In this document: positions 1 to 64,000 of the stretch, piece after piece | Layout: each line of letters opens with the position of its first letter | Numbering within the stretch: position 1 is the stretch's first letter | DNA from: Enhydrobacter sp. | GTDB taxonomy: Bacteria; Pseudomonadota; Alphaproteobacteria; Reyranellales; Reyranellaceae | DNA: 64,000 nucleotides | Assembly: GCA_025808875.1 (NCBI GenBank) | Contig: CP075528.1 | Span: 1,054,001 to 1,118,000, forward strand | Direction: 5' to 3' | Program-made: the position numbers and the translations under genes | The notes under the pieces: model-generated | Told to the model about the DNA's origin: nothing | The model's input: the letters and a program-made list of their open reading frames with translations, nothing else | The model's database searches: none

Positions 1-944
1 CGCACGCGCTGGTCGTGCCACGGCGACTTCGGATCCCACTGGTCGGCGAAGTAGAGCCAGAACGGCGCCTGGATGACCACCGACTTGAGCGTCAGCCCCG
101 GCGTCTTGCGCAGTTCCTCGGCCAGCTCGCCGCGGATCGAGTAGGCGATGTCGACCTCGTCGCGCTTCAGGGCGGCGAGCCGGGTGCCCTCCTCGGGTAC
201 CACGCGGAACACCAGGCGCTTCACCGTCGGCTTCTTGCGCCAGTATCCGTCGAACGCCTCCATCACCAGCTCGACGCCCGGCGTGAAGGACACGAAGCGA
301 TAGGGGCCGGCGCCCACCGGCGCCTTCTTGAACTCCTCGTCGCCCACCTTCTCGACGTACTTCTTGGGCACGATCCAGCCGGCGCCGGTCGCCGAGCTGT
401 AGAAGGTGAGGAAGTCGGGCCACGGCTCTTTCAGCACGAATCGTACCGTCTTGGCGTCCGGAGTCTCGACGGCCTTCACGCGCCCCTTGATCATCGTCGA
501 GGAGGTTCCGCGATAGCGCTCGAAGGAGAACTTGACGTCCTCGGCTGTGACCGGGTCGCCGTTGTGGAACTTGGCGCCGGCGCGCACCTTGAACTCGTAG
601 CTCAGCCCGTCCGGCGCCGCCTTCCAGCCCTCGGCCAGGCACGGCTCGGCGGCGTTGCCGGGCATCGGCTTCACCATGGCGTCGTGCATGGCGTACATGA
701 TCATGAACGGCGTGATGATGCCGGGCGTCTCGGCCGGATCGAACCATGTCGGCGCCAGCGACACGTGCACCGCCCAGGTCAGTTGCCCGTCGGGGCTCGC
801 CGCCAGGGCCGTGCCGCGCCCCAGGGCGACGATGCCGAGCGCAGACATCGCCATCGCGGCGCGCCGGGTGATGGTTGCAGTCTTCCTGTCGTCAGTTCGT
901 GCGTTGTCGCCCGAATCGCGTCGGATCGCGGTCTTGGTCCGCAT
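1..944 (-). CDS. ABC transporter substrate-binding protein, peptide/nickel type (SBP_bac_5), 3' part cut by window edge
   Basis: The reverse strand is open from an ATG at 944 through the left edge, giving about 314 residues without a stop. A GGAGG lies just before the start. The N-terminus has a long basic stretch, then TRRAAMAMSALGIVALG and an ALAA cleavage-like end, consistent with a Tat or Sec signal; an internal ATG could be the true start. The mature part carries the family's typical stretches: LAEGWKAAPDG, FHNGDPVTAEDVKFSFERYR and PVGAGPYRF. Such proteins bind peptides or other solutes in the periplasm and deliver them to an ABC permease. The permease genes would lie to the left, outside the window. 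The ligand cannot be told from the sequence. Confidence 0.9.
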   Translation of the reverse strand, partial: MRTKTAIRRDSGDNARTDDRKTATITRRAAMAMSALGIVALGRGTALAASPDGQLTWAVHVSLAPTWFDPAETPGIITPFMIMYAMHDAMVKPMPGNAAEPCLAEGWKAAPDGLSYEFKVRAGAKFHNGDPVTAEDVKFSFERYRGTSSTMIKGRVKAVETPDAKTVRFVLKEPWPDFLTFYSSATGAGWIVPKKYVEKVGDEEFKKAPVGAGPYRFVSFTPGVELVMEAFDGYWRKKPTVKRLVFRVVPEEGTRLAALKRDEVDIAYSIRGELAEELRKTPGLTLKSVVIQAPFWLYFADQWDPKSPWHDQRV

Positions 945-1297
945 TGTCGCCTCCCATTGACGTGCCTACGCAGCAGTGTGGAACTACTTGAACGCGGCGC
1001 TACAACGCGCGCGCTGCCCGACAAAGGGCAGCACGGGAAGCCAGCCAACTCCCGGCCGATTCACGGCCGATGTCATTCAGGGCAAACGATCGATCCTTCG
1101 CGCGATCATCGTTGCCTCCCTTTGGCATCCGCCCGCTTGGCGCGGGACGGTGATCCACGATGGGATCTTGCCTGCGACGTTAGGCGCAAAAGGAGTCGTG
1201 AGGCAACGAAATTCGGCCGGTGGAAATCGGCGTGCAAGACGGCGCGGGACGAAGCGGGAAAGCGGCAATGGCCCCGCTTCGTCCGCGACCGGGTTGC
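945..1297. other. Intergenic region between binding-protein gene and thiolase gene
   Basis: This stretch of about 350 bases has no convincing gene. It must hold the promoter of the leftward binding-protein gene and, near its right end, the terminator-like hairpin of the thiolase gene. No clear sigma-70 hexamers were found. Confidence 0.5.
1247..1284 (-). terminator. Strong inverted repeat downstream of thiolase gene
   Basis: GGACGAAGCGGG (1247-1258) and CCCGCTTCGTCC (1273-1284) form a perfect 12-bp stem with a 14-base loop, 13 bases past the stop of the leftward thiolase gene. There is no T-run after it, so it may be a weak terminator or an mRNA 3'-end stabiliser. Confidence 0.55.
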
Positions 1298-2488
1298 TCA
1301 GTTCACGACCTCGAACAGGCCGGCGGCGCCCATGCCGCCGCCGATGCACATGGTGACGACGACGTTCTTGGCTTTGCGGCGGCGGCCCTCGATCAGGGCG
1401 TGGCCGGTGCAGCGCGCGCCGGTCATGCCGAACGGATGGCCGATCGAGATCGAGCCGCCGTTGACGTTCAGCTTCTCGTTGGGGATGCCGAGCTTGTCGC
1501 GGCAGTAGAGCACCTGCACGGCGAACGCCTCGTTCAGCTCCCACAGGTCGATGTCGTCCATCTTGAGCCCGAAGCGCTGGAGCAGCTTCGGCACGGCATA
1601 GACCGGGCCGATGCCCATCTCGTCGGGCTCGCAGCCGGCGACGACCAAGCCCTTGTAGATGCCGAGCGGCTTCAGCCCGCGCCGGGCGGCCTCGGCGTCG
1701 CTCATGACCACCGCGGCGGAGGCGCCGTCGGAGAGCTGGCTGGCGTTGCCCGCGGTGATCCACTTGTCGGGACCACGCACCGGCTCGAGCTTGGACAGTC
1801 CTGGCAGATTGGTGTCGGGCCGGTTGCCCTCGTCCTTGGCGAGCTTGACCTTCTTGCGCGAGGTCTCGCCGGTCGCCTTGTCGGTGACGACCATCTCGGT
1901 CTCCATCGGCACGATCTCGTCGTCGAACTTGCCGGCCTGCTGGGCCGCCGCGGTGCGCAGCTGGCTCTGCAGCGAGTACTCGTCCTGGTGCTGGCGGCTG
2001 ATCTTGTAGCGCTCGGCCACGGTGTCGGCGGTCTGGATCATGCTGTGGTAGATGCCGGGCACGTGCTCCTGCACCCACGGATTGACCAGACGGTTCTTGT
2101 TGCCGCCCGGCGGCGACTGGATCAGCGACACCGATTCGAGGCCGCCGGCCAGCATCACCGGCACCTTGTCGACCAGCACGCGCTGGGCGGCCATGGCGAT
2201 GGTCTGCAGGCCCGACGAGCAGAAGCGGTTCACCGTGACGCCGGACACCGAAACGGGCGCGCCGGCGCGCATCGCCGCGACGCGGGCGAGGTTGGAGCCC
2301 TGCGTGCCCTCGGGTGCCGCGCAGCCCAGGATCACGTCCTCGACCTCGCCGAGCTCGAGCTTGGCGCGCTCGGCGGCGTGCTTGATGACGTGCGCACCCA
2401 TGTCGGCGGCGTGGGTGTCGTTGAAGGCGCCGCGGAACGCCTTTCCGATCGGTGTGCGGGCGGTCGAGACGATGACGGCGTCGGCCAT
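1298..2488 (-). CDS. Acetyl-CoA C-acyltransferase (thiolase, FadA-like)
   Basis: A 396-residue protein, the usual thiolase length. It cleaves 3-ketoacyl-CoA to acetyl-CoA and a shortened acyl-CoA. The N-terminal reactive cysteine is C90 in [10 protein letters not shown]. The later active-site blocks are [23 protein letters not shown] (His) and [10 protein letters not shown] (second Cys). The ATG at 2488 follows a GGAGGAG, which fixes the start. It lies 68 bases downstream of the multifunctional FadB-like gene on the same strand, as in typical beta-oxidation operons where the two proteins form a complex. Chain-length preference is unknown. Confidence 0.95.
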
Positions 2489-2511
2489 GATGAAAACTCC
2501 TCCTCGATACT

Positions 2512-2546
2512 TGTCATCCCGAGGGCGAAGCTGCGCCGGGATGACA
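2512..2546. repeat. REP-like inverted repeat between fadB-like and thiolase genes
   Basis: TGTCATCCCG (2512-2521) and CGGGATGACA (2537-2546) are perfect 10-base inverted arms around a 15-base loop. The TGTCATCCC core is typical of dispersed REP-like elements in proteobacteria. No second copy was found in this window. In the operon it could stabilise or attenuate the transcript. Confidence 0.6.
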
Positions 2547-2556
2547 CCTTCGTTGA

Positions 2557-4653
<2,097 letters not shown>

Positions 4654-4750
4654 GGCGTTCTTCCCTGGATTGGTCGGTCGTTGGTGACGGGCCGTCTTAG
4701 CAATCCCCGGGGCCGCCGCCCAGCGAGCTCGTGTTTCGCATTGCGGAGAC

Positions 4751-5065
4751 CTACCGCGGGACGAGCGGCGGCGGCGGCCGGTGCGGCGGGGGAGGTCGGG
4801 GAACGACCACCGTGTCGCGACTGCCGGTCGTCGATGGCGTTTCCGTCTTGCCCTCGCCCGTGGGCGCCGTTGGGGCGGGTGCGCTGCCCCCGCGCAGGAC
4901 CGTCACGCCTGGCGCGTTGTCGGCGGCGATCGCCCCGCCGGGCATCAGGCAGGCCGCTGCGACGAGGAGCAAAAGGATCAACTGCAGTGGAACCTCGACA
5001 GGCGAATGCTTCCGCCATGCGGTCGCCGCAGACCCTAGCACGGCCTCCCCGGGGCGGCTATCCAT
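4751..5065 (-). CDS. Small secreted proline-rich hypothetical protein
   Basis: 104 residues from the ATG at 5065. A hydrophobic stretch, LQLILLLLVAAACLMPGGAIA, with an AIAA-like cleavage site suggests export. The mature part is only about 55 residues, rich in Pro, Thr and Gly, and ends in a run of prolines (RPPPPHRPPPPLVPR). The 25 or so residues before the hydrophobic stretch are long for a signal peptide, so the real start may be internal, at a TTG or GTG. It is divergent from the Bug-type binding-protein gene. I do not recognise a family; the codon pattern and signal peptide make it more likely real than spurious. Confidence 0.5.
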   Translation of the reverse strand: MDSRPGEAVLGSAATAWRKHSPVEVPLQLILLLLVAAACLMPGGAIAADNAPGVTVLRGGSAPAPTAPTGEGKTETPSTTGSRDTVVVPRPPPPHRPPPPLVPR

Positions 5066-5100
5066 CGCGGCGCCAAAACAACCAAGAGGACAATCGGAGT

Positions 5101-6096
5101 ATGGCTACGAGTACGAAAACGACGCGCCGGCTGCTGCTGGCTGCCGCTCCCGCGCTGCTGGCCGCACCGGCGGTCGCGCGCGCGCAAGCGGGCTGGCCGA
5201 GCAAGCCGATCACCATCGTCGTGAACTTTCCGGCCGGCGGCCTGACCGACGGCATCGCGCGTGCGTTCGGCCAGCACGTCCAGCAGGCGACCGGCCAGCA
5301 GGTCATCATCGACAACAAGCCGGGCGCCTCGGGCAACATCGGCGCCGCGCTGGTGGCGCGTGCCCCGGCCGACGGCAGCGTCTTCCTGCACAGCGTGTCG
5401 AGCACGCTCATCCAGAACCGCGTCATGTTCAAGACGCTGGGCTTCGATCCGGACAAGGACTTCACGCTCGTTTCGGGCACGTCGTCGGGCGTGCTGCCCG
5501 TGGTGGTGCACAAGTCGGTGCCGCCCGAGGTCAAGGATCTGAAGTCGTTCATCGCCTATGCCAAGGGCAAGAAGATCAACTTCGGTTCGTGGGCGCTCGG
5601 CTCCTCGGCCCACATCTTCGCCCAGACCCTGAACGAGAAGTACGGCCTCGAGATCGAGGTCGTGACCTACAAGGGCGAGACGCCGATGTGGCAGGACATG
5701 GGCGCCGGCTCGTTGCAGGCCGCCATGGGAAGTCCGCAGGCAATGAATGCCCTGCTGGTGAAGGGCGAGATCCGGCCGATCGTGGCGCCCTCGCGCGTGC
5801 GCTACGTCAAGCTGCCGGACGTGGCGACCTCGGCCGAGCAGGGCTTCGACGATCCCTCGCTGACGGTGCGCGGCTGGCTGGTGCTCGCCGCCCCTGCGGC
5901 AGTGCCCAAGGAGATCGTCCGAAAGATGTCCGACCTCTGGGTCGCTGCCGCGGATTCGGCGCCGGGCCGCAAGATGATGGAGAGTTTCGGCCTGACCGAG
6001 AAGCCGCTCACTCACGAGGAGGTGACCAAGGACTACGAAGTGCTGAAGTCCATCCTCATCCCGCGCATCAAGGCGCTCGGCCTCGAGCCGGTCTGA
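5101..6096 (+). CDS. Tripartite tricarboxylate transporter substrate-binding protein (Bug family)
   Basis: 331 residues with a twin-arginine-like signal (TTRRLLLAAAPALLAAPAVARA) and the Bug/TctC hallmarks: WPSKPITIVVNFPAGG near the mature N-terminus, VIIDNKPGASGNIGA, and MGAGSLQAAMGSP. These periplasmic proteins bind small carboxylates or similar solutes. Many, like this one, are orphans with no TctA/TctB membrane genes beside them. A GGAG lies just before the ATG. The substrate cannot be inferred. Confidence 0.92.
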   Translation: MATSTKTTRRLLLAAAPALLAAPAVARAQAGWPSKPITIVVNFPAGGLTDGIARAFGQHVQQATGQQVIIDNKPGASGNIGAALVARAPADGSVFLHSVSSTLIQNRVMFKTLGFDPDKDFTLVSGTSSGVLPVVVHKSVPPEVKDLKSFIAYAKGKKINFGSWALGSSAHIFAQTLNEKYGLEIEVVTYKGETPMWQDMGAGSLQAAMGSPQAMNALLVKGEIRPIVAPSRVRYVKLPDVATSAEQGFDDPSLTVRGWLVLAAPAAVPKEIVRKMSDLWVAAADSAPGRKMMESFGLTEKPLTHEEVTKDYEVLKSILIPRIKALGLEPV

Positions 6097-6151
6097 CCGC
6101 TTCGGTTCCTCTCGGGACCGCGCTAGGCTGGCGCGTTTCCGGGAGGACTCC

Positions 6152-6559
6152 ATGGCATTCGCCGGGCTCAACTATCTCGCGATCCTGATCGCCACCATCG
6201 CCGGCTTCGCCTTCGGCGCGGCCTACTACATGACGCTCTCCAGGCAGTGGCTCGCCGCCGTCGGCAAGAAGAAGGAAGAGCTCGGCGGCTCGCCGGTTCC
6301 CTTCATCATCAGCTTCGTCGCCCTTGCCGTCATGGCCTGGGTGCTGGCCGGCACGGTCGGCCATCTCGGTCCCGGCCAGGTGACGCTGAAGAACGGCGTG
6401 ATCACCGCCTTCTTCTTGTGGCTGGGCTTCGTCGCCACGACGGTGTTCGTCAACAACGCCTATCCCGGCCGCAAGTTCGCCTTGTCCGCGATCGATAGCA
6501 TCCATTGGCTGGGCGTGCTCGTTATCCAGGGTGCCATCATCGGCGCCATGGGGGTTTGA
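6152..6559 (+). CDS. DUF1761 family membrane protein
   Basis: 135 residues with four predicted membrane segments, beginning NYLAILIATIAGFAFGAAYY and continuing FIISFVALAVMAWVLAG, GVITAFFLWLGFVATTVFV and SIHWLGVLVIQGAIIGAMG. Length and spacing match the DUF1761 family of small inner-membrane proteins, whose function is unknown. The start follows a GGGAGG. The next gene begins 7 bases after the stop, so the two are probably cotranscribed. Confidence 0.85.
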   Translation: MAFAGLNYLAILIATIAGFAFGAAYYMTLSRQWLAAVGKKKEELGGSPVPFIISFVALAVMAWVLAGTVGHLGPGQVTLKNGVITAFFLWLGFVATTVFVNNAYPGRKFALSAIDSIHWLGVLVIQGAIIGAMGV

Positions 6560-6566
6560 AGCGGAC

Positions 6567-7127
6567 ATGATCAAGGGTGCGCGCATCGAGGGTTACGCGG
6601 TGATCTCGCGTGAGGGCATGATCGCGACCGACGACGGCGCCTTTCCCGACGAGATCAAGATTCCGGCGGACCATGCCTTCTATCAGCAGGCGGTCGACCG
6701 CGCGGCGGCGGTGTGCAACGGTCGGCATTCGGCCGAGGGCGGCCCGAAGGAGAAGGAGCGGCGGCGCATCGTGCTGACGCGCCGCATCCACGGCGTGGCT
6801 CCCGACCCGCGCAATCCCAGGGCGGTCCTCTGGAATCCCGCGACGGCGTCGTTCGAGGAGGCGTGGAGCCGGCTCGGCATCGAACAGGGCACCCTGGCGG
6901 TCGTCGGCGGCACCGACGTCTTCGCGCTGTTCCTCAACATCGGCTACGATGCCTTCTATCTCTCGCGAACCGAGGCCAGCGTGCCGAGGGGCCGTCCGGT
7001 CTTCCCCGGCGTCGATCCGGACCACGACGCCGGCGAGGTGTTGGCGAAGCACAGGCTGGTGCTGCGCGGCACCCGGATGCTCGACGAGGCGACCAACACG
7101 AGAGTGGAAGAATGGGGGCCGGCATGA
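6567..7127 (+). CDS. Dihydrofolate reductase / RibD C-terminal-like reductase
   Basis: 186 residues with a DHFR/RibD-C fold pattern: GYAVISREGMIATDDG at the N-terminus, a middle NADPH-site stretch, and VVGGTDVFALFLNIGYDAFYLSR, the GG-x-D/E-x-F motif of this superfamily. The active-site pattern is not that of a canonical FolA, so a role as a pyrimidine reductase-like or uncharacterised NADPH reductase is more likely than folate metabolism. The stop overlaps the next start in ATGA, implying coupled translation. Confidence 0.75.
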   Translation: MIKGARIEGYAVISREGMIATDDGAFPDEIKIPADHAFYQQAVDRAAAVCNGRHSAEGGPKEKERRRIVLTRRIHGVAPDPRNPRAVLWNPATASFEEAWSRLGIEQGTLAVVGGTDVFALFLNIGYDAFYLSRTEASVPRGRPVFPGVDPDHDAGEVLAKHRLVLRGTRMLDEATNTRVEEWGPA

Positions 7128-7462
7128 GCGATGGCGGCACGAAGCGTCCGGCCATCGCCCGCATCTGGCGCGGACGGGTGCGCCGCGAGCGCGCCGACGA
7201 GTACGAGAAGTACAACTACGAGGTCGGCATCCGGCCGCTGATCGAGAAGGCGCTGGGCGTGCAGACCTTCCGCGAGGACCGCGAGCACGAGAGCGAGTTC
7301 TGGACTATCTCCTATTGGGAGAGCGTCGAGGCAATGGCGCGCTTCACCGGCCGCGATCCCACCGCCATCCACCATCTCGACCGCGATCCCGAGTTCCTGA
7401 TCGAGCTGCCCAAGTCGGTGCAGATCCTGCGGCTGCTCGAGAGCCACGGCGACAAGGGCTGA
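7124..7462 (+). CDS. Small antibiotic biosynthesis monooxygenase-like (ABM) protein
   Basis: 112 residues. The pattern IARIWRGRVRRERADEYEKY, then FWTISYWESVEAMARFTGRDP, resembles the dimeric alpha+beta barrel ABM fold, where the second block is the typical strand with a WxS-x3-F element. Members include monooxygenases and stress proteins of unknown substrate. The ATG overlaps the previous stop (ATGA). The gene ends three bases before the stop of the convergent hydrolase gene. Confidence 0.65.
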   Translation: MSDGGTKRPAIARIWRGRVRRERADEYEKYNYEVGIRPLIEKALGVQTFREDREHESEFWTISYWESVEAMARFTGRDPTAIHHLDRDPEFLIELPKSVQILRLLESHGDKG

Positions 7463-7464
7463 GG

Positions 7465-8202
7465 TCAGAACTCGACCACCAGGCCGTCGTATGCGGCTTC
7501 GAGCGCGATCTCGTTCTGCCGTTCCAGAAGTTCGGCGCTCATGTGGGTGACGACGGTGCGCCGGGGCGCGATCTCGGCGAGGTGCCTGGTGAGCGTCGTG
7601 TAGTCGATGTGATATTTCATCGCCTTGTCGAAGAAATAGGCCTCGCAGATGAAGAGGTCGGCCTCGCGGCCGGCCGGGATCAGCTCCTCGACCCACTCGG
7701 TGTCGCCGGAATAGGCCAGCACCTTGCCCTCGGTCTCGATGCGCAGGGCATAGGACGGCGCGCCGCTGTAGTGCCTCATCAGGTAGGGCGTCACGGCGAG
7801 GCCGTTCAGCTCGACGCGCTCGTGCAGCGCGAGTTCGCGTATGTCGAGGGCGAATCTGCGCTCGACCTTGGTGGAGCCGGCGAACATCGCCTCCATCACG
7901 ATCTCCAGCCGCTCGCGGAAGCCGGGCGGGCCGGCCAAGGTGAGCGGCGCGGCGCGACGGCTGACGAGCTGGGCATCGAGCAGGAAGAAGGGCAGGCCGG
8001 CGAAATGGTCGCCATGCAGGTGGGTGACCAGCACCGTCGAGACCGCGTTGGGATCGACGCCCCACTTGCGGATCGCCACCATCGAGGAGGCGCCGCAGTC
8101 GATCAGCACGTTGCCGCACTCGGCGCGCTCGAGATGGAAGCAGGTGTTGAAGCGGCCGCCGCTGCCGAAGGCGTCGCCCGAGCCGAGGAACTGCAGACGC
8201 AT
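7465..8202 (-). CDS. Metallo-beta-lactamase fold hydrolase, RNase Z-like
   Basis: 245 residues. FLGSGDAFGSGGRFNTC near the N-terminus, VTHLHGDHFAGLP (HxHxDH metal motif), AYSGDTEW and a late VVTHMSAE (metal-binding His) follow the RNase Z/arylsulfatase branch of the superfamily. It probably binds two zinc ions in the cytoplasm. The short length and lack of an exosite argue against a canonical tRNA 3' processing enzyme. The start lies 3 bases after the stop of the dioxygenase gene, so the two form an operon. Confidence 0.85.
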   Translation of the reverse strand: MRLQFLGSGDAFGSGGRFNTCFHLERAECGNVLIDCGASSMVAIRKWGVDPNAVSTVLVTHLHGDHFAGLPFFLLDAQLVSRRAAPLTLAGPPGFRERLEIVMEAMFAGSTKVERRFALDIRELALHERVELNGLAVTPYLMRHYSGAPSYALRIETEGKVLAYSGDTEWVEELIPAGREADLFICEAYFFDKAMKYHIDYTTLTRHLAEIAPRRTVVTHMSAELLERQNEIALEAAYDGLVVEF

Positions 8203-8204
8203 CG

Positions 8205-9107
8205 TCAACCAAGCGGCGGCGGCGCCTGCTCCAGTGACGACACCTCGTTGGTCAGCGTCGTGCGGTGCAGGTCGCGCACCTGCGTATGGTCGTAGCGCCG
8301 GGCGCGATGCATGGTGACGCGATTGTCCCACATCACGATGTCGTGCTGCCGCCAGACATGGGCATAGACGAACCGGCGCTGGGTGGCGTGCTCGTTGAGG
8401 TCGCGCAGGAAGGCGCGCGCCTCGGGCACTGGCCAGCCCTCGATCTCCCCGGCGTGGCTGGCGAGATAGAGCGACAAGCGTCCGGTGCGCGGATGGCGCC
8501 GCACCAGGCGCTGGCGCACCGGCGCCCACTTGATCCGCTCCTCTTCGGTGAAGTCGGTGAAGCCGAGAATGCCGCGCGAGAAGATCTGGCTGTGCCGGCA
8601 GATCAGGTCGTGCACCTCGCGCCTGGTCGCCTCGTCGAGCGCGTCGTAGGCGGCGCGCATGTCGGCGAACTCGGTGTTGCCGCCTTCGCCCGGAATGACC
8701 CGCGCCGACAGGATCGAATACTTGGCCGGCACCGCCTTGAACGAACTGTCGGAATGCCAAAGCTGGTTGCCGAGGCCGAACAGGCGGCGGCGGTCGTCGC
8801 GCGCCACCACCTTGTTGTCCTTGTCGAGGTTGGAGATGTCGTTGACGTCCATGCTGAGCCGGCGCTCGTGGGCGGCGGCGATGTCGCCGGTCGCTGTCTC
8901 GAGCGGGCCGAGGGCGCGGCTGAAGGCGACCTGCTGGTCGTCGTCGATCCTCTGGTCGCGGAACACCAGCACGCCGAATTCGTCCATGCCGCGATGGATG
9001 GCCTCGGCGTCGTCGGGCGAGGGCGGCTTGCGCCAGTCGGCGCCGGACACCTCGCCGGCGAAGAACGGCCGATGGGCCGGGTCGATGGGCTTGATGACGA
9101 TCGGCAT
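8205..9107 (-). CDS. TauD/TfdA family 2-oxoglutarate-dependent dioxygenase
   Basis: 300 residues from the ATG at 9107 (MPIVIKPIDP); the frame is open further upstream, but the family normally begins here. Iron ligands are visible in NQLWHSDSSFK (HxD) and VTMHRARRYD (distal His), and an Arg for 2-oxoglutarate follows in the C-terminal part. It couples 2-oxoglutarate decarboxylation to hydroxylation of a small substrate such as a sulfonate, phenoxyacid or other carboxylate; the substrate is not predictable. It is transcribed away from the arsR-type gene and forms an operon with the RNase Z-like hydrolase. Confidence 0.9.
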   Translation of the reverse strand: MPIVIKPIDPAHRPFFAGEVSGADWRKPPSPDDAEAIHRGMDEFGVLVFRDQRIDDDQQVAFSRALGPLETATGDIAAAHERRLSMDVNDISNLDKDNKVVARDDRRRLFGLGNQLWHSDSSFKAVPAKYSILSARVIPGEGGNTEFADMRAAYDALDEATRREVHDLICRHSQIFSRGILGFTDFTEEERIKWAPVRQRLVRRHPRTGRLSLYLASHAGEIEGWPVPEARAFLRDLNEHATQRRFVYAHVWRQHDIVMWDNRVTMHRARRYDHTQVRDLHRTTLTNEVSSLEQAPPPLG

Positions 9108-9147
9108 GACCCAGCCTAGCGCGGCCGGGAGGAGGGAAAAAGTACCC

Positions 9148-9175
9148 TTGACAGGGCCGGGGTGAGGCATAACAC
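9148..9175 (+). promoter_or_regulatory. Probable sigma-70 promoter of arsR-CDF operon
   Basis: A consensus TTGACA at 9148-9153 is followed after 16 bases by TAACAC at 9170-9175, a weak -10. Transcription would begin around 9181-9185, leaving a leader of only about ten bases before the ATG at 9192. Confidence 0.5.
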
Positions 9176-9191
9176 TTGAACAGTTATTCAA
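9176..9191. promoter_or_regulatory. Probable ArsR/SmtB operator
   Basis: TTGAACAGTTATTCAA is an imperfect palindrome with TTGAA/TTCAA arms, extendable outward to an ACA...TGT pair. This is the form of SmtB/CzrA/CadC operators. It covers the predicted transcription start and touches the arsR start codon, so binding of the apo-repressor would block the promoter. Confidence 0.65.
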
Positions 9192-9500
9192 ATGTCAAAA
9201 GTTCCGAAACCTCACCTGTCCGACGACCACGCGGTCGCCCTGGCCGACCTGTTCCGCCTGCTGGGCGATCCCAGTCGGCTGCGCATCGTCGTCGCCTGCC
9301 TGCGCCGGCCCCTGGCGGTGTCCGATATCGCAGACCGGCTCGGCCTTTCGGTGTCGCTGGTCAGCCACCATCTGCGCCTGCTGAAGGGCGCGCGCCTGGT
9401 GCGGGCCGAGCGGCGGGGCAAGCAGGTGTTCTACGGCGCCGACGACCAGCACGTCCGGCGCATGATCGAGGACATGGTCACCCATGTCGGAGAGAAGTGA
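9192..9500 (+). CDS. ArsR/SmtB family metal-sensing repressor
   Basis: 102 residues with a winged helix-turn-helix: FRLLGDPSRLRIV, then VSDIADRLGLSVSLVSHHLRLLKGA (in two pieces) and RRGKQVFYGA in the wing. The last helix carries D-x-H-x10-H-x2-E in DQHVRRMIEDMVTHVGE, exactly the alpha-5 metal site of SmtB/CzrA-type Zn/Co/Ni sensors. No CxC alpha-3 site is present. It presumably represses itself and the downstream cation transporter until metal binds. There is no Shine-Dalgarno before the ATG because the operator occupies that place, so the mRNA may be leaderless or short-leadered. Confidence 0.93.
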   Translation: MSKVPKPHLSDDHAVALADLFRLLGDPSRLRIVVACLRRPLAVSDIADRLGLSVSLVSHHLRLLKGARLVRAERRGKQVFYGADDQHVRRMIEDMVTHVGEK

Positions 9501-9546
9501 GTCGGAGAGAAATGAGTCGGGGAGAAATGAGTCGGGGAGAAACGAG
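9487..9546 (+). repeat. Four in-frame 15-bp repeats at arsR/transporter junction
   Basis: Four consecutive copies of a 15-base unit (consensus tcggRgagaaRYgag) fill 9487-9546. The first copy contains the arsR stop, and the last ends just before the ATG at 9547. Read in the transporter frame from the ATG at 9484, the units encode SERSE, SERNE, SGRNE, SGRNE. Each unit also holds a GGAG or GGGGAG, so the array may act as repeated ribosome-binding sites or as an N-terminal extension. Confidence 0.8.
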
Positions 9547-10182
9547 ATGAGCGCCGGCTGTCACAACCACGATCACGGCGAGGCGGCTTCGACCTCGCCC
9601 GCCTACCGGCGGATCCTGTGGATCGCGCTGGTGGTGAACCTCGCGATGTTCGCCGTCGAGATCGGCGCCGGCATCGCCGCCCAGTCGGTGTCGCTGCTGG
9701 CCGATTCGCTCGACTTCCTCGGCGACGGCGCCAACTACGGCATCAGCCTGCTGGTCGTCGGCATGGCGCTGAAATGGCGGGCGCGCGCCTCGCTGCTCAA
9801 GGCCGCGACCATGGGAGCGTTCGGCATCTGGATCGCCGGCACCACGATCCATCACGCCCTCGTCGGCACCGTCCCGCAGGCGCACGTCATGGGCCTGATC
9901 GGCGCGCTCGCCTTCGCCGCCAATCTCGGCGTTGCGCTGCTGCTCTATCGCTGGCGCGAGGGCGACAGCAACATGCGGTCGGTCTGGCTGTGCACGCGCA
10001 ACGACGCGATCGGCAACCTGGCCGTGCTGGCCGCCGCCGCCGGCGTGTTCGGCTCCGGTTCCGGCTGGCCGGACTACCTCGTTGCCGGCATCATGTCGGG
10101 CCTCGCGCTGTGGAGCGCGGGCCAGGTGATCCGTCAGGCCAACGGCGAGCTGCGCCATGTCGCGGCGGCATCCCGGCCATAG
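9547..10182 (+). CDS. Cation diffusion facilitator (CDF) family transporter
   Basis: 211 residues from ATG 9547, preceded by GGGGAG; an in-frame ATG at 9484 would add 21 repeat-encoded residues. The N-terminus has a His-rich GCHNHDHGE. Membrane segments include ILWIALVVNLAMFAVEIGAG with SLLADSLDFLGDGANYGISL carrying paired Asp residues of the transport site. The chain is shorter than typical CDF proteins and ends soon after the last membrane segment, lacking the usual cytoplasmic domain. It likely exports Zn, Co or Ni. Cotranscription with the alpha-5-site sensor upstream supports metal resistance. Confidence 0.88.
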   Translation: MSAGCHNHDHGEAASTSPAYRRILWIALVVNLAMFAVEIGAGIAAQSVSLLADSLDFLGDGANYGISLLVVGMALKWRARASLLKAATMGAFGIWIAGTTIHHALVGTVPQAHVMGLIGALAFAANLGVALLLYRWREGDSNMRSVWLCTRNDAIGNLAVLAAAAGVFGSGSGWPDYLVAGIMSGLALWSAGQVIRQANGELRHVAAASRP

Positions 10183-10210
10183 AGGGGCGACGGCGGGAGA
10201 AGGCAGCGAC

Positions 10211-11023
10211 ATGATCGTCACGTCACGAAGCGCGAACACGCTGGGCTGCGTCTCGGGTGCGTCGAAGGTCTGGTCGCTGAGCGACGGCCATGTCGACATG
10301 GCCGCCGACCTGCTGCGCCAGGGCCCCGGTCTCGGCAAGTACACACTCCCGAGCCCCGCACGGCAGGAGCCATCGCTCGTGAGACTGTCGGTCAATTGCT
10401 TCCTGGTGGAGGGATCGGGTGGCGACGTGACGTTGATCGACTGCGGCGCGGGCGGCATGTGGGAGCCGTCATTGGGCCATCTCGACAAGGCGATGGAAGA
10501 GGCCGGCATCGATCCCTCCTCGATCGGCGTCGTGGCGCTCACCCACACCCATATCGATCATCTGAACGGGCTCGTGACGCGCGACGGCCGGGTGGCATTT
10601 CCCAATCTTCGCCGGATCGTGATCGCCCGCGATGCCGTCGCGAGTTTCGTCGCCAAGTCGCATCTGGCGCGGTTTCAGCGGCTGCTCGCCCCGATCGGGG
10701 ACGGAGACCGGCTGGACGATCGGCTGATGGCGTTCGCCATGCCGGGGCATGCTGTGGGCCACATGGGCTACGCCCTCGACACAGGCGAGGACCGGATCCT
10801 GTTTTGCGGCGATGTGTTCCATGTTCCCGCCGCCCAGTTCGTCCGGCCCGAGCTGACATGGGGCAACGACGACGACCAGGCGGTGGCCCGCGCGACGCGG
10901 CTCGGCCTGCTGAGCGAGGCGGCGCGCACGCGTGCCTGGCTGGCCGGCGCCCACATGGCGCAGCCGGGCATCGGCCGGGTGGTCGCCGAAGGTTCCGGCT
11001 ACGCGCTTCGGCCGATCGCGTGA
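10211..11023 (+). CDS. Metallo-beta-lactamase fold hydrolase
   Basis: 270 residues. VVALTHTHIDHLNGLVTRDG gives the HxHxDH zinc motif, PGHAVGHMGY the next His, and DRILFCGDVFHVPAAQF the bridging Asp. This pattern and length match the large group of MBL hydrolases that includes lactonases and uncharacterised members. VRLSVNCFLVEG with VTLIDCGAG in the N-terminal half is typical of the quorum-quenching-lactonase-like branch, but no substrate can be assigned. It begins 28 bases after the transporter gene and could be read from the same transcript. Confidence 0.85.
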   Translation: MIVTSRSANTLGCVSGASKVWSLSDGHVDMAADLLRQGPGLGKYTLPSPARQEPSLVRLSVNCFLVEGSGGDVTLIDCGAGGMWEPSLGHLDKAMEEAGIDPSSIGVVALTHTHIDHLNGLVTRDGRVAFPNLRRIVIARDAVASFVAKSHLARFQRLLAPIGDGDRLDDRLMAFAMPGHAVGHMGYALDTGEDRILFCGDVFHVPAAQFVRPELTWGNDDDQAVARATRLGLLSEAARTRAWLAGAHMAQPGIGRVVAEGSGYALRPIA

Positions 11024-11056
11024 GGCGTGCGACGTGACGCGGGGCGCTGCGGCCCG

Positions 11057-12688
11057 CTATGCCGTCGGCAGCTTGTAGCCCTCGAACTGCTTGCGCAGCG
11101 CGGTCTTGAGGATCTTGCCGGTGGCGCCGTGCGGGATCTGCTCGATGAATTGCACGTCGTCGGGCATCCACCACTTGGCGACCTTGCCGTCGAGGAACTT
11201 CAGCACGTCGTCCTTGGTGACGCTCGCCTCCGGCCGCTTGACGACGATCAGCAGCGGCCGCTCGTCCCACTTGGGATGCGCCACGCCGATCACGGCGGCC
11301 TCGGCCACGCCGGGACAGCCCATGGCGGCGTTCTCGAGGTCGATCGAGGAGATCCACTCGCCGCCCGACTTGATGACGTCCTTGGAGCGATCGGTGATGA
11401 CGACCGAGCCGTCCGGCTCGATCTTGCAGACGTCGCCGGTCTGGAACCAGTCGTCCTTCAGGAACTGGCTGGTGCCGTCGCCCTTCATGTAGCCCTTCAC
11501 GATCCACGGTCCGCGCACGACGAGGTTGCCCGAGACCTGGCCGTCGTTCGGCAGGTCGTTGCCGGCGTCGTCGATGATCTTCATCTCGCAGCCGAACACC
11601 GGCCGGCCGGCCTTGGCGGTGATGGCGAAGCGCTCCGCGTCGGGCAGCTTCCGTTCGCCGCGGTTGAAGCGCGTCGTCGTGCCGAGCGGGCTCATCTCCG
11701 TCATGCCCCAGCCCTGGACGACTTCGACACCGTGCTCCTTCCAGAAGCGCTCGATCATCGCCAGCGGCACGGCCGAGCCGCCGATCAGCGTGCGCCTGAC
11801 CGACGACATCTTGAGCTTGTTCTGGGCGCAGTACTCGAGCAGCGCCAGCCACACGGTCGGCACGCCGGCGCTCAGGGTGACCTGCTCCTTGTCGAGCAGC
11901 TCGTAGACGCTCGCGCCGTCGAGCTTGAAGCCGGGAAACACCAGCTTGGCGCCGCAGATCGGCGCGGCATAGACGAGGCCCCAGGCATTGGCATGGAACA
12001 TCGGCACCACCGGCAGTACCGTCGTGTCGGGATCCATCGGGATCACCGCGCCGTTCGACGACATCATCGTATGGATCATGGTCGAGCGGTGCGAATAGAG
12101 CACGCCCTTGGGATTGCCGGTCGTGCCCGAGGTGTAGCAGAGCGACGATGCGGTCTTCTCGTCGAACTGGGGCCACACGAGCGTGCCCGGCTTGTCGGCG
12201 ATCAGCTCCTCGTAGCAGAGCAGTTTGGGAATCCTGGAGGACGCCGGCATGTGGGCGCGGTCGGTCATGACCACGACGTGCTTCACGGTCTTGAGCCTGT
12301 CCCACACGCCCTCGACGATCGGCAGCAGGTTGAAGTCGACGAAGATGACCTGGTCCTCGGCGTGGTTGGCGATGTAGGCCACGTGCTCGGGCGCCAGGCG
12401 TGGATTGATGGTGTGCAGCACCGCACCGATGCCGGAAATGCCGAAATAGAGCTCGAAGTGGCGATAGCTGTTCCAGGCGATGGTGCCGACACGGTCGCCG
12501 AGCTTGACCCCCAGGCCCTGCAGCGCCTCGGCGACCTTCTTGGCGCGCGTGGCGGCGTCCCTGTAGCCATAGCGGTGGATCGGCCCTTCGATGGTGCGCG
12601 AGACGATCTCGACGTCGGGATAGGAAGAGGCGGCGAAATCGATGATCTGCGAGATCAGCAGCGGGCGGTCTTGCATCAGGCCGAGCAT
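11057..12688 (-). CDS. AMP-dependent fatty acyl-CoA ligase (long-chain type), copy 1
   Basis: 543 residues, adenylate-forming superfamily. It shows the P-loop-like [20 protein letters not shown] (A3), [11 protein letters not shown] (A5), [14 protein letters not shown] (A7), [17 protein letters not shown] (A8) and a C-terminal Lys in [11 protein letters not shown] (A10). It activates a carboxylate with ATP and loads it on CoA in the cytoplasm. It is the same length as, and clearly paralogous to, the ligase at 16945-18576. It is probably the last gene of the minus-strand run with the amidohydrolase and two oxygenases, although 35 bases separate it from the amidohydrolase. Confidence 0.95.
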
Positions 12689-12723
12689 GGCGTTTCCGTT
12701 GAGAGAGTTGTTTTCCGCGCCCT

Positions 12724-13851
12724 CTATACCGGAACAGCGGGCAACGGCGCAAAGCGCTGGCGGCCAGCCGTGGTGAGGCGAAACAGCCTGTCTGCGGTGC
12801 CAAAGGCGATGTTGCGGGCCGCGGCCGGGCCGAGCTGGGTGAGAATGCGTCGCCAACGCGGGATGTGGCCGCGGTAGTTCCGGTACACCCGGGCGTGGGC
12901 GATGTCGGTGCCGAGCGTGAAGCGGTCCGAGAAGCGCTCGAACACGGCCTTCATGTCGGGCAGCAGCGTGCCGTACTCGTCGACGATCAGGTGCATCCAC
13001 GGGGTGCGCTTCGGCCAGTAGACGCCGTAGTGTTCCACACCGACGCCGGAATAGCCCATGCCGCCGAGATCGGCGTAGAGGTTGGGATAGCGTTCGAACA
13101 TGGCGGCGATGTCGGCGGCGCTCGAGCGGCCGCAGTTGTGGGCCCATACGAAAGTTGCCTGCGGATGCGCCTCGAACAGTCGCCGCGCCGCCTCGGCGAC
13201 CTTGGGTTCGGCCTCGGCGTGGAAGCACATCGGGGCGCGATAGCGGGCCGAAAGATCGGCGCACTGGCGCATGAACCAGCCATCCACCGGATAGTCCCGA
13301 TCCAGTGTGGCCGCGATGCCGAACTTGTTGGTGTAGGGATAGAAGCGGAGCATGAACTCGCCCATGCCGAAGAACTCGCCCGAGGCGAGCTTCTCCTCGG
13401 TTTCGCGCAGCAGCCTCCTGCCCGCGATGGTCGAGGTCCGGATCACCTCGCGGTCGTTCAGCTCGCTGCGCTGCATGCCAACATAGGGCACGAAGCGGTC
13501 GGGAAAACGCCGGGCGCAGTCGCGCGCCTGTTCGTCGCTGCCCTGGCCGTCGTTCACCGATCCACCGCCGTCGCCGTAGTAGAGCGGCATCAGGACGAGC
13601 CGCGCCACGTTGGTGTCCTTCATGTAGTCGACCAGGTCGTCGGCCTCGACGCGCTTCTGCAGATGCGTGTGGAAGTCGATCAGCGGCAGGTCGGCGTTCT
13701 GGACGTTGCTGCCGACCGCCACCGGCGGCAACACGCGCCGCTGCTGCGCGGCGGCGTGGGCACCAAAGACGAACGTTCCCGCCAGAGCCGATGCGCCCCA
13801 GAGTACGCCGCGCCGCGTCGGCTCGGGCGGGCAGCACGGGCAACTGATCAT
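12724..13851 (-). CDS. Exported amidohydrolase-2 family metal-dependent hydrolase
   Basis: 375 residues. TRRGVLWGASALAGTFVFG with an AHAAAQ end is a Tat signal. The TIM-barrel metal site is visible as LIDFHTHLQKR (HxH), MCFHAEAEPK, VWAHNCGRS and LGTDIAHARVYRN. The amidohydrolase-2 family includes decarboxylases and lactonases acting on aromatic or carboxylic compounds; Tat export makes a periplasmic location likely. The ATG overlaps the stop of the truncated upstream ORF in ATGA, so it sits in one operon with the two 2OG-oxygenase genes. Confidence 0.88.
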   Translation of the reverse strand: MISCPCCPPEPTRRGVLWGASALAGTFVFGAHAAAQQRRVLPPVAVGSNVQNADLPLIDFHTHLQKRVEADDLVDYMKDTNVARLVLMPLYYGDGGGSVNDGQGSDEQARDCARRFPDRFVPYVGMQRSELNDREVIRTSTIAGRRLLRETEEKLASGEFFGMGEFMLRFYPYTNKFGIAATLDRDYPVDGWFMRQCADLSARYRAPMCFHAEAEPKVAEAARRLFEAHPQATFVWAHNCGRSSAADIAAMFERYPNLYADLGGMGYSGVGVEHYGVYWPKRTPWMHLIVDEYGTLLPDMKAVFERFSDRFTLGTDIAHARVYRNYRGHIPRWRRILTQLGPAAARNIAFGTADRLFRLTTAGRQRFAPLPAVPV

Positions 13852-14048
13852 GTGCGACGCTCCCTGTCGCGTTGCCGCAAGGCCATGGTGTGGGCGAACA
13901 GCAGCGCGCCATGCCCGGTGCCGCCGGAATCCTCAACGCGCACGAACGCAGCGACGCGCTCGGCCATAATGCCGAACGACGCGCGGACCGGCTGCTCGAA
14001 GGCGGTGCGACAGACGTGCGCCTCGACCCGCGCGAGCGTTGCCGTCAT
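13848..14048 (-). pseudogene. Remnant of a mandelate racemase/muconate lactonizing enzyme N-terminal domain
   Basis: A 66-codon ORF whose first 45 or so residues (LARVEAHVCRTAFEQPVRAS, then FGIMAERVAAFVRVEDSGG) match the first strands of the enolase-superfamily N-terminal domain; full-length members have about 370 residues. The sequence then breaks into an unrelated tail ending RERRT. It overlaps the upstream oxygenase stop (ATGA) and the downstream amidohydrolase start (ATGA). The simplest reading is an internal deletion that removed most of a racemase-like gene but kept both coupled junctions. No catalytic residues remain. Confidence 0.6.
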
Positions 14049-15016
14049 TCGGCGGCATCTCGAGCGGCGTCGGCCAACAGGTCGTAGGTGCGCTTCTGAT
14101 ACTCGACCATGTAGTCGGTGTAGTACGTGGTCGGGTACTTCGGCAGCCTGTCGGGGCCGACCGTGGTCGGCACGGCGGCGATCGGCCAGTCGATGCCGGC
14201 GTCGCAGAAGAACGCCAGCGCGTAGCGCTCGCCGCCGGAACGATTGACGGCGCGGTGCGGCGTGGCAAGGAACTCATCGTTGGTCCAGCGGCGCAGCAAT
14301 TGCCCGCCATTGACGACGAAGGCGCCAGGAATGGCCGGCGCGTCGATCCACGCCCCCGTCCGGGTGCGGATGGCGAGGCCGGGAACCTCGTTGGGCGCCA
14401 GGATGGTGAGAAAGCTGGTGTCGGTGTGCGGCGCGATGCCGAACTCGTCGGCTGCCGTCGTCTCCTGCGGCGGGTAGTGGGTCATGCGCAGCTTGTACTG
14501 GGTCTCGCGGAACGGTTCGTCGAAATACGGCGCGGGCAGGTCGAGGGCGCGGGCGTAGAGCGGCATCAGCCCGTGCACCAGCCCTTCCATGGCATCGCAA
14601 TAGGCCATGACCTTCTCGCGAAACCCCGGCAGGTCGGCGGGCCAGCGGTTGGCGCTGCGGAAGCGGCGGTCGGCCACCACATCGGGATGATCGGCCGCCA
14701 GGTCGCGGGCGACGAAAAATGCCTCGTTGAGGTTGGGCTTGGTGACGGTCTGCACGACCGACGTGCGCAGTGTGTCGCCGCGCATCGGCAGGTAGCCGAC
14801 ATTGTGCTTGTCGATGCGCACGGCCATCTTCCTGTCGAGCGGCTGGCCGTGGAAGCGCGCGGCCTCGGCGAAGGCATCGCCGATCAGCGTTGCCGGGATG
14901 CCGTGATTGGCGACGTAGTAGAAGCCGATTTCGGTCAGGGCGATGCGCAGCCGACGGCTCGCCTCCTCGAGCGGAGCGCCGAGGTCGATGACGGGGATCG
15001 TCTCGGCCGCCGCCAC
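14045..15016 (-). CDS. Isopenicillin N synthase-like 2OG-Fe(II) oxygenase, copy 2
   Basis: 323 residues from GTG 15016, six bases after the stop of copy 1; ETIPVIDLGAP is the usual N-terminus. Jelly-roll iron ligands are in IAPHTDTSFLTILAP (HxD) and FLATPHRAVNRSGGERYAL (distal His and the Arg-x-Ser that binds 2-oxoglutarate). It is closely similar along its whole length to the neighbouring copy, for example VGYLPMRGDTLRTS against TGYLPMRGNTLRTS, so the pair arose by tandem duplication. Substrates of this bacterial group are mostly unknown; penicillin synthesis is not implied. Confidence 0.92.
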   Translation of the reverse strand: MAAAETIPVIDLGAPLEEASRRLRIALTEIGFYYVANHGIPATLIGDAFAEAARFHGQPLDRKMAVRIDKHNVGYLPMRGDTLRTSVVQTVTKPNLNEAFFVARDLAADHPDVVADRRFRSANRWPADLPGFREKVMAYCDAMEGLVHGLMPLYARALDLPAPYFDEPFRETQYKLRMTHYPPQETTAADEFGIAPHTDTSFLTILAPNEVPGLAIRTRTGAWIDAPAIPGAFVVNGGQLLRRWTNDEFLATPHRAVNRSGGERYALAFFCDAGIDWPIAAVPTTVGPDRLPKYPTTYYTDYMVEYQKRTYDLLADAARDAAE

Positions 15017-15021
15017 CCCGG

Positions 15022-16002
15022 TCAGTCCGCCGCCTGGGCGTCGTTCAGGACGTCGTAGTTCCGCTTGAGGTACCAGGTCATGTAGTCGGAGTACCAGGTC
15101 GTCGGGTACTTGGGCGGCTTGTCGGGGCCGACGGTCGTTGGCACGGCGGCGACCGGCCAGTCGATGCCGCTGTCGCAGAAGAAGGGCAAGGCGTAGCGCT
15201 CGCCGCCCGAGCGGTTGATGGCGCGGTGCGGCGTGGCGAGGAAGAGGTCGTTGGTCCAGCGCTGCAGCATCTGCCCGCCATTGACCACGTAGGCATTGTC
15301 GATCGCCGGCGCGTCGATCCACTTGCCGCTCTGGGTGCGGATCGACAGGCCGGGCACGTCGTTGGGCGCCAGCAGGGTCAGGAAGCTGGTGTCGGTGTGC
15401 GGCGCCAGGCCGAATTCGTCCTGCACCGGGCCGTCCTGCGGCGGATAGTGCGTCATGCGCATGGAAAACATCGGCTCGGAGAACGGACCGTCGAAGTAGG
15501 CCGCCGGCAGGTCGAGCGCGCGCGCATAGACCCGCACGAGCTTCTGTACCAGCGTCTCCATGGCGCCGGTGTAGGTGAGCACGATGTCCCTGAAGCCGGG
15601 CAGGTCGGGCCAGCGGTTGGGGCCGCGATAGCGTCGGCCGGACAGTATGTCGGGATGGTCGGGCGGCAGCTCCCGCTTGACGAAAAACGCCTCGTTCAGG
15701 TTGGGCTTGGTGCCGGCCTGGACCGTCGAGGTGCGCAGCGTGTTGCCGCGCATCGGCAGGTAGCCCGTGTTGTTCTGGTCGAGCTTCAACGCCAGCTTCT
15801 TCTCGAGAGGCTGGGCGTGGAAGCGCCGGGCCTGCTCGAACATCGACGCGATCAGTTCGCGCGGCACGCCGTGATTGACGATGAAGTAGAAGCCGATCTC
15901 CGTCAGCGCGAAGCGAAGCTCCTTCGCGGTGCGATCGAGCGCGCCCGGCTCGTCGGCGAGGCAGGGGCCAAGGTCGATGACAGGAATGGTCTCCGTCGTC
16001 AT
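15022..16002 (-). CDS. Isopenicillin N synthase-like 2OG-Fe(II) oxygenase, copy 1
   Basis: 326 residues from ATG 16002 (MTTETIPVIDLGP). Motifs: the N-terminal DIOX_N region FALTEIGFYFIVNHGVPREL, the iron site LAPHTDTSFLTLLAP, and ATPHRAINRSGGERYALP for the distal His and 2-oxoglutarate Arg/Ser. It is first in the leftward run copy 1, copy 2, enolase-superfamily remnant, amidohydrolase, acyl-CoA ligase, which suggests a catabolic pathway for one organic acid or ester. The promoter should lie in the 97-base gap to the divergent GlcG-like gene, but no clear hexamers were seen. Confidence 0.93.
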   Translation of the reverse strand: MTTETIPVIDLGPCLADEPGALDRTAKELRFALTEIGFYFIVNHGVPRELIASMFEQARRFHAQPLEKKLALKLDQNNTGYLPMRGNTLRTSTVQAGTKPNLNEAFFVKRELPPDHPDILSGRRYRGPNRWPDLPGFRDIVLTYTGAMETLVQKLVRVYARALDLPAAYFDGPFSEPMFSMRMTHYPPQDGPVQDEFGLAPHTDTSFLTLLAPNDVPGLSIRTQSGKWIDAPAIDNAYVVNGGQMLQRWTNDLFLATPHRAINRSGGERYALPFFCDSGIDWPVAAVPTTVGPDKPPKYPTTWYSDYMTWYLKRNYDVLNDAQAAD

Positions 16003-16099
16003 GGCGCAATCCTCCGCGAGCGGCCTTCCCTGCCGCCGCCGAGTTGGACGATACTGCCGCCCGAGGGCTGGGGTCCAGTGCAGGGAGCGCAAGGGTCCG

Positions 16100-16591
16100 A
16101 TGAGCGAACACTACGTCCTGCATGTCCAGTCGAGCCTGACGCTGGCCCGGGCGGACCGAATGATCGAGGGCGCGCTTGCCGCGGCCCGTGCGGCGGAGCT
16201 GCTGCCGCTCACCGTCGCCGTGCTCGATTCGGGCGGCCATCTCGTCGCCTTCAAACGCGAGGATGGCTGCGGCGTTCTGCGCTTCGATATCGCGCTCGGC
16301 AAGGCTTGGGGCGCGCTCGGCATGGGCATCTCCAGCCGCACCATCCGCGACCGGCTGGGCAACCGGCCGGCCTTCCAGGGCGCGCTCGCAGCGGCCTCGC
16401 ACGGACGATTCGTGCCGGTGCCGGGCGGCGTGCTGGCCCTCGACGACGCCCGGCGCGTCGTCGGCGCGATCGGGATCAGCGGCGATGCTTCCGACCGCGA
16501 CGAGTACGCCGCCATCATGGGCGTCCGCGCCGCGGGCCTCGCGTCCCATCCCGACGAGCCGGCCGAGAACTGGCGCTCGGCCGGGCTTTGA
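16100..16591 (+). CDS. GlcG/HbpS family heme-binding-like protein
   Basis: 163 residues of the GlcG/HbpS (PduO-like) domain: LTLARADRMIEGALAAARA, LTVAVLDSGGHLVAFKREDG and LGISGDASD-type GAIGISGDASDRDE near the end, with VPVPGGVLAL in the middle. Family members are often found next to oxidoreductases and bind heme or corrinoid; here the neighbours are two 2OG-oxygenases on the opposite strand. The role is unknown. Confidence 0.85.
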   Translation: MSEHYVLHVQSSLTLARADRMIEGALAAARAAELLPLTVAVLDSGGHLVAFKREDGCGVLRFDIALGKAWGALGMGISSRTIRDRLGNRPAFQGALAAASHGRFVPVPGGVLALDDARRVVGAIGISGDASDRDEYAAIMGVRAAGLASHPDEPAENWRSAGL

Positions 16592-16601
16592 TCGCCGGGA
16601 G

Positions 16602-16778
16602 TCAATCGGACGAGCGCGGCACCAGCAAATCGATGTCCACGGCGAGCGCATCCGCGATCCTGCGCAGCGTTCGTGTCGAGCCGGAACGGCGTTTGGTCTC
16701 GAGCTGCGAGACATAGAGGGGCGACAAGCCGGCTCGCTTGGCCTCGAGCGAGCGCTCGAAGACCTCGATGGGATAGGA
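16602..16778 (-). pseudogene. Decayed XRE-type helix-turn-helix regulator fragment
   Basis: The last 58 codons before the stop at 16602 read as the recognition half of an XRE domain (AGLSPLYVSQLETKRRSGST, then TLRRIADALAVDIDLLVP). The first helix is short: SYPIEVFERSLEAKRAG lacks about eight residues expected between the first helix and AGLSP. Upstream the frame continues without a domain-like start and crosses a run of nine C/G at 16817-16825. It looks like a regulator that has lost its N-terminal part. Confidence 0.5.
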
Positions 16779-16944
16779 TTCGTCGCCGCGTTGTTGCGGG
16801 CATGCCGGTAGGTTGGCCCCCCCCCGACGCGAGCAGACTGCGGCGCTCGTAGGATGATCAAGAGATCGTCCTGGGGTGCATGACATTCGTTCTTTGTTGC
16901 GCTTCGGTGCCGGTTCAAGCGGCAGTCGGAGTCGCAAGCGTGCC

Positions 16945-18576
16945 TCACGCGGTCGGCAGCCTGTAGTCCTTGAAGGTCTCGCGCAGCTTGGTCTTGAGAA
17001 TCTTGCCGGTCGCGGTGTGGGGAATGGAATCGACGAACTGCACGTCGTCGGGCAGCCACCACTTGGCGACCTTGCCTGCGAGGAAATCGACGAGCTCCTT
17101 CTTCTCGATCGTCGCATCGGGCTTTCTCTGCACGATCAGCAACGGCCGCTCGTCCCATTTGGGATGCGCGATGCCGATGACGGCGGCCTCGGCCACGGCC
17201 GGATGGGCCATGGCGGCGTTCTCGAGATCGATGGACGAGATCCATTCGCCGCCCGACTTGATCACGTCCTTGGAGCGGTCGGTGATCTGCATGTAGCCGT
17301 CGGAATCGAGGGTGGCGACGTCGCCGGTCGGGAACCAGCCTCCCTCGCGCAGCACGTCGCCGCCTTCGCCCTTGAAATAGCCGCGCGTCACCCAGGGCCC
17401 GCGCACCAGCAGGTCGCCGAACGCCTGGCCGTCGCGCGGCAGTTCCTTGTTGGCGTCGTCGACGATCTTCATCTCGACGCCGAACGGCGACCGGCCCTGC
17501 TTCAGGCTGACGGCGCGCCTCTCCCCGGCCGGAAGTCGCGCGTGCTTGGCCTTGGGATGGTTGACCGAGCCGAGCGGACTCATCTCCGTCATGCCCCAGG
17601 CGTGCAGCACCTCGACGCCGTAGTCCCTGGCGAAGGTTTCGATCATGGCGGGCGGCGCGGCCGAGCCGCCGATCACGGCATGCTTCAGCGTCGAGAGCTT
17701 GAGCCCGTTGGCCTGCATGTGCTGCAGCAGGGCGAGCCACACCGTCGGCACGCCGGCGGTGAAGGTGACGCCTTCCTTCTCGAACAGCTCGTAGAGACTC
17801 GCGCCGTCGAGCGCCGGGCCGGGAAATACCAGCTTGGCGCCGACCAGCGCCGCGCTGTAGGGCAGGCCCCAGGCATTGACGTGGAACATCGGCACGACCG
17901 GCAGCACGACCGAACGCGCAGAGAGGCCGAGCGTGTCGGGCAGGGCGCTGCCGTAGGCGTGCAGCAGGGTCGAGCGATGGTGATAGAGCACGCCCTTGGG
18001 ATTGCCCGTCGTACCGGAGGTGTAGCAGAGCGACGACGCGGTGCGCTCGTCGAACTCGGGCCAATCGAAGGCGCCGGGGTGGCCGGCCAGCAGCTCCTCG
18101 TAGACCAGCAGGTTCGGGATGGCGCAGTCCTTCGGCAGATGGGCGCGGTCGGTCATCGCCACGACGTGGCGCACCGTCTCGAGCTGCGGCAGCAGCCCTT
18201 CGACCAGCGGCAGCAGGTTGACGTCGACGAAGAGCAGCCGGTCCTCGGCGTGGTTGACGATGTAGACGATCTGCTCGGGGAAAAGCCGCGGATTGATCGT
18301 GTGGCACACCGCGCCCATGCCCGAGATGCCGTAGTAGAGCTCGAAGTGGCGGTAGCCGTTCCAGGCCAGCGTGCCGATGCGGTCGCCTCGCCCGATGCCC
18401 AGCCCCGTCAGCGCCTCGGCCATCTTGCGGGCGCGCCGCCGGGCGTCGGCGTAGGTGTAGCGATGGATGCCACCTTCCAGCGCGCGGGACACGATCTCGG
18501 TGTCGCCATGGTTGACGGCGGCGTGCTCTATGACGTGCTGAATCAGCAGCGGGCGATCCTGCATCAGGCCCAGCAT
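16945..18576 (-). CDS. AMP-dependent fatty acyl-CoA ligase (long-chain type), copy 2
   Basis: 543 residues with the same adenylation motifs as copy 1: [62 protein letters not shown] and [11 protein letters not shown]. The start [20 protein letters not shown] aligns with [20 protein letters not shown] of copy 1. It forms acyl-CoA from a fatty or other carboxylic acid plus ATP and CoA. It is transcribed alone, between the decayed HTH fragment and the divergent aldo/keto reductase. Confidence 0.95.
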
Positions 18577-18665
18577 TGGGGCGTTTCTCCTCGTCGTCTT
18601 TTGGCCTAGGGTTGCCGCCTCTTTGGCGGCAAACCGCCAGTCCGGTCAAGCGAGGGAGTGACGGC

Positions 18666-19622
18666 ATGGAAAAGCGCAGGTTGGGCAAGTCCGGCATCGA
18701 GTTCGCACCGATCGCGTTCGGCGGTAACGTCTTCGGCTGGACCGCCGACGAAGCGACCTCGCACAAGCTCCTCGACGCCTTCGTCGACGCCGGCTTCTCC
18801 TTCATCGACACGGCCGACGTCTATTCGCGCTGGGCGCCCGGCAACAAGGGCGGCGAGTCCGAGACGGTGATCGGCAACTGGTTGAAGAAGAATCCGGCCA
18901 AGCGCGCCAAGGTCCAGATCGCGACCAAGTGCGGCATGGCGCTGACGTCCGGCGGGCTGTCGCGCCGGCACATCACCGAATCGGTCGACGCCTCGCTCAA
19001 GCGCCTGAACACCGACCATGTCGATCTCTTCCAGTCGCACCGCGACGACAAGGACACGCCGCAGGAAGAGACGATGGAGACCTATGGCGATCTGGTGAAG
19101 GCCGGCAAGATCCGCGTCATCGGCGCCTCCAACTTCGACGCTGGGCGGCTCGCCTCGGCGCAGGCGATCGCGAAGGCCAAGGGCTTGCCGCGCTACGAGA
19201 GCCTGCAGCCGCACTACAACCTGATGGAGCGCGGCCTGTTCGAGGGCGAGCTCGAGGACGAGTGCCTCAAGGAAGGCATCGGCGTCATTCCGTATTATTC
19301 CCTGGCGAGCGGCTTCCTGAGCGGCAAGTACCGGTCGGAGGCCGATGTCGGCAACGCCAAGCGCGGCGCCGGCGTGAAGAAGTACATCAACGCCAAGGGC
19401 ATGGCCGTGCTGGAGGCGCTCGACGGGGTGGCCAGGAAGCACAATGTCGACGACACGCAGGTGGCGCTCGCCTGGCTGTTGCAGCGCAAGTCGGTGACCG
19501 CGCCGATCGTCAGCGCCACCAGCCTGCAGCAGCTCGAGGACCTGATCGCCGCACCCGGCGTGAAGCTCGATGCAGCCGACGTGGCCGCCATCGACAAGGC
19601 GAGTGCACCGGCCGCCGCCTAG
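18666..19622 (+). CDS. Aldo/keto reductase
   Basis: 318 residues of the AKR TIM barrel. The catalytic tetrad is visible as FIDTADVYSRW (Asp, Tyr), VQIATKCGMA (Lys) and LFQSHRDDKDT (His). IRVIGASNFDAGRL and ALAWLLQRKSVTAPIVSAT are the usual later AKR blocks, the second lining the NADPH site. It reduces aldehydes or ketones with NADPH in the cytosol; the substrate is not predictable. The ATG at 18666 (MEKRRLGKSGIEF) is the standard AKR start. Confidence 0.93.
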   Translation: MEKRRLGKSGIEFAPIAFGGNVFGWTADEATSHKLLDAFVDAGFSFIDTADVYSRWAPGNKGGESETVIGNWLKKNPAKRAKVQIATKCGMALTSGGLSRRHITESVDASLKRLNTDHVDLFQSHRDDKDTPQEETMETYGDLVKAGKIRVIGASNFDAGRLASAQAIAKAKGLPRYESLQPHYNLMERGLFEGELEDECLKEGIGVIPYYSLASGFLSGKYRSEADVGNAKRGAGVKKYINAKGMAVLEALDGVARKHNVDDTQVALAWLLQRKSVTAPIVSATSLQQLEDLIAAPGVKLDAADVAAIDKASAPAAA

Positions 19623-19659
19623 AGCCCTTCCGCTCGAAAGCAGGATGGCCGGCGACGGC

Positions 19660-20112
19660 TTACCAGCCCCAGAGCAGCCGTCGGGCCACCCAGCCCTTTG
19701 TGCCGTTGTTGTGCTGGACCCGGACCCAATCCTTGTCGCGGGTCAGGGTCCGCAGGACGTCGCCGTAGATCAGCCTCGCCAGGATCTTGCTGGCGGTCGA
19801 GGCCTCGCTGCGCAGGTTCGCGGTCTTCACGGTGACGATGTGGTAGGGCGTGCGGTCGGTGAGCGGCTCGTAGACCCAACCCGTGTCCTTCTCGAAATCG
19901 ACCACTTTCAGCCAGCGTCCCTGCCTGCCGACGACCTGCAGTGGATAGCCCCGGCTGAGGACCCATTCGACTGGGTGCTGCGTTCCCGGTCCGGAGCGCA
20001 TGTTCAATTCCTTGCCCGGCACGCTGACCATCTGTTGCGCAAGAGCCGGTGGGGAGACCAGAAGGAGGAGAGCCAGCAGGAGATTGCGGCAGCAATTGAA
20101 CGTATGGGCCAT
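19660..20112 (-). CDS. Exported protein with two bacterial SH3 domains
   Basis: 150 residues. The signal peptide is MAHTFNCCRNLLLALLLLVS with a cut near PALAQQ. Two SH3b repeats follow: LNMRSGPGTQHPVEWVL-RGYPLQV...WLKV and ANLRSEASTASKILARL...DWVRV...GWVARRLL. Such periplasmic SH3 proteins usually bind peptidoglycan or modulate cell-wall enzymes. The frame is open upstream, but the signal peptide places the start at 20112. Confidence 0.85.
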   Translation of the reverse strand: MAHTFNCCRNLLLALLLLVSPPALAQQMVSVPGKELNMRSGPGTQHPVEWVLSRGYPLQVVGRQGRWLKVVDFEKDTGWVYEPLTDRTPYHIVTVKTANLRSEASTASKILARLIYGDVLRTLTRDKDWVRVQHNNGTKGWVARRLLWGW

Positions 20113-20280
20113 TCTTCGGGGACCTTCGTCGATGCGTGTCGAGGATGGAGGTCGACGCCGCCGCCCCCGGATCCGATCCGGGCGACCGGCGCGAACGATC
20201 GAAGAATGACGCGCGGCGAGTCGCACCGTCAACCCGGGGAGAAGTGCGCCGCGGCATCGCCCGACCGGCGACGCGGCCGC

Positions 20281-22302
20281 TCAGCCCGGCGCGTTGGCGG
20301 CGGGCTTGAGGATCTGCTGCGCGGCGGCGCTCACGGCCTCGTCGTGGGCCGCGCCGCCGCCGCCGCCCGCGACCTGGACGGTCGGGAACGCGAAGCGGAT
20401 GCCGTTGGCGTCGAACGCCTTCTTGATCATCGCGTTGGCGCGCCGGCGGATGACGAACTGCTCGCCCGGCTTGGTCATCATCTTGGTGCGGATCTTGATG
20501 GCGAAATCGCCGAACTCCTCGACGCCCTGCATCTTGAGCGGCTGCAGGATGTTGGGCGAGAGGTCGGGATCCTTGGCCAGTTCCAGGCCGACCTGCTTGA
20601 TCAGTTTCTTGGCCTTGTCGATGTCGGAATCGTAGGTGATGCCGATCACGTCCTTCACGATCACCCAGTCGCGGCTCATGTTCTGCACCGCGCCCAGCGA
20701 GCCGAAGGGGATGGTGTAGAGCGGCCCCCGCTGATGGCGCAGCTTGATCGAGCGCAGGCTGAAGGATTCGACGGTGCCCTTGTAGTTGCCGCTCTGGATG
20801 TACTCGCCGATGCGGAAGGCGTCGTCGAGCATGTAGAACATGCCGCTGATGATGTCGCGCACCACGGTCTGCGCGCCGAAGCCGACGGCGACGCCGACCA
20901 CGCCGGCGCTGGCGATCAGCGGCGCGATCTCGACGCCGAGCGCGGACAGCGCCATCAACCCGGCCATCACCACGAGAACGATCAGGGCGACGTTGCGGCC
21001 GATCGGCAGCAGGGTGCGGATGCGCGCGCGCTTGCGTGCTTCCTCGGCCTCGAGGCCGGCGGTCTGCTGGGCGCGGGCGAGCGCGTTGTCGGCCAGCGCC
21101 TTGACGAGGTCCCAGGCGAGATCGGCCACCAGCACGATGATGAGGGCGTGCAGTGAACCGCGCAGCAGGCGGGTGAAGGTGTTCTCCTGGGCCGCCAGCG
21201 CGCCGACATCGAGGCCCCAGCCCCACAGCAGCAGCGAGAGGGCGCCGACGATCAGCGCGGCCCGCAATCCCTGCTCGACCAATACCTCGGCGACCGACGG
21301 TGTCGTCGCATCGGTCGCGTCGTCTTCGACGGGACGCATCAGGTGCCGGACCGCGCGCCGCACGACGCCGATCGACAGCGGCAGGCCGATGGCGACGACG
21401 AGGAACCAGAACAGCCCGAGCGCACCCGCCACCCAAGAGAGCCAGATCGCGACTGTCGCGACGGTGGCGAGCCACTTGCCGCCGTTCTGTACGGCGGCGG
21501 CCGGTTCCGTCTCGGCGTGCCGTCGCCAGATCATGACCAGCGCCAGGACGACGAGGCCGATACCGAGCGTGTAGGCCAGCAATTGCTGGCCGTCGCGCGG
21601 CAAGCCGAGCAGGCGCGTCGCCACGATGAGGGCCCAGCCGAAGGCGAACCAGGCGACGAAGGCGACGAGGAGCCGATGCCAGAAGCGCGCCGAAGCGACG
21701 TCGAGATCGAAGGCGGCCAGGTGGCGCACCGGTCCGTCGGCCGGACGCAGCAGCACCGTCGACAGGGCGGCGACCAGACGAACGCCGACCAGGGCCACCA
21801 GGAAGGCCGCACCGGCCTCGTTCAGGGGATGCGGCCAGCGTTCGCTCAGGAGCACGACGAGGGCGCCGAGGACGAAGGCGATCGCGGCACCGGCCGCCAG
21901 GCCGGCGTCGATGCCGACGACGAGCAGCCGGTGCGCGGGCCGCGCGATCGGGGTGGCGTGCCATCGTGCCGCGATCCCCCCGAGCGCCCGGCGGTATGCC
22001 CATTCCAGAGCCGCGCCGGCGACCACGCAAATCAGCAGACCAAGCAGGATCCGCGTGCCGCCTTGCTGACCCGCAGCCTGGTCGAAAGCCTCTCCCAGAC
22101 GGCGGGCATAGGACGGCAGCCGAGGCGTGGCATGCATCAGGCCGTCGACATGGTCGCCCATCCGCTTGAGACGCCCGGCGAAAAATTCCGAGGGCGTTTC
22201 CGCCGCAGCCGGCTCGGTCTGGGCCGATGCTCCCGCAGGCATGACCGCGAACATCGGCATTGCGAGGATAAGGACAACGAACAGGCGGAACAGGGGAGTC
22301 AT
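20281..22302 (-). CDS. Large MscS family mechanosensitive channel
   Basis: 673 residues. A signal peptide (LFRLFVVLILAMPMFAVMPA, then GASAQ) is followed by a periplasmic stretch and about ten hydrophobic segments. The MscS core lies in the last third: GVEIAPLIASAGVVGVAVGF with GAQTVVRDIISGMFYMLDDA, the pore helix and following beta domain, then FRIGEYIQSGNYKGTVE and RSIKLRHQRGPLYTIPFGSL. Size and topology resemble YbdG/MscM-like large channels. It releases solutes on hypo-osmotic shock from the inner membrane. It is a monocistronic unit divergent from the persulfide dioxygenase gene. Confidence 0.92.
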   Translation of the reverse strand: MTPLFRLFVVLILAMPMFAVMPAGASAQTEPAAAETPSEFFAGRLKRMGDHVDGLMHATPRLPSYARRLGEAFDQAAGQQGGTRILLGLLICVVAGAALEWAYRRALGGIAARWHATPIARPAHRLLVVGIDAGLAAGAAIAFVLGALVVLLSERWPHPLNEAGAAFLVALVGVRLVAALSTVLLRPADGPVRHLAAFDLDVASARFWHRLLVAFVAWFAFGWALIVATRLLGLPRDGQQLLAYTLGIGLVVLALVMIWRRHAETEPAAAVQNGGKWLATVATVAIWLSWVAGALGLFWFLVVAIGLPLSIGVVRRAVRHLMRPVEDDATDATTPSVAEVLVEQGLRAALIVGALSLLLWGWGLDVGALAAQENTFTRLLRGSLHALIIVLVADLAWDLVKALADNALARAQQTAGLEAEEARKRARIRTLLPIGRNVALIVLVVMAGLMALSALGVEIAPLIASAGVVGVAVGFGAQTVVRDIISGMFYMLDDAFRIGEYIQSGNYKGTVESFSLRSIKLRHQRGPLYTIPFGSLGAVQNMSRDWVIVKDVIGITYDSDIDKAKKLIKQVGLELAKDPDLSPNILQPLKMQGVEEFGDFAIKIRTKMMTKPGEQFVIRRRANAMIKKAFDANGIRFAFPTVQVAGGGGGAAHDEAVSAAAQQILKPAANAPG

Positions 22303-22415
22303 GGAGGCCGAACTAGTGGTGATCTCGACAAAATGCGCCCGGAATGGGGTCTGCGGCAAGGTGCCGGGCGGCTTTGTCCACGTTTCCCCGCAACCGGACA
22401 TGTTAATCTGAAGCC

Positions 22416-23489
22416 ATGCTCATCTTTCGCCAGCTTTTCGATCCGACGTCGTCGACCTACACGTACCTGCTTGCCGACGGGGCGAACGGCGAGGCCATCC
22501 TGATCGATCCCGTGTTCGAGCAGGTCCGGCGCGACGCCGCGCTGATCGCCGAGCTCGGACTGAAGCTCCTGTGGACGCTCGAAACGCACGTCCACGCCGA
22601 TCACGTCACCGGCGCCTGGCTGCTCAAGAACAAGCTCGGCAGCGGCATGGCGCTGGCCGCGGCGAGCGGCGCGTCGGGCGCCGACCGCCTGCTGCAGGAC
22701 GGCGATCGGATCGCCTTCGGCCGGCGCTCGCTCGAGGTGCGCTCGACGCCCGGCCACACCAACGGCTGCGTGACCTATGTGCTCGACGACGAGAGCATGG
22801 CCTTCACCGGCGATTGCGTGCTGATCCGCGGCTCGGGCCGCACCGACTTCCAGCAGGGCGACGCGCGGGCGCTCTATCGCTCGGTGCGGGCGCGGATCTT
22901 CTCCCTGCCGGATTCCTGCCTTCTCTATCCCGCCCACGACTATCGCGGCCTCACCGTGACCAGCGTGGTCGAGGAGAAGAAGTTCAACCCGCGTCTCGGC
23001 GGCGAGATCGGCGAAAGCGACTATGCCGGCTACATGAAGAACCTCGACCTGCCGCATCCCAAGCAGATCGACGTGGCGGTGCCCGCCAACCTGCGTTGCG
23101 GGCGGCCGGGCAACGATTCGGCGGTGCCGCCCGATCCCGACTGGGCGCCGTTGCGCTTCACCTTCTCGGGCGTCTGGGAGGTCGAGCCGCACTGGCTGGA
23201 AGAAAATCTCGGCGCCGTGCGGATCGTCGACGTGCGCGAGCCCGCTGAATTCAGCGGTCCGCTCGGCCATATCAGAGGGGCCACCCTGCTGCCGCTCGGC
23301 GAACTGGCGGCACGCGCCAGGGAATTGCCGGCCGACAAGCCGATCGTGGCGGTCTGCCGCGCCGGCAGCCGCTCGGCCCATGCCACCGCGATCCTGCAGA
23401 AGGCCGGCTTCGACAGGGTCGCCAACCTGCCCGGCGGCATGCTGCGCTGGCGCGGCGAGGGCCGCGGCGTGGAGGGCGGCGCCGTCTGA
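22416..23489 (+). CDS. Persulfide dioxygenase-rhodanese fusion (ETHE1-like MBL plus rhodanese)
   Basis: 357 residues. Residues 1 to about 235 are an ETHE1-like metallo-hydrolase: LWTLETHVHADHVTGAWLL (HxHxDH), STPGHTNGCVTYVL, FTGDCVLIRGSGRTDFQQGD and LYPAHDYRG. The last 100 residues are a rhodanese domain with RIVDVREPAEF and the active-site loop VAVCRAGSRSAHA. The first domain oxidises persulfide such as GSSH to sulfite with O2; the second moves the sulfane sulfur. The fusion would work in sulfide detoxification. It begins with ATG 22416, divergent from the mscS gene. Confidence 0.93.
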   Translation: MLIFRQLFDPTSSTYTYLLADGANGEAILIDPVFEQVRRDAALIAELGLKLLWTLETHVHADHVTGAWLLKNKLGSGMALAAASGASGADRLLQDGDRIAFGRRSLEVRSTPGHTNGCVTYVLDDESMAFTGDCVLIRGSGRTDFQQGDARALYRSVRARIFSLPDSCLLYPAHDYRGLTVTSVVEEKKFNPRLGGEIGESDYAGYMKNLDLPHPKQIDVAVPANLRCGRPGNDSAVPPDPDWAPLRFTFSGVWEVEPHWLEENLGAVRIVDVREPAEFSGPLGHIRGATLLPLGELAARARELPADKPIVAVCRAGSRSAHATAILQKAGFDRVANLPGGMLRWRGEGRGVEGGAV

Positions 23490-23547
23490 CCGGCAACCCG
23501 GCGGCGCTTTCCCACGTTGTAGGGCGAAGTGACGTGGGAGGGCATGC

Positions 23548-24618
23548 GTGCCGGACTCGACTGCCGCTGTTTCCGGTCCCGACAGCGTGATCGGACAGGG
23601 GTGCAGGGTTCTCCCCGCCGTCACCGTCGACACCTACAACGAGGAACTGCGCGAGGCCGAGGGCTTCGTCGGCGACCGCGCCAGCGGCCGCGCCTTCCGG
23701 CGCATTCTCGAGGATTGGCGCAATCGGCTGGCCGAGATGGGCGAGGATCCATTCGGCGACACGCCGACCCACGACATATCGAAGTCGAAACTCGACAAGT
23801 TCCTGGCCGAGGGCGACCCGATGGCCGCCGGTCTCGTGCATACCGCCGTCGAGGAGTTCGCCCAGGAGCTGGCGCTCGTGTCGCGGCGCTTTCTCGAACT
23901 CGAGGCCTGGGCGGACACCGAGCGCATCGTGGTCGGCGGCGGGCTGAGCTCGAGCCACATCGGCGAGCTCGCGATCGGCCGCGCCGCCGTGCTGATCGTC
24001 GACCATGGACTCAAGGTCGGCATGCAGCCGATCAGCAATCATCCCGACGAAGCCGGCCTGATCGGCGCGGTCCATCTGGCGCCGGGCTGGGCGCTGGCTG
24101 GGCACGACGCGGTGCTGGCGGCCGACATCGGCGGCACGAACATGCGGGTGGGCGTGGTCAGGCTCAACATGAAGAAGAGGGCCGATGTCGCGAAGGCCGA
24201 GGTCTGGAAACGTGACCGCTGGCGCCACGCCGACGAGGAGCCGACGCGCGAGGAGGCCGTGGAACGGCTGGCGTCGATGCTCGAGAAGCTGATGGACGGC
24301 GCGCGCAAGGAGAAGCTCAAGCTCGCGCCCTTCGTCGGGGTCGGCTGCCCGGGATTGATCGACGAGCACGGCGCCATCACCACCGGCGGCCAGAACCTGC
24401 CGGGCAATTGGGAGGGCGAGGACTTCAACCTGCCGCGCCTCCTCGCCGACAGGCTGCCGCGGATCGATGGCCACCGGCCCGCCGTGGTGATGCACAACGA
24501 CGCCGTCGTCCAGGGCTTGAGCGAAGTGCCCAACATGAAGGATGTCGGGCGCTGGGGTGTTCTGACGATCGGAACGGGGCTCGGCAACGCGCGCTTCACC
24601 AATCGCGACGAGGATTGA
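23548..24618 (+). CDS. ROK-like sugar kinase family protein with circularly permuted domain order
   Basis: 356 residues from GTG 23548 with GGGAGG eight bases before it. ROK kinase motifs are all present but in a rotated order. The adenosine motif IVVGGGLSSSH with EAGLIGAVHLA, normally the C-terminal lobe, is at 127-177. The phosphate-1 motif AADIGGTNMRVGVVRL is at 191-206. Then come GVGCPGLID, the catalytic-Asp stretch VMHNDAVVQGL, and the phosphate-2 motif TIGTGLGNARF only about a dozen residues from the C-terminus. The middle zinc motif (GHx, CxCGxxGC) of classic ROK proteins is absent. It probably binds ATP; substrate unknown. Confidence 0.75.
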   Translation: MPDSTAAVSGPDSVIGQGCRVLPAVTVDTYNEELREAEGFVGDRASGRAFRRILEDWRNRLAEMGEDPFGDTPTHDISKSKLDKFLAEGDPMAAGLVHTAVEEFAQELALVSRRFLELEAWADTERIVVGGGLSSSHIGELAIGRAAVLIVDHGLKVGMQPISNHPDEAGLIGAVHLAPGWALAGHDAVLAADIGGTNMRVGVVRLNMKKRADVAKAEVWKRDRWRHADEEPTREEAVERLASMLEKLMDGARKEKLKLAPFVGVGCPGLIDEHGAITTGGQNLPGNWEGEDFNLPRLLADRLPRIDGHRPAVVMHNDAVVQGLSEVPNMKDVGRWGVLTIGTGLGNARFTNRDED

Positions 24619-24675
24619 TCCGACCGGCCCGCGCGTGCCACATCTTCCGGGCAACGCTGGACCCCGGAGGATTTC

Positions 24676-25446
24676 ATGGCATCGCCGCTCTTCGACCTGA
24701 CCGGAAAGGTCGCCGTCGTCACCGGCTCGAGCAAGGGCATCGGCAAGTCGATCGCCATGCACCTCGCGCTGCAGGGCGCGAAGGTCGTCGTGTCGAGCCG
24801 CAAGGCGCCGGTCTGCGAGGCGGCGGCCAAGGAGATCCGCGACGCCGGCGGCGAGGCGATCGTCGTCCCCTGCAACATCTCCGACAAGGCGCAGTGCGAG
24901 AACCTGATCGCCGAAACCCGACGCCAGCTCGGCCCGGTCGACGTGCTGGTGTGCAACGCGGCGTCCAACCCGTACTACGGGCCGAACGAGAAGATGCCCG
25001 ACGACGTCTTCATGAAGATCATGCAGAACAACATTCTCAGCAACATGTGGCTGATCAACCTGTGCCTGCCCGACATGCGGGCCAGGAAGGACGGGTCGAT
25101 CATGATCGTGTCGTCGATCGGCGGCCTGCGGGCCAGCACGGTGATCGGCGCCTACTGCATCTCCAAGGCGGCCGACATGCAGATGGCGCGCAACCTCGCC
25201 GCCGAATACGGGCCCGACAACATTCGCGTCAACACCATTGCGCCCGGCCTGGTGACCACCGACTTCGCCCGAGCCCTGTACGAGGATCCGCAGCGGCGCG
25301 CGGCGCGCGAGGCGGCGACGCCGCTGCGCCGCCTCGGGGCGCCCGACGACATCGGCGGGCTCGCGGTTCTGCTGGCTGGCAAGGCGGGCGCCTTCATCAC
25401 CGGCCAGACCCTGGTGGCCGATGGCGGGGCGACAATCGGCGGCTGA
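24676..25446 (+). CDS. Short-chain dehydrogenase/reductase (SDR)
   Basis: 256 residues, classical SDR. VAVVTGSSKGIGKSIA is the cofactor motif, LVCNAASNP the NNAG-like motif, IMIVSSIGGLRA the catalytic Ser, and YCISKAADMQMARNLAAEYG gives Y-x3-K. The C-terminus PDDIGGLAVLLAGKAGAFIT, GQTLVADGG, is typical of the FabG-like group. It oxidises or reduces an alcohol/ketone with NAD(P). It starts 57 bases after the ROK-like gene and may be cotranscribed. Confidence 0.93.
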   Translation: MASPLFDLTGKVAVVTGSSKGIGKSIAMHLALQGAKVVVSSRKAPVCEAAAKEIRDAGGEAIVVPCNISDKAQCENLIAETRRQLGPVDVLVCNAASNPYYGPNEKMPDDVFMKIMQNNILSNMWLINLCLPDMRARKDGSIMIVSSIGGLRASTVIGAYCISKAADMQMARNLAAEYGPDNIRVNTIAPGLVTTDFARALYEDPQRRAAREAATPLRRLGAPDDIGGLAVLLAGKAGAFITGQTLVADGGATIGG

Positions 25447-25489
25447 CGGGCTGGACGGGCAGTGGCTCCCGGCACGGGGACGATCCGGC

Positions 25490-26695
25490 TCAAAGAGCCG
25501 ATGGGCCCAGAACGCCGAGCTTCCTGAGTTTCGCGATCTCGTCGGCCGAGTAGCCGGCGTCGCGCAGCACCCGTTCGGAATGCTGGCCGACGGCCGGCGC
25601 GCGCGAGGGTGCGGCCTTGGTCGCATTGTCGAGGGTGAAGGGACTCGACACGGTCAGGCCCTGGCCGTCGGCGAAGGGAACCAGGGCGCCGATTTCGCGC
25701 GCCTGCGGATCGTCGCCGGCCTCGTCGACCGTGCACACCGGGCCGAAGGTCACGCCCGCCTTCTCGAGGATCGGCCGCCATTCGGCGAGGCTGCGCTGAG
25801 CGAAAATCCCGTCGAGGATTCGGGTCAGGGCGACGGCGTTCTCCCTGCGGGAATCGACCGTGGCGAAGCGCGGATCCTGCAGGAGATGGCCGACGCCGAT
25901 CGCCTCGAAGAACACCCCGGCCTGCCGCGGATTGTGCAGCGCCATCAGGAACCAGCGATCGTCGCGGCAGCGATAGTGGTTGGCCAGCGCGCTCGGCGTC
26001 TCGAGTCGCGGCGGCCGATGCCGCACATGCTCGCCGAACAACCGGTTCTGCACATAGCAGCCGTTGGCCCACAGGCCATTCTGCAACAAGGAGGTCTGCG
26101 CCACCCCGCCCTTGCCCGTGCGCTCGCGGCGATAGAGCGCCGTCACGATCGCCGCATAGAGCGCGGTCGCGGTGGGATGGTCGCCCATGCCCGGCATCGA
26201 GCGGACGGGCTCGGTCTCCGTGCCGTCGCGCACCATGTCCATCAGGCCGGTGCGCGCCCAGTAGGCGGTGGCGTCGAAGCCGGTCCGCGCCGCCTCGGCG
26301 CCGGCCTCGCCGTAGGCGCTGATCGAGCCGTAGATCAGCCGCGGGTTGACCTTCAGCAGATCATCGGCGGCGATCTTCAACCGCTCGCGCACCGGCAGCG
26401 GGAAATTGGTGATGAAGACGTCGCTTGCGCGCACGAGCTTGTGCAACACCGCCAGGCCCTCGCGATGCTTGAGGTCGATGGCGAGGCTCTTCTTGTTGCG
26501 GCCGGTGAGCTGCCACCAGTAGTCGGTCACCTTGCCGGGGACGGGCGGCGAGGCCCGCCACGGATCGCCCGCTCCCGGGGGCTCGATCTTGATCACGTCG
26601 GCGCCGAAGTCCGAGAGGATGGTGGCGGCGGCGGGTCCGGCGATCCAGCTCGCGCAGTCGATGACTTTCAGGCCGGTGAAGATGCTGTCGGTCAT
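25490..26695 (-). CDS. CaiB/BaiF family (family III) CoA transferase
   Basis: 401 residues. GLKVIDCASWIAGPAAATIL, ADVIKIEPPGAGDPWR and NKKSLAIDLKHREGL are the standard N-terminal blocks. The catalytic Asp is in MPGMGDHPTATALYAAI. LANHYRCRDDRWFLMAL and a C-terminal GQHSERVLRDAGYSADEI complete the family. It transfers CoA between organic acids. It begins 9 bases after the stop of an SDR-like gene on the same strand, so the two probably act in one acyl-CoA pathway. Confidence 0.95.
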   Translation of the reverse strand: MTDSIFTGLKVIDCASWIAGPAAATILSDFGADVIKIEPPGAGDPWRASPPVPGKVTDYWWQLTGRNKKSLAIDLKHREGLAVLHKLVRASDVFITNFPLPVRERLKIAADDLLKVNPRLIYGSISAYGEAGAEAARTGFDATAYWARTGLMDMVRDGTETEPVRSMPGMGDHPTATALYAAIVTALYRRERTGKGGVAQTSLLQNGLWANGCYVQNRLFGEHVRHRPPRLETPSALANHYRCRDDRWFLMALHNPRQAGVFFEAIGVGHLLQDPRFATVDSRRENAVALTRILDGIFAQRSLAEWRPILEKAGVTFGPVCTVDEAGDDPQAREIGALVPFADGQGLTVSSPFTLDNATKAAPSRAPAVGQHSERVLRDAGYSADEIAKLRKLGVLGPSAL

Positions 26696-26704
26696 CGTCG
26701 GTGC

Positions 26705-27559
26705 TCAGTGGCTCGGCTTGGTGGGGAACGGCGTGAGCTGCAGCTCGTGCGTCCAGCAGGAGCGGTCCTGCGTGTGGAGATAGAAGAACGCCTCGGCGAT
26801 CTTCATCGGGCTCATGATGATGTCGGCGTTCTGCTGCGCGCGCGGCAGCGCCCGCGTGCCGGGCGAATCGATCAGGCCGTCGATCACGACGTTGGCGACG
26901 TGGATGCCGTGCTCGGAATATTCCTCGGTCAGCACCTGGGCGAGCGTTCGCATCATCACGCGCGGGTAGTAGAGCGATTCGCCGGTGTTGCGCTTGGTGC
27001 CGCGCAGCGACTTGGCGTTGTTCGAGAAGAAGAACGACCCCGAGCCGCGCCGGCGCATGGCGGGCAGGACTTCCTTGGCGACGAGGAAGGGCCCGCGGCC
27101 GGCGATATGGTGGGCGACGTCGAACATCTCCGTCGGGATGTATTCGAGCAGATCCTGGCCGGGGGGCAGGTCGCGCCCCTCGAGGTAGCCGGCGTTGTAG
27201 ATCACGACGTCCGGCTCGCCGGCCTCGGCGCGGATCGTGGCGAAGGCGGCCGAGATCGACGTGTCGGACGACAGGTCGAGCTCCACCGTCATGTAGGCGC
27301 CGCCCTGCTGTCCGATGGCCTCCGACAGGGCCGCCGCGTTGGACGCGGTGCGCGTCGTCAGCACGGTGAAGAAACCCTCGCCGGCGAATTTCTGGGCAAG
27401 CGCGCCGCCGACGCCGAACCTGGAGCCTGCCGGCATGGAAGAGGCGTCGAGCACCTTGCCGTGCGCCAATTTCGTGTTGCGCCCGTCGGCCTGCCACTTC
27501 GAGGTTGCGCCGATGATGACGGCAACCGGCTTGCGCGCGGTGTTCCTGCTCATGGCCAT
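26705..27559 (-). CDS. Atypical SDR-like protein lacking YxxxK
   Basis: 284 residues from ATG 27559 (an alternative ATG is at 27553). The fold is SDR-like: VAVIIGATS begins the first strand, VGGALAQKFAGEGFFTVLTT the next helix and strand, PDVVIYNAGYLEG the NAG motif. About 25 residues are inserted between the first strand and the glycine helix. Where Y-x3-K is expected the sequence is SLYYPRVMMRTLAQ, with no Lys. It may bind a nucleotide but perhaps not work as a normal dehydrogenase. It precedes the CaiB-type gene by 9 bases and is likely in its operon. Confidence 0.75.
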   Translation of the reverse strand: MAMSRNTARKPVAVIIGATSKWQADGRNTKLAHGKVLDASSMPAGSRFGVGGALAQKFAGEGFFTVLTTRTASNAAALSEAIGQQGGAYMTVELDLSSDTSISAAFATIRAEAGEPDVVIYNAGYLEGRDLPPGQDLLEYIPTEMFDVAHHIAGRGPFLVAKEVLPAMRRRGSGSFFFSNNAKSLRGTKRNTGESLYYPRVMMRTLAQVLTEEYSEHGIHVANVVIDGLIDSPGTRALPRAQQNADIIMSPMKIAEAFFYLHTQDRSCWTHELQLTPFPTKPSH

Positions 27560-27655
27560 GCCCCGTCCGGTTCGGTGAGTCCCGGACCCGAGCATAGCCC
27601 TTCGGCGCGGCAAGAATAGGAGGAGGGTGCAGGCGGCGGAGAAGGAGGGCGCGCC

Positions 27656-28396
27656 TCACTCCGTCTTGCGGAACGTCACCACCAGCACGTCGCGATAGGC
27701 GGGCTGCGCCGGGTTCTCCGGTTCGACCGGTGTCACGCCGTGATAGCAGCGCGCATCGTCGACCAGCGCCGCGTCGAGCGGGTCGGTCAGGGTGAAGCTG
27801 CCGAGCGTACGCCTGTCGAGATCGTGGATGGTGGTGGTGCCGCTCTGGATGTTGCGGCGGGCGATCAGCAGCACCAGCACGTAGTCGACGCCGTCGCGAT
27901 GCATGCCTTCGGGCGTCGGCTTGCCCTGCTCGCCCGGCCGCGCCTCGATGCGGAACTGGTGCGCCTCGACGTGCCAGCGCACGGTTTCGGGGGCGAGACG
28001 GCCGAACAGCGCGCGGCAATATTCGAGGATCGTGCGCATCGACGCGCCGCCGCCGATCTCCTCGGCGATCGGCCTGAACCAGCGCTCGATGCCGCCGTTC
28101 AGGGTGTTGTAGTCCAGCGTCTGGAAATGCGGCTGGTGCGGCCCGCGCGCGATCGCGCCCTGTCGGCCCGCGCCCCACACGCCGAAGCGCCGCCGGCGAT
28201 AGCGGCCGCCGTCGCCCATGTAGGTGTCGATCTCGAGATCGTTCCAGCTCCCGGCAAAGGCGGCCCAGTCGGCCAGGGTGCCGAAGCGGCCGAGCGCGGC
28301 GCGCATCTCCGATGCCTCGACGAAGGCGTAGCCCGCGCGGGCGACGGCGTTGCGGATACCCGTGGCGTTCTGCACGCCGGTGCCGATCTCGCTCAT
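27656..28396 (-). CDS. BsmA-like 2OG-Fe(II) dioxygenase
   Basis: 246 residues resembling the 2OG-Fe dioxygenase family that includes BsmA and amino-acid hydroxylases. EGMHRDGVDYVLVLLIARRN holds the HxD iron motif, SGTTTIHD follows, and DDARCYHGVTPVEP holds the distal His. These enzymes hydroxylate free amino acids or related molecules; the substrate is not known here. It is a single leftward gene, divergent from the alpha/beta hydrolase, with about 70 bases between starts. Confidence 0.85.
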   Translation of the reverse strand: MSEIGTGVQNATGIRNAVARAGYAFVEASEMRAALGRFGTLADWAAFAGSWNDLEIDTYMGDGGRYRRRRFGVWGAGRQGAIARGPHQPHFQTLDYNTLNGGIERWFRPIAEEIGGGASMRTILEYCRALFGRLAPETVRWHVEAHQFRIEARPGEQGKPTPEGMHRDGVDYVLVLLIARRNIQSGTTTIHDLDRRTLGSFTLTDPLDAALVDDARCYHGVTPVEPENPAQPAYRDVLVVTFRKTE

Positions 28397-28467
28397 GTCG
28401 GAAAGGCTACAACCCCGCGCACCGCGCCGCCATATGAGCTAATGTCGAGGCGAACCGGAGAAAAACG

Positions 28468-29349
28468 ATGCCTTTCGCCACCGCCGACGACGGCGTGAAG
28501 CTCTATTTCGAGGAGACCGGATCGGGCAGCCCGATCGTCTTCGTCCACGAGTTCGCGGCCGATCACCGGTCGTGGGAGGCGCAGATGCGCCATTTCGGCC
28601 AGCGCCACCGCTGCGTCACCTACGGCGCGCGCGGCTATCCGCCGTCGGACGTGCCGGCCGAGGCCGCGCGCTACTCGCAGAACCGGGCGACCGACGACAT
28701 CCTGGCGGTGATGGACCATCTCGGGATCGCCAGGGCCCACGTCGTCGGCCTGTCGATGGGCGGCTTCGCCAGCCTTCACTTCGGCTTCCGCCATCCCGCT
28801 CGGGCGCTGTCGCTGGTGGCGGCGGGCGTGGGCTACGGTGCGGAGAAGGACCAGCAGGGCAAATTCCGCGGCGAGGTCGAGGCCGTGGCGAAATCGCTGC
28901 TGAGCGAGGGCATGGCGGCGTTCGCCGAAAAATACGCCTACGGGCCGACCCGCGTGCAGTTCGAGAACAAGGATCCGCGCGGTTTCGCCCAGTTCAAGAG
29001 GGAGCTCGGCGAGCATTCGGCGCTCGGATCGGCCAACACCCAGCTCGGCGTGCAGGGCCAGCGGCCGTCGCTCTACGACCTGGTCGAGCCGATGCGTGCG
29101 CTGACCGTGCCGACCCTCGTGCTCACCGGCGACGAGGACTGGCCCTGCCTCGCGCCGGCGCTCCTGATGAAGCGCGAGATCCCGTCGGCGGCGCTGGCGG
29201 TGATGCCCAACTGCGGCCACACCATCAATCTCGAGGACCCCGACCAGTTCAACCGCATCGTCGGCGACTTCGTCACCCAGGTCGACGCTGGCCGTTGGCC
29301 CAGGCGCGACCCGCGCGCGGTCAGCGCCTCGATCACGGGGATGCGTTAG
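28468..29349 (+). CDS. Alpha/beta fold hydrolase
   Basis: 293 residues. IVFVHEFAADHRSWEAQM is the oxyanion-hole strand, VVGLSMGGFASLHFG the nucleophile elbow with Ser, LVLTGDEDWPC the acid strand, and MPNCGHTINLEDPDQFNRIV the catalytic His. The length fits esterases or lactonases of the AB hydrolase-1 group. Substrate unknown. This is the last clearly chromosomal gene before the mobile element. Confidence 0.92.
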   Translation: MPFATADDGVKLYFEETGSGSPIVFVHEFAADHRSWEAQMRHFGQRHRCVTYGARGYPPSDVPAEAARYSQNRATDDILAVMDHLGIARAHVVGLSMGGFASLHFGFRHPARALSLVAAGVGYGAEKDQQGKFRGEVEAVAKSLLSEGMAAFAEKYAYGPTRVQFENKDPRGFAQFKRELGEHSALGSANTQLGVQGQRPSLYDLVEPMRALTVPTLVLTGDEDWPCLAPALLMKREIPSAALAVMPNCGHTINLEDPDQFNRIVGDFVTQVDAGRWPRRDPRAVSASITGMR

Positions 29350-29352
29350 CGT

Positions 29353-29742
29353 CTAGATCAAGCTCGATAAGTATCGGACTACAGAGATCATGGTCGGATT
29401 CGAGAAAAGCGACTGCAGCCAAGCGGAGTTGTTTGCTATCCATTCAACTACTGCAGACAAGGCGACGGCTTGCGCGGCGCGCTTTCCTGCCTCTGTTCCG
29501 AATGATTTACTAGCTTCCTGAAGCGCGAGCTTAGCTGAATTTTCCCAAGTGGCCACGGCTATGCCTGACGCGAGACGTCCCGCTCGCGTGAGCTGCCTCC
29601 AGCCAACATTCATGCCCGCAAGCGCTATTCTAAGCGCTTCCCTGCCAAAATTCTGAAGCGCACCGATCTGGAATGCGAACGCCCGTTCGCCCGCAAGGGA
29701 AACATCCTGAGCAAGACGCTGTGCCTCGCGCAGGGCCACCAC
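29353..29742 (-). CDS. Hypothetical alanine-rich protein or gene fragment at ICE boundary
   Basis: 129 codons from a GTG at 29742, ending three bases from the hydrolase stop. The sequence (for example ALREAQRLAQDVSLAGERAF and WENSAKLALQEASKSFG) is helical and phasin-like in texture, and the third-position pattern looks coding. Upstream the frame reaches a stop within about 15 codons without an ATG, so it may be a truncated 3' end. The stretch has visibly lower GC than either flank. I do not recognise a family with certainty. Confidence 0.4.
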   Translation of the reverse strand: MVALREAQRLAQDVSLAGERAFAFQIGALQNFGREALRIALAGMNVGWRQLTRAGRLASGIAVATWENSAKLALQEASKSFGTEAGKRAAQAVALSAVVEWIANNSAWLQSLFSNPTMISVVRYLSSLI

Positions 29743-29885
29743 TGCCTCTGGAGCCCGAAAAGACGATATACGCCACAGTTTCTATTCGTACGCTAGACCA
29801 CGCTAACCCACTGTAGGCATTTATCTTTTCTGGCGATCCAATCCGAAGCCAGTATCCTGTGATGACCCCGAATTTCCGCCTGCGT

Positions 29886-29926
29886 GCTTCCGCGGTGCTT
29901 CCGCGGAAGCGGTCCAACGGAAGCGG
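29886..29926. repeat. Clustered direct and inverted GCTTCCGCGG repeats before integrase
   Basis: GCTTCCGCGG at 29886-29895 is repeated at 29897-29906 as part of the perfect palindrome GCTTCCGCGGAAGC (29897-29910). GGAAGCGG occurs at 29904-29911 and again at 29919-29926. Such clusters upstream of int genes can be arm-type integrase sites or an operator; neither is proven here. Confidence 0.45.
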
Positions 29927-29948
29927 CGCAGCCGCCGGAGTATGTCAC

Positions 29949-31292
29949 ATGGCGAAGCTAAGCAAACGTAGTGTCGATCAGGCCGAAGCCGGCGAGAAAG
30001 ACTATTTCATCTGGGACGACGAGCTGCCCGGCTTCGGGCTGCGCGTCTTCAAATCGGGGAAGCGCAGCTACCTGGTGCAGTATCGTGCCAAGGGTCGCAC
30101 ACGACGCTTCACCATCGGCATGCACGGAGTCTGGACGCCGGACACTGCGCGCGTGCAGGCGCGCATCTTGCTCGGCCGCATCGCGCAAGGCGACAATCCG
30201 GCCGAAGAGCGCGAGCTCGACCATAAGGCCGTCACCATCAAGGAGCTGTGCGAGCGCTATCTCGAGGACGCGAAGAACGGATTGATCCTCGGCAAGAAGC
30301 GCCGCCCGAAAAAGGCGTCCACCATCTACACCGATGAGGGACGCATCCGGCGTCACATTATTCCGCTGCTCGGCACGCGGCGCGTGAAAGACATCACCGC
30401 CGCAGACGTGACGCGCTTCATGCGCGACGTCGCATCCGGGAAGACCAAAGCCGATCAGAAGACCAAGAAGCGCGGCCGCTCGATCGTGCGTGGCGGCATC
30501 GGCACGGGCACGCGCACGGTCGGCCTGCTCGGCGCCATCCTGACCTACGCCCGCGAGAGTGGGATCATCGACGCTAATCCGGCTCACGGCATCCGTAAGG
30601 CTGCCGACCAGAAGCGCACCCGGCGTCTCTCGGAGGACGAGTATCGCTTGCTAGGAAAGCTCCTCAAGAAGGCGTCTCAAGACGATCAGCTCGCAACCGC
30701 TGCGGAGATGGGGAAGGCCATCGCGCTCACGGGGTGCCGGCGTGGCGAGATCATCAATCTCATCTGGCCCGAAGTGGACAGCGATAATAGCTGCCTGCGG
30801 CTCACCGACAGCAAGGAAGGTGCTTCAGTTCGACCGATCGGACTCCCGGTGGTCGACCTTCTCAATGCGCGCCGGCCGGAGCATGCAGCCGGCCCAGTCT
30901 TTGGCGGCACCATCGAAGGCAAGCCGCTGGTCGGGTTTCCGAAGCACTGGCACAAGATACTGGAGAACACACCGCTTGCCGGGATTACCCCGCACGTCCT
31001 GCGCCACAGCTACGCCAGCATGGCGAACGATCTCGGCTTCACCGAATCGACAGTCGCGGCGTTGCTTGGGCACGCGCAAGGCACCGTCACCAGCCGCTAC
31101 ATTCACACGGTTGATACGGCTTTGATCATGGCCGCAGATGCGGTCGCTGGTTATATCCAAGGCCTGCTCGATGGCGTGCAATTCAAGCGCAGCTCCTACG
31201 CACTCGATCGCGAGTCGCGCCAAGCAGCGATGAACCGCCTGTTCGCGCAAGCGATGCAGCCAGGAGAAGCTTTGGAGCAGTTGGCGGCGTAA
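29949..31292 (+). CDS. Site-specific tyrosine recombinase (ICE integrase)
   Basis: 447 residues from ATG 29949, preceded by GGAG. The N-terminal arm-binding domain reads FIWDDELPGFGLRVFKSGKR and YLVQYRAKGRTRRFTIGMHG. A SAM-like core-binding domain spans about 90-210. The catalytic domain shows ALTGCRRGEIINLIW (Arg I, about 262), HVLRHSYASMANDLG (H-x2-R, about 349-352), LLGHAQGTVTSRYIHT (His and the nucleophile Tyr, about 382). It integrates and excises the element. Reading into the element from its left end is the usual ICE arrangement. Confidence 0.95.
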   Translation: MAKLSKRSVDQAEAGEKDYFIWDDELPGFGLRVFKSGKRSYLVQYRAKGRTRRFTIGMHGVWTPDTARVQARILLGRIAQGDNPAEERELDHKAVTIKELCERYLEDAKNGLILGKKRRPKKASTIYTDEGRIRRHIIPLLGTRRVKDITAADVTRFMRDVASGKTKADQKTKKRGRSIVRGGIGTGTRTVGLLGAILTYARESGIIDANPAHGIRKAADQKRTRRLSEDEYRLLGKLLKKASQDDQLATAAEMGKAIALTGCRRGEIINLIWPEVDSDNSCLRLTDSKEGASVRPIGLPVVDLLNARRPEHAAGPVFGGTIEGKPLVGFPKHWHKILENTPLAGITPHVLRHSYASMANDLGFTESTVAALLGHAQGTVTSRYIHTVDTALIMAADAVAGYIQGLLDGVQFKRSSYALDRESRQAAMNRLFAQAMQPGEALEQLAA

Positions 31293-31335
31293 GTTTCAGA
31301 CAGCGCCCTCAGCCGCGGCGAAAGCTCTCGCGCTC

Positions 31336-34300
31336 TCAAGCGTCCGCGCGAGGCCATCGCAACTTGCCCCGTCCTACCCTCAGCGCATCCACGACCGCCG
31401 TCGCCCCGGGCAACCTTCCCGAGAACAGGCTGGGCTTCGGATCTACCGCCGGCTTTTTGAAGGGGACCACCCGTCGATAGTCCGGTGTCGCCAGCCATGT
31501 GCGCCCATCGCCCTCGTCCGTGATGACCCGATAAAGCCCAGCCGGCGGCGCCGAGTGCGCAGGAATGTCGAGCAACCTCTTGTAGCGTTCGATCGACCAC
31601 TTCTGGATTCCGCCGCTGAGGGCCTCGGTCCTGAAACGCGCCCAGAGCGCGGCGGTATCAGGCGTTGGCCAGTCGCCGGCGTCGGTAAACGCCGTGATTT
31701 CATCGGATTCCAGCCATGCACGCATCTCGGCCGGCGTTACGAAGACGGGGTTGGTGGTCTGGATCGCCGCGATAGCCGCCCGCCTGGACGGAAGGCCCGC
31801 CCGTATCAACATCGACATCATGAACTGCGGAACCCCTGTTTCCAGAGATGCGGCTGCGCCACCCGGAATGATGTCCGGCGACCAGCCCAAAGTCAGACGC
31901 CGGGTTCTGATAGCTTCCAATGCCCAAACCAGCCGATAGGTGAAGGCCTCTTCCACCATGCGCATGTTGTGGGGTCCGATCTGCGAGACCTCCGCGCCCG
32001 ACACCCATTGCTTCAGGATCGCTTTCCAATTGCCAGGCAGCGCATTCTTCTTGTCGGGAATGAACGGCCGCATCGCCAGCAGTCGCTCCCCGAGGCCCGC
32101 CAAGGCATCGGCCAGTTCGTCGACGTCTCCTGGCAGGGACGCGGCGTCGGCTCGATCGATGAGGGCGCCCAACTCTTCCGCCATCGCGTCGATTGTCAGC
32201 CCGGCTTCCAAGCCGACGCCCATTGCGAAATGCCCGCGACGGGCCTGGGGCGTCGTCACCGACCAGATGAGATTGGCACGCGCCTCGAACACCTTGCGGT
32301 GTTGCGCCTCCATGCCTTCACCCTCGCGCGCTATTTGACGCGCCCAGAGCGATCCCTTGAGCGCTTCGTCGAGAAGCTTGGGCAGGTCGGCGCGGTCAGC
32401 ATCGAGCGCCTCCACCAAGCCAAAGACCGTTGCATCAAGGCGCTCGACGAGTTCCGAGAGCGGCTCCTCGTCGATGCTTTCCTCTTCATCTCCTCCCGCC
32501 TCGTCATCCTCGTCCTCGTCATCCGGATTAGTTCCGTCTGGAGGCACCGCAAGCTGAGCGGCGATCGCCGCTTCTTCTGCCGGCGACTTCCAGGCCTCGC
32601 GGGCGTTGGCGAGATATTCCCACGCGTCGGCGCGTCCCAGCACGTCCTCTCGAGCCAGGCGATCAAGAATCTCCGCGACGATCTGAATCAGTCCGCTCTT
32701 CAGCGTCCGGGCCTTGGAAGAGGCCACCAATCCCCGCCATTCTCCGCTCCGCCAATCGACTCGATCGAACATGACGTGGACGATGAGCCCTTCCACATCG
32801 ACGAAAGCGCGGCCGGCGCGGCCGGCGACATTGGCGAACTCCTCGCCGGTGATCGGTTTGCCTGCTCGGTACAGCGCGGGGACGAGCAAGACTGCGGCGT
32901 TGAGATTGAGCCCCTGCGACAGCGTCGGCGATGCAACGATGACCTTGAGGACGCCCTCCGACAGCAGGACTTCCAACTCGCGGAGAAACGGGCTCGGCAG
33001 GCGGCCGTGGTGAATGGCGACGCCCGCCTTAAGGCTTGCCACCGCCGGATGATCTTCGCCGAGCCATTCTTTGCCGACCTCGAGTGCGCGAGCGATCGAT
33101 ACTTCGTCATCCAGAAGCGAGTCCAGATAGCCGCGTTTGCAGAGGTCGACGATTTGCTTTCCGTACCCCTCAACCCAGTTCGCTTGCGTCGAGAAGATGA
33201 GTGTCCGCTTGCCCTGCGCCGCAAACTCCCAGGCCGCGAACAGGGCCAGATGTGACGTTTTTCGGGGATAGGGCTTCTTCTCACGGCCGCGGGGCGGCTT
33301 TTGAACCACGAAATGATCCAGGAACGGGCCGTTGTTGGTCAGATCCAGGGTCAGGCGCGCATCACGCGCACGCCACGCCAGCATTCCGAAACGCTGGCGT
33401 GTTGGCCGCCAGTCAGACCGCACGGCATCGCCTGGCTCGTCCGCCCGTATCCACGCAGTCAGATCGTCGAGCTCATCTCCACTCGGGAGAATCGCCGAGA
33501 GGCAGACAATACGGCGGTCGGCCGAATCTGCGCGGCGCAACAAGCGCTGCACCAGCGTCTCGTAGCGGATCTCACGCTCGCTCGGCCCGATCATGTGGCC
33601 TTCATCGAGCACGATCAGCCCGACGTCGTCGATCAGGCTCGGATCGCTTCTCAGCGCGAAGTCGAGTTTCTCCGGCGTCGCTATGATGATCTCCCGCGAT
33701 CGGAGCGCGTCCTCGTCACCAGCCGAGAGGCCGCTGGCGCCGTAGAGCGACGACACGCTGAATCCGAGCGGCGCGAAGGTCTTACGAAACGATCGTTCTG
33801 TCTGAGCCGAGAGCGCTCGCAGCGGCGTCACGATGAGAACTCGCCGCGCCGAAGACAGCGTCATGAGCGCGGCGATCTCAGCGACGCGCGTTTTCCCGGC
33901 GCTGGTGGGTAGGGCGACGACCAAGTCATCCTTGACATCCGTCGAGCGGCGCGCCGCCTCACGCTGCGAGGGCCACAACTCGACCTCGGAATTCTTCCGA
34001 GCGTAGAGAGACCCAATAAACAATCGTCGCAGATCGGGATACTTCTCGGCGGCGCCCTCAGGTGGCTCCGTCGGCAGGTTCTGGTGCAACGAATGTTGCC
34101 ATAGGTCGTCGATCAGATGCCGGCACAGATTGGTGATCCACCACAGCGGTACGTTCTCCGCATTGTCGGCCAGGCTGACGGCCGTTGTGAGAAGCGAGCG
34201 CGCCGCGTCGAGCGGTTCCTCTTCGCCCGTCTCCAACGCGAAATCGAAGAAGGCCAACGCCCGACAGATCGTGGTGTTGAGAACGATCGCCAGGATCTCG

Positions 34301-34851
34301 TCGACATCGGCATCCTCACCGGACAGCCCCGCAGCAATCCGGTCGTCACCATGCGCCGCGTCGTTCAGCCAACCGCGCACGAAGGCTCGAAGCCCATCAA
34401 GGTCGCGGAGCACCAGCCGCATCACCGCCATTTCGCCCGGCGTCAAATTCAGGTCGCCCACTGCCTCGTTGAAGAGCGAATAGGCGACGGCCGAGAACCC
34501 GGCCAGATGGTAGGCCGTGGCGGCGATCGTCCTGCGGAAACCGCGATCGGCGGCTTCGGGATCGGCATTCCGCACCAAAGCTTCAAACGCGTTGCCGGCG
34601 CGCTCGAACGCCTTGTTCGTCAACTCGGAGGAGCCGGCCTGGGTGCGAAGGGCCATTGCCGCACGGAGCAACGCAAACCCATGTTCTGCAAGGTCGGTAT
34701 CGATGGTCGCGCCGAGCGGCGGGGCATTTTCAGGCAGAACGCCATCACTTCGCATTAGCGACCATGCCGCCCCTCGGTACAGCAGCCGCCCTTGCACGCC
34801 GTCCTGCGTCGCGCGCGTCAAAAATGCTTGCAGTTCGTCAGTCGTCTCCAA
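31336..34851 (-). CDS. hamB: HamB-like DEAD/DEAH helicase of a Hachiman defence system
   Basis: 1171 residues. A helical N-terminal domain of about 290 residues precedes a superfamily-2 helicase: VVALPTSAGKTRVAEIAAL (Walker A, about 310-320), LIVLDEGHMIGPSEREIRYE (DEGH, about 415), VCLSAILPSGDEL (motif III), then KVIVASPTLSQGLNLNAAVL and NVAGRAGRAFVD (motifs V and VI). An acidic stretch (DDEDEDDEAGGDEEESIDEE) lies near 790. A HamA-like nuclease gene ends 14 bases inside its start, the gene order expected for Hachiman, in which the helicase partners the DUF1837 nuclease and releases it on sensing foreign or damaged DNA. Confidence 0.88.
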   Translation of the reverse strand: METTDELQAFLTRATQDGVQGRLLYRGAAWSLMRSDGVLPENAPPLGATIDTDLAEHGFALLRAAMALRTQAGSSELTNKAFERAGNAFEALVRNADPEAADRGFRRTIAATAYHLAGFSAVAYSLFNEAVGDLNLTPGEMAVMRLVLRDLDGLRAFVRGWLNDAAHGDDRIAAGLSGEDADVDEILAIVLNTTICRALAFFDFALETGEEEPLDAARSLLTTAVSLADNAENVPLWWITNLCRHLIDDLWQHSLHQNLPTEPPEGAAEKYPDLRRLFIGSLYARKNSEVELWPSQREAARRSTDVKDDLVVALPTSAGKTRVAEIAALMTLSSARRVLIVTPLRALSAQTERSFRKTFAPLGFSVSSLYGASGLSAGDEDALRSREIIIATPEKLDFALRSDPSLIDDVGLIVLDEGHMIGPSEREIRYETLVQRLLRRADSADRRIVCLSAILPSGDELDDLTAWIRADEPGDAVRSDWRPTRQRFGMLAWRARDARLTLDLTNNGPFLDHFVVQKPPRGREKKPYPRKTSHLALFAAWEFAAQGKRTLIFSTQANWVEGYGKQIVDLCKRGYLDSLLDDEVSIARALEVGKEWLGEDHPAVASLKAGVAIHHGRLPSPFLRELEVLLSEGVLKVIVASPTLSQGLNLNAAVLLVPALYRAGKPITGEEFANVAGRAGRAFVDVEGLIVHVMFDRVDWRSGEWRGLVASSKARTLKSGLIQIVAEILDRLAREDVLGRADAWEYLANAREAWKSPAEEAAIAAQLAVPPDGTNPDDEDEDDEAGGDEEESIDEEPLSELVERLDATVFGLVEALDADRADLPKLLDEALKGSLWARQIAREGEGMEAQHRKVFEARANLIWSVTTPQARRGHFAMGVGLEAGLTIDAMAEELGALIDRADAASLPGDVDELADALAGLGERLLAMRPFIPDKKNALPGNWKAILKQWVSGAEVSQIGPHNMRMVEEAFTYRLVWALEAIRTRRLTLGWSPDIIPGGAAASLETGVPQFMMSMLIRAGLPSRRAAIAAIQTTNPVFVTPAEMRAWLESDEITAFTDAGDWPTPDTAALWARFRTEALSGGIQKWSIERYKRLLDIPAHSAPPAGLYRVITDEGDGRTWLATPDYRRVVPFKKPAVDPKPSLFSGRLPGATAVVDALRVGRGKLRWPRADA

Positions 34852-35620
34852 GGTCTTCCGCCTTCTGATACATCTCCTTGATGAAGTCCTGGTGGTCTTC
34901 GATGTGGACGTTCACGACATACTGGTCCCGGTTCGTCCCAGCACTTTCGAGATCGCCCTTCAGCGACGCGTGAGGTCCATTGCCCGATATCGTAAAGAGC
35001 ATGTGGTCGATGCGATCGGCACGCAGGGCCTTGAGACCGATTTCATCGCGAAGGTCGCGGCCCAGTTGCACATCGCCGTCGTCGTTGCTTTCGAGCAAGC
35101 GGTTCGCGACAAATGCCAGCGAGTCCGGCGTGCATCTGCCATTGTCACGATTGAGCACCTTGCGGGCGCTCGTGACGGTGGCTTTTCCGAGGACTTTGTT
35201 GCTCTTGGCTTCGCCTTTCAGCAGCCAAAGCTTGGAGTCGTCGCCTCCATAGCCTGCCCCGATAAAGTCGTCGCCTCGCATCGCCATGTTGCGCCCATCC
35301 TTGTAGCGCAGACGGCGAACGGGAACGCGTAGACCGATTTCCTCCTCGACCAACTCGGTCGCCAATATCTCGCCGAGATCACCCGAGCGGCCTTTATCTG
35401 TCTGGGGGAGCTGCGTGCGCAGAATTTCCGCTGCAACCTTGTAGCCGAGCCGCTGGACGTCATCGGCTATACGCTCAAGCCGATCGTAATGGGAGCGCAT
35501 GGTCTCGGCGAGGTCGTCACGAATCTCGTCGCGGCCACCGTCCTTTTCGACATACGTCCAATAGCGCTTTCGCTTGTCCTTTTCTTTCGTGGCTTCGCAC
35601 CACTTCTTATACAGCCCCAC
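34838..35620 (-). CDS. hamA: HamA-like DUF1837 nuclease of a Hachiman defence system
   Basis: 260 residues if read from GTG 35620, which has GGGGAG six bases before it; an ATG at 35662 in the same frame is an alternative but lies deeper in the upstream gene. The DUF1837 pattern is clear: GRSGDLGEILATELVEEEIG (Glu 85), MRGDDFIGAG (Asp 117/118) and LWLLKGEAKSNK (E-x-K, 137-139), the D...ExK core of a PD-(D/E)xK nuclease. It overlaps both the ATPase stop upstream (14 bases) and hamB downstream (14 bases), so the three proteins are made in fixed proportion. Confidence 0.87.
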   Translation of the reverse strand: MGLYKKWCEATKEKDKRKRYWTYVEKDGGRDEIRDDLAETMRSHYDRLERIADDVQRLGYKVAAEILRTQLPQTDKGRSGDLGEILATELVEEEIGLRVPVRRLRYKDGRNMAMRGDDFIGAGYGGDDSKLWLLKGEAKSNKVLGKATVTSARKVLNRDNGRCTPDSLAFVANRLLESNDDGDVQLGRDLRDEIGLKALRADRIDHMLFTISGNGPHASLKGDLESAGTNRDQYVVNVHIEDHQDFIKEMYQKAEDLGDD

Positions 35621-36878
35621 GCGGCGCTCCCCTGCCTGCCTTGTTCGCCGGCGCCTCTCCATCCCAAAGGCTCGACAGCGGCGCCGCCGCCAGCTTGTCG
35701 CCGAACGGCACGAAGTCCGTGCTGTCGTAGAGGACGACGCCGAATGCAAAACGGTCCCCGCAAGCCTCGGCCAATGCCCGCAGGCCGGCGAAGTCGCCAG
35801 CCTTGACCGTGGCGCTCGCCTTCACTTCGATACCTGCGATCGTCCCGTCGTCACGCTCCAGCACGATGTCCACCTCGCGCATGTCCCGATCCCGGAAATG
35901 ATGCGGCGTCAACCGCAGGTCCGAAGCCGTCATGAGCTTCAGCACTTCCGAGAACACGAAGCTCTCCAGCAGCGCGCCGAACGTCCCACGATCCGCCTTC
36001 ACCCGATCAAATGTGAGCCCGCGCACACCCGCCAACAGGCCTGAATCGAGGAAATGGAGCTTGGGCGTCTTGACGATCCGCTTCAGTGCATTGGTGAACC
36101 AGGGCTGCACGGTCGCGATCAGGAACACCTGTTCGAGCAGCCCCACATAGCGCTGACTCGTCTTGTGATTGACGTTGATGCCGCTCCCGAACTGCGAATA
36201 GTTGACCAGCTGGCCGGAGTGCTCGGCCAGCAGCCGCACGAATTTGGGAAGCTCGGTCAGCTTCTCCACCTCGGCGATGTCCCGCATGTCGCGGGTCAGG
36301 ATCGAAGTGAGATAAGATCGCAGCCAGTCCTGCCGCCGCCGCTCGCTGTCGCGGCTGATCGCTTCGGGGAAGCCGCCGACCAGGACGAGTTTGACGAGAT
36401 CGTCGCCGACGATCGCACTCCGCTGTCCCTGGAGCTTCCCTTCGAAGAGGCGTTCGAGAAAGGTCGGGGTCCGGTCTGCAATCTCGGCTCTCGCCAGCGG
36501 CAGCATACGGATGGTCTCCATCCGGCCGGCCAAGCTGTCGGCGATCCGCGGCAAGGTCAGTACATTCGCCGAGCCGGTGAGTAGGAACCGACCCGGACGG
36601 TAATCCTCGTCGACCGTCTTCTTGATCGCGAGCAGCAGGTCGGGCACGCGCTGGATCTCGTCGATGATGGCCCGATCCAGGCCTCGGATGAAACCGGCGG
36701 GATCGGATTGGGCGGCTTCGAGGACGGTCTGATCATCGAGCGTGATATAAGTCCGACCGGCTTCTCCCATCTTTCGAACGAGCGTGGTCTTGCCCGCCCG
36801 TCGCGGCCCCACGATCAGGACCACCGGGGTATCCAAAAGGGCTTCTTCCGCCCGTCGCTCCACAAACCGCTCGAACAT
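35607..36878 (-). CDS. AAA ATPase with C-terminal DUF4143 domain, first gene of the Hachiman-like operon
   Basis: 423 residues. LIVGPRRAGKTTLVRKMGEA is the Walker A (Lys 30), DRAIIDEIQRVPDLLLAI the Walker B (Asp/Glu 73-74), and GRFLLTGSANVLTLP sensor 1. The C-terminal half is DUF4143, a PD-(D/E)xK-like domain, with DIVLERDDGTIAGIEVKASA (D...E-x-K). Members are widespread, poorly understood, and often sit in defence or toxin-antitoxin contexts. The 3' end overlaps the hamA start. This gene is not part of the published two-gene Hachiman system, so it may be an accessory sensor, a nuclease, or an unrelated cargo gene captured in the same transcript. Confidence 0.85.
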   Translation of the reverse strand: MFERFVERRAEEALLDTPVVLIVGPRRAGKTTLVRKMGEAGRTYITLDDQTVLEAAQSDPAGFIRGLDRAIIDEIQRVPDLLLAIKKTVDEDYRPGRFLLTGSANVLTLPRIADSLAGRMETIRMLPLARAEIADRTPTFLERLFEGKLQGQRSAIVGDDLVKLVLVGGFPEAISRDSERRRQDWLRSYLTSILTRDMRDIAEVEKLTELPKFVRLLAEHSGQLVNYSQFGSGINVNHKTSQRYVGLLEQVFLIATVQPWFTNALKRIVKTPKLHFLDSGLLAGVRGLTFDRVKADRGTFGALLESFVFSEVLKLMTASDLRLTPHHFRDRDMREVDIVLERDDGTIAGIEVKASATVKAGDFAGLRALAEACGDRFAFGVVLYDSTDFVPFGDKLAAAPLSSLWDGEAPANKAGRGAPRGAV

Positions 36879-36895
36879 GCCTTCTCCGAATCTCG

Positions 36896-36974
36896 GCCGA
36901 TCGGGATTATCGGTATCGGCTGATTGGGAGTCAACGTTCCGCTAATTGGGAGACGGAAGGCCGCTATCTGGAAA
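36896..36974. repeat. Array of four 12-bp repeats at 22-23 bp spacing over the operon promoter
   Basis: GCTGATTGGGAG (36919-36930), GCTAATTGGGAG (36941-36952) and the weaker GCTATCTGGAAA (36963-36974) start exactly 22 bases apart; GCCGATCGGGAT (36896-36907) is 23 bases further on. The spacing equals about two helical turns. The copies cover the -10, spacer and -35 of the defence operon promoter, so a repressor that binds cooperatively on one face is likely. Confidence 0.65.
36906..36934 (-). promoter_or_regulatory. Promoter of the ATPase-hamA-hamB operon
   Basis: On the minus strand TTGACT (36934-36929) and GATAAT (36911-36906) are separated by exactly 17 bases. This is a near-consensus sigma-70 promoter whose transcript would begin about 20 bases before the ATG at 36878. 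It is overlapped by the 22-bp repeat array. Confidence 0.75.
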
Positions 36975-37091
36975 GCCGGGAGGGGAAAGCCTTCCCCTTC
37001 GGCCGAGCCGGGGTCTCGGCCGATCCCCTTCTGCGGGGAGACCCCGCAACGCCCCCTTTAGAGTGAGAGTGCGGACCAGGTTCGCCGTGAC

Positions 37092-37134
37092 GGGTTGAGG
37101 GCTGGAGGAGAGGCCTCCGGCGCCCGTCGCGGAG
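37092..37134 (+). ncRNA. Leader element family I, copy 1 (before ardC)
   Basis: A GGGTTGAGG start is followed by an 8-bp stem GCTGGAGG/CCTCCGGC (37101-37108 with 37114-37121), loop AGAGG, then GCCCGTCGCGGAG and the ATG at 37142. The same layout with a different stem sequence occurs before the parB-like gene at 39160-39182. A purine-rich GAGTGAGAG lies about 30 bases upstream in this copy and in similar form in the others. The function is unknown: it could be a cis-regulatory RNA, or a hairpin active in single-stranded DNA during transfer. Confidence 0.5.
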
Positions 37135-37141
37135 AACCGCG

Positions 37142-38089
37142 ATGTCCACCAAGACCGCTTCGGCTCGCCCCGGCCACGACCGGGCGAGCCTCTATGACGA
37201 AATCACCGGCAAGATCATCGTCGAGCTGGAGGCCGGCCGCGTGCCCTGGGTCCAGCCCTGGGGGACGGCTGCGGCGAAGGCGCCGCTCGCCATGCCAAAG
37301 AACGCCGCCACCGGCCGGCAGTATTCGGGGATCAACGTCCTGATCCTCTGGGGCGCCGTGATCGAGCACGGCTTCCCCGCCCAGAGCTGGCTGACCTTTC
37401 GCCAGGCGCTCTCGCTCGGCGGCAATGTGCGCAAGGGCGAGCACGGAACCACCGTCGTCTATGCCGACCGCTTCGTGCCGGACGACGAGAAGCGACGCGC
37501 GCGCGAGACCGGCGAGGAAGCCGCCGCCATCCCGTTCCTGAAGCGGTTCACCGTCTTCAACGCCGCCCAATGCGAAAACCTGCCGGCCGAGGTCGCGGCC
37601 GTCGCGCCACCGCCGCCGCCGGGCCTGATCGAGCCCAGAGTCGAGGCGCTGATCCGCGCGACCGGCGTCGACTTCCGCATCGGCGGCAACCGCGCCTTCT
37701 ACGCACCGGGTCCGGACTTCGTGATGGTCCCGCCGCCGCAGGCATATTTCGAGCCAATCAACTGGCACCGCACAGCCCTGCACGAGCTGGGGCACGCCAG
37801 CGGTCATCCGTCCCGTCTCGGCCGCGATCTCGGCGGCGTGTTCGGCAGCAAGAAGTACGCGTTCGAGGAGCTGGTGGCAGAAATGAACGCCGCCTTCTGC
37901 TGCGCGTCGCTCGGCATCGTTCCGACCGTGCGCCACGCGGACTATATCGGCTCCTGGCTCGAGGTCCTGCGCGAGGACAACCGCGCCGTCGTGCGCGCCG
38001 CCTCACAGGCCAGCAAGGCGGCGGACTGGATCCTCGGCTTCCTGCCCGACACCGAGAGCGCCAACACCACAGCGCAGGAGGCGGCATGA
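37142..38089 (+). CDS. ardC: ArdC-like antirestriction protein (ssDNA-binding domain plus zincin metallopeptidase)
   Basis: 315 residues. The N-terminal DUF1738 ssDNA-binding domain begins SLYDEITGKIIVELEAGRVP and includes YSGINVLILWGAVIEHGF and VRKGEHGTTVVYADRF. The C-terminal zincin has LHELGHASGHPSRLGRDLGG with the HExxH zinc site (about 213-217) and a downstream Glu in EELVAEMNAAFCCASLGI. ArdC proteins protect incoming single-stranded plasmid DNA from host restriction. The stop overlaps the next ATG (ATGA), so the two genes are coupled. The leader carries a family I hairpin. Confidence 0.92.
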   Translation: MSTKTASARPGHDRASLYDEITGKIIVELEAGRVPWVQPWGTAAAKAPLAMPKNAATGRQYSGINVLILWGAVIEHGFPAQSWLTFRQALSLGGNVRKGEHGTTVVYADRFVPDDEKRRARETGEEAAAIPFLKRFTVFNAAQCENLPAEVAAVAPPPPPGLIEPRVEALIRATGVDFRIGGNRAFYAPGPDFVMVPPPQAYFEPINWHRTALHELGHASGHPSRLGRDLGGVFGSKKYAFEELVAEMNAAFCCASLGIVPTVRHADYIGSWLEVLREDNRAVVRAASQASKAADWILGFLPDTESANTTAQEAA

Positions 38090-39036
38090 TGCTGGGCCTC
38101 CTCACATCTGCGGCCGTCAGCGGCGCGCCTGCGTCGGAATCGATCCGGCTTCGCGTTCTCAGCCTCGGCGCCGGCGTGCAGTCGACCACGCTGGCGCTGA
38201 TGGCCGCCGACGGCGAGGTCGGGCCCATGCCCGACTGCGCCATCTTCTCCGACACCGGCTGGGAGCCGAAGGCCGTCTATGAGCACCTGGCCTGGCTCAT
38301 GTCGCCCAATGTGCTGCCGTTCCCCATCCACATCGTCTCGGCCGGCAACATCCGCGACGATCTGATCGCCGGAGCGCAGGGTGCGCGCTGGGCGTCCATC
38401 CCCGCCTTCACCCGCAACGTCACGCCGGCCGGGACGGCCATGCCCGTGTTCGATGAGGGCGATGACGGCGAGCTGGTGGCGATCGGCGAGCGCATCCTAC
38501 CGACCGACCGCGTCGACGTCGGGATGATCCGCCGGCAATGCACGAAGGACTACAAGATCGTGCCGATCCGGCGGAAGGTGCGCGAACTCGTCGACCTGAC
38601 AGGACGGCGCTCTCCGAGCACGCCGATCGTCGAGCAGTGGATCGGCATCTCGATCGACGAGGCGATCCGGATGAAGCCCTCGTTCGAGGACTGGCAGGTC
38701 AATCGCTGGCCGCTGATCGAACAGCGCCTCTCGCGGCAGGATTGCCTGCGCTGGCTGACGCGGCACGATTATCCCATCCCGCCGAAGAGCGCGTGCATCG
38801 GCTGTCCCTTCCACTCCGACGCCCATTGGCGGCGGATGCGGGACAACGATCCGGACGCCTGGGGCGACGCGGTTCTGGTCGATCGCGCCATTCGCACCGG
38901 ATTTCGTGGCATTCGCGGCGAGGTCTTCCTGCATCGCTCGGCCGTGCCGCTCGACCAGGCCGACATCTCCAACGCCAGCGATCGCGGCCAGCTCGATCTC
39001 TGGCCCAACGAGTGTGAGGGCATGTGCGGGGTCTGA
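38086..39036 (+). CDS. PAPS reductase-like adenine nucleotide alpha hydrolase
   Basis: 316 residues from ATG 38086 in the ATGA overlap with ardC. The PP-loop is LRVLSLGAGVQSTTLALMAA. Later come DCAIFSDTGWEPKAVYEHL and RRQCTKDYKIVPIRRKVREL, as in PAPS-reductase/DndC-type enzymes, then SACIGCPFHSDAHWRRM and a C-terminal NECEGMCGV whose cysteines could bind an Fe-S cluster or zinc. The family adenylates or thiolates substrates. On mobile elements it is suspected in DNA modification or counter-defence. Coupling to ardC suggests it helps establish the incoming element. Confidence 0.85.
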   Translation: MMLGLLTSAAVSGAPASESIRLRVLSLGAGVQSTTLALMAADGEVGPMPDCAIFSDTGWEPKAVYEHLAWLMSPNVLPFPIHIVSAGNIRDDLIAGAQGARWASIPAFTRNVTPAGTAMPVFDEGDDGELVAIGERILPTDRVDVGMIRRQCTKDYKIVPIRRKVRELVDLTGRRSPSTPIVEQWIGISIDEAIRMKPSFEDWQVNRWPLIEQRLSRQDCLRWLTRHDYPIPPKSACIGCPFHSDAHWRRMRDNDPDAWGDAVLVDRAIRTGFRGIRGEVFLHRSAVPLDQADISNASDRGQLDLWPNECEGMCGV

Positions 39037-39151
39037 AGGTCCGGAAATCCGGAAAAGCGGGCAGGCGGACTTCCGGCTTCGTGTCTTTCTGGTTCGTCGG
39101 CTTTGCGGCGCGGTCCTCCGAGAGGAAGAGGGCTGCGCCGGTTTTCGCGGC

Positions 39152-39195
39152 GGGTTGGAGGTCGAGAGAGAGGCTCTCGGCCGCCCGCCGCGGAG
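39152..39195 (+). ncRNA. Leader element family I, copy 2 (before parB-like gene)
   Basis: GGGTTGGA leads into a 9-bp stem GGTCGAGAG/CTCTCGGCC (39160-39168 with 39174-39182, one T.G pair), loop AGAGG, then GCCCGCCGCGGAG and the ATG at 39205. Compared with copy 1, several stem pairs have changed on both sides while the loop and the flanking GGGTTG and GCCCGYCGCGGAG stayed, which is covariation in favour of a real hairpin. Confidence 0.55.
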
Positions 39196-39204
39196 ACTAC
39201 CCCC

Positions 39205-41337
39205 ATGGCTACTGCCATTCAGAAGATCACCCTGTCGTCCTCGCGCGACATTCCCTTCAACAAGCTGGTGCTGAGCCAGTCCAACGTGCGGCGCGTAAAG
39301 GCCGGCGTCTCGATCGAGGAACTGGCCGAGGACATCGCCCGGCGCACGCTGCTCCAGAGCTTGAACGTCCGGCCGGTCCTCGACGCCGAGGGCGCCGAGA
39401 CCGGCATGTTCGAGATCCCGGCCGGCGGCCGGCGCTACCGCGCGCTCGAGCTGCTGGTGAAGCAGAAGCGCTTGGCCAAGGCCGCGCCGGTTCCGTGCGT
39501 GGTCCGCGATCCGGGCACCGACATTCTCGGTGAGGACGATTCGCTGGCCGAGAACATCCAGCGTGCGCCGCTGCATCCGCTCGACCAGTTCCGCGCCTTC
39601 CTGGCTCTGCGCGAGAAGGGGCGCTCCGAGGAGGACATCGCCGCGGCGTTCTTCGTCGGTGTGAACGTGGTGAAGCAGCGCCTGCGCCTGGCGTCGGTCG
39701 CGCCGGCCTTGCTCGACGTCTACGCCGAGGACGGCATGTCGCTCGAGCAGCTCATGGCCTTCACCGTCACCGCCGACCATGCCCGCCAGGAGCAGGTCTG
39801 GCAGGCGATCTCCGGCTCCTGGCAGAAGGAGCCCTATCAAATCCGTCGCATGCTGACGGAGAAGACGGTGCGCGCTTCCGACCGGCGGGCGGTGTTCGTC
39901 GGCCTCGACGCCTATGAGGCCGCCGGCGGCGTGGTGCTGCGCGACCTGTTCCAGTCCGATGATGGCGGCTGGCTCGAAGACATCACGCTGCTAGACGGCC
40001 TGGTCGCCGAGAAGCTGAAGGCCGAGGCGGAGACCATCGCCGCCGGGGGCTGGAAGTGGATCGAGGTCGCCGTCGACTTCCCCTATGGCCACACCCACGG
40101 GCTGCGTGCGCTGGAGGGCGTCGCCATCGATCTCACCAGCGAGGAGCAGGCGACGATCGACGCGCTCAACGCCGAATACGCCAAGCTCGAGGCGGAGTAT
40201 GACGGCGCCGACGAGCTGCCGGACGAGGTGGACGAACGGCTCGGCGAGATCGAGGCGGCGCTCGCCGCCTTCGACGATCGGCCCGTCTCCTACGATCCGG
40301 CCGACATCGCCCGCGCCGGCGTCTTCGTCAGCATCGGTGCCGAAGGCGCCCTGTCGATCGACCGCGGCTACGTCCGACCGCAGGACGAAGCGCCCAAGGG
40401 CGAGCCGGACCAGGACGACGAGACCGATCCCGCGATGGCCGGGGCGCACGGCGCCGATCCCGACGCGCCCGTGGTTCAGCGCGCCGTCATCACCATCGGC
40501 AGGCAGGTCGCCGGGCCGGAGGACGAGGACGACGAGGACCTGAAGCCGCTCCCGGACCGCCTCGTGACCGAGCTGACCGCGGAGCGGACGCTGGCGCTGC
40601 GCGACAAGCTGGCGTCCACGCCCGCCGTCGCGTTCCAGGCCGTGCTGCACAAGTTCTGCCTCGACGTCTTCTCCCGCTATTTCTCCTCCGGGACGGCGAT
40701 GGAGGTGTCGGTGCGCAGCGCCAGCTTCCCGGTGCAGGCGCAGGGACTGAAGGACACGCCCGCGGCGAAGGCGATCGAGGCGCGCCACAAGGGCTGGGAG
40801 GAGCGCCTGCCCAAGGACAAGGCCGATCTCTGGGACTGGCTCACCACCCTCACGGGCGACGAGCAGGCGGTGCTCTTCGCCCATTGCGCGTCCTTCGGGG
40901 TCAATGCGCTCTACGAAAAGGGCGACCGCTACGGCGCGGGCGCCTCGTCCCACACTGTCGAGCAGCGCATCGCCGAGGCCGATCGCCTGGCCCAGGCGGT
41001 CGATCTCGACATGGTGCAGGCCGGCTGGCGTCCGACCGTCGAGAACTATCTCGGCCGCGTGCCCAAGCTCCGCATCCTCGAGGCGGTGAAGGAAGGCGCC
41101 GGCGAGCGGGCGGCGCAGCTTATCGACCATCTGAAGAAGGGCGACATGGCCAAGGAGGCCGAACGGCTCCTGGCCGACACCGGCTGGCTGCCGGAGCCGC
41201 TGCGGATCGCCGCAGCGGACGACGTGCCCGTCGACACCACCGAAGCCGAGGATGACGGCGAAGCGCTGCCCGAATTCCTCGCCGGCGACGATGAGGAAGC
41301 GAACGCCGAGGCGCCGCAGGTGATCGCGGCCGAATAG
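39205..41337 (+). CDS. Large ParB-like nuclease domain protein
   Basis: 710 residues from ATG 39205; the frame is open upstream, but this ATG fits the family and the conserved leader. The N-terminal ParB/sulfiredoxin domain has LSQSNVRRVKAGVSIEELAE, FEIPAGGRRYRALELLVKQK, then DDSLAENIQRAPLHPLDQFR (the E-N-x-Q-R block). A helix-turn-helix-like part follows (EEDIAAAFFVGVNVVKQRLR). The long C-terminal half has an acidic stretch (GPEDEDDEDLKPLPDRL). It is much larger than chromosomal ParB. It is a common ICE and plasmid gene, thought to act in stabilisation or transcription rather than classic parS partition. Confidence 0.88.
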   Translation: MATAIQKITLSSSRDIPFNKLVLSQSNVRRVKAGVSIEELAEDIARRTLLQSLNVRPVLDAEGAETGMFEIPAGGRRYRALELLVKQKRLAKAAPVPCVVRDPGTDILGEDDSLAENIQRAPLHPLDQFRAFLALREKGRSEEDIAAAFFVGVNVVKQRLRLASVAPALLDVYAEDGMSLEQLMAFTVTADHARQEQVWQAISGSWQKEPYQIRRMLTEKTVRASDRRAVFVGLDAYEAAGGVVLRDLFQSDDGGWLEDITLLDGLVAEKLKAEAETIAAGGWKWIEVAVDFPYGHTHGLRALEGVAIDLTSEEQATIDALNAEYAKLEAEYDGADELPDEVDERLGEIEAALAAFDDRPVSYDPADIARAGVFVSIGAEGALSIDRGYVRPQDEAPKGEPDQDDETDPAMAGAHGADPDAPVVQRAVITIGRQVAGPEDEDDEDLKPLPDRLVTELTAERTLALRDKLASTPAVAFQAVLHKFCLDVFSRYFSSGTAMEVSVRSASFPVQAQGLKDTPAAKAIEARHKGWEERLPKDKADLWDWLTTLTGDEQAVLFAHCASFGVNALYEKGDRYGAGASSHTVEQRIAEADRLAQAVDLDMVQAGWRPTVENYLGRVPKLRILEAVKEGAGERAAQLIDHLKKGDMAKEAERLLADTGWLPEPLRIAAADDVPVDTTEAEDDGEALPEFLAGDDEEANAEAPQVIAAE

Positions 41338-41342
41338 CCCAC

Positions 41343-41377
41343 GCGCGGGGCGGCTTCGGCCGTCCCGCGCCCCTTTT
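41343..41377 (+). terminator. Rho-independent terminator of parB-like gene
   Basis: GCGCGGGGCGGC (41343-41354) and GCCGTCCCGCGC (41359-41370) pair over 12 bases (one G.U) with a TTCG tetraloop, followed by CCCTTTT. It begins 5 bases after the stop codon. Confidence 0.85.
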
Positions 41378-41396
41378 CCCTTTCAACCGACCCCAC

Positions 41397-41422
41397 AGCC
41401 CGGCCTTCGCGCTGGGCTTTTT
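41397..41422 (+). terminator. AGCCCGGC-type intrinsic terminator, copy 1
   Basis: AGCCCGGC (41397-41404) pairs with GCTGGGCT (41411-41418, one mispair) and runs into TTTTT. It is one of three near-identical hairpins that separate the small genes of this region. Confidence 0.7.
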
Positions 41423-41439
41423 CGTTTCAGGAGACCGTC

Positions 41440-41919
41440 ATGACCGACACATCCGACACCACGCCGCAGCCCGCCGCCCCGCTTTCCGATTGGGAGATGA
41501 AGGCGGTTGCACGAGCCAAGCTCGAGGCCGAGCTTTTCACCCTCAACAAGGCCACGCTGCTCAACGCACTGACGCTCGCTGGCGTCACCCGCGTCGTCGT
41601 CAGCTTCGACGGCTACGGCGATTCCGGCCAGATCGAGAATGTCGAAGCTCAGACCGGCGACGATCCCGTCACCATGCCTGCCGCAGCCATCGAAATCGCC
41701 GAGGCCGTCTGGGACCACGCCGAACCGACGCGTTCGTCCGTCTGCATCGCCGAAGCCGTCGAGCGCCTGGCCTATGACGTTCTCGAAAAGACTCATTGCG
41801 GCTGGGAAAACAACGACGGCGCATACGGCGACATCGTCTTCGATGTCGCGGAGGAGACGATCACGCTCGATTGCAACGAGCGCTACACCGCCTCCGAAAA
41901 CTACACCCACACCTTCTGA
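41440..41919 (+). CDS. Hypothetical protein, DUF6878-like
   Basis: 159 residues. After a 20-residue low-complexity start come DWEMKAVARAKLEAELFTLN, VTRVVVSFDGYGDSGQIENV and CGWENNDGAYGDIVFDVAEE, a pattern I associate with DUF6878, found on alphaproteobacterial ICEs and plasmids. No catalytic motif is visible. A GGAG lies before the ATG. It is followed after 10 bases by the next small gene and preceded directly by a terminator, so these two form their own unit. Confidence 0.75.
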   Translation: MTDTSDTTPQPAAPLSDWEMKAVARAKLEAELFTLNKATLLNALTLAGVTRVVVSFDGYGDSGQIENVEAQTGDDPVTMPAAAIEIAEAVWDHAEPTRSSVCIAEAVERLAYDVLEKTHCGWENNDGAYGDIVFDVAEETITLDCNERYTASENYTHTF

Positions 41920-41929
41920 GGAGGCGGCC

Positions 41930-42358
41930 ATGGGACATTGCTATCACCACGCCCTCTCCTCGGTCAGGAAATGGGGCGGCGTCGCAGAAGACTATCTGCC
42001 GCTGCACCAATGGTTCGACGAGTCGAAGGCGACCACCGCCGATTTCCGGCATCGGGCGCTGCGGCATCACGCCGAAGGCATCTTCATGCTGGAGCGCTTC
42101 TTCGGCTCGACCATCACCATTTCGACGGGCCGCGTCGTGCCCGTCCGGCTCCTTGGCGAGCAGCATGTGGTCGAGGATCTCGGCTTCATCCCAAGCTTCG
42201 CCGACTGGGTGCGCTGCATTCGCCCCCAGCCGTGGATGGGACGCGCCCAGCCGATCCACAAGCAGGTTGATCCCTTCGCCGCGCTTTCGGGTGCGAGCAC
42301 CGACCACGCGCCCAACGCGCCGAGCGGCACAGCCGTCGAGACGCCCCGGCGCTTCTAG
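41930..42358 (+). CDS. Hypothetical protein, DUF6915-like
   Basis: 142 residues from ATG 41930, behind a GAGGAGG that overlaps the previous stop. HCYHHALSSVRKWGGVAEDY and HRALRHHAEGIFMLERFFGS are histidine-rich and resemble DUF6915, a family restricted to mobile elements; the HH...H pattern might bind metal. Function unknown. An intrinsic terminator follows 29 bases after the stop. Confidence 0.75.
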   Translation: MGHCYHHALSSVRKWGGVAEDYLPLHQWFDESKATTADFRHRALRHHAEGIFMLERFFGSTITISTGRVVPVRLLGEQHVVEDLGFIPSFADWVRCIRPQPWMGRAQPIHKQVDPFAALSGASTDHAPNAPSGTAVETPRRF

Positions 42359-42386
42359 CGGCAACCACCTTCCAACCGTTCCCCCG

Positions 42387-42409
42387 AGCCCGGCCCTGCC
42401 GGGCTTTTT
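42387..42409 (+). terminator. AGCCCGGC-type intrinsic terminator, copy 2
   Basis: AGCCCGGC (42387-42394) and GCCGGGCT (42398-42405) form a perfect 8-bp stem with a CCT loop and end in TTTTT. It lies between two small-gene units. Confidence 0.85.
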
Positions 42410-42426
42410 CATGTCTGGAGACCATC

Positions 42427-42843
42427 ATGACCACGTTCACCATCGAATCCACTTACCGCATTCCGATCTATCGCCAACGCAGCTACCAGGCCGACACGCT
42501 GGCCGAAGCCTGCCGTCTCGCCATCGAAGACGATGACTGGGAGGGGCAGAAGGAGGACTACGAATCCGCCGGCGAGACCTATGTGACCGGCGCCTGGCCG
42601 GGCGACGTTCCGCCCTACACCGTCCCGGCGCTTCCGATCCCCGCCCACTTCGGCGAGGCCCTTCAGCGCAGGGCCGAGCACTTCGAAGTTCTGCTTGGCC
42701 TGCTCAAAGTTTTCGCGCTCCCGCCCGATGGCGGCCTGACCGACGAACCGTTCTGGCGCCAGCGGGCGCACGCCGCGATCGCGAAGGCCGAGGCGATTCT
42801 CGCGGGCGCACGCGATCCCGATGACGAAGGAGGCGTGTCATGA
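42427..42843 (+). CDS. Hypothetical protein
   Basis: 138 residues. FTIESTYRIPIYRQRSYQAD and LAEACRLAIEDDDWEGQKED suggest a small alpha/beta protein; the middle reads ESAGETYVTGAWPGDVPPYT. I do not recognise the family, but similar small proteins are found beside DUF6878 genes on ICEs. Good codon bias, an upstream GGAG and a 4-base overlap (ATGA) with the next gene support it as real. Confidence 0.7.
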   Translation: MTTFTIESTYRIPIYRQRSYQADTLAEACRLAIEDDDWEGQKEDYESAGETYVTGAWPGDVPPYTVPALPIPAHFGEALQRRAEHFEVLLGLLKVFALPPDGGLTDEPFWRQRAHAAIAKAEAILAGARDPDDEGGVS

Positions 42844-43112
42844 CCGAATATGTCGTCAAGATTGCCTTCTGGCTGCGGGCCTTCGACAGCGCGACCATCG
42901 AGGCTGCGTCTGACGCGGAAGCGATCGAGAAGGCGAAAGTAGCCGCCACCGCCGCAATGGAGTCGACGGCGTTCCCGGAACACATCGACAGTGACGAGCG
43001 ACGAGAAGGCGTCATCGCCTACATCGACCGCACCACGTCGGAGGGCTGTGAGCCCGTCATCGAGGACGTCGAATTCGACGACGACCGGATCCACGATCCG
43101 CCCGCCGCCTGA
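42840..43112 (+). CDS. Small acidic hypothetical protein
   Basis: 90 residues, coupled by ATGA to the gene before it. TEYVVKIAFWLRAFDSATIE then AASDAEAIEKAKVAA resembles the short repeat seen in small ICE proteins of unknown function. The C-terminal half is acidic (DVEFDDDRIHDPPAA). No function can be given. Confidence 0.7.
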   Translation: MTEYVVKIAFWLRAFDSATIEAASDAEAIEKAKVAATAAMESTAFPEHIDSDERREGVIAYIDRTTSEGCEPVIEDVEFDDDRIHDPPAA

Positions 43113-43138
43113 TCGCAACCACGCCCGAACCCACCCGA

Positions 43139-43161
43139 AGCCCGGCCACGCGCCGGGCTTT
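43139..43161 (+). terminator. AGCCCGGC-type intrinsic terminator, copy 3
   Basis: AGCCCGGC (43139-43146) and GCCGGGCT (43152-43159) form a perfect 8-bp stem with a five-base loop and end in TTT. It has the same stem as copy 2. Confidence 0.8.
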
Positions 43162-43181
43162 CGCATTTTAAGGAGACTGAC

Positions 43182-43592
43182 ATGGCCGACTACTTCACTC
43201 ACTTCTCATGCCTGCTCGACGTCGGCACGCCCGAAAACGCTGTGCGCGCCCTCGAGCTCTACGACAACACGCCCGAGGATGAAGATGGCCTTCGCTTCTC
43301 GGAGGGCTTCAACCTTTCAATCCAGACGGAAGGCGGATCAGGACTGTGGATTCGCGACGACTGTTCAGGAGACCCTGAGCGCGTGATCGAGTTTGTCGTG
43401 CTCTGCGCGGAGGAATTCGACCTCAAAGGCCTCTGGGGCTTCGAATACGCCAACACCTGCTCGAAGCCGCGCCTAGATGCCTTCGGCGGCGGCGCGCATG
43501 TGATCGACCTCGGCGCGCGCAAGAGCGTCGGCTGGACCAGCACCAACGAATGGCTGTGCCGCGCCTTGGAAGGAGATGATCCCGATGCCTGA
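43182..43592 (+). CDS. Hypothetical protein
   Basis: 136 residues, starting after AAGGAG. FTHFSCLLDVGTPENAVRAL and GLWIRDDCSGDPERVIEFVV give an alpha/beta pattern with a conserved-looking CSKPRLDAFGGGAHVIDLGA near the end. I do not recognise it with confidence. The 3' end overlaps the start of the next gene by 8 bases, so the two are coupled. Confidence 0.7.
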   Translation: MADYFTHFSCLLDVGTPENAVRALELYDNTPEDEDGLRFSEGFNLSIQTEGGSGLWIRDDCSGDPERVIEFVVLCAEEFDLKGLWGFEYANTCSKPRLDAFGGGAHVIDLGARKSVGWTSTNEWLCRALEGDDPDA

Positions 43593-44229
43593 GATCATCG
43601 AAACCACGGTCTATCGCCTCGATGAACTCTCCGACGCGGCAAAGGAGAAGGCCCGTGCCTGGTATCGCCAGACCGGCTTCGACCATGACTGGTTCGAGTT
43701 CGTCTATGACGACTTCGAGCGTATTTGCGCGATCATCGGCGTCGACCTCAAGACCGTGCCGGTTCGCCTTTACGGCGGCGGCACACGGCAGAAGCCCTGC
43801 ATCTGGTTTTCCGGCTTCTGGAGTCAGGGCGACGGCGCTTGTTTCGAGGGGCGCTACGGCCATGCGACGGGCGCGCCGAGGACGATCCGCGGTCATGCGC
43901 CGAAGGACGATGAGCTTCATCGGATCGCCGATGTCCTGCAGGCGATCCAGCGACGAAACTTCTACCAACTCCACGCCACCGTGACGCATCGCGACCGCTA
44001 CTACCACGAATATAGCATGGCGATCTCGGTCGAGCGCGACAGCCCGACTTGGCAGGATATGACCGCCGACGCCGAGGAAACCGTCATCGAGGCGCTGCGC
44101 GATCTCGCCCGTTGGCTCTATCGCCAGCTCGAACGCAAATACGACTACCTGACCTCGGACCACCTCGTCGACAAGGCCATCACCGCCAACGCTTACACCT
44201 TCACCGCCGGCGGCCGCCGTTTCGGCTGA
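43585..44229 (+). CDS. Hypothetical protein, phage/ICE type
   Basis: 214 residues from ATG 43585, which has AGGAG nine bases before it; an ATG at 43576 sits on the ribosome-binding site and is less likely. VYRLDELSDAAKEKARAWYR at the N-terminus and DWFEFVYDDFERICAIIGVD follow a pattern common in prophages and ICEs (sometimes called an antitoxin-of-stability-system protein). GGTRQKPCIWFSGFWSQGDG is a striking aromatic/glycine block. No activity is established. Confidence 0.72.
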   Translation: MPEIIETTVYRLDELSDAAKEKARAWYRQTGFDHDWFEFVYDDFERICAIIGVDLKTVPVRLYGGGTRQKPCIWFSGFWSQGDGACFEGRYGHATGAPRTIRGHAPKDDELHRIADVLQAIQRRNFYQLHATVTHRDRYYHEYSMAISVERDSPTWQDMTADAEETVIEALRDLARWLYRQLERKYDYLTSDHLVDKAITANAYTFTAGGRRFG

Positions 44230-44405
44230 CGGTCAGCACCTCGCTCTCCGAACCTTGTGACACCGCCCACGATCCTCGGGCTTGTCTTGCCTGGACGCCG
44301 CGCGGCGCCGGTCAACGGGCAAGCCGTTTCCGCGCAGGGCGCGTGACCGTCGCCGCTTTACACCGTCCTTCGCCGAGACCGCTTAACGGATCGGAGGCGG
44401 AGCAG

Positions 44406-44714
44406 ATGTGCAAGGTTCTCAACAAGCGCGTGAATGGCGTCCCAGCCGGCGCCGTCTATATCGGCCGCGGCAGCAAATGGGGCAATCCGTTCCGGATCGG
44501 CCCTGACGGCGATCGGGCCGCCGTCATCGCGAAGCATGAACGCTGGCTGGCGAATCAGCACCATCTGCTGCGTGCGCTCGACGAGCTGCGCGGCCGCGAC
44601 CTTGTCTGCTTCTGCGCGCCGCTCCCCTGCCACGGCCATCTCCTGCGTCGACTGGCCAACGCCAGCCGCGACGAGCGGATTGCGTGGTGGCGCGCCGTGA
44701 AAGCGGCGGCGTGA
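44406..44714 (+). CDS. DUF4326 protein
   Basis: 102 residues from ATG 44406, after GGAGG. GAVYIGRGSKWGNPFRIGPD is the signature of DUF4326, and LVCFCAPLPCHGHLLRRLAN supplies conserved Cys and His that could bind metal. The function is unknown; the gene is frequent on phages and ICEs. The 176 bases before it hold no gene. Confidence 0.85.
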   Translation: MCKVLNKRVNGVPAGAVYIGRGSKWGNPFRIGPDGDRAAVIAKHERWLANQHHLLRALDELRGRDLVCFCAPLPCHGHLLRRLANASRDERIAWWRAVKAAA

Positions 44715-44739
44715 TGAGAGGGAGAGGGCGGCCGGAAGG

Positions 44740-44785
44740 GGTTTGAGCCGTGCGGTCCGAGAGAGAGCGCCGGCCGGCTCGCCCT
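44740..44785 (+). ncRNA. Leader element family I, copy 3 (diverged, before helicase gene)
   Basis: GGGGTTT leads into an outer stem GAGCCG/CGGCTC (44746-44751 with 44776-44781) and inner GCG/CGC around a loop containing GAGAGAGAG, followed by GCCC as in copies 1 and 2. A purine-rich GATGAGAGGGAGAGGG lies 25 bases upstream, as in the other copies. It is more diverged, so the assignment is weaker. Confidence 0.4.
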
Positions 44786-44810
44786 TTCCCGCTCTCCCGA
44801 GGCTCCCTTC

Positions 44811-47800
44811 ATGAACGATCTTTCTCCGATCGCGGCCGACCAGGCCGCGCCGCTGTCGCCGGTCCCTCATCCCGACGCCGCCGGCGCCATCATCGCTGCC
44901 GCCCAGCAACTCCTCCCTCATCTTGAGCGCGGCCAGCGGGTCGACGTCGCGATCCTGCGCGCGGCCATGGAAGCCGAATTCGGCGCCTCCGACGCCTCCG
45001 GCGCCTGGGACTGGAAGACGGCTTATGACGCTTGCGAGGCCGCGACCGTTCTTTTCCTGCGCAAATACGGAAAGGCGCTGTTCCGCAAAGCCGACTCTCC
45101 GGCTGCACGACTTTCCGCCCTGGTCAAGATCGCCGCGCTTCTTCCGACCCACACGCGCCGCTCCGCCGAGAGCGAGACCTTCCAGCAGTTCTCGACGCCG
45201 ACCCCGCTAGGCCTCGCGGTCCTGATCGCGGCTGCCATCGGGCCGACGGACCGCGTGCTGGAGCCTTCGTCGGGAACCGGCCTCCTCGCCATCCTGGCCG
45301 AGATCGCCGGCGGTGCGCTTGTCCTGAACGAGTTGGCCGAGGCCCGGGCGACGCTGCTTTCCTCCCTCTTTCCGGGCGTGTCCGTCACACGCTTCGACGC
45401 AGCTCAGATCGACGATCACCTCGATACCGCCGTCGTCCCGAGCGTCGTCCTGATGAATCCGCCCTTCTCGGCGATGGCCAACGTCGCCGGCCGCATGGCC
45501 GACACCGCCTATCGCCACATCGCCTCGGCCCTGGCCCGCCTCGCCGACGGCGGGCGGCTGGTGGCGATCACCGGCGCAAACTTCGGGCCCGACGCCCCGG
45601 CCTGGCGCGACGCCTTCGTCCATCTGCAGGAACGCGGCCGCATCGTCTTCACCGCCGCGATCGACGGCGCGGTCTATGCCAAGCACGGCACGACCATCGA
45701 CACGCGGCTGATCGTCATCGACAAGACGCCCGCCGAGAACCCGGCCACCCTGCCGGAATCGCGGGGCATCGCGCCTGACGTGGCCACGCTGCTGAGCTGG
45801 ATCGCCGAGCACGTTCCGGCGCGCCTGGCGCTCGCGCCGAGCCTCGCCATCGCCATGTCGGCCGCCGCCGCACCGCGGACGGTGCGGGGCTATCTCGCGC
45901 GTGCCGCTGCGGCGGGGCCGGTCAAGCCGTCCGTTGCCGATCCGGAGGCGATCGATCTCGCCTATGAGACGATCAACTGGACGTCGCCCGAAAGCGCGCT
46001 CCTCAGCGATGCGATCTATGAGGAATATCGGCTCCAATCGATCCAGATTCTCGGAGCCCAGGCGCACCCGACCAAGCTGGTGCAGTCCGCCGCCATGGCC
46101 TCGGTCGCGCCGCCGAAGCCGAGCTATCGGCCGCGGTTGCCGATCGACCTCGTCAGCGACGGCCTCCTCTCCGACGCCCAACTCGAGACGGTGATCTACG
46201 CCGGCGAGGCGCATGGCGACTATCTCGCCGGCGCCTGGACCGTGGATGAGACCTTCGATCTCGTCACCGCGTCCCGCGACGATGCGCCGAACGCCGTCCG
46301 CTTTCGCCGCGGCTTCATGCTGGGCGACGGCACCGGCGCCGGCAAGGGCCGTCAGTCGGCTGGCATCATTCTCGATAATTGGCTGAAGGGCCGGCGCAAG
46401 GCGGTCTGGATATCGAAGTCCGACAAGCTCCTGGAGGATGCCCAGCGCGACTGGTCGGCCCTCGGCATGGAGCGCCTGCTCATCACGCCGCTCTCGCGGT
46501 TCGCGCAGGGCAAACCGATCCGGCTGGCCGAAGGCGTCCTATTTTTAACCTACGCTACGCTGCGGTCCGACGACCGTGGCGAGAAGGTTTCGCGCGTCCG
46601 CCAGATCGTTGAATGGTTGGGCTCCGACTTCGACGGAGTGATTATTTTCGACGAGAGCCACGCCATGCAGAACGCCGGTGGCGGCAAGGGCGAACGCGGC
46701 GACGTCGCCCCCTCGCAGCAGGGCCGCGCGGGCTTGCGCCTCCAGCACGCCCTGCCCAAGGCGCGCGTGGTCTATGTCTCGGCCACCGGCGCGACGACCG
46801 TCCACAATCTCGCCTACGCCCAGCGGCTCGGCCTCTGGGGCGGCGAGGACTTCCCCTTCGCCACCCGCGCCGAATTCGTCGAGGCGATCGAGGATGGCGG
46901 TGTCGCCGCCATGGAGGTGTTGGCCCGCGACCTGCGTTCGCTCGGGCTCTACACCGCCCGCTCGCTTTCCTATGACGGCGTCGAGTATGAGCTGATCGAG
47001 CACCAGCTCACCGATGAACAGCGCCGCATATACGATTCCTATGCCGGGGCGTTCTCGATCATCCACAATCACCTCGACGCGGCGATGCAGGCCGCCAACA
47101 TCACCGGCGAGAGCGGCACGCTGAACCGGCAGGCGAAGTCGGCGGCCCGCTCGGCCTTCGAGAGCGCCAAGCAGCGCTTCTTCGGCCATCTGCTAACCTC
47201 GATGAAGACGCCGACCTTGATCCGCCGGATTGAGCAAGACCTGGCCGACGGCCACGCCACCGTCATCCAGATCGTCTCGACCGGCGAAGCGCTGATGGAG
47301 CGCCGGCTCGCCGAGATTCCGACCGAGGATTGGAACGACGTCCGCGTCGACATCACGCCGCGCGAGTACGTTCTCGATTACCTCGCCCACTCCTTCCCGG
47401 TGCAACTCTACGAGCCGTTCACCGACAGCGAGGGCAATCTCTCGTCCCGGCCCGTCTTTCGGGACGGCCAGCCTGTGCAAAGCCGCGAGGCCGTCGCCCG
47501 CCGCAACGAGCTGATCGAGCGTTTGGCTTCGCTCCCGCCGGTGCCCGGTGCGCTTGACCAGATCGTCCAGCGCTTCGGCACCGACCTCGTCGCCGAAGTG
47601 ACCGGACGCTCGCGCCGCGTCGTGCGCAAAAGCGACCGCCTCGTCGTAGAGAACCGCGCCGCCTCCGCCAATCTCGCCGAGACCGCCGCCTTCATGGACG
47701 ACCTGAAGCGCATCCTTGTGTTCTCGGAGGCGGGTGGCACTGGGCGCAGCTATCACGCCGAACTGTCAGCGCGGAACCGCCGGCTGCGTGTCCACTATCT

Positions 47801-49145
47801 GCTCGAACCCGGCTGGAAGGCCGACGCCGCGATCCAAGGCCTCGGGCGGACGAACCGCACCAACCAGGCCCAGCCACCGCTCTTCCGGCCGATCGCCACC
47901 GACGTGAAGGCGGAGAAACGCTTCCTCTCGACCATCGCTCGCCGCCTCGACACGCTGGGCGCGATCACGCGCGGCCAGCGCCAGACCGGCGGTCAGGGGC
48001 TGTTCCGGCCCGAGGACAACCTCGAATCCCACTACGCCCGCGACGCGCTGCGCCAGCTCTATCTGCTGCTCGTCCGCGGCAAGATCGAAGACTGCTCGCT
48101 CCAGATGTTCGAGGACGCCACGGGCCTCAAGCTCATGGACGCGAACGGCATCAAGGACGAGTTGCCGCCGATCACGACCTTCCTCAACCGCCTGCTGGCG
48201 CTCACCATCGATCTGCAAGGCGTGCTGTTCACCGCGTTCGAGCAGTTGCTGAACGCCAAGATCGAAGGCGCCATCGCCAGCGGCGTCTATGACCTCGGCC
48301 TGGAGACGCTGCGGGCCGAGAGCTTCGTCGTCACTGATCGCCGCGCGATCTACACCCATCCCGCGACGGGCGCGGAGACCCGGCTGCTCACCATCACCGA
48401 ACGCCGGCGCAATCGCCCGGTGACGCTCGATGAGGCGCTGGACCACCTCGCCGATCCCCGCGCCATGCTGCTCGTCAACGAGCGCTCGGGCCGCGCCGCC
48501 GTGCAGATCCCGGCGCCGAGCCTGATGCTCGATGATGGCGAGATCGAACGCCGCGTGCGGCTGATCCGGCCGATGGAGCACCATCACGCTTCGCTGAAGA
48601 TGATGGACGAGAGCCACTGGCAGGCGGCAGAGCGGGAGGCCTTTGCGGCCGCCTGGACTCGTGAACTGGCCGAGGTCCCCGAGTTCGCCGACAGCACGAT
48701 CCATATCGTCGCCGGTTTGCTGCTGCCGATTTGGAAGCGCCTGCCGAACGAGTCGACGCGCGTGTATCGGCTTCAGACCGACGCGGGCGAGCGCATCATC
48801 GGCCGCAGAGTCTCGCCGGCCTGGGCGGCGAACGCGACCGTGACCGGAACCACCGCCCTGACACCGGATGCCGCCTTCGCAGCGCTGATGGAAGGCCGCA
48901 CCGTTCTCGACCTCGCCGAGGGCCTGCAGCTCCACCGCGTGCGCGTGATGGGCGCTCACCGCATCGAGCTGTCGGGCTTCTCCGACACGATGCGCGACCG
49001 CCTGCGCGCCTACGGCCTCTTCGGCGAAATCATCTCGTGGAAGCTGCGCATGTTCGTGCCGACCGATCCCGCCGGCGCCGGAGTGCTGGCCAAAGTCCTC
49101 GACCACTATCCGGTCGAGCGTATTGGCGAGCGGGAGGCGGCGTGA
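44811..49145 (+). CDS. Methyltransferase/strawberry-notch helicase fusion (DarB-like)
   Basis: 1444 residues. A class I methyltransferase domain is marked by VLEPSSGTGLLAILAE (about 146) and VVLMNPPFSAMANVAGR (about 213). A helicase follows: FMLGDGTGAGKGRQSAGIIL (Walker A, about 506), GVIIFDESHAMQNAGGG (DESH, about 613), YVSATGATTVHNLAY, and WKADAAIQGLGRTNRTNQAQ (motif VI). This SNO-type helicase plus methyltransferase arrangement recalls phage P1 DarB, which defends incoming DNA against restriction. The stop overlaps the next ATG by one base (TGATG). It is the largest gene of the element in this window. Confidence 0.88.
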   Translation: MNDLSPIAADQAAPLSPVPHPDAAGAIIAAAQQLLPHLERGQRVDVAILRAAMEAEFGASDASGAWDWKTAYDACEAATVLFLRKYGKALFRKADSPAARLSALVKIAALLPTHTRRSAESETFQQFSTPTPLGLAVLIAAAIGPTDRVLEPSSGTGLLAILAEIAGGALVLNELAEARATLLSSLFPGVSVTRFDAAQIDDHLDTAVVPSVVLMNPPFSAMANVAGRMADTAYRHIASALARLADGGRLVAITGANFGPDAPAWRDAFVHLQERGRIVFTAAIDGAVYAKHGTTIDTRLIVIDKTPAENPATLPESRGIAPDVATLLSWIAEHVPARLALAPSLAIAMSAAAAPRTVRGYLARAAAAGPVKPSVADPEAIDLAYETINWTSPESALLSDAIYEEYRLQSIQILGAQAHPTKLVQSAAMASVAPPKPSYRPRLPIDLVSDGLLSDAQLETVIYAGEAHGDYLAGAWTVDETFDLVTASRDDAPNAVRFRRGFMLGDGTGAGKGRQSAGIILDNWLKGRRKAVWISKSDKLLEDAQRDWSALGMERLLITPLSRFAQGKPIRLAEGVLFLTYATLRSDDRGEKVSRVRQIVEWLGSDFDGVIIFDESHAMQNAGGGKGERGDVAPSQQGRAGLRLQHALPKARVVYVSATGATTVHNLAYAQRLGLWGGEDFPFATRAEFVEAIEDGGVAAMEVLARDLRSLGLYTARSLSYDGVEYELIEHQLTDEQRRIYDSYAGAFSIIHNHLDAAMQAANITGESGTLNRQAKSAARSAFESAKQRFFGHLLTSMKTPTLIRRIEQDLADGHATVIQIVSTGEALMERRLAEIPTEDWNDVRVDITPREYVLDYLAHSFPVQLYEPFTDSEGNLSSRPVFRDGQPVQSREAVARRNELIERLASLPPVPGALDQIVQRFGTDLVAEVTGRSRRVVRKSDRLVVENRAASANLAETAAFMDDLKRILVFSEAGGTGRSYHAELSARNRRLRVHYLLEPGWKADAAIQGLGRTNRTNQAQPPLFRPIATDVKAEKRFLSTIARRLDTLGAITRGQRQTGGQGLFRPEDNLESHYARDALRQLYLLLVRGKIEDCSLQMFEDATGLKLMDANGIKDELPPITTFLNRLLALTIDLQGVLFTAFEQLLNAKIEGAIASGVYDLGLETLRAESFVVTDRRAIYTHPATGAETRLLTITERRRNRPVTLDEALDHLADPRAMLLVNERSGRAAVQIPAPSLMLDDGEIERRVRLIRPMEHHHASLKMMDESHWQAAEREAFAAAWTRELAEVPEFADSTIHIVAGLLLPIWKRLPNESTRVYRLQTDAGERIIGRRVSPAWAANATVTGTTALTPDAAFAALMEGRTVLDLAEGLQLHRVRVMGAHRIELSGFSDTMRDRLRAYGLFGEIISWKLRMFVPTDPAGAGVLAKVLDHYPVERIGEREAA

Positions 49146-50200
49146 TGGCCCGCCAAGACGCCTCCGAACTGGCACACCGTCTCGCGCGTGACGCCGAAGC
49201 GGTGTGCCGCCATTACCTCTCCGCCGGCCGCCGCGAAGGCGGCTACTGGCTCGTGGGCGACGTGCGCAATACTCCGGGCCGCTCGATGTTCGTCCGGCTC
49301 AAGGAGTCGCCGAAAGGGCCTGCCGGCAAATGGACCGACGCCGCCACGGGCGAACATGGCGACTTGCTCGATGTCATCCGCGAAAGCTGCGGCCTGATCG
49401 ACTTCAAGGATGTCGCCGATGAGGCACGTTCGTTCCTCAGCCTGCCGCATCCTGAGCCCGAGCTTGATCGTGCCCGCTCGCGCAAGCCCAGCGCACCGGC
49501 AGGATCGCCGGAGGCGGCGCGGCGACTCTTCGCGATGTCGCAGCCGATGGAACGCAGCCCCGTAGAGTCGTATTTGCGTCGTCGCGGCATTACGGCTTTG
49601 CACCGAACCGGAAGCCTGCGCTTCCATCCACGCTGCTACTATCGGCCCGACGACCACAGCCCGACCGAGACTTGGCCGGCGATGATCGCCGCCGTCACCG
49701 ATCTCTCCGGCCATCTGACCGGCGCGCATCGCACCTGGCTCGATCCCGGCGGCTTCAGCGAGACGACGCTCGGCAAGGCGCCGATCGACACGCCGAGACG
49801 GGCGATGGGTGACCTTCTCGGTCACGCCGTTCGATTTGGCGTGGCGGGCGAGGTCATGGCGGCCGGCGAGGGCATCGAGACGATGCTCTCGCTCCGATGC
49901 GTCTTGCCGACCATGCCGATGGTCGCAGCCCTCTCGGCGGCGCATCTCTCCGCCATCCTGTTCCCGGACACGCTGCGGCGACTCTACATCGCCCGCGACG
50001 ATGATCCGGCCGGTAACGGCGCGATGGCGACGTTGATCGACCGGGCGCAGGAGGCCGGGATCGAGGCGATCGTGATCTCGCCACGGCTCGGCGACTTCAA
50101 CGAGGATCTCCGCCTGCTCGGCATCGACGCGCTTCGAGCAGCCAGCCGGGTGCAGATCGCTGCGCAGGACGTCGCCCGCTTCATGGAGCTGGCGGCGTAG
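49145..50200 (+). CDS. Toprim domain protein (DUF7146-like primase/helicase relative)
   Basis: 351 residues from ATG 49145, sharing a base with the helicase stop. The N-terminal part GGYWLVGDVRNTPGRSMFVR and GKWTDAATGEHGDLLDVIRE resembles the zinc-less N-domain of ICE primase-like proteins. The Toprim part has VMAAGEGIETMLSLR (catalytic Glu) and LRRLYIARDDDPAGNGAMAT (D-x-D). It may synthesise or process primers on single-stranded transferred DNA. Always found beside the SNO helicase on such elements as far as I know. Confidence 0.85.
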   Translation: MARQDASELAHRLARDAEAVCRHYLSAGRREGGYWLVGDVRNTPGRSMFVRLKESPKGPAGKWTDAATGEHGDLLDVIRESCGLIDFKDVADEARSFLSLPHPEPELDRARSRKPSAPAGSPEAARRLFAMSQPMERSPVESYLRRRGITALHRTGSLRFHPRCYYRPDDHSPTETWPAMIAAVTDLSGHLTGAHRTWLDPGGFSETTLGKAPIDTPRRAMGDLLGHAVRFGVAGEVMAAGEGIETMLSLRCVLPTMPMVAALSAAHLSAILFPDTLRRLYIARDDDPAGNGAMATLIDRAQEAGIEAIVISPRLGDFNEDLRLLGIDALRAASRVQIAAQDVARFMELAA

Positions 50201-50514
50201 CCGGAACGGGGATGGGGCGCGGGCAGCGTCGTCGCCATAAGGTCGGCGGCCATCTTTCCCTCGGCGCCGGAGAGGACCACGCCCACGGCCTTCTGAGAGG
50301 GCGATCGGGCTCACAGTCGGGCCGGCCGGGCAATGGCGGCGGCCGACTATTTTCCGGCGCGGCCCAGTGGGCCGCTTTCCATCGCGAAACAAAATAGCCG
50401 GCCTTAGCCATCAAGGCCCTCGCTGCGCTCGGGCTGCCAGTCCGCCCCGCCGGTGAGCCTTCGTCGCCATGAAGGCCGCGATGGGCGCGGCCGATCAAGC
50501 GAAGGAAAACTGCG
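50201..50514 (+). other. Non-coding leader region before DUF2493 gene
   Basis: No gene is seen. The right half holds a family II structured leader (next entry) followed by a stretch similar to the leader of the DUF736 gene at 53393, including CGCTGCGCT and a GCCAT...GGCCGC block. The DUF2493 ATG is preceded by GAAGGA. Confidence 0.6.
50341..50403 (+). ncRNA. Leader element family II, copy A (before DUF2493 gene)
   Basis: GGCCGACTATTTT (50341-50353) pairs with AAAATAGCCGGCC (50391-50403) over 12 of 13 positions. Inside is a perfect 7-bp hairpin GCGGCCC-agt-GGGCCGC (50359-50375), and between hairpin and closing arm the unpaired CGCGAAAC. Copy B at 53215-53268 has the same plan with different stem bases. 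Confidence 0.6.
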
Positions 50515-51444
50515 ATGACCCCCGACCACGACGACGCTTTCGAACCGCACCACAGTTCATCCCCGACCGACCAAGTCCTCCATGAACTCCAGCTCTATGG
50601 CTATCGTCCCTTCCATGACGAGCCCGATGCCAGGCCGCTTCCGGAAGCGAACATCCTCGCCGGCAGCATCTCCGACATCTTCGACGCCCTCGTGGTGGCG
50701 CTTGGTGACACTCGCCTCGAACCCGACCTCGAGGACCTGCTCTGGTCGACGGTGAACGTCTTCCATCGGGCCATCGAACGGATCGAACGTGAACTCGACG
50801 ACAACGAGCTGTCCCAGCAGCGCTCGCAACGGGAGCAGGACGGCAGCGAGGTCAAATCCGTCGAGCTGGAGCGACTGACGGCGGAAGGCCAGACGCTGAT
50901 CGAACGCCGCAACGCCTTCGAGCTGATGCGCGACCAGGCCGCCGACCAGTTCGAGCACCACACCCATTCGGCCTGGCGGCCGCGCAACGGATCGAAGGTC
51001 AACCATCGCAACCTGACCTCGGCGATGATCGATAGCCGCGATTTCCTGGCGGCGAAGAAGCGCGCCGAGAATCAGGTGCTCTTCCCAGCGGGGCCGAAGG
51101 TGGCATTGACTGGCGGGCTCGACTTCAACGATCACCGGCTGGTCTGGGCCAAGCTCGATCAAGTTCACACCAAGCACCCGGACATGGTGCTGCTGCACGG
51201 CGGATCGCCGAGGGGTGCGGAGCTAATCGCCGCCAAATGGGCCGACAACCGCAAGGTGCCGCAGATCGCCTTCAAGCCCGACTGGACGAAGCACGCCAAA
51301 GCCGCACCGTTCAAGCGCAACGACTCGTTGCTGGAGACCCTGCCGATCGGCGTCCTGCACTTCCCGGGCACCGGCATCCAGGACAACCTCGCTGACAAGG
51401 CGAAGAAGCTCGGCATCCCGGTCTGGAAGTTCGGCGGCGCGTGA
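50515..51444 (+). CDS. DUF2493 (SLOG-like) domain protein
   Basis: 309 residues. The N-terminal two thirds are helical (LERLTAEGQTLIERRNAFEL). The C-terminal DUF2493 domain reads VALTGGLDFNDHRLVWAKLD, MVLLHGGSPRGAELIAAKWA and LPIGVLHFPGTGIQDNLADK, a Rossmann-like SLOG fold expected to bind a nucleotide or nucleotide-derived ligand. Such proteins are frequent on ICEs and plasmids; their role is unknown. It has its own long structured leader. Confidence 0.85.
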   Translation: MTPDHDDAFEPHHSSSPTDQVLHELQLYGYRPFHDEPDARPLPEANILAGSISDIFDALVVALGDTRLEPDLEDLLWSTVNVFHRAIERIERELDDNELSQQRSQREQDGSEVKSVELERLTAEGQTLIERRNAFELMRDQAADQFEHHTHSAWRPRNGSKVNHRNLTSAMIDSRDFLAAKKRAENQVLFPAGPKVALTGGLDFNDHRLVWAKLDQVHTKHPDMVLLHGGSPRGAELIAAKWADNRKVPQIAFKPDWTKHAKAAPFKRNDSLLETLPIGVLHFPGTGIQDNLADKAKKLGIPVWKFGGA

Positions 51445-51518
51445 GCGCCGCCTTACCCTTCCCGTGCAATGACGTGAAACCGCAACGGCGGGTCAACGGC
51501 TTTCCGCAAAACCGCCTT

Positions 51519-51728
51519 TCAGTCCGCTTCACCCGTCACCGCGAGCCGGGCCGCACGAGCATAGTGCGCCAACTCCGTGTCGTTCTCGATCAGGCCGTCG
51601 AGCAGCGCCTTCATATCGCTCTGATCGGACGCCGATTGAAACGGTCCCGCCTGTCGCTCGATCGCCAGCACCGCAATCGCGAGCGCCTTCTTCACCAGAT
51701 GCAACTCGCGTCCCGTGAACTCCGTCAT
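51519..51728 (-). CDS. Small hypothetical protein
   Basis: 69 residues from ATG 51728 with GAGG upstream; the frame continues to 51815 without a better start. TEFTGRELHLVKKALAIAVL and MKALLDGLIENDTELAHYAR are amphipathic helices. It lies convergent to the DUF2493 gene. Family not recognised; coding is judged likely from the helical pattern. Confidence 0.55.
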   Translation of the reverse strand: MTEFTGRELHLVKKALAIAVLAIERQAGPFQSASDQSDMKALLDGLIENDTELAHYARAARLAVTGEAD

Positions 51729-52049
51729 GCCGCATGCCTCAACCATCATGTCGACTCGTAAGCGCACCTTAGCCGATCGGTCAGCGCACCGTGAGGATAG
51801 CGAGGTTTCACGCATGGTCGGCGACGGCCTTTGAGTAACGGCTCCTGCCGACGGGCGCCACCCCGCGTCTACCAGCGCTGATCCTTGGTCCGGCCGAGGG
51901 GCCTGACGCCATCAACCCACAAGGGGTCGGCTTACGCTGAAGCGTGCCGCCGCTCCGTCTTTGCCTGCGCGGTGATTGCGGCCCTCGGTCGGACACATCG
52001 GGCGCCTGTCGCGCGGGGATGGCCCCGCCTCAACACAGGAGCCGGATCA

Positions 52050-52217
52050 ATGTCTCAAGCCCTCGCACTCGCAAACGGCTGGAACCTCGCCACCACCCTC
52101 ATGGCCTGCGTCGTCGTCTTTCATGCTGACGCTGGCAACTACGGCGTCATGCTCGCCGCCGAGTATGACGGCGATCCCGGCACCGTCATCCACGAATTCG
52201 ACCCCTTCCAACCATGA
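52050..52217 (+). CDS. Small hypothetical ICE protein (55 residues)
   Basis: Starts at ATG 52050 after CAGGAG. ALALANGWNLATTLMACVVV then FHADAGNYGVMLAAEYDGDP is a compact alpha/beta sequence seen, to my knowledge, in small proteins of related ICEs. A strong terminator follows the stop, which supports a real gene. Function unknown. The 234 bases before it show no gene. Confidence 0.6.
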   Translation: MSQALALANGWNLATTLMACVVVFHADAGNYGVMLAAEYDGDPGTVIHEFDPFQP

Positions 52218-52223
52218 AGGGGC
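52203..52223 (+). other. Hairpin overlapping the stop codon of the 55-residue gene
   Basis: CCCCTTC (52203-52209) and GAAGGGG (52217-52223) form a 7-bp stem around the stop codon, upstream of the terminator. Confidence 0.4.
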
Positions 52224-52251
52224 GAAGTGCCACGCAAGCTGCACCGCAGAA

Positions 52252-52289
52252 CGCCAACGGGAATTCTCCTCCCGCTGGCGTCTGTTTTC
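52252..52289 (+). terminator. Rho-independent terminator
   Basis: ACGCCAACGGGA (52252-52263) pairs with TCCCGCTGGCGT (52271-52282) at 11 of 12 positions, then CTGTTTT. It ends the 55-residue gene. Confidence 0.8.
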
Positions 52290-52365
52290 AGCTATACTTC
52301 TGCTCGCGCCGCGGTGGTGGTGGATGGCGCGACCGTCAAACATTCTCTCACGGGAGACCATCGCC

Positions 52366-52809
52366 ATGATCTTCATTGGTATCATCGCCAGCATCGCCGC
52401 GATCGGCGTTCTCTGCTGCTTGATGTTCTATCTCGCGGTCTATGCGCTGCCCTTGTTCGCTGGCGTCACAGTTGGCGCATGGGCTTACGGCACAGGCGCG
52501 GGATGGCTCGGAGCTATTGCCGTTGGATTTGTCGCGGGCTTGGTCACACTCGGCGTGGGCCAACTCCTGCTCGTGTTCGTGAAACCGCTCTGGCTGAGGC
52601 TCGCGATCGCCATCGCCTTCGTCGCGCCGGCCGCAATCGCCGGCTATCACGCCACCCACGGCATCGTGAAACACACTATGCCGTCCGAGACGTGGCCGAT
52701 CATCTTCTCTGTGATCGGCGCCATCGCAGTCGGCGTCACCGCATTCGTTCGCGTGACGACGTTGGCTGGGACCGCGCCTACGGGACAAGGCGGCATGGCG
52801 CGCGCTTAA
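52366..52809 (+). CDS. Small integral membrane protein
   Basis: 147 residues with five hydrophobic segments: IGIIASIAAIGVLCCLMFYL, LFAGVTVGAWAYGTG, LGAIAVGFVAGLVTLGVGQL, LAIAIAFVAPAAIAGY and WPIIFSVIGAIAVGVTAFV. No family motif is recognised. GGGAG precedes ATG 52366. It is a frequent type of ICE accessory protein, possibly acting in entry exclusion or envelope change, but nothing in the sequence proves this. Confidence 0.75.
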   Translation: MIFIGIIASIAAIGVLCCLMFYLAVYALPLFAGVTVGAWAYGTGAGWLGAIAVGFVAGLVTLGVGQLLLVFVKPLWLRLAIAIAFVAPAAIAGYHATHGIVKHTMPSETWPIIFSVIGAIAVGVTAFVRVTTLAGTAPTGQGGMARA

Positions 52810-53392
52810 GCGGGCTGCACGGCAGGGGCGGCCGAGCAAGGCTTGCATACGCCGTCCTAGTCGTTTGTTGGCGAGACGATGCCATAGAGCGCCTCTCGAC
52901 TAGACGTGAGCAGCCCACATCGAAGCCCGCCGGGAACACAAGCCAATCGGCGAAGCTGCTCCTCAACTCCACAATGGTGGATCCCTGAGACGTCTTTCGT
53001 CTACGCGGCCGGGCGACGATCCCACTTTCGTCCGCCGGACGCCGATACGGAATGTTGCGCTAAACGTGCCGGTCCATTGGGGAAGGCGACGGGTCGAGCC
53101 ACGTTCTCCTCGATACACCTCTGTCTGATCGAGCACTCCAAGCGGCCTCTTCGATGGGCTGATCTGGCCGAAGGCCGGCTGCGCCTCGACCGCCTATGCC
53201 GCAATGGCGCCGATCGACTTTCTTCCCCTGCCGGCTTCGCCGGCATTCCTCGCGAAACAACAAAGTCGCCTGGCTGCCATCCTCCGCTGCGCTTCGGCCT
53301 GCAAGCAGGTGCGGCGCCGATCGCCTCCGGCCAACCGATCGCCATCGAGGCCGCATGGTGCGGGCTCGAAACAGAGATCAAGGAGAACTACC
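52810..53392 (+). other. Long non-coding region before DUF736 gene 1
   Basis: About 580 bases without a convincing gene. The left 380 bases show nothing recognisable. The right 190 bases hold a family II structured leader and continue in parallel with the leader of the DUF2493 gene (CGCTGCGCT, GCCATCGAGGCCGCATGG) up to AAGGAG before the ATG. Confidence 0.6.
53215..53268 (+). ncRNA. Leader element family II, copy B (before DUF736 gene 1)
   Basis: CGACTTTCTT (53215-53224) pairs with AACAAAGTCG (53259-53268) at 9 of 10 positions. Inside is a perfect 7-bp hairpin TGCCGGC-ttc-GCCGGCA (53229-53245), then the unpaired CGCGAAAC before the closing arm. Hairpin size, triloop size and the CGCGAAACAA element match copy A, while most paired bases differ. 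Confidence 0.6.
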
Positions 53393-53716
53393 ATGGCGAC
53401 CATCGGCACCTTCAAGAAGACCGGCAACGAGTTCAGCGGCCAAATCGTCACCCTCAGTGTCCAGGCGAAGAACGTCCGCATCGTTCCCGAGGCCAACCGC
53501 TCCGGCGAGAACGCCCCCAGCCACCGCGTCTTCGTGGGCCGCGTCGAGATCGGCGCCGCCTGGGCCAAGCGCTCCAACGAGGGCCGCGATTATCTGGGCC
53601 TCAAGCTCGACGACCCGAGCTTTACCGCCCCGATCTACGCCAACCTCTTCGACGACGAGGACGGCGAGGGCTACAGCCTGATTTGGTCTCGTCCCAACGG
53701 CCGCCGCGCCGACTAA
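53393..53716 (+). CDS. DUF736 protein, copy 1
   Basis: 107 residues. ATIGTFKKTGNEFSGQIVTL, APSHRVFVGRVEIGAAWAKR and YLGLKLDDPSFTAPIYANLF are the DUF736 signature. Every member of this small family I know is on mobile elements or next to conjugation genes; the fold suggests an OB-like beta barrel that might bind nucleic acid. A second, diverged copy lies at 57943. AAGGAG precedes the start. Confidence 0.9.
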   Translation: MATIGTFKKTGNEFSGQIVTLSVQAKNVRIVPEANRSGENAPSHRVFVGRVEIGAAWAKRSNEGRDYLGLKLDDPSFTAPIYANLFDDEDGEGYSLIWSRPNGRRAD

Positions 53717-53727
53717 CCGCCAGCGAC

Positions 53728-53752
53728 GCCCCGCCCGATCCTCGGGCGGGGC
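53728..53752 (+). terminator. Perfect hairpin after DUF736 gene 1
   Basis: GCCCCGCCC (53728-53736) and GGGCGGGGC (53744-53752) form a perfect 9-bp stem 11 bases after the stop, with only a weak T content after it. Confidence 0.65.
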
Positions 53753-53937
53753 AGTCCTTCAAGGCCCCGCCAAGGCACGCACGCGAAACCACCTCGAGGC
53801 TGGCCCGAACGGGCTGGCCTTCCGGCTTTGCACCTTGTCGCTTTTCCGGATCGCCGGTTGGCCAACCCTACGCGTTTCCGCAGGTCCGGTTGGTCGGATC
53901 GGGACGCGAGCTGAATTGTAACGCGACTCGCGTAGAG

Positions 53938-54165
53938 TCATGTTTCAGTGACTTCCACCGTCTCATCGAGGAGGTCGGCGGGTTTCACGTTCAACGCTTC
54001 CGCCAAATGCCACATCGTCAACAGCGTGACATTTTGCTGGCCCCGCTCCATGCCGCTCACATAGGCGCGGTCCACACCCATTTTCACGGCGACCGCTTCC
54101 TGGCTCAGACCGGCAGCGACGCGATACCTCCTGACGTTGGCTCCAAAGATTCTGCGAATGTCCAT
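53938..54165 (-). CDS. XRE-family regulator, QseC-like
   Basis: 75 residues from ATG 54165; a TTG at 54183 in frame is less likely. FGANVRRYRVAAGLSQEAVA and VKMGVDRAYVSGMERGQQNV form a complete helix-turn-helix, with a short C-terminal helix. It is divergent from a DUF2285 gene, the arrangement of qseC/qseM in ICEMlSym(R7A), where QseC binds operators between the two genes and sets whether the antiactivator QseM is made. The homology is by size, fold and position; I cannot test sequence identity. Confidence 0.82.
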   Translation of the reverse strand: MDIRRIFGANVRRYRVAAGLSQEAVAVKMGVDRAYVSGMERGQQNVTLLTMWHLAEALNVKPADLLDETVEVTET

Positions 54166-54185
54166 CCGCAGGATAGGAGACAATA

Positions 54186-54216
54186 GTGCATTATATCGCT
54201 ACGTGTTATAATACAC
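54186..54216. promoter_or_regulatory. AT-rich palindromic promoter/operator between qseC- and qseM-like genes
   Basis: GTGTTATAATACAC (54203-54216) has matching GTGT/ACAC ends around a perfect TATAAT read on the plus strand. Reversed, a second TATAAT lies at 54195-54190 for the leftward xre gene. This sudden AT-rich spot between divergent genes fits a self-controlled XRE switch. Confidence 0.55.
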
Positions 54217-54339
54217 GGCCGCGTCGGCTGAGCGTGATGCCGCCAGCGGGCTGCCGTGATGCGTGAAAAGCATCGGGAAATTTCACTTGTCGGTCTGGTG
54301 TGCCTTGGCGGAGCCGATACGATCAATTAACCAAGACAG

Positions 54340-54615
54340 ATGGACGCGCCGATGATCACGATGGACTTCCTGGATCGTCCGCCCGAGAGCAACCGTCTCA
54401 CGGCTTACGATGAAAGCCATCTCGCCGCCTACATCCGGTTGCTGGACGCCGACGCGGAAGGGGCCGATTGGCGTGAGGCGGTGCAAATCATCTTCGGATT
54501 CGACCCCGACGATGACCCCGACCGCGCTCGCGTTATTCATCAAAGCCATCTCGCCCGCGCCCGCTGGATGACCACGACGGGCTATCGCGAGCTCCTCCGT
54601 CCCCGCGTGTCCTAG
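54340..54615 (+). CDS. DUF2285 domain protein, QseM-like antiactivator
   Basis: 91 residues from ATG 54340; ATGs at 54352 and 54361 are possible. The core RLTAYDESHLAAYIRLLDAD, WREAVQIIFGFDPDDDPDRA and SHLARARWMTTTGYRELL is a single DUF2285 domain. In ICEMlSym(R7A) the small DUF2285 protein QseM blocks both TraR and FseA and so keeps the element silent. Its place between a divergent xre gene and the fseA-like gene is the same here. No AHL synthase or TraR-type gene is seen in the window. Confidence 0.8.
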   Translation: MDAPMITMDFLDRPPESNRLTAYDESHLAAYIRLLDADAEGADWREAVQIIFGFDPDDDPDRARVIHQSHLARARWMTTTGYRELLRPRVS

Positions 54616-54741
54616 AGCGGGACACTCCTCCCGGTTGTGCAAGGCATCGCGCCCCGCAGTTTTGGGGACTTCCGCCGAGCCTCGTCGGCGGCGAGGCTTA
54701 ACGCGCAGGGGGCCACTCAGAGCGCGGACGAGGAGACGCGT

Positions 54742-54969
54742 ATGGCCGAGCCGCCGGATTGGCGATTGCAGACAACCGAACGCGCGCTGAACCGCTTGGA
54801 ACGGCAAGGGTTCGCGTGGGAGTTTCTGCGCCGCAATCCCGACTATCGCAGCGACTATGACCGCCTGCGCGGCACCCCGGCCAGCCGCGAGAGCGCTTCA
54901 TTGCCGCATAGGAGCGCCACCCCGCAATGGGGGTTGCGCTTTCCTGCTCGATCCCGACCGCTCCGCTAG
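54742..54969 (+). CDS. fseA: FseA-like activator, N-terminal frame (DUF6499)
   Basis: 75 codons in frame 1: PDWRLQTTERALNRLERQGF, then AWEFLRRNPDYRSDYDRLRG and PQWGLRF, a DUF6499 domain. The frame stops at 54969 just after leaving the conserved sequence. The matching DUF2285 domain continues in the +1 frame. In ICEMlSym(R7A) the corresponding genes (msi172/msi171) are joined by programmed +1 ribosomal frameshifting into FseA, the activator of rdfS and excision. Here a fused product would have about 259 residues. Confidence 0.82.
   Translation: MAEPPDWRLQTTERALNRLERQGFAWEFLRRNPDYRSDYDRLRGTPASRESASLPHRSATPQWGLRFPARSRPLR
54940..54946 (+). other. Putative +1 ribosomal frameshift site in fseA
   Basis: The conserved reading WGLRF ends with TTT at 54940-54942 followed by C. 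Slipping one base lets tRNA-Phe re-pair on TTC (54941-54943), after which frame 2 reads LLDPDRSASETAIFWRPE, as expected for the intact family. The exact slip codon is inferred from the join of conserved sequence, not proven. Confidence 0.6.
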
Positions 54970-55522
54970 CGAGACCGCGATCTTCTGGCGGCCAGAGCTT
55001 GTCGCCAGCGTCTTGCTGATTGAACCAGCGCCGGCCGTCTTTCTCGCCGCCAAGCGACTCGACCAGCTCGACCTAACTCACGCCACACTGCACGCGCAAC
55101 CCGGAGGCGAAGGTGCGATCATTTTAGCCGATCCCGACGGCGATCATCATTTGGTCGTCGGCGCCATCGACCCGGCTCAACCGCTCGCCGTTCTGCTGCC
55201 GCTCGACGACAACTTCCACATCCGCGCCGAAGCGGCATTGCGATTCCAACGCCGCCTATTTGGACGCGCCCCCGGTCCGCTACCGCGCGCGCTCACGCTC
55301 ACACCGCGCCGCCGCCTGCGGCTGGTGCGCATGGTGCGTGCGCTCGATGGCCGATCCGCAGGCGCGACTTATCGCGAAATCGCCGGCGTGCTTTTCGACA
55401 CGCCGCGGCAGTCCGCCACCGAATGGAAAACGTCGTCCATCCGCGCCCAGACAATCCGTTTGGTCAAGGATGCCGAGACGATGGTGCGCGGCGGCTATCT
55501 CCGCTTGCTGGCCGGCCGCTGA
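54944..55522 (+). CDS. fseA: FseA-like activator, C-terminal frame (DUF2285)
   Basis: Frame 2, translated after the proposed slip: DPDRSASETAIFWRPELVAS, then a beta-rich middle and a C-terminal DUF2285 domain with RLRLVRMVRALDGRSAGATY, REIAGVLF and RLVKDAETMVRGGYLRLLAG. The frame is open back to 54857, where an ATG exists without a good ribosome-binding site. On its own it would be a DUF2285 protein; joined to the first frame it is FseA. rdfS lies 153 bases downstream, as expected for its main target. Confidence 0.82.
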   Translation: MLDPDRSASETAIFWRPELVASVLLIEPAPAVFLAAKRLDQLDLTHATLHAQPGGEGAIILADPDGDHHLVVGAIDPAQPLAVLLPLDDNFHIRAEAALRFQRRLFGRAPGPLPRALTLTPRRRLRLVRMVRALDGRSAGATYREIAGVLFDTPRQSATEWKTSSIRAQTIRLVKDAETMVRGGYLRLLAGR

Positions 55523-55675
55523 CTCCCTGCGGTCCCCATCGAACGAGGGGCACAAGGGGGGTACGCGCACAGAGGGGTCTCACTCCGTCATCCACCCTGA
55601 CGCCGGTGGTTCGCCATCGTGGTCGCCGCTTCGCCACTGCACGCCGGCGGGGCAGCCGATCCACCGGAGGCCCCA

Positions 55676-55966
55676 ATGTCAGCAGCGCGACTCGACCCCC
55701 CGCCACGCTATCTCCGCACATCCGAGGCGGCGCGCTTCCTCGGCCTATCCGGTCGCACGCTGGAGAAGCACCGCACCTACGGCACGGGACCGGTCTATCG
55801 CAAGCTCGGCGGACGCATTGTCTATGCCCTCGACGATCTTCAGGCTTGGGCGGATCGCGGCACACGGCAGTCGACATCAGATCCGGGCCACGGTGTTGTC
55901 CACCCTGCAAAACGACAGGCGACGCCCGCCGGGGGAATGCCCGTGCGACGCGGCGGCGCGTCATGA
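55676..55966 (+). CDS. rdfS: Excisionase / recombination directionality factor, AlpA-like (RdfS)
   Basis: 96 residues from ATG 55676 behind GGAGG. RYLRTSEAARFLGLSGRTLE and KLGGRIVYALDDLQAWADRG make the winged HTH of AlpA/RdfS-type factors; the last 30 residues are basic and probably flexible. RdfS binds near att and turns the integrase towards excision. It is translationally coupled (ATGA) to parA downstream and lies just after fseA. Confidence 0.87.
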   Translation: MSAARLDPPPRYLRTSEAARFLGLSGRTLEKHRTYGTGPVYRKLGGRIVYALDDLQAWADRGTRQSTSDPGHGVVHPAKRQATPAGGMPVRRGGAS

Positions 55967-56601
55967 TCGTCGCGCTCCTCAATCAGAAGGGTGGCGTCGG
56001 CAAGACGATGCTCACGCTGCATGTCGCCGGCGAATGGGCGAGCAAGGGAAGGCGCGTCCTACTCATTGACGCGGACCCACAGGGCTCCGCGCTCGATTGG
56101 TCCCAGCAGCGGGCACGCGAAGGCCTGCCGCGACTCTTCGGTGTCATCGGCCTGGCGCGGGATACGCTTCACAGCGAAGCGCCGGAGCTGGCGCGAGACG
56201 CCGATCATGTGGTGATCGACGGGCCACCGCGCGTCGCCAGCCTGATGCGGTCCGCGCTGCTTGCCGCCGACCTGGTACTGATCCCCGTGCAGCCATCGCC
56301 TTTCGATGGCTGGGCGTCCGCGGAGATGCTCTCGCTGCTGGGCGAGGCGCGGATCTACCGCCCCCAGCTCGCCGCCCGCTTCGTGCTGAATCGCTGCGGA
56401 GCGCGAACCGTCATCGCGCGCGAGACGGCCGAGACGCTCGCCGATCACGATCCGCCGGTACTCACCAGCACCGTCGGCCAGCGCGTCACCTTCGCCGACG
56501 CGGCACGCTCCGGCCGCCTGGTCTCCGAGATCAACGAACGCAGCCCCGCTGCGCGCGAGATCACCGCACTCTGCACTGAGGTCGGGAGGATCGCACCATG
56601 A
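55963..56601 (+). CDS. parA: ParA-like ATPase
   Basis: 212 residues. IVALLNQKGGVGKTMLTLHV is the deviant Walker A, LLIDADPQGSALDW the A' motif, and DHVVIDGPPRVASL the Walker B. The small size and lack of an N-terminal HTH are those of ICE/plasmid type Ib ParA proteins. It may position or stabilise the excised circle. It sits in a chain of ATGA overlaps (rdfS-parA-RHH-DUF2840-traF), so all are made from one transcript. Confidence 0.9.
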   Translation: MIVALLNQKGGVGKTMLTLHVAGEWASKGRRVLLIDADPQGSALDWSQQRAREGLPRLFGVIGLARDTLHSEAPELARDADHVVIDGPPRVASLMRSALLAADLVLIPVQPSPFDGWASAEMLSLLGEARIYRPQLAARFVLNRCGARTVIARETAETLADHDPPVLTSTVGQRVTFADAARSGRLVSEINERSPAAREITALCTEVGRIAP

Positions 56602-56852
56602 CGGAGCGGCCCCACAAACGCGCCTTCACTGCACGTCCAGCCGATCCAGAGAGCTGGGTGAAAGCCCCCAATCCGCGGCACCCGCGCGGCGGCGACACCG
56701 CCACCTTCACCGCGCGCCTCACCATCGACGTCACGCCCGACATGCGTGGCCAGATCAAGATCGCCGCGTTTCAGCGTGGGGTCACCGTCGCCGACATGCT
56801 GCGCGAGCTACTCGCCCGCGAGTTTCCCCCAACCGATGGAGCAACGCCATGA
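56598..56852 (+). CDS. Small ribbon-helix-helix-like partner of ParA
   Basis: 84 residues, coupled by ATGA on both sides. TATFTARLTIDVTPDMRGQI then KIAAFQRGVTVADMLRELLA is a ribbon-helix-helix pattern; the N-terminal 35 residues are basic and Pro-rich. It probably acts as the DNA-binding partner of the ParA-like ATPase, like small plasmid centromere-binding proteins. This is inferred from order and fold. Confidence 0.8.
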   Translation: MTERPHKRAFTARPADPESWVKAPNPRHPRGGDTATFTARLTIDVTPDMRGQIKIAAFQRGVTVADMLRELLAREFPPTDGATP

Positions 56853-57355
56853 ACGGCGCAGCCGACTTGCGTCGCGCCGCGACGCCGAACGTCGCCGGCC
56901 TGACCCATGTCGAGCTGACCTGGATCGAGAAAAGGATCGAATATTGGATCCGGTTCGGACAGGAGGTCCACGAACAGATTCTCGACCGCCGCCGGCGCGT
57001 CGTCAGCTTCCCGCCCCACAGCGTTTTCGCGCTTGTCCGCTGGGCGTCCAACGACTTCGGAACGGTCCTCTCGCGCATCGACATCGTGCGCGCGGTTTCG
57101 CCGGGCGAACCCTATCAGACGTTGCCCTTCGTGCGCCCCGGCGGCGACATTCTGCTGAAGGCCGAGAGCTGGCGACACGTCGAGCGCGTCCTGCAGATCG
57201 TCGACGCGATCGAGTCCAGCGGCATCAATCCCGCCGAGGTCTCGCCGCACCATTGGCGCCACGTTCATAACCGGCTCGTCGCCGGCCAGGAACCGCGCAA
57301 CTACACCGCGCAGCAGCACCGGGCCATCCTCTTGCGCCGAAGGGTCGAGCCATGA
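56849..57355 (+). CDS. DUF2840 protein
   Basis: 168 residues. LTHVELTWIEKRIEYWIRFG, VFALVRWASNDFGTVLSRID and SGINPAEVSPHHWRHVHNRL are typical of DUF2840, a family nearly confined to this ICE class and always between parA and traF. Its function is unknown. Both ends overlap neighbours by 4 bases. Confidence 0.88.
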   Translation: MNGAADLRRAATPNVAGLTHVELTWIEKRIEYWIRFGQEVHEQILDRRRRVVSFPPHSVFALVRWASNDFGTVLSRIDIVRAVSPGEPYQTLPFVRPGGDILLKAESWRHVERVLQIVDAIESSGINPAEVSPHHWRHVHNRLVAGQEPRNYTAQQHRAILLRRRVEP

Positions 57356-57897
57356 CCCGCTTCGGCTACGTCATCACGACGTACTTCACCGTGATGCTGA
57401 TCGGTGGCCTGTCCTTCATCCACATCACGCCCCGGCTGATCTGGAACGCGTCCGCCAGCACGCCGATCGGACTCTATTCGCTCGACCGGTCGCCACGCCT
57501 TCAAGTGACTGACCTCGTCGCCGTGGACGCCCCTGAGCCGCTCGCATCGTTCCTCGCCGAGCGTGGCTACGTGCCGCGCGGCGTCCCCCTCATGAAACGC
57601 GTCGCCGCCCTTCCCGGCCAGCAGGTCTGCCGCACCGGCGCACACGTCACCGTCGATGGCGTCGCGATGGGTGAAGCGCTGACGCGCGACCGTCTCGGCC
57701 GCCATCTGCCCGTCTGGCAGGGCTGCCGGCGCATCGCCGACGGCGAGATCTTCCTCATGAACTGGTCCGTCGAGGACAGCCTCGACGGGCGCTACTTCGG
57801 TCCGATTTCCACCCGCTCGATCATCGGCCGCGCAACGCCTGTGTGGACCGATGAAGACGGCGGCGGCCGCTTCCAATGGCGCGCCGCGACGCGGTGA
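57352..57897 (+). CDS. traF: TraF-like S26 family signal peptidase
   Basis: 181 residues. An N-terminal membrane segment (YFTVMLIGGLSFIHITPRLI) leads into NASASTPIGLYSLD, with the catalytic Ser in the S-x-P-x-G-x-Y motif. PLMKRVAALPGQQVC has the general-base Lys, and GRYFGPISTRSIIGRATPVW the conserved end. TraF proteins process and cyclise the TrbC-type pilin in conjugation. Coupled to DUF2840 by ATGA. Confidence 0.93.
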   Translation: MTRFGYVITTYFTVMLIGGLSFIHITPRLIWNASASTPIGLYSLDRSPRLQVTDLVAVDAPEPLASFLAERGYVPRGVPLMKRVAALPGQQVCRTGAHVTVDGVAMGEALTRDRLGRHLPVWQGCRRIADGEIFLMNWSVEDSLDGRYFGPISTRSIIGRATPVWTDEDGGGRFQWRAATR

Positions 57898-57942
57898 ACG
57901 ACGCGCCTATCCGACCTCACCGCACAGCAAAGGAGTCTTCCC

Positions 57943-58278
57943 ATGCCGCAGATCGGCGAATTCACCCGCACGAAGAACGGCTACGCCGGCCACATCCGCA
58001 CGCTCTCGCTCGACGCCGAAATCGTGCTCGTCCCCGCCGAGCACACCGACGCTGAGAACGCGCCGGACTACCGTGTTCACCACGGCAGCGATGACGGCCC
58101 CGAGATCGGCGCCGGATGGAAACGCACCGGTGAGAAAGCCGGCGACTACGTCTCCCTGCAGATCGACGATCCCACCTTGGCCCAGCCAATCCGCGCCAAT
58201 CTGTTCCAATCGGCCGAAGACAAATCCGCCTGGAATCTGCACTGGAACCGCCCGCCCAAGCGCGGCGAGCGGGACTGA
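57943..58278 (+). CDS. DUF736 protein, copy 2
   Basis: 111 residues. PQIGEFTRTKNGYAGHIRTL, YRVHHGSDDGPEIGAGWKRT and YVSLQIDDPTLAQPIRANLF align with copy 1 at 53393 along the whole length. AAGGAG precedes the start. It lies between the pilin peptidase and lytic transglycosylase genes, the standard place in this ICE class. Confidence 0.92.
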   Translation: MPQIGEFTRTKNGYAGHIRTLSLDAEIVLVPAEHTDAENAPDYRVHHGSDDGPEIGAGWKRTGEKAGDYVSLQIDDPTLAQPIRANLFQSAEDKSAWNLHWNRPPKRGERD

Positions 58279-58281
58279 ACG

Positions 58282-59043
58282 ATGTCCGGCCCGCGCCATC
58301 AAGCTGTCGTCGGGCGGCCAAGCGCCGTCCGACTGACATGCCTCCTTCTCCTTTCCGGCCTGCTGCTCGCCGTGCCGTTTAACGCCACAGCGAGCGCGCA
58401 GAACCCACCGGGCACGCGGACGGCGACGGCCCATCCGTTCGCCGCCTACATTGAAGAGGCCGCACGGCGCTTCCGCATCCCGGCCGCGTGGATTCGCGCC
58501 GTCATGCGCGCGGAAAGCGCCGGCGATGTGCGCGCGATCTCCTCTGCCGGGGCGATGGGCTTGATGCAGATCATGCCTGCTACCTGGGCGGAGCTGCGCG
58601 TCCGCCATGGTCTCGGGCGAAACCCATACGATCCGCGCGACAATATATTGGCTGGCGCAGCTTACTTGCGCGAGATGCATGATCGCTACGGTTCGCCGGG
58701 GTTTCTTGCAGCCTACAATGCGGGGCCAGGGCGCTACGAAGAATATCTCGCGGGCCGCCCGTTGCCGGCCGAGACCCGCGCCTATGTGGCCGCATTGATC
58801 CCTTCCTTCGGCGGCGGTGACCTGCCGGGTGCAACCACCGTCGCCGCGGCTGATCCTCGCGCCTGGACTCGCGCGCCGCTGTTCATCACGCGCGCCAACA
58901 ACGTGACCAGCGTCGATCCAGCGCAGGCGGAAAGCACTCCGGACGACGCTCTGGCAGCAACTCGGGCGCGCGAGACTTCCGCGATCGTCCCGCAATCCTC
59001 GGGCCTGTTCGTGGCGCGCTCGGATGGCGGAGGCCCGCGATGA
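58282..59043 (+). CDS. Conjugation lytic transglycosylase (VirB1-like SLT domain)
   Basis: 253 residues. A signal segment, RLTCLLLLSGLLLAVPFNAT with ASAQ, is followed by the SLT domain: WIRAVMRAESAGDVRAISSA (catalytic Glu), GAMGLMQIMPATWAELRVRH and GSPGFLAAYNAGPGRYEEYL. It opens the peptidoglycan locally for the conjugation channel. The C-terminal 80 residues are low-complexity. The start is three bases after the DUF736 stop, so it is cotranscribed. Confidence 0.92.
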   Translation: MSGPRHQAVVGRPSAVRLTCLLLLSGLLLAVPFNATASAQNPPGTRTATAHPFAAYIEEAARRFRIPAAWIRAVMRAESAGDVRAISSAGAMGLMQIMPATWAELRVRHGLGRNPYDPRDNILAGAAYLREMHDRYGSPGFLAAYNAGPGRYEEYLAGRPLPAETRAYVAALIPSFGGGDLPGATTVAAADPRAWTRAPLFITRANNVTSVDPAQAESTPDDALAATRARETSAIVPQSSGLFVARSDGGGPR

Positions 59044-59110
59044 CGGCGCTTCGTTCGGATCGCGGTCTGGCGGGCTCCAGCGCATCATGGAGTGCGTGGA
59101 GGGGGAAGCA

Positions 59111-59172
59111 GGACAACACAACCGCACGATGGCAGGATAAAGGGGCGCGATGTGCGCCTCGGTTCGGTTGTG
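59111..59172 (-). other. oriT: Candidate origin of transfer (oriT) with MOBP-type nic sequence
   Basis: In the 244-base gap before the relaxase gene, the minus strand reads TTTATCCTG then CCATCG at 59141-59127, matching the YATCCTG/Y nic consensus of RP4-type relaxases; the nick would be between 59133 and 59132. Just 5' of it on that strand is an inverted repeat GGCGC/GCGCC (59144-59148, 59154-59158). An outer pair CACAACCG (59117-59124) and CGGTTGTG (59165-59172) frames the whole. Confidence 0.6.
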
Positions 59173-59287
59173 CTTTTTCAATGGCTTACGCTGCGAATTC
59201 GCGAGGTGCGCCTGTTCGGCGCAGCCTGCGGCTCCGGCGATTTCATAAGCAAATCAGCGCTATCGCGCGATGTGCGGTCTTGCCGCC

Positions 59288-61027
59288 ATGAGCGACGACA
59301 ACGATTTCCGCGTCCGGCCAGGCCGCATCCGATCGACCAGCGCGCAGCGCGCGAGGCCGTTCATCGCCCAAGCCTTGGCCGCCGCCCAGCGCGCCGGCGG
59401 CTCGGTCTCCCGCAAGGGGACGATCGGCCCGAACCACCGCTCCCGGTTCGGCCGGGGCCAGCGCGCATCAGTGCAGGCCAATCGGTTCATCACGTCCCGC
59501 TCGCGCGGCGCCGTCGTCAAGGCGCGTGTCGTCCGTCACGGCGGACGGAGCGCGCCGCTCGCGACCCACCTGAACTATCTGGGCCGCGAGGGCGTCACCC
59601 GGGACGGAGAGAAGGCCCGGCTGTTCGGGCCTGGCGCCGATGACGCTGATCCGAAGGCGTTCGCGGAACGGTGCGAGGATGACCGGCATCATTTCCGGTT
59701 CATCGTCTCGCCGGACGACGCCGTGGAGATGTCAGACCTCAAGACCTTCGCCCGCGATTTGGTCGGCCAGATGGAGAAGGACCTCGGCACCAAGCTCGAA
59801 TGGGTCGCCGTCGATCACTGGAATACCGAACATCCGCACGTCCATTTAATTGTGCGTGGCGTGCGCGAGGATGGCGAAAACCTCGTCATCTCCCGCGACT
59901 ATATCAAGGAAGGCATGCGTGATCGGGCGCGGGATCTGATCACGCAGGAATTGGGGCCGCGCACGGATCACGAGATCCGTCGCACCCTGGAACGTCAGAT
60001 CGACACCGAGCGCTGGACCAACCTCGATCGGCAGCTCGCACGCGACGGCTATCGCACCGGCGTCATCGACCTCGCGCCACATCCCAACCGCCAGCCCGAC
60101 GAATTTCATGCGCTCAAGGTCGGGCGCCTTCGCAAACTGGAATCGCTCGGGCTTGCCGACCAGGTCGGCCCCGGCCAGTGGACTGTTTCCGAAAATGCCG
60201 AGACGACGCTGCGCGAGCTCGGCGAACGCGGCGACATCATCAAGCGCATCCATCGCGGCCTTTCAGAACACAGCATCGAACGCGGCGCGTCCAACTATGT
60301 GCTCGCCGGGGAAAGTCTGGACGATCCTGTGGTCGGCCGGCTGGTCGCCCGCGGTCTCGACGATGAGCTGAAGGGTACAGCCTATGCCGTGGTCGACGGC
60401 ATGGACGGCCGCACCCATCACATCAAGCTGCCCGATCTCGACGCCGCCGGCGATAGCGCGCCCGGCTCAATCGTCGAGCTGCGCAGGTTCGACGACGCGA
60501 AGGGGCAGCGTCGCGTCGCGATGGCGGTCCGATCAGACCTCACCATCGAGCAGCAGATCACCGCGACCGGCGCCACTTGGCTTGATCGACAGGCGATCGC
60601 CCGCGAGCCGGTTGCGCTCGGTGGCGGGGGCTTCGGCGCGGAGGTGCGCGACGCCCTGGACCGGCGCGCCGAACACCTGATTGGGCGAGGTCTGGCCGAA
60701 CGTCAGAACCGCGGCGTCAGCTTCAGCCGCAACCTGATCGAGACGCTCCGCCGGCGCGAGTTGGACGCCGTGGGCGCCAAGATCGCGGCAGAGAGCGGCC
60801 GCCCATTCAATAAGGCCGCGGCGGGGGAATACGTCGCTGGCGCCTACCAGCGGCGCATCGCGCTCGCCTCCGGCCGCTTCGCGATGATCGATGACGGCCT
60901 CGGCTTCCAGCTCGTGCCCTGGTCGCCCTCACTCGAAAAGAAACTCGGCCGGCATGTCTCCGGTCTCGCGCGCAGCGATGGCGGCATCGACTGGAGCTTC
61001 GGCCGCAAGCGGAGGCTGGGCCTGTGA
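59288..61027 (+). CDS. rlxS: Relaxase RlxS (DUF3363/VirD2-like)
   Basis: 579 residues from ATG 59288; an ATG at 59270 adds six residues and is possible. Near residue 95, ATHLNYLGREGVTRDG holds the candidate catalytic Tyr. EWVAVDHWNTEHPHVHLIVR near 183 is the three-His metal motif (H-x-H). The DUF3363 domain follows from about 250 to the C-terminus. It nicks oriT and pilots the T-strand. The candidate oriT is immediately upstream, as in the related symbiosis-island ICE. Confidence 0.93.
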   Translation: MSDDNDFRVRPGRIRSTSAQRARPFIAQALAAAQRAGGSVSRKGTIGPNHRSRFGRGQRASVQANRFITSRSRGAVVKARVVRHGGRSAPLATHLNYLGREGVTRDGEKARLFGPGADDADPKAFAERCEDDRHHFRFIVSPDDAVEMSDLKTFARDLVGQMEKDLGTKLEWVAVDHWNTEHPHVHLIVRGVREDGENLVISRDYIKEGMRDRARDLITQELGPRTDHEIRRTLERQIDTERWTNLDRQLARDGYRTGVIDLAPHPNRQPDEFHALKVGRLRKLESLGLADQVGPGQWTVSENAETTLRELGERGDIIKRIHRGLSEHSIERGASNYVLAGESLDDPVVGRLVARGLDDELKGTAYAVVDGMDGRTHHIKLPDLDAAGDSAPGSIVELRRFDDAKGQRRVAMAVRSDLTIEQQITATGATWLDRQAIAREPVALGGGGFGAEVRDALDRRAEHLIGRGLAERQNRGVSFSRNLIETLRRRELDAVGAKIAAESGRPFNKAAAGEYVAGAYQRRIALASGRFAMIDDGLGFQLVPWSPSLEKKLGRHVSGLARSDGGIDWSFGRKRRLGL

Positions 61028-61058
61028 ACAGCGCGCCTCATCAAGAAAGGACTCCACT

Positions 61059-63047
61059 ATGTCGGCCACCAAAATCCTCTGGGGCCAGATCCTTGTCGTC
61101 TCCCTGATTGTGCTCGCGACCACCTGGGCCGCGACGCAGTGGACGGCATGGCAGCTCGGCTTCCAGCCGCAGCTCGGCCGGCCATGGTTCGAACTCTTCG
61201 GCTGGCCGATCTACTATCCGCCGGCCTTCTTCTGGTGGTGGTACTTCTACGATGCCTATGCACCGCACGTTTTCGTCGAGGGCGCCTATATCGCGGCATC
61301 CGGCGGCTTCATCGCCATCGCGGTCGCCATCGGTATGTCGGTCTGGCGCGCGCGCGAGGCCAAGAATGTCGAGACCTACGGCTCGGCGCGCTGGGCGCGA
61401 GCCGATGAAGTCCGGGCGGCCGGCCTGCTTGGACCCGATGGTGTGGTGCTCGGCAGGTTCGACGGCGCCTATCTTCGTCATGACGGACCTGAGCATGTGC
61501 TGTGCTTCGCCCCGACCCGCTCCGGCAAGGGCGTCGGCCTTGTTGTGCCGTCGCTGCTGACCTGGCCAGGCTCCGCCATTGTTCACGACATCAAGGGCGA
61601 GAACTGGCAGCTCACCGCCGGCTTCCGCGCCCGACACGGCCGGGTGCTGCTGTTCGACCCGACCAACGCGAAGTCGTCCGCCTACAACCCGCTGCTCGAG
61701 GTCCGCCACGGCGAATGGGAGGTTCGCGACGTCCAGAACATCGCCGACATTCTCGTCGATCCCGAAGGGAGTTTGGAACGCCGCAATCATTGGGAGAAGA
61801 CGTCCCACGCGCTGCTGGTCGGCGCCATTCTGCACGTTCTATACGCCGAGACCGACAAGACGCTCGCCGGCGTCGCCGCCTTCCTGTCCGACCCCAAGCG
61901 GCCGATCGAGTCGACGCTCGCCGCCATGATGAAGACGGCGCATCTCGGCGAAGCTGGACCGCACCCGGTCATCGCGTCGGCGGCGCGTGAGCTGCTGAAC
62001 AAATCAGACAATGAGCGGTCCGGCGTGCTGTCCACCGCCATGTCGTTCCTCGGGCTTTACCGCGATCCGGTAGTGGCCGAAGTGACTCGCCGCTGTGATT
62101 GGCGCATCACCGACATCGTCGGCGGGACGCGGCCATCGACGCTCTACCTCGTGGTGCCGCCGTCCGACATCGCGCGCACCAAGCCGCTGATCCGGCTTCT
62201 CCTCAACCAGATCGGACGCCGCCTGACCGAGGACCTGCGGGCAAAGGGAGGCCGACACCGTCTGCTCCTCATGCTCGACGAGTTTCCAGCGCTCGGGCGC
62301 CTCGACTTCTTCGAGTCCGCGTTGGCCTTTATGGCCGGCTATGGCCTGAAGAGCTTCCTGATCGCGCAGTCGTTGAACCAGATCGAGAAAGCCTATGGCC
62401 CGAACAACTCGATCCTCGACAACTGCCATGTCCGCGTCAGCTTCGCGACCAATGACGAGCGGACGGCCAAGCGCGTGTCGGATGCGCTGGGCACCGCGAC
62501 CGAGATGCGCGCGATGCGGAACTATGCCGGGCACAGGCTGAGCCCATGGCTCGGCCATCTGATGGTGTCGCGATCGGAGACCGCGCGCCCGCTGCTGACG
62601 CCGGGCGAGGTGATGCAGCTCCCACCCGCCGACGAGATCGTCATGGTTTCCGGAACGCCGCCGATCCGCGCGAAGAAGGCGCGCTACTTCGAGGATCGTC
62701 GGTTTCAGGAACGCATCCTGCCACCGCCGGCGCTGGCAAAGACAGCGGCGGCAAAGTCGGACGACTGGAGCAAGATGCCGCTGCCGCCGCGGCCGGAGAT
62801 CGAGGGCGCCGCCGCAAAGGATGGCCAGGGCGACGACGAGGATCCGACCGGCTCGGAACGCCGCCACCAGCCCGAGCTGAACAAGGCCGGGACCGTCGAG
62901 AAGAAGGCGCCGATCAACAACGAGTTCGACCTCGATGGTCCCGACGACGCCGATGACGACGCCGCGCGCGCACGCCGGCTGAACCAGGTGATGCAGGGCA
63001 TCGCGCGGCAGGTCTCGCTCGATCCCAACGATGGGATGGACCTCTGA
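61059..63047 (+). CDS. traG: Type IV coupling protein TraG/VirD4
   Basis: 662 residues. Two N-terminal membrane segments (ILVVSLIVLATTWAATQWTA; VEGAYIAASGGFIAIAVAIG) precede a hexameric ATPase: CFAPTRSGKGVGLVVPSLL (Walker A, about 150) and HRLLLMLDEFPALGRLDFFE (Walker B, about 404). GDPVVAEVTRRCDW-like blocks and ATNDERTAKRVSDALGTATE follow. The last 100 residues are charged and low-complexity. It links the relaxosome to the secretion channel. It starts 31 bases after rlxS. Confidence 0.95.
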   Translation: MSATKILWGQILVVSLIVLATTWAATQWTAWQLGFQPQLGRPWFELFGWPIYYPPAFFWWWYFYDAYAPHVFVEGAYIAASGGFIAIAVAIGMSVWRAREAKNVETYGSARWARADEVRAAGLLGPDGVVLGRFDGAYLRHDGPEHVLCFAPTRSGKGVGLVVPSLLTWPGSAIVHDIKGENWQLTAGFRARHGRVLLFDPTNAKSSAYNPLLEVRHGEWEVRDVQNIADILVDPEGSLERRNHWEKTSHALLVGAILHVLYAETDKTLAGVAAFLSDPKRPIESTLAAMMKTAHLGEAGPHPVIASAARELLNKSDNERSGVLSTAMSFLGLYRDPVVAEVTRRCDWRITDIVGGTRPSTLYLVVPPSDIARTKPLIRLLLNQIGRRLTEDLRAKGGRHRLLLMLDEFPALGRLDFFESALAFMAGYGLKSFLIAQSLNQIEKAYGPNNSILDNCHVRVSFATNDERTAKRVSDALGTATEMRAMRNYAGHRLSPWLGHLMVSRSETARPLLTPGEVMQLPPADEIVMVSGTPPIRAKKARYFEDRRFQERILPPPALAKTAAAKSDDWSKMPLPPRPEIEGAAAKDGQGDDEDPTGSERRHQPELNKAGTVEKKAPINNEFDLDGPDDADDDAARARRLNQVMQGIARQVSLDPNDGMDL

Positions 63048-63049
63048 GC

Positions 63050-63490
63050 GTGGCGATCATGAAGATTCCGAAGAAGCAGCGCCTCTCGGTCTATCTCGAT
63101 CCGGACATCATGAAGGCGCTCACCGCTTATGCCGCGCGTCGCGATCAATCGCGATCCCTGGTCGCGGAAGCGGCGATCGCATCCTTCCTGTCACCCGACA
63201 CCGCCGAGCGCCAGGAAGCCGCGACCACCAAGCGATTGGACCAGCTCGACCGGCGCATGACACGCATGGAACGCGACCTCGGCATTTCCGTGGAAATGCT
63301 CGCGGTGTTCGTCCGCCACTGGCTCACCACCAACCCGCCGTTGCCGGAGCCAGCCCAGGCGGCCGCACGCGCACAGGCGGGCGAGCGGTACGACGCCTTC
63401 GTCGCCGCGCTCGGCCGGCGACTCGCGAAGGGACCGAAGGTGCGTGAGGAGATTTCCGAAGACGTCACGGGCATCGCGGGCGCGGAATAA
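63050..63490 (+). CDS. CopG/ribbon-helix-helix-like ICE protein
   Basis: 146 residues from GTG 63050, two bases after the traG stop; ATG 63059 is an alternative start. KKQRLSVYLDPDIMKALTAY and QSRSLVAEAAIASFLSP form a ribbon-helix-helix. A coiled-coil part (RLDQLDRRMTRMERDLGISV) and a C-terminal helix follow. It lies in the usual position between traG and trbB. It may regulate the trb operon or be a relaxosome accessory. Confidence 0.85.
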   Translation: MAIMKIPKKQRLSVYLDPDIMKALTAYAARRDQSRSLVAEAAIASFLSPDTAERQEAATTKRLDQLDRRMTRMERDLGISVEMLAVFVRHWLTTNPPLPEPAQAAARAQAGERYDAFVAALGRRLAKGPKVREEISEDVTGIAGAE

Positions 63491-63659
63491 CCATCGCGTA
63501 ACGTGTCGCAAGCGTCCGGCAGTTCCGCCCTGTCCCTGTCTTTGTACGCCAGAGCACTACGACCCCGTTCTGCTTGTTGTCATGCCCTGATTTCTGCCTC
63601 TTCTACTGATCCCCGATCCAGGGCCGCGTGTTCGCGGTCCCGCACAGAACGGGGACGAC

Positions 63660-64000
63660 ATGGCGGTTTCTCACCAGCAATCAGAGGCGACCCTGCGAGG
63701 CGCGCGCATGTTGCGCACAGCCCTCGGCCCCGCCATCGCCGGATTCCTGGAAGACCCGTCGATCGTCGAGGTGATGCTCAATCCCGACGGGCGGCTCTGG
63801 ATCGACCGCCTGTCCGAGGGGCTCTCCGACACCGGAGAGCGTCTGTCGCCCGCGGACGGCGAGCGCATCGTCCGCCTCGTCGCGCATCATGTCGGCGCAG
63901 AGGTTCATTCCGGTTCACCACGCGTTTCGGCGGAGCTTCCCGAAACGGGGGAGCGGTTCGAAGGCCTCTTGCCTCCTGTCGTGGCGGCGCCGGCGTTCGC
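63660..64000 (+). CDS. trbB: P-type conjugation ATPase TrbB (VirB11-like), N-terminal part
   Basis: 113 codons from ATG 63660, running off the right edge. RMLRTALGPAIAGFLEDPSI, VEVMLNPDGRLWIDRLSEG and RVSAELPETGERFEGLLPPV are the typical N-terminal domain of TrbB; Walker A lies beyond the window. It powers pilus assembly and transfer. It is probably the first gene of the trb operon. The 169 bases before it hold no gene. Confidence 0.9.
   Translation, partial: MAVSHQQSEATLRGARMLRTALGPAIAGFLEDPSIVEVMLNPDGRLWIDRLSEGLSDTGERLSPADGERIVRLVAHHVGAEVHSGSPRVSAELPETGERFEGLLPPVVAAPAF

Follow-up and report, generated by a model that had tools for sequence, protein, structure and literature searches.

Background

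Frpo of the F plasmid and ssi of ColIb-P9 are long imperfect hairpins of the leading region that occur in several homologous copies per element, stand before genes that include ssb and anti-restriction genes, have the transferred strand (T-strand) as template, and carry a T-strand folding and mismatch signature. Single-strand origins (sso, ssiA/B) are strand-specific hairpins on transferred or replicating single strands, where they prime second-strand synthesis. Riboswitches and other structured mRNA leaders, as collected in Rfam, have covarying stems and a conserved loop 5' of genes.

Two structured leaders, before a DUF2493 gene and a DUF736 gene, were analysed within a window of 64,000 nucleotides (the whole stretch of DNA under analysis). 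The leaders resemble Frpo/ssi in all of the respects listed for these, but are not counted among them: they have no detected sequence relation to them, no sigma-70 -35/-10 boxes that could be found, their own conserved internal loop, an association with RlxS-type and TraA-type relaxases, mostly in Alphaproteobacteria, and a function that is predicted. Unlike sso and ssiA/B, they stand before the start codons of individual genes. They share the covarying stems, conserved loop and 5' position of riboswitches, but have no Rfam match, and their strand signature in the energy test is opposite to that of cobalamin riboswitches. Rfam and the accessible parts of the open-access literature suggest that the leader family is so far undescribed; in those parts, Frpo/ssi and their candidates in PMC11541004 were the only single-stranded promoters found described.

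Two Structured Leaders in the Window

The stems, inner hairpins and three-base loops that a sequence-only reading had placed before the two genes were seen as described. The outer stem of the DUF2493 copy joins 50341-50353 with 50391-50403 (12/13 pairs; the odd pair is A.C), and its inner hairpin GCGGCCC/GGGCCGC (50359-50365/50369-50375) encloses a loop of three bases. In the DUF736 copy the outer stem joins 53215-53224 with 53259-53268 (9/10 pairs; the odd pair is C.C), and the inner hairpin lies at 53229-53235/53239-53245. That reading had missed an additional stem, P1 (ATGGC/GCCAT), at 50333-50337/50407-50411 (DUF2493) and 53204-53208/53276-53280 (DUF736). Exactly two copies of CGCGAAACAA are present in the window.

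Folded singly, the window leaders surpassed shuffles by a small margin only (z -1.19 and -1.43), and one sequence alone is therefore unconvincing. A single-sequence folding scan of positions 36000-60000 did not single out the two leaders.

Table 1. Coordinates of the leaders, the genes behind them and the putative transfer origin in the window.
Feature	Position	Strand	Basis
Giant imperfect hairpin before DUF2493	about 50255..50508	-	Both-strand fold; flank coevolution over 126 representatives
Core element before DUF2493 (P1, P2, internal loop, P3)	50330..50416	+	Covariance model R1, 83.7 bits; pair counts
P2 stem and apical hairpin P3 of DUF2493 core, TCGCGAAAC in internal loop	50341..50403	+	Sequence, alignments
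DUF2493 gene (Pfam YAcAr, SLOG family)	50515..51444	+	Pfam match
Giant imperfect hairpin before DUF736	about 53129..53369	-	Fold of L082, the own-genome copy of the DUF736 leader
Core element before DUF736	53201..53285	+	Covariance model R1, 81.4 bits
DUF736 gene	53393..53716	+	Sequence, domain match
Putative oriT, minus strand CTTTATCCTG followed by CC, nick between 59133 and 59132	59131..59158	-	Sequence; MOBP nick consensus
Relaxase, RlxS-like (MobA/VirD2 nuclease domain and DUF3363)	59270..61027	+	Domain matches

Homologues, Covariation and Placement

The two window structures are real and are members of one family. A covariance search found the structure conserved in homologous elements: the genes behind the homologues encode DUF2493, DUF736, ArdC, in one case an SSB-like protein, or are small genes, and the conjugative elements that carry them come from Alphaproteobacteria and from a few further classes. 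Placement before these few gene types was strict, with ArdC downstream of a leader twice and the SSB-like gene once; ArdC and SSB-like genes are of types known from leading regions or from establishment (PMC7213743). The median distances from core end to start codon were 113 and 109 nt.

Among 50 homologues, 12/16 pairs had changed on both sides, and 88.6% of cells were paired, where shuffled columns gave 76.8% and slid controls 30-55%. It is this comparison across homologues, and not single-sequence folds, that makes the family structure convincing. In the same pair counts G.U occupied 3/782 cells and A.C many. The apical loop tolerates palindromic inserts. Curated Rfam covariance models gave 0 matches, both at the gathering threshold and at E up to 5.

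Because 50 leaders served to train covariance model R1, its matches in L002-L080 (79/79 loci) are partly circular. Pattern anchoring missed four leaders, three of which (L069, L027 and L025) were recovered by the model. The weak model matches L134, L135 and L136 resemble chance matches inside genes, and for L050, L201:12890, L226:7623 and L229 the ORF rule gave no clear gene downstream. Leader cluster counts are left out because they include some false matches.

Strand of Pairing

Base-pair evolution appears to point to the minus (template, T-) strand as the selected single strand. A stem mismatch that is A.C on the plus strand is G.T on the minus strand. On trees of distinct leaders only (122 and 101 tips), changes in P2 pairs 1-10 went 19+34 times into A.C/C.A vs 1+5 times into G.T/T.G, and P2 pairs 11-13 of DUF2493 were without A.C excess (7 vs 9).

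The fold and mismatch tests used 126 representatives of 235 leaders; the leaders are related, and the test statistics thus overstate certainty. The minus strand gave the better fold in 122/126 representatives, with a margin of 4.0 kcal/mol over the shuffle offset. Alifold energies for the plus and minus strands were -20.2 and -30.0 in the DUF2493 core, and -2.2 and -17.3 in the DUF736 core. The exception was the terminal hairpin GGCCGCG/CGCGGYC, which folds better on the plus strand. Mismatch counts, compared by Fisher tests, were 61 A.C vs 6 G.T in the core; interior mismatches of whole leaders were 244 A.C and 53 G.T, against a shuffle baseline (519 and 262) that already leans about 2:1 toward A.C.

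As a positive control, the T-strand fold was better in 8/8 Frpo/ssi-type regions, with mismatches of 37 A.C and 7 G.T. As an RNA control, the wrong strand folded better in only 10/30 cobalamin riboswitches, an opposite shift in folding energy (p 0.004); their A.C:G.T mismatches (23:15) showed no departure from their own shuffles (92:52). With a baseline of about 2:1 and a riboswitch control equal to its shuffles, the main support for the strand direction comes from the folding energies and the trees. Transcript-strand pairing with G.U tolerated, as in structured mRNA leaders, was not found. The structured leader shared by DUF2493 and DUF736 thus stands, while the strand tests, which appear to favour the minus strand, lend no support to its earlier description as RNA.

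A Giant Hairpin Around Each Core

In both leaders the core caps a longer imperfect hairpin, ~240-255 nt in size. Instead of the ~170-base leader with a local hairpin described from the sequence, there is one giant hairpin reaching ~75 nt further upstream, and in the DUF2493 leader the upstream flank pairs with a stretch running through the Shine-Dalgarno region. The median number of bridging pairs was 51.5 for native flanks, 16 for cross-family chimeras and 10.5 for random windows (126 representatives). This test, with its chimeras and random windows, replaced a longest-run search for the long-range stem; that search was dropped when its control from other leaders performed almost equally well, because the leaders share the long-range stem and are GC-rich. 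No claim is made that GGCCGCG/CGCGGYC, near the start codon, is the RNA part of a two-part leader whose transcript starts between the parts, because within the giant hairpin this sequence pairs with the upstream flank as well.

Relaxase, Nick Motif and Orientation

The host element carries the gene set of an RlxS-type MOBP conjugative element as given in PMC8627217 (RlxS, TraG, TraF, SLT and DUF736), with a relaxase score of 590.6 against the NCBIfam RlxS model, below its curated cut-off of 850. An inverted repeat, GGCGC/GCGCC (59144-59158), adjoins the putative nick motif, and a motif of the same form lay upstream of rlxS in six elements examined; the MOBP nick consensus was taken from PMC3772185. 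A nick is accordingly predicted on the minus strand. A MOBP-type motif upstream of RlxS would make the minus strand the transferred one, which would in turn place the genes behind the leaders in the leading region, with the T-strand serving as their template.

Where one stretch held both RlxS and leaders, the leaders were upstream of RlxS and in its direction in 26/27 elements; where the stretch held a TraA-type relaxase, 3/3 loci had the same geometry. An RSF1010-like nick motif was not found in the three TraA-type loci, so for these gene geometry only is used. Pfam TrwC was found in 0/12 genomes.

Proposed Function and Alternatives

The reading that is favoured, by somewhat better than an even chance, sees each leader as a hairpin of the T-strand that, in the recipient, drives (or primes) the early expression of genes from DNA that is still single-stranded. 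Computed folds gave the leaders the long imperfect T-strand hairpin of Frpo/ssi, and the nick motif and gene geometry gave a leading-region position with a T-strand template. Best scores for a -35/-10 pair of sigma-70 hexamers in the leaders equalled those of shuffles (mean 7.11 vs 7.16). Model R1 run on the F and ColIb-P9 stretches yielded nothing credible (top score 12.9 bits, E 0.33).

The analysis shows the family, its structure and covariation, the strand preference, the gene neighbourhood and the orientation; the nicked strand (from the motif), transcription from the single strand, its recognition factor and its timing we infer as follows. During conjugation RlxS would nick the minus strand near 59132, and this strand would enter the recipient 5' end first, bringing in first the DUF736 region, which lies ~5.8 kb from the nick, and later the DUF2493 region, at ~8.7 kb. 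Each leader, while still single-stranded, would fold into its giant hairpin with the conserved internal loop on top. Host RNA polymerase or a primase would recognise the duplex stem, and RNA synthesis would begin inside the hairpin and proceed into the gene with the T-strand as template. Leading-region genes (DUF736 and DUF2493; elsewhere ArdC and SSB-like) would be made at once, until second-strand synthesis removed the hairpin and ended expression.

A regulatory mRNA leader on the plus strand, either an RNA switch or a protein-binding leader that hides the Shine-Dalgarno region, is unlikely. The roughly fixed distance to start codons agrees with it, as do the plus-strand preference of GGCCGCG/CGCGGYC and a Shine-Dalgarno region that is paired in the plus-strand fold in 21/53 DUF2493 and 9/62 DUF736 representatives. 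The core intermediates, however, are A.C and not G.U, and the minus strand folds better, the reverse of cobalamin riboswitches under the same test; an RNA switch was dropped as the leading reading after the pair counts and the tree, energy and strand tests. Somewhat less probable still is a T-strand hairpin acting only as an ssi/sso-like priming site for the second strand and not as a gene promoter. Strand and position evidence would be identical, and the title of the founding Frpo paper names transcription and primer synthesis for Frpo, but a copy before each of several genes at a near-constant start-codon distance exceeds what priming needs.

An antisense RNA running from the minus strand across the leader would leave the same strand signature, yet it would require a 250-nt antisense RNA before every gene, and no promoter-like site was found in either leader on either strand; the one minus-strand terminator-like stem (50418-50400) lies inside the core, with none at the second leader. 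This explanation is improbable. Least probable of all is a passive palindromic repeat or a double-stranded cruciform or operator: inverted repeats and the palindromic inserts of the apical loop would suit it, but double-stranded extrusion or protein binding predicts no strand asymmetry, and the strict placement before few gene types also argues against it.

Beyond the T-strand hairpin itself, it is an evenly balanced judgement that the leaders form a widespread single-stranded DNA promoter family, with neither a sequence relation to Frpo/ssi nor -35/-10 boxes, which in alphaproteobacterial ICEs and plasmids would turn on leading-region genes as long as the incoming DNA is single-stranded and would be recognised via the internal loop (TTCC...TCGCGARRCAA, plus strand) rather than classical promoter boxes. 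If true, this would offer a search signature for such elements that combines a covariance model with the strand-of-pairing test and needs no promoter boxes, an unusual recognition loop to study, and a predicted early-gene set for symbiosis islands and many alphaproteobacterial plasmids: DUF736, DUF2493, ArdC, SSB-like and small unknown genes. Such elements in other phyla may be easier to find with the strand test, and the result bears on whether ICEs of other bacteria switch early genes on from single-stranded DNA. The DUF736 protein, to which no function was assigned from structure because its AlphaFold model had no confident structural match (best E 0.34), was modelled as all-beta with a mean pLDDT of 83.

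Structure and distribution of the leader family

The leaders preceding the DUF2493 and DUF736 genes form a single family, as the sequence-only reading had proposed, and align end to end across the loci obtained with the DUF2493 protein as query against a single genome from each species (at least 80 loci; most of those listed were labelled Alphaproteobacteria or genera thereof). Their core consists of a stem of about 5 bp (P1), a second stem of 7 bp plus 4-6 (P2), an internal loop (left TTCC, right TCGCGARRCAA), and an apical hairpin that is free in sequence and length (P3). Both window copies carry the predicted outer stems and an inner hairpin of 7 bp whose loop has three bases; both also carry CGCGAAAC, whose form CGCGAAACAA occurs twice within the window. 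Mean column identity of the two window leaders was 77% (MAFFT alignment), and folding of either leader singly was only slightly better than that of shuffles (z -1.19 and -1.43).

Among 50 leaders, 12 of 16 P1/P2 pairs showed two-sided changes, and 88.6% of 782 pairing cells were paired versus 76.8% after column shuffling and 30-55% in slid controls; only 3 of the 782 cells were G.U. A covariance model of the core, R1, was built from these 50 leaders. On the window plus strand R1 matched just the two copies (83.7 and 81.4 bits; next best, 15.1 bits), while a minus-strand match of 26.7 bits mirrored the first copy. The covariance search in relatives suggested by the earlier reading recovered copies in homologous loci and genomes: 79 of 79 searched loci, in part because the same loci trained R1; 23/289 genomes of the class; 23/76 of the order; and 39/398 of the phylum, four of the 39 belonging to other classes. 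Seven copies in three places were found in the own genome, which carries two further elements of the leader-bearing kind, one of them with the pair of identical cores listed below for L117.

R1 did not find Frpo or ssi, the single-stranded-DNA promoters of leading regions, in the F and ColIb-P9 stretches. A search of Rfam with the leaders returned no family, and no description of such elements in Alphaproteobacteria was found in the portions of the open-access literature searched. The leaders are judged a new family, apparently working like a known kind without being a member of it.

When the stretch from 75 nt upstream of the core to the start codon was folded, a single long imperfect hairpin with the core on top was obtained for all gene types, window copies included. 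At least 20 pairs bridged over the core in 114 of 126 representative leaders when the plus strand was folded and in 119 when the minus strand was. The median number of bridging pairs was 51.5 in native leaders, 27 in same-family chimeras, 16 in cross-family chimeras, and 10.5 in random windows from the same loci, and 107/126 leaders exceeded the mean of their own chimeras. The leader flanks thus coevolve.

Coordinates of leaders and associated features (L numbers, homologous loci; G000, own genome)
Feature	Location	Remark
Core before DUF2493	window 50330-50416	stem-hairpin 50341-50403, outer stem 12/13 pairs
Core before DUF736	window 53201-53285	stem-hairpin 53215-53268, outer stem 9/10 pairs
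Second DUF736 gene	window 57943-58278	nearer putative oriT; without such a leader (R1 scan)
RlxS-type relaxase	window 59270	
Strong folding, both strands	window 52081-52380, 41761-42060	unusual; unrelated to R1
Identical cores, 5.5 kb apart	G000:C1:549969-550050, 555501-555582 (L117)	DUF736 gene behind each
Identical leader and DUF736, inverted	L201:8419-8496, 12001-12078	one opposes transfer direction
Palindromic insert	L029:3075-3198, L030:3773-3896, L054:429-550, L069:1255-1377, L046:11050-11166, L062:11278-11394, L209:7328-7450	P2 and internal loop unbroken
ORF directly behind intact leader	L029:6424, L226:9117	presumably transposase-like
ArdC behind leader	L119:6108, L131:3143	
Small ORF behind weak copy	L210:7141	

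Transfer geometry

Upstream of the relaxase, CTTTATCCTGCC lies on the minus strand beside an inverted repeat. This arrangement fits the MOBP nick site described in PMC3772185, where the consensus (C/T)ATCCTG(C/T) likewise adjoins an inverted repeat. In the six rlxS upstream regions compared, part of 12 loci examined and including the window's own, GATAAA(A/G)G, which is complementary to a CTTTTATC-like nick, lay at the same place in all six; the ATCCTG nick core was exact in two and varied in four. If this assignment holds, it is the minus strand that is transferred, 5' end first, in the direction of lower coordinates; DUF736 would enter first and DUF2493 next, the transferred strand (T-strand) serving as template. 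In stretches containing both, 26/27 leader elements lay upstream of RlxS and pointed in its direction, the sole exception being one of the two inverted L201 copies. The same geometry was seen in three loci whose relaxase is TraA-like (MobA_MobL); a nick motif was sought in these three and not found.

Strand of pairing

P2 pairs adjoining the 7-bp core swapped between A-T and G-C via A.C, not G.T. On phylogenies of the genes behind the leaders (122 and 101 tips), changes in P2 pairs 1-10 went into A.C/C.A 19 and 34 times versus 1 and 5 for G.T/T.G; in DUF2493 P2 pairs 11-13 the counts were 7 versus 9. An A.C on the plus strand is a G.T on the minus strand. Leaders folded without G.U held 244 A.C and 53 G.T interior mismatches (shuffles, 519 and 262), and cores 61 and 6; the excess over shuffles gave Fisher p 2e-7 and 8e-6, respectively. 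Alifold of the core strongly favoured the minus strand, and 122/126 leaders had lower folding energy on that strand. Shuffles explained 9.9 of the mean 13.9 kcal/mol advantage, leaving 4.0 (Wilcoxon p 3e-10, the leaders being non-independent).

The positive control comprised known single-stranded promoters and their homologues: Frpo1 and Frpo2 of F, a ColIb-P9 region resembling these two, and a further five plasmid copies (two additional retrieved copies were excluded). All 8 folded better on the T-strand, with 37 A.C and 7 G.T. Thirty cobalamin riboswitches of the class, the RNA control, shifted oppositely in energy (+3.0, p 0.004), so the energy test tells both classes apart. Riboswitch mismatches (23 A.C, 15 G.T) did not visibly depart from their shuffles (92 and 52), and the mismatch test alone therefore discriminates less well.

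Genes behind the leaders and possible function

Downstream genes, typed by BLAST to window proteins and Pfam, were mostly DUF736; others were DUF2493, and two encoded ArdC. The L202 leader preceded an SSB-like protein (Pfam SSB E 2.5e-4; its 21.5 bits fall short of the cut-off, 26), and the L120 leader a diverged DUF736. Of seven small ORFs, six were scanned, without a family match; the seventh lies behind the weak copy at L210. Published reports describe R388 ArdC as binding single-stranded DNA and required in the recipient (PMC7213743), and DUF736 as present on every Mesorhizobium ICE and related plasmid compared (PMC8627217).

A T-strand hairpin, a leading-region position, early-type genes, and several copies are Frpo/ssi traits according to PMC9849209 and PMC11541004, and the leaders appear to share all four. 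By analogy, we infer that they function as Frpo/ssi promoters do. No -35/-10 boxes beyond chance were found in the leaders, so an RNA polymerase start, if one occurs here, needs another feature; recognition would most likely be through the internal loop, which is conserved; alternatively, a primase may be used. The SD region was paired in the plus fold of 38/126 representatives, from which one might speculate that read-through transcripts from double-stranded DNA are silent.

The apical loop of several leaders contains an additional palindrome about 40 nt long, of the CCACCCCACGCG...CGCGTGGGG type; this insert is a mobile hairpin landing in hairpins. Judging from the ORFs behind the L029 and L226 leaders, it is as if leaders were preferred insertion sites.

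Follow-up and report, generated by a model that had tools for sequence, protein, structure and literature searches.

The window, a 64,000-nucleotide stretch of DNA, contains a copy of fseA that had been unannotated as such until now and that is split across two overlapping reading frames (Table 1). On its sequence, the gene is a well-supported fseA with the published +1 programmed frameshift arrangement; the family member is new and the mechanism is known. We consider it very likely that this is the fseA of a conjugative element, in which a minority +1 slip at a UUU codon would yield a 259-residue activator that acts on the promoter of an rdfS-like gene and is blocked by a qseM-like protein. 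We propose the slip, its promoter target and the block by the qseM-like protein by analogy with ICEMlSymR7A.

Table 1. Features of the fseA locus and its surroundings, in window coordinates.
Feature	Coordinates	Strand	Support
qseC-like divergent HTH_3 (XRE-type) regulator	53938..54183	-	HTH_3 E 4.6e-15
qseM-like antiactivator (predicted), lone acidic DUF2285, pI 4.8, without DUF6499	54340..54615	+	PDB 7uqt QseM E 5.9e-21
Frame-0 ORF, DUF6499 (msi172-like)	54742..54969	+	PF20109 E 1.8e-19
Extended recoding signal TGG GGG TTG CGC TTT CCT, SD-like GGGGGU	54928..54945	+	GGG and TTG preferred over their synonyms in the split family
+1 slip site UUU-C; zero-frame A-site codon CCU	54940..54943	+	Conserved in homologues; frame switch maps here
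+1-frame continuation, middle domain and DUF2285 (msi171-like)	54944..55522	+	PF10074 RovC_DNA-bd E 2e-37
Candidate regulatory element 5' of the rdfS-like gene, with TTCGCCA occurring twice in direct orientation, 20 bp apart	55610..55636	+	Weak
rdfS-like small HTH_17 protein, expected FseA target	55676..55966	+	HTH_17 E 2.2e-8
ParA partition ATPase	55963..56601	+	NF041546 E 3.6e-79
DUF2840 protein	56849..57355	+	
S26 peptidase, TraF-like	57352..57897	+	
Relaxase with DUF3363 (RlxS-like)	59270..61027	+	

An earlier note had placed a DUF6499 domain in frame 1 and a DUF2285 domain in the +1 frame, with TTT-C at 54940-54943 between them, and both the reading of the ORFs and the Pfam matches agree with that placement. 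The frame-0 protein begins at ATG 54742 and runs from MAEPPDWR to QWGLRF, followed by the tail PARSRPLR and a TAG at 54967-54969, while the open stretch of the +1 frame starts at 54791 and reaches its stop at 55520-55522. The slip site, TTT at 54940-54942 with C at 54943, lies where the DUF6499 domain ends, within the overlap of the two frames. Joining the frames at TTT and skipping C 54943 gives one FseA-like protein of 259 aa without an internal stop, which continues after the join as ...F|LLDPDRSASETAIFWRPE...; the AWEFLRRN motif is present in its N-terminal DUF6499, and its C-terminal helix-extended-turn-helix DUF2285 is basic (pI 11.8).

This two-frame architecture is conserved. We surveyed 177 loci, taken from the window's own genome and its relatives, more widely from the class and the phylum, and from named genome contigs as well as plasmids. 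A DUF6499 match was present in 158 rows, of which 117 were called split (+1), 31 were fused in one frame, 9 yielded no second domain and 1 had it in the other frame; these counts are approximate and include a few artefact or damaged rows, such as a spurious second match in L001, L158 and the degenerate L058. All 117 split rows shifted by +1, with an in-frame UUU-C in 106 and UUU-U in 5. As TTT makes up only 25% of the Phe codons in the surveyed genes, finding TTT followed by C or T at the slip place in 111 of 117 rows is beyond chance. The earlier note had proposed aligning homologues, and the alignment bears out the conservation of both the split and TTT-C: all near relatives of the window copy have the split, at the same UUU-C. 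Homologues fused in one frame by one base fewer or more, which that note had named as evidence that would count against a frameshift, are the relevant check: fused homologues do exist in our set (24 to 31), nearly all with another codon at the slip place and mostly on other branches.

All three fseA copies in the window's own genome are split. One of the two further copies (L003, G000:C1:557189-557936) has its own qseM-like and rdfS-like neighbours, the other lies at G000:C1:3837021-3837774 (L002), and together with the window copy they mark several related elements in one chromosome. Another split fseA lies at about 1330-2070 of L176, the Agrobacterium tumefaciens K224 plasmid pAtK224b, where the plasmid table gives no gene. 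At a further locus (L065, in G712) UUU-C is kept and the second domain lies in the other frame, as in a damaged gene or an assembly error.

Substitutions in the window gene and seven near relatives (eight sequences) place the change of reading frame at the slip site. Upstream of it, most substitutions fell at frame-0 third positions (47/64 and 68/135), whereas downstream most fell at +1-frame third positions (156/265 and 143/221), and the maximum-likelihood switch point lay at +1 to +8 nt relative to the slip codon. A switch of pattern at this place points to one protein made by a shift there, and speaks against decay. The zero-frame tail past the slip, in turn, is not a conserved product: depending on the locus, it measures between 6 and 711 nt.

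The locus could instead encode separate genes whose products associate, with DUF2285 translated from its own start inside the first ORF, possibly through translational coupling. A +1-frame ATG does exist at 54857, and the Azorhizobium homologues have been treated as separate genes, each with start and stop codons (PMC9601964). That ATG, however, lies inside the DUF6499 coding part, whereas the +1-frame substitution pattern begins only at the slip site. Several homologues have a +1 open stretch that overlaps the 3' end of the DUF6499 match by just 11-17 nt, into which a separate start would hardly fit; no start codon is conserved at the join, and both domains occur in one chain in the fused homologues and in RovC. 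We therefore regard separate genes as improbable. The short T run at the join might alternatively suggest that transcriptional slippage, rather than ribosomal frameshifting, makes the full protein. Polymerase slippage is generally known from longer runs than three T residues, which counts against this explanation, as does the constraint on the upstream codons and UUU-Y; we give it almost no weight, the least of any alternative.

A decayed fseA with a one-base indel, or a sequencing error, would also produce a gene split in this way, and transitions between split and fused genes have indeed occurred in the family. A quick tree was built from 94 proteins, 70 of them split and 24 fused; on it the split/fused label changed about 12 times, at least 6 of these forced by supported branches, against 21.7 changes with shuffled labels. 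The states are therefore clustered; the split was gained or lost several times, in a direction that the tree does not give, and one fused homologue (L105) branches near the genome's other two fseA copies. A few loci (L065, L027) also look damaged. Against this, the split arrangement is common to all close relatives, to the genome's other two copies and to a contig from a separately deposited MAG; the last is identical to the window locus over 1,400 nt, which makes a sequencing error at the join unlikely. Moreover, constraint acts on frame 0 before the join and on the +1 frame after it, and the 259 codons hold no other stop or shift. Decay or error is thus very improbable, and we retain programmed +1 frameshifting as the preferred reading.

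Constraint extends upstream of the slip codon. The split family favours the context TGG GGG TTG CGA TTT C, and we counted codons in one representative from each of 67 clusters at 65% identity. The Gly codon before the slip was GGG in 47/67 (background 0.146, P 1e-24), the Leu codon TTG in 30/59 (background 0.115, P 1e-13) and the Arg codon CGA in 24/28 (background 0.097, P 6e-21). These P values overstate independence, as common descent still links the clusters. Fused homologues had no clear excess of GGG at the matching place (6/25). Over the five codons before the slip, predicted pairing with the 16S tail averaged -8.2 kcal/mol, compared with -6.0 kcal/mol for synonymous versions (P 9e-10); the window reached -9.6 kcal/mol and an E. 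coli prfB-like segment, from a hand-entered sequence, -10.7 kcal/mol. The synonymous codons upstream of the slip are thus strongly constrained, in a pattern resembling an internal Shine-Dalgarno, and to judge from this constraint the slip is probably aided by the SD-like GGGGGU together with the preference for TTG and CGA. RNA structure downstream of the slip did not exceed that of shuffles (z 0.34 and -0.15), and we know of no claim that such structure is required.

The slip codon itself varies. In the UUU-U loci (L021, L025, L039, L049, L078) the next zero-frame codon, in the A site, is always UGY. UUU-C is absent from a homologous clade of the window's own genus (G014, G036, G783, G012 and, as a more distant member, G779). 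Four of these read GGG TTA CTT CTA or CTT CTT, a CUU-C join (loci L017, with the slip near 1689, L018, L026 and L179) that might let tRNA-Leu shift from CUU to UUC; the P-site codon is that of prfB. Two loci (L040 and L182, the latter in G779) have UGU-C at the join with the upstream motif mostly kept, and may be slip-dead or use another mechanism. It is an even call, in our judgement, whether the signal is larger than the UUU-C tetramer, such that an SD-like GGGGGU at a fixed distance and UUG and CGA codons would set the shift rate, the slip codon could be swapped (for UUU-U or CUU-C), and elements would adjust how often they transfer through evolution of this signal.

Under the frameshifting model, most ribosomes on 54742-54969 would stop at the TAG and release a short DUF6499 protein. 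In a minority, tRNA-Phe in the P site on UUU 54940-54942 would slip one base forward to UUC, and the slipped ribosomes would continue in the +1 frame to make the 259-residue DUF6499-DUF2285 activator. In R7A, such tRNA-Phe slippage from UUU to UUC was reportedly indicated by mass spectrometry and mutations (the 2015 PNAS study of Ramsay et al.). FseA would then activate the adjacent downstream rdfS-like promoter, leading to excision and transfer, while the upstream qseM-like protein, as a DUF2285 decoy, would bind the DUF6499 part of FseA and block the activator.

The surrounding genes fit this setting. Those downstream (rdfS-like HTH, ParA, S26 peptidase, relaxase) are a conjugative-element backbone, and ribbon-helix-helix-like, DUF736 and lytic transglycosylase (SLT) genes also lie downstream of fseA. 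DUF736 genes flank the regulatory module on both sides (53288-53716 and 57943-58278). Plasmid relatives have the same order, DUF2285 / DUF6499 / DUF2285 / HTH. Upstream of the rdfS-like gene we recognised no inverted-repeat FseA box of the R7A type; the direct TTCGCCA words found there, which differ from the R7A inverted repeat, are kept in several close relatives. A search for sigma-70 promoters and terminators found none. The own genome held no LuxR/TraR-type autoinducer-binding domain (PF03472), with a positive E. coli control, and upstream control must therefore differ from that in R7A; a quorum-sensing input like that of R7A is unsupported here. A search for the AHL-synthase family also gave no match, but its controls were silent too.

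These results bring three well-supported fseA copies, all in one genome, into a family whose frameshift makes annotation pipelines overlook it, and provide a codon-level map around the slip site that is testable by single synonymous changes. The +1 mechanism of fseA is published, with about 61% of 4,709 homologues needing the shift (PMC10359603), and fseA +1 programmed frameshifting is also covered in PMC5009743 and PMC5882170. The window gene shares with FseA (msi172-msi171) of ICEMlSymR7A, from Mesorhizobium japonicum R7A, DUF6499 in frame 0, DUF2285 in the +1 frame and a conserved +1 PRF site, and both elements also carry an antiactivator gene of the qseM type and genes of the rdfS-traF-rlxS type. 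The earlier note's claim of the same gene order as R7A holds for the presence of the qseM-like, fseA-like and rdfS-like genes but not for their contiguity: these are contiguous in the window, without a TraR-type domain or a recognised R7A-type FseA box, whereas in R7A fseA sits within the traI2-msi172-msi171-qseM-qseC operon and rdfS heads a separate one (PMC5882170).

Among solved structures, the best relative of the joined protein is the Yersinia transcriptional activator RovC (PDB 6xz5), which aligned with residues 22-86, across the join at 67, and 195-256; it has the same two-domain architecture, but is encoded in one frame and has another regulatory target. The ORF at 54340-54615 is, like QseM (PDB 7uqt), an acidic lone DUF2285, and its antiactivation here is predicted. 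The likeness to prfB (RF2) lies in the +1 slip and an SD-like GGGGGU upstream, although in the window the A site holds a sense codon rather than a stop, GGGGG ends 6 nt before the slip codon rather than 3, and the protein family is another.
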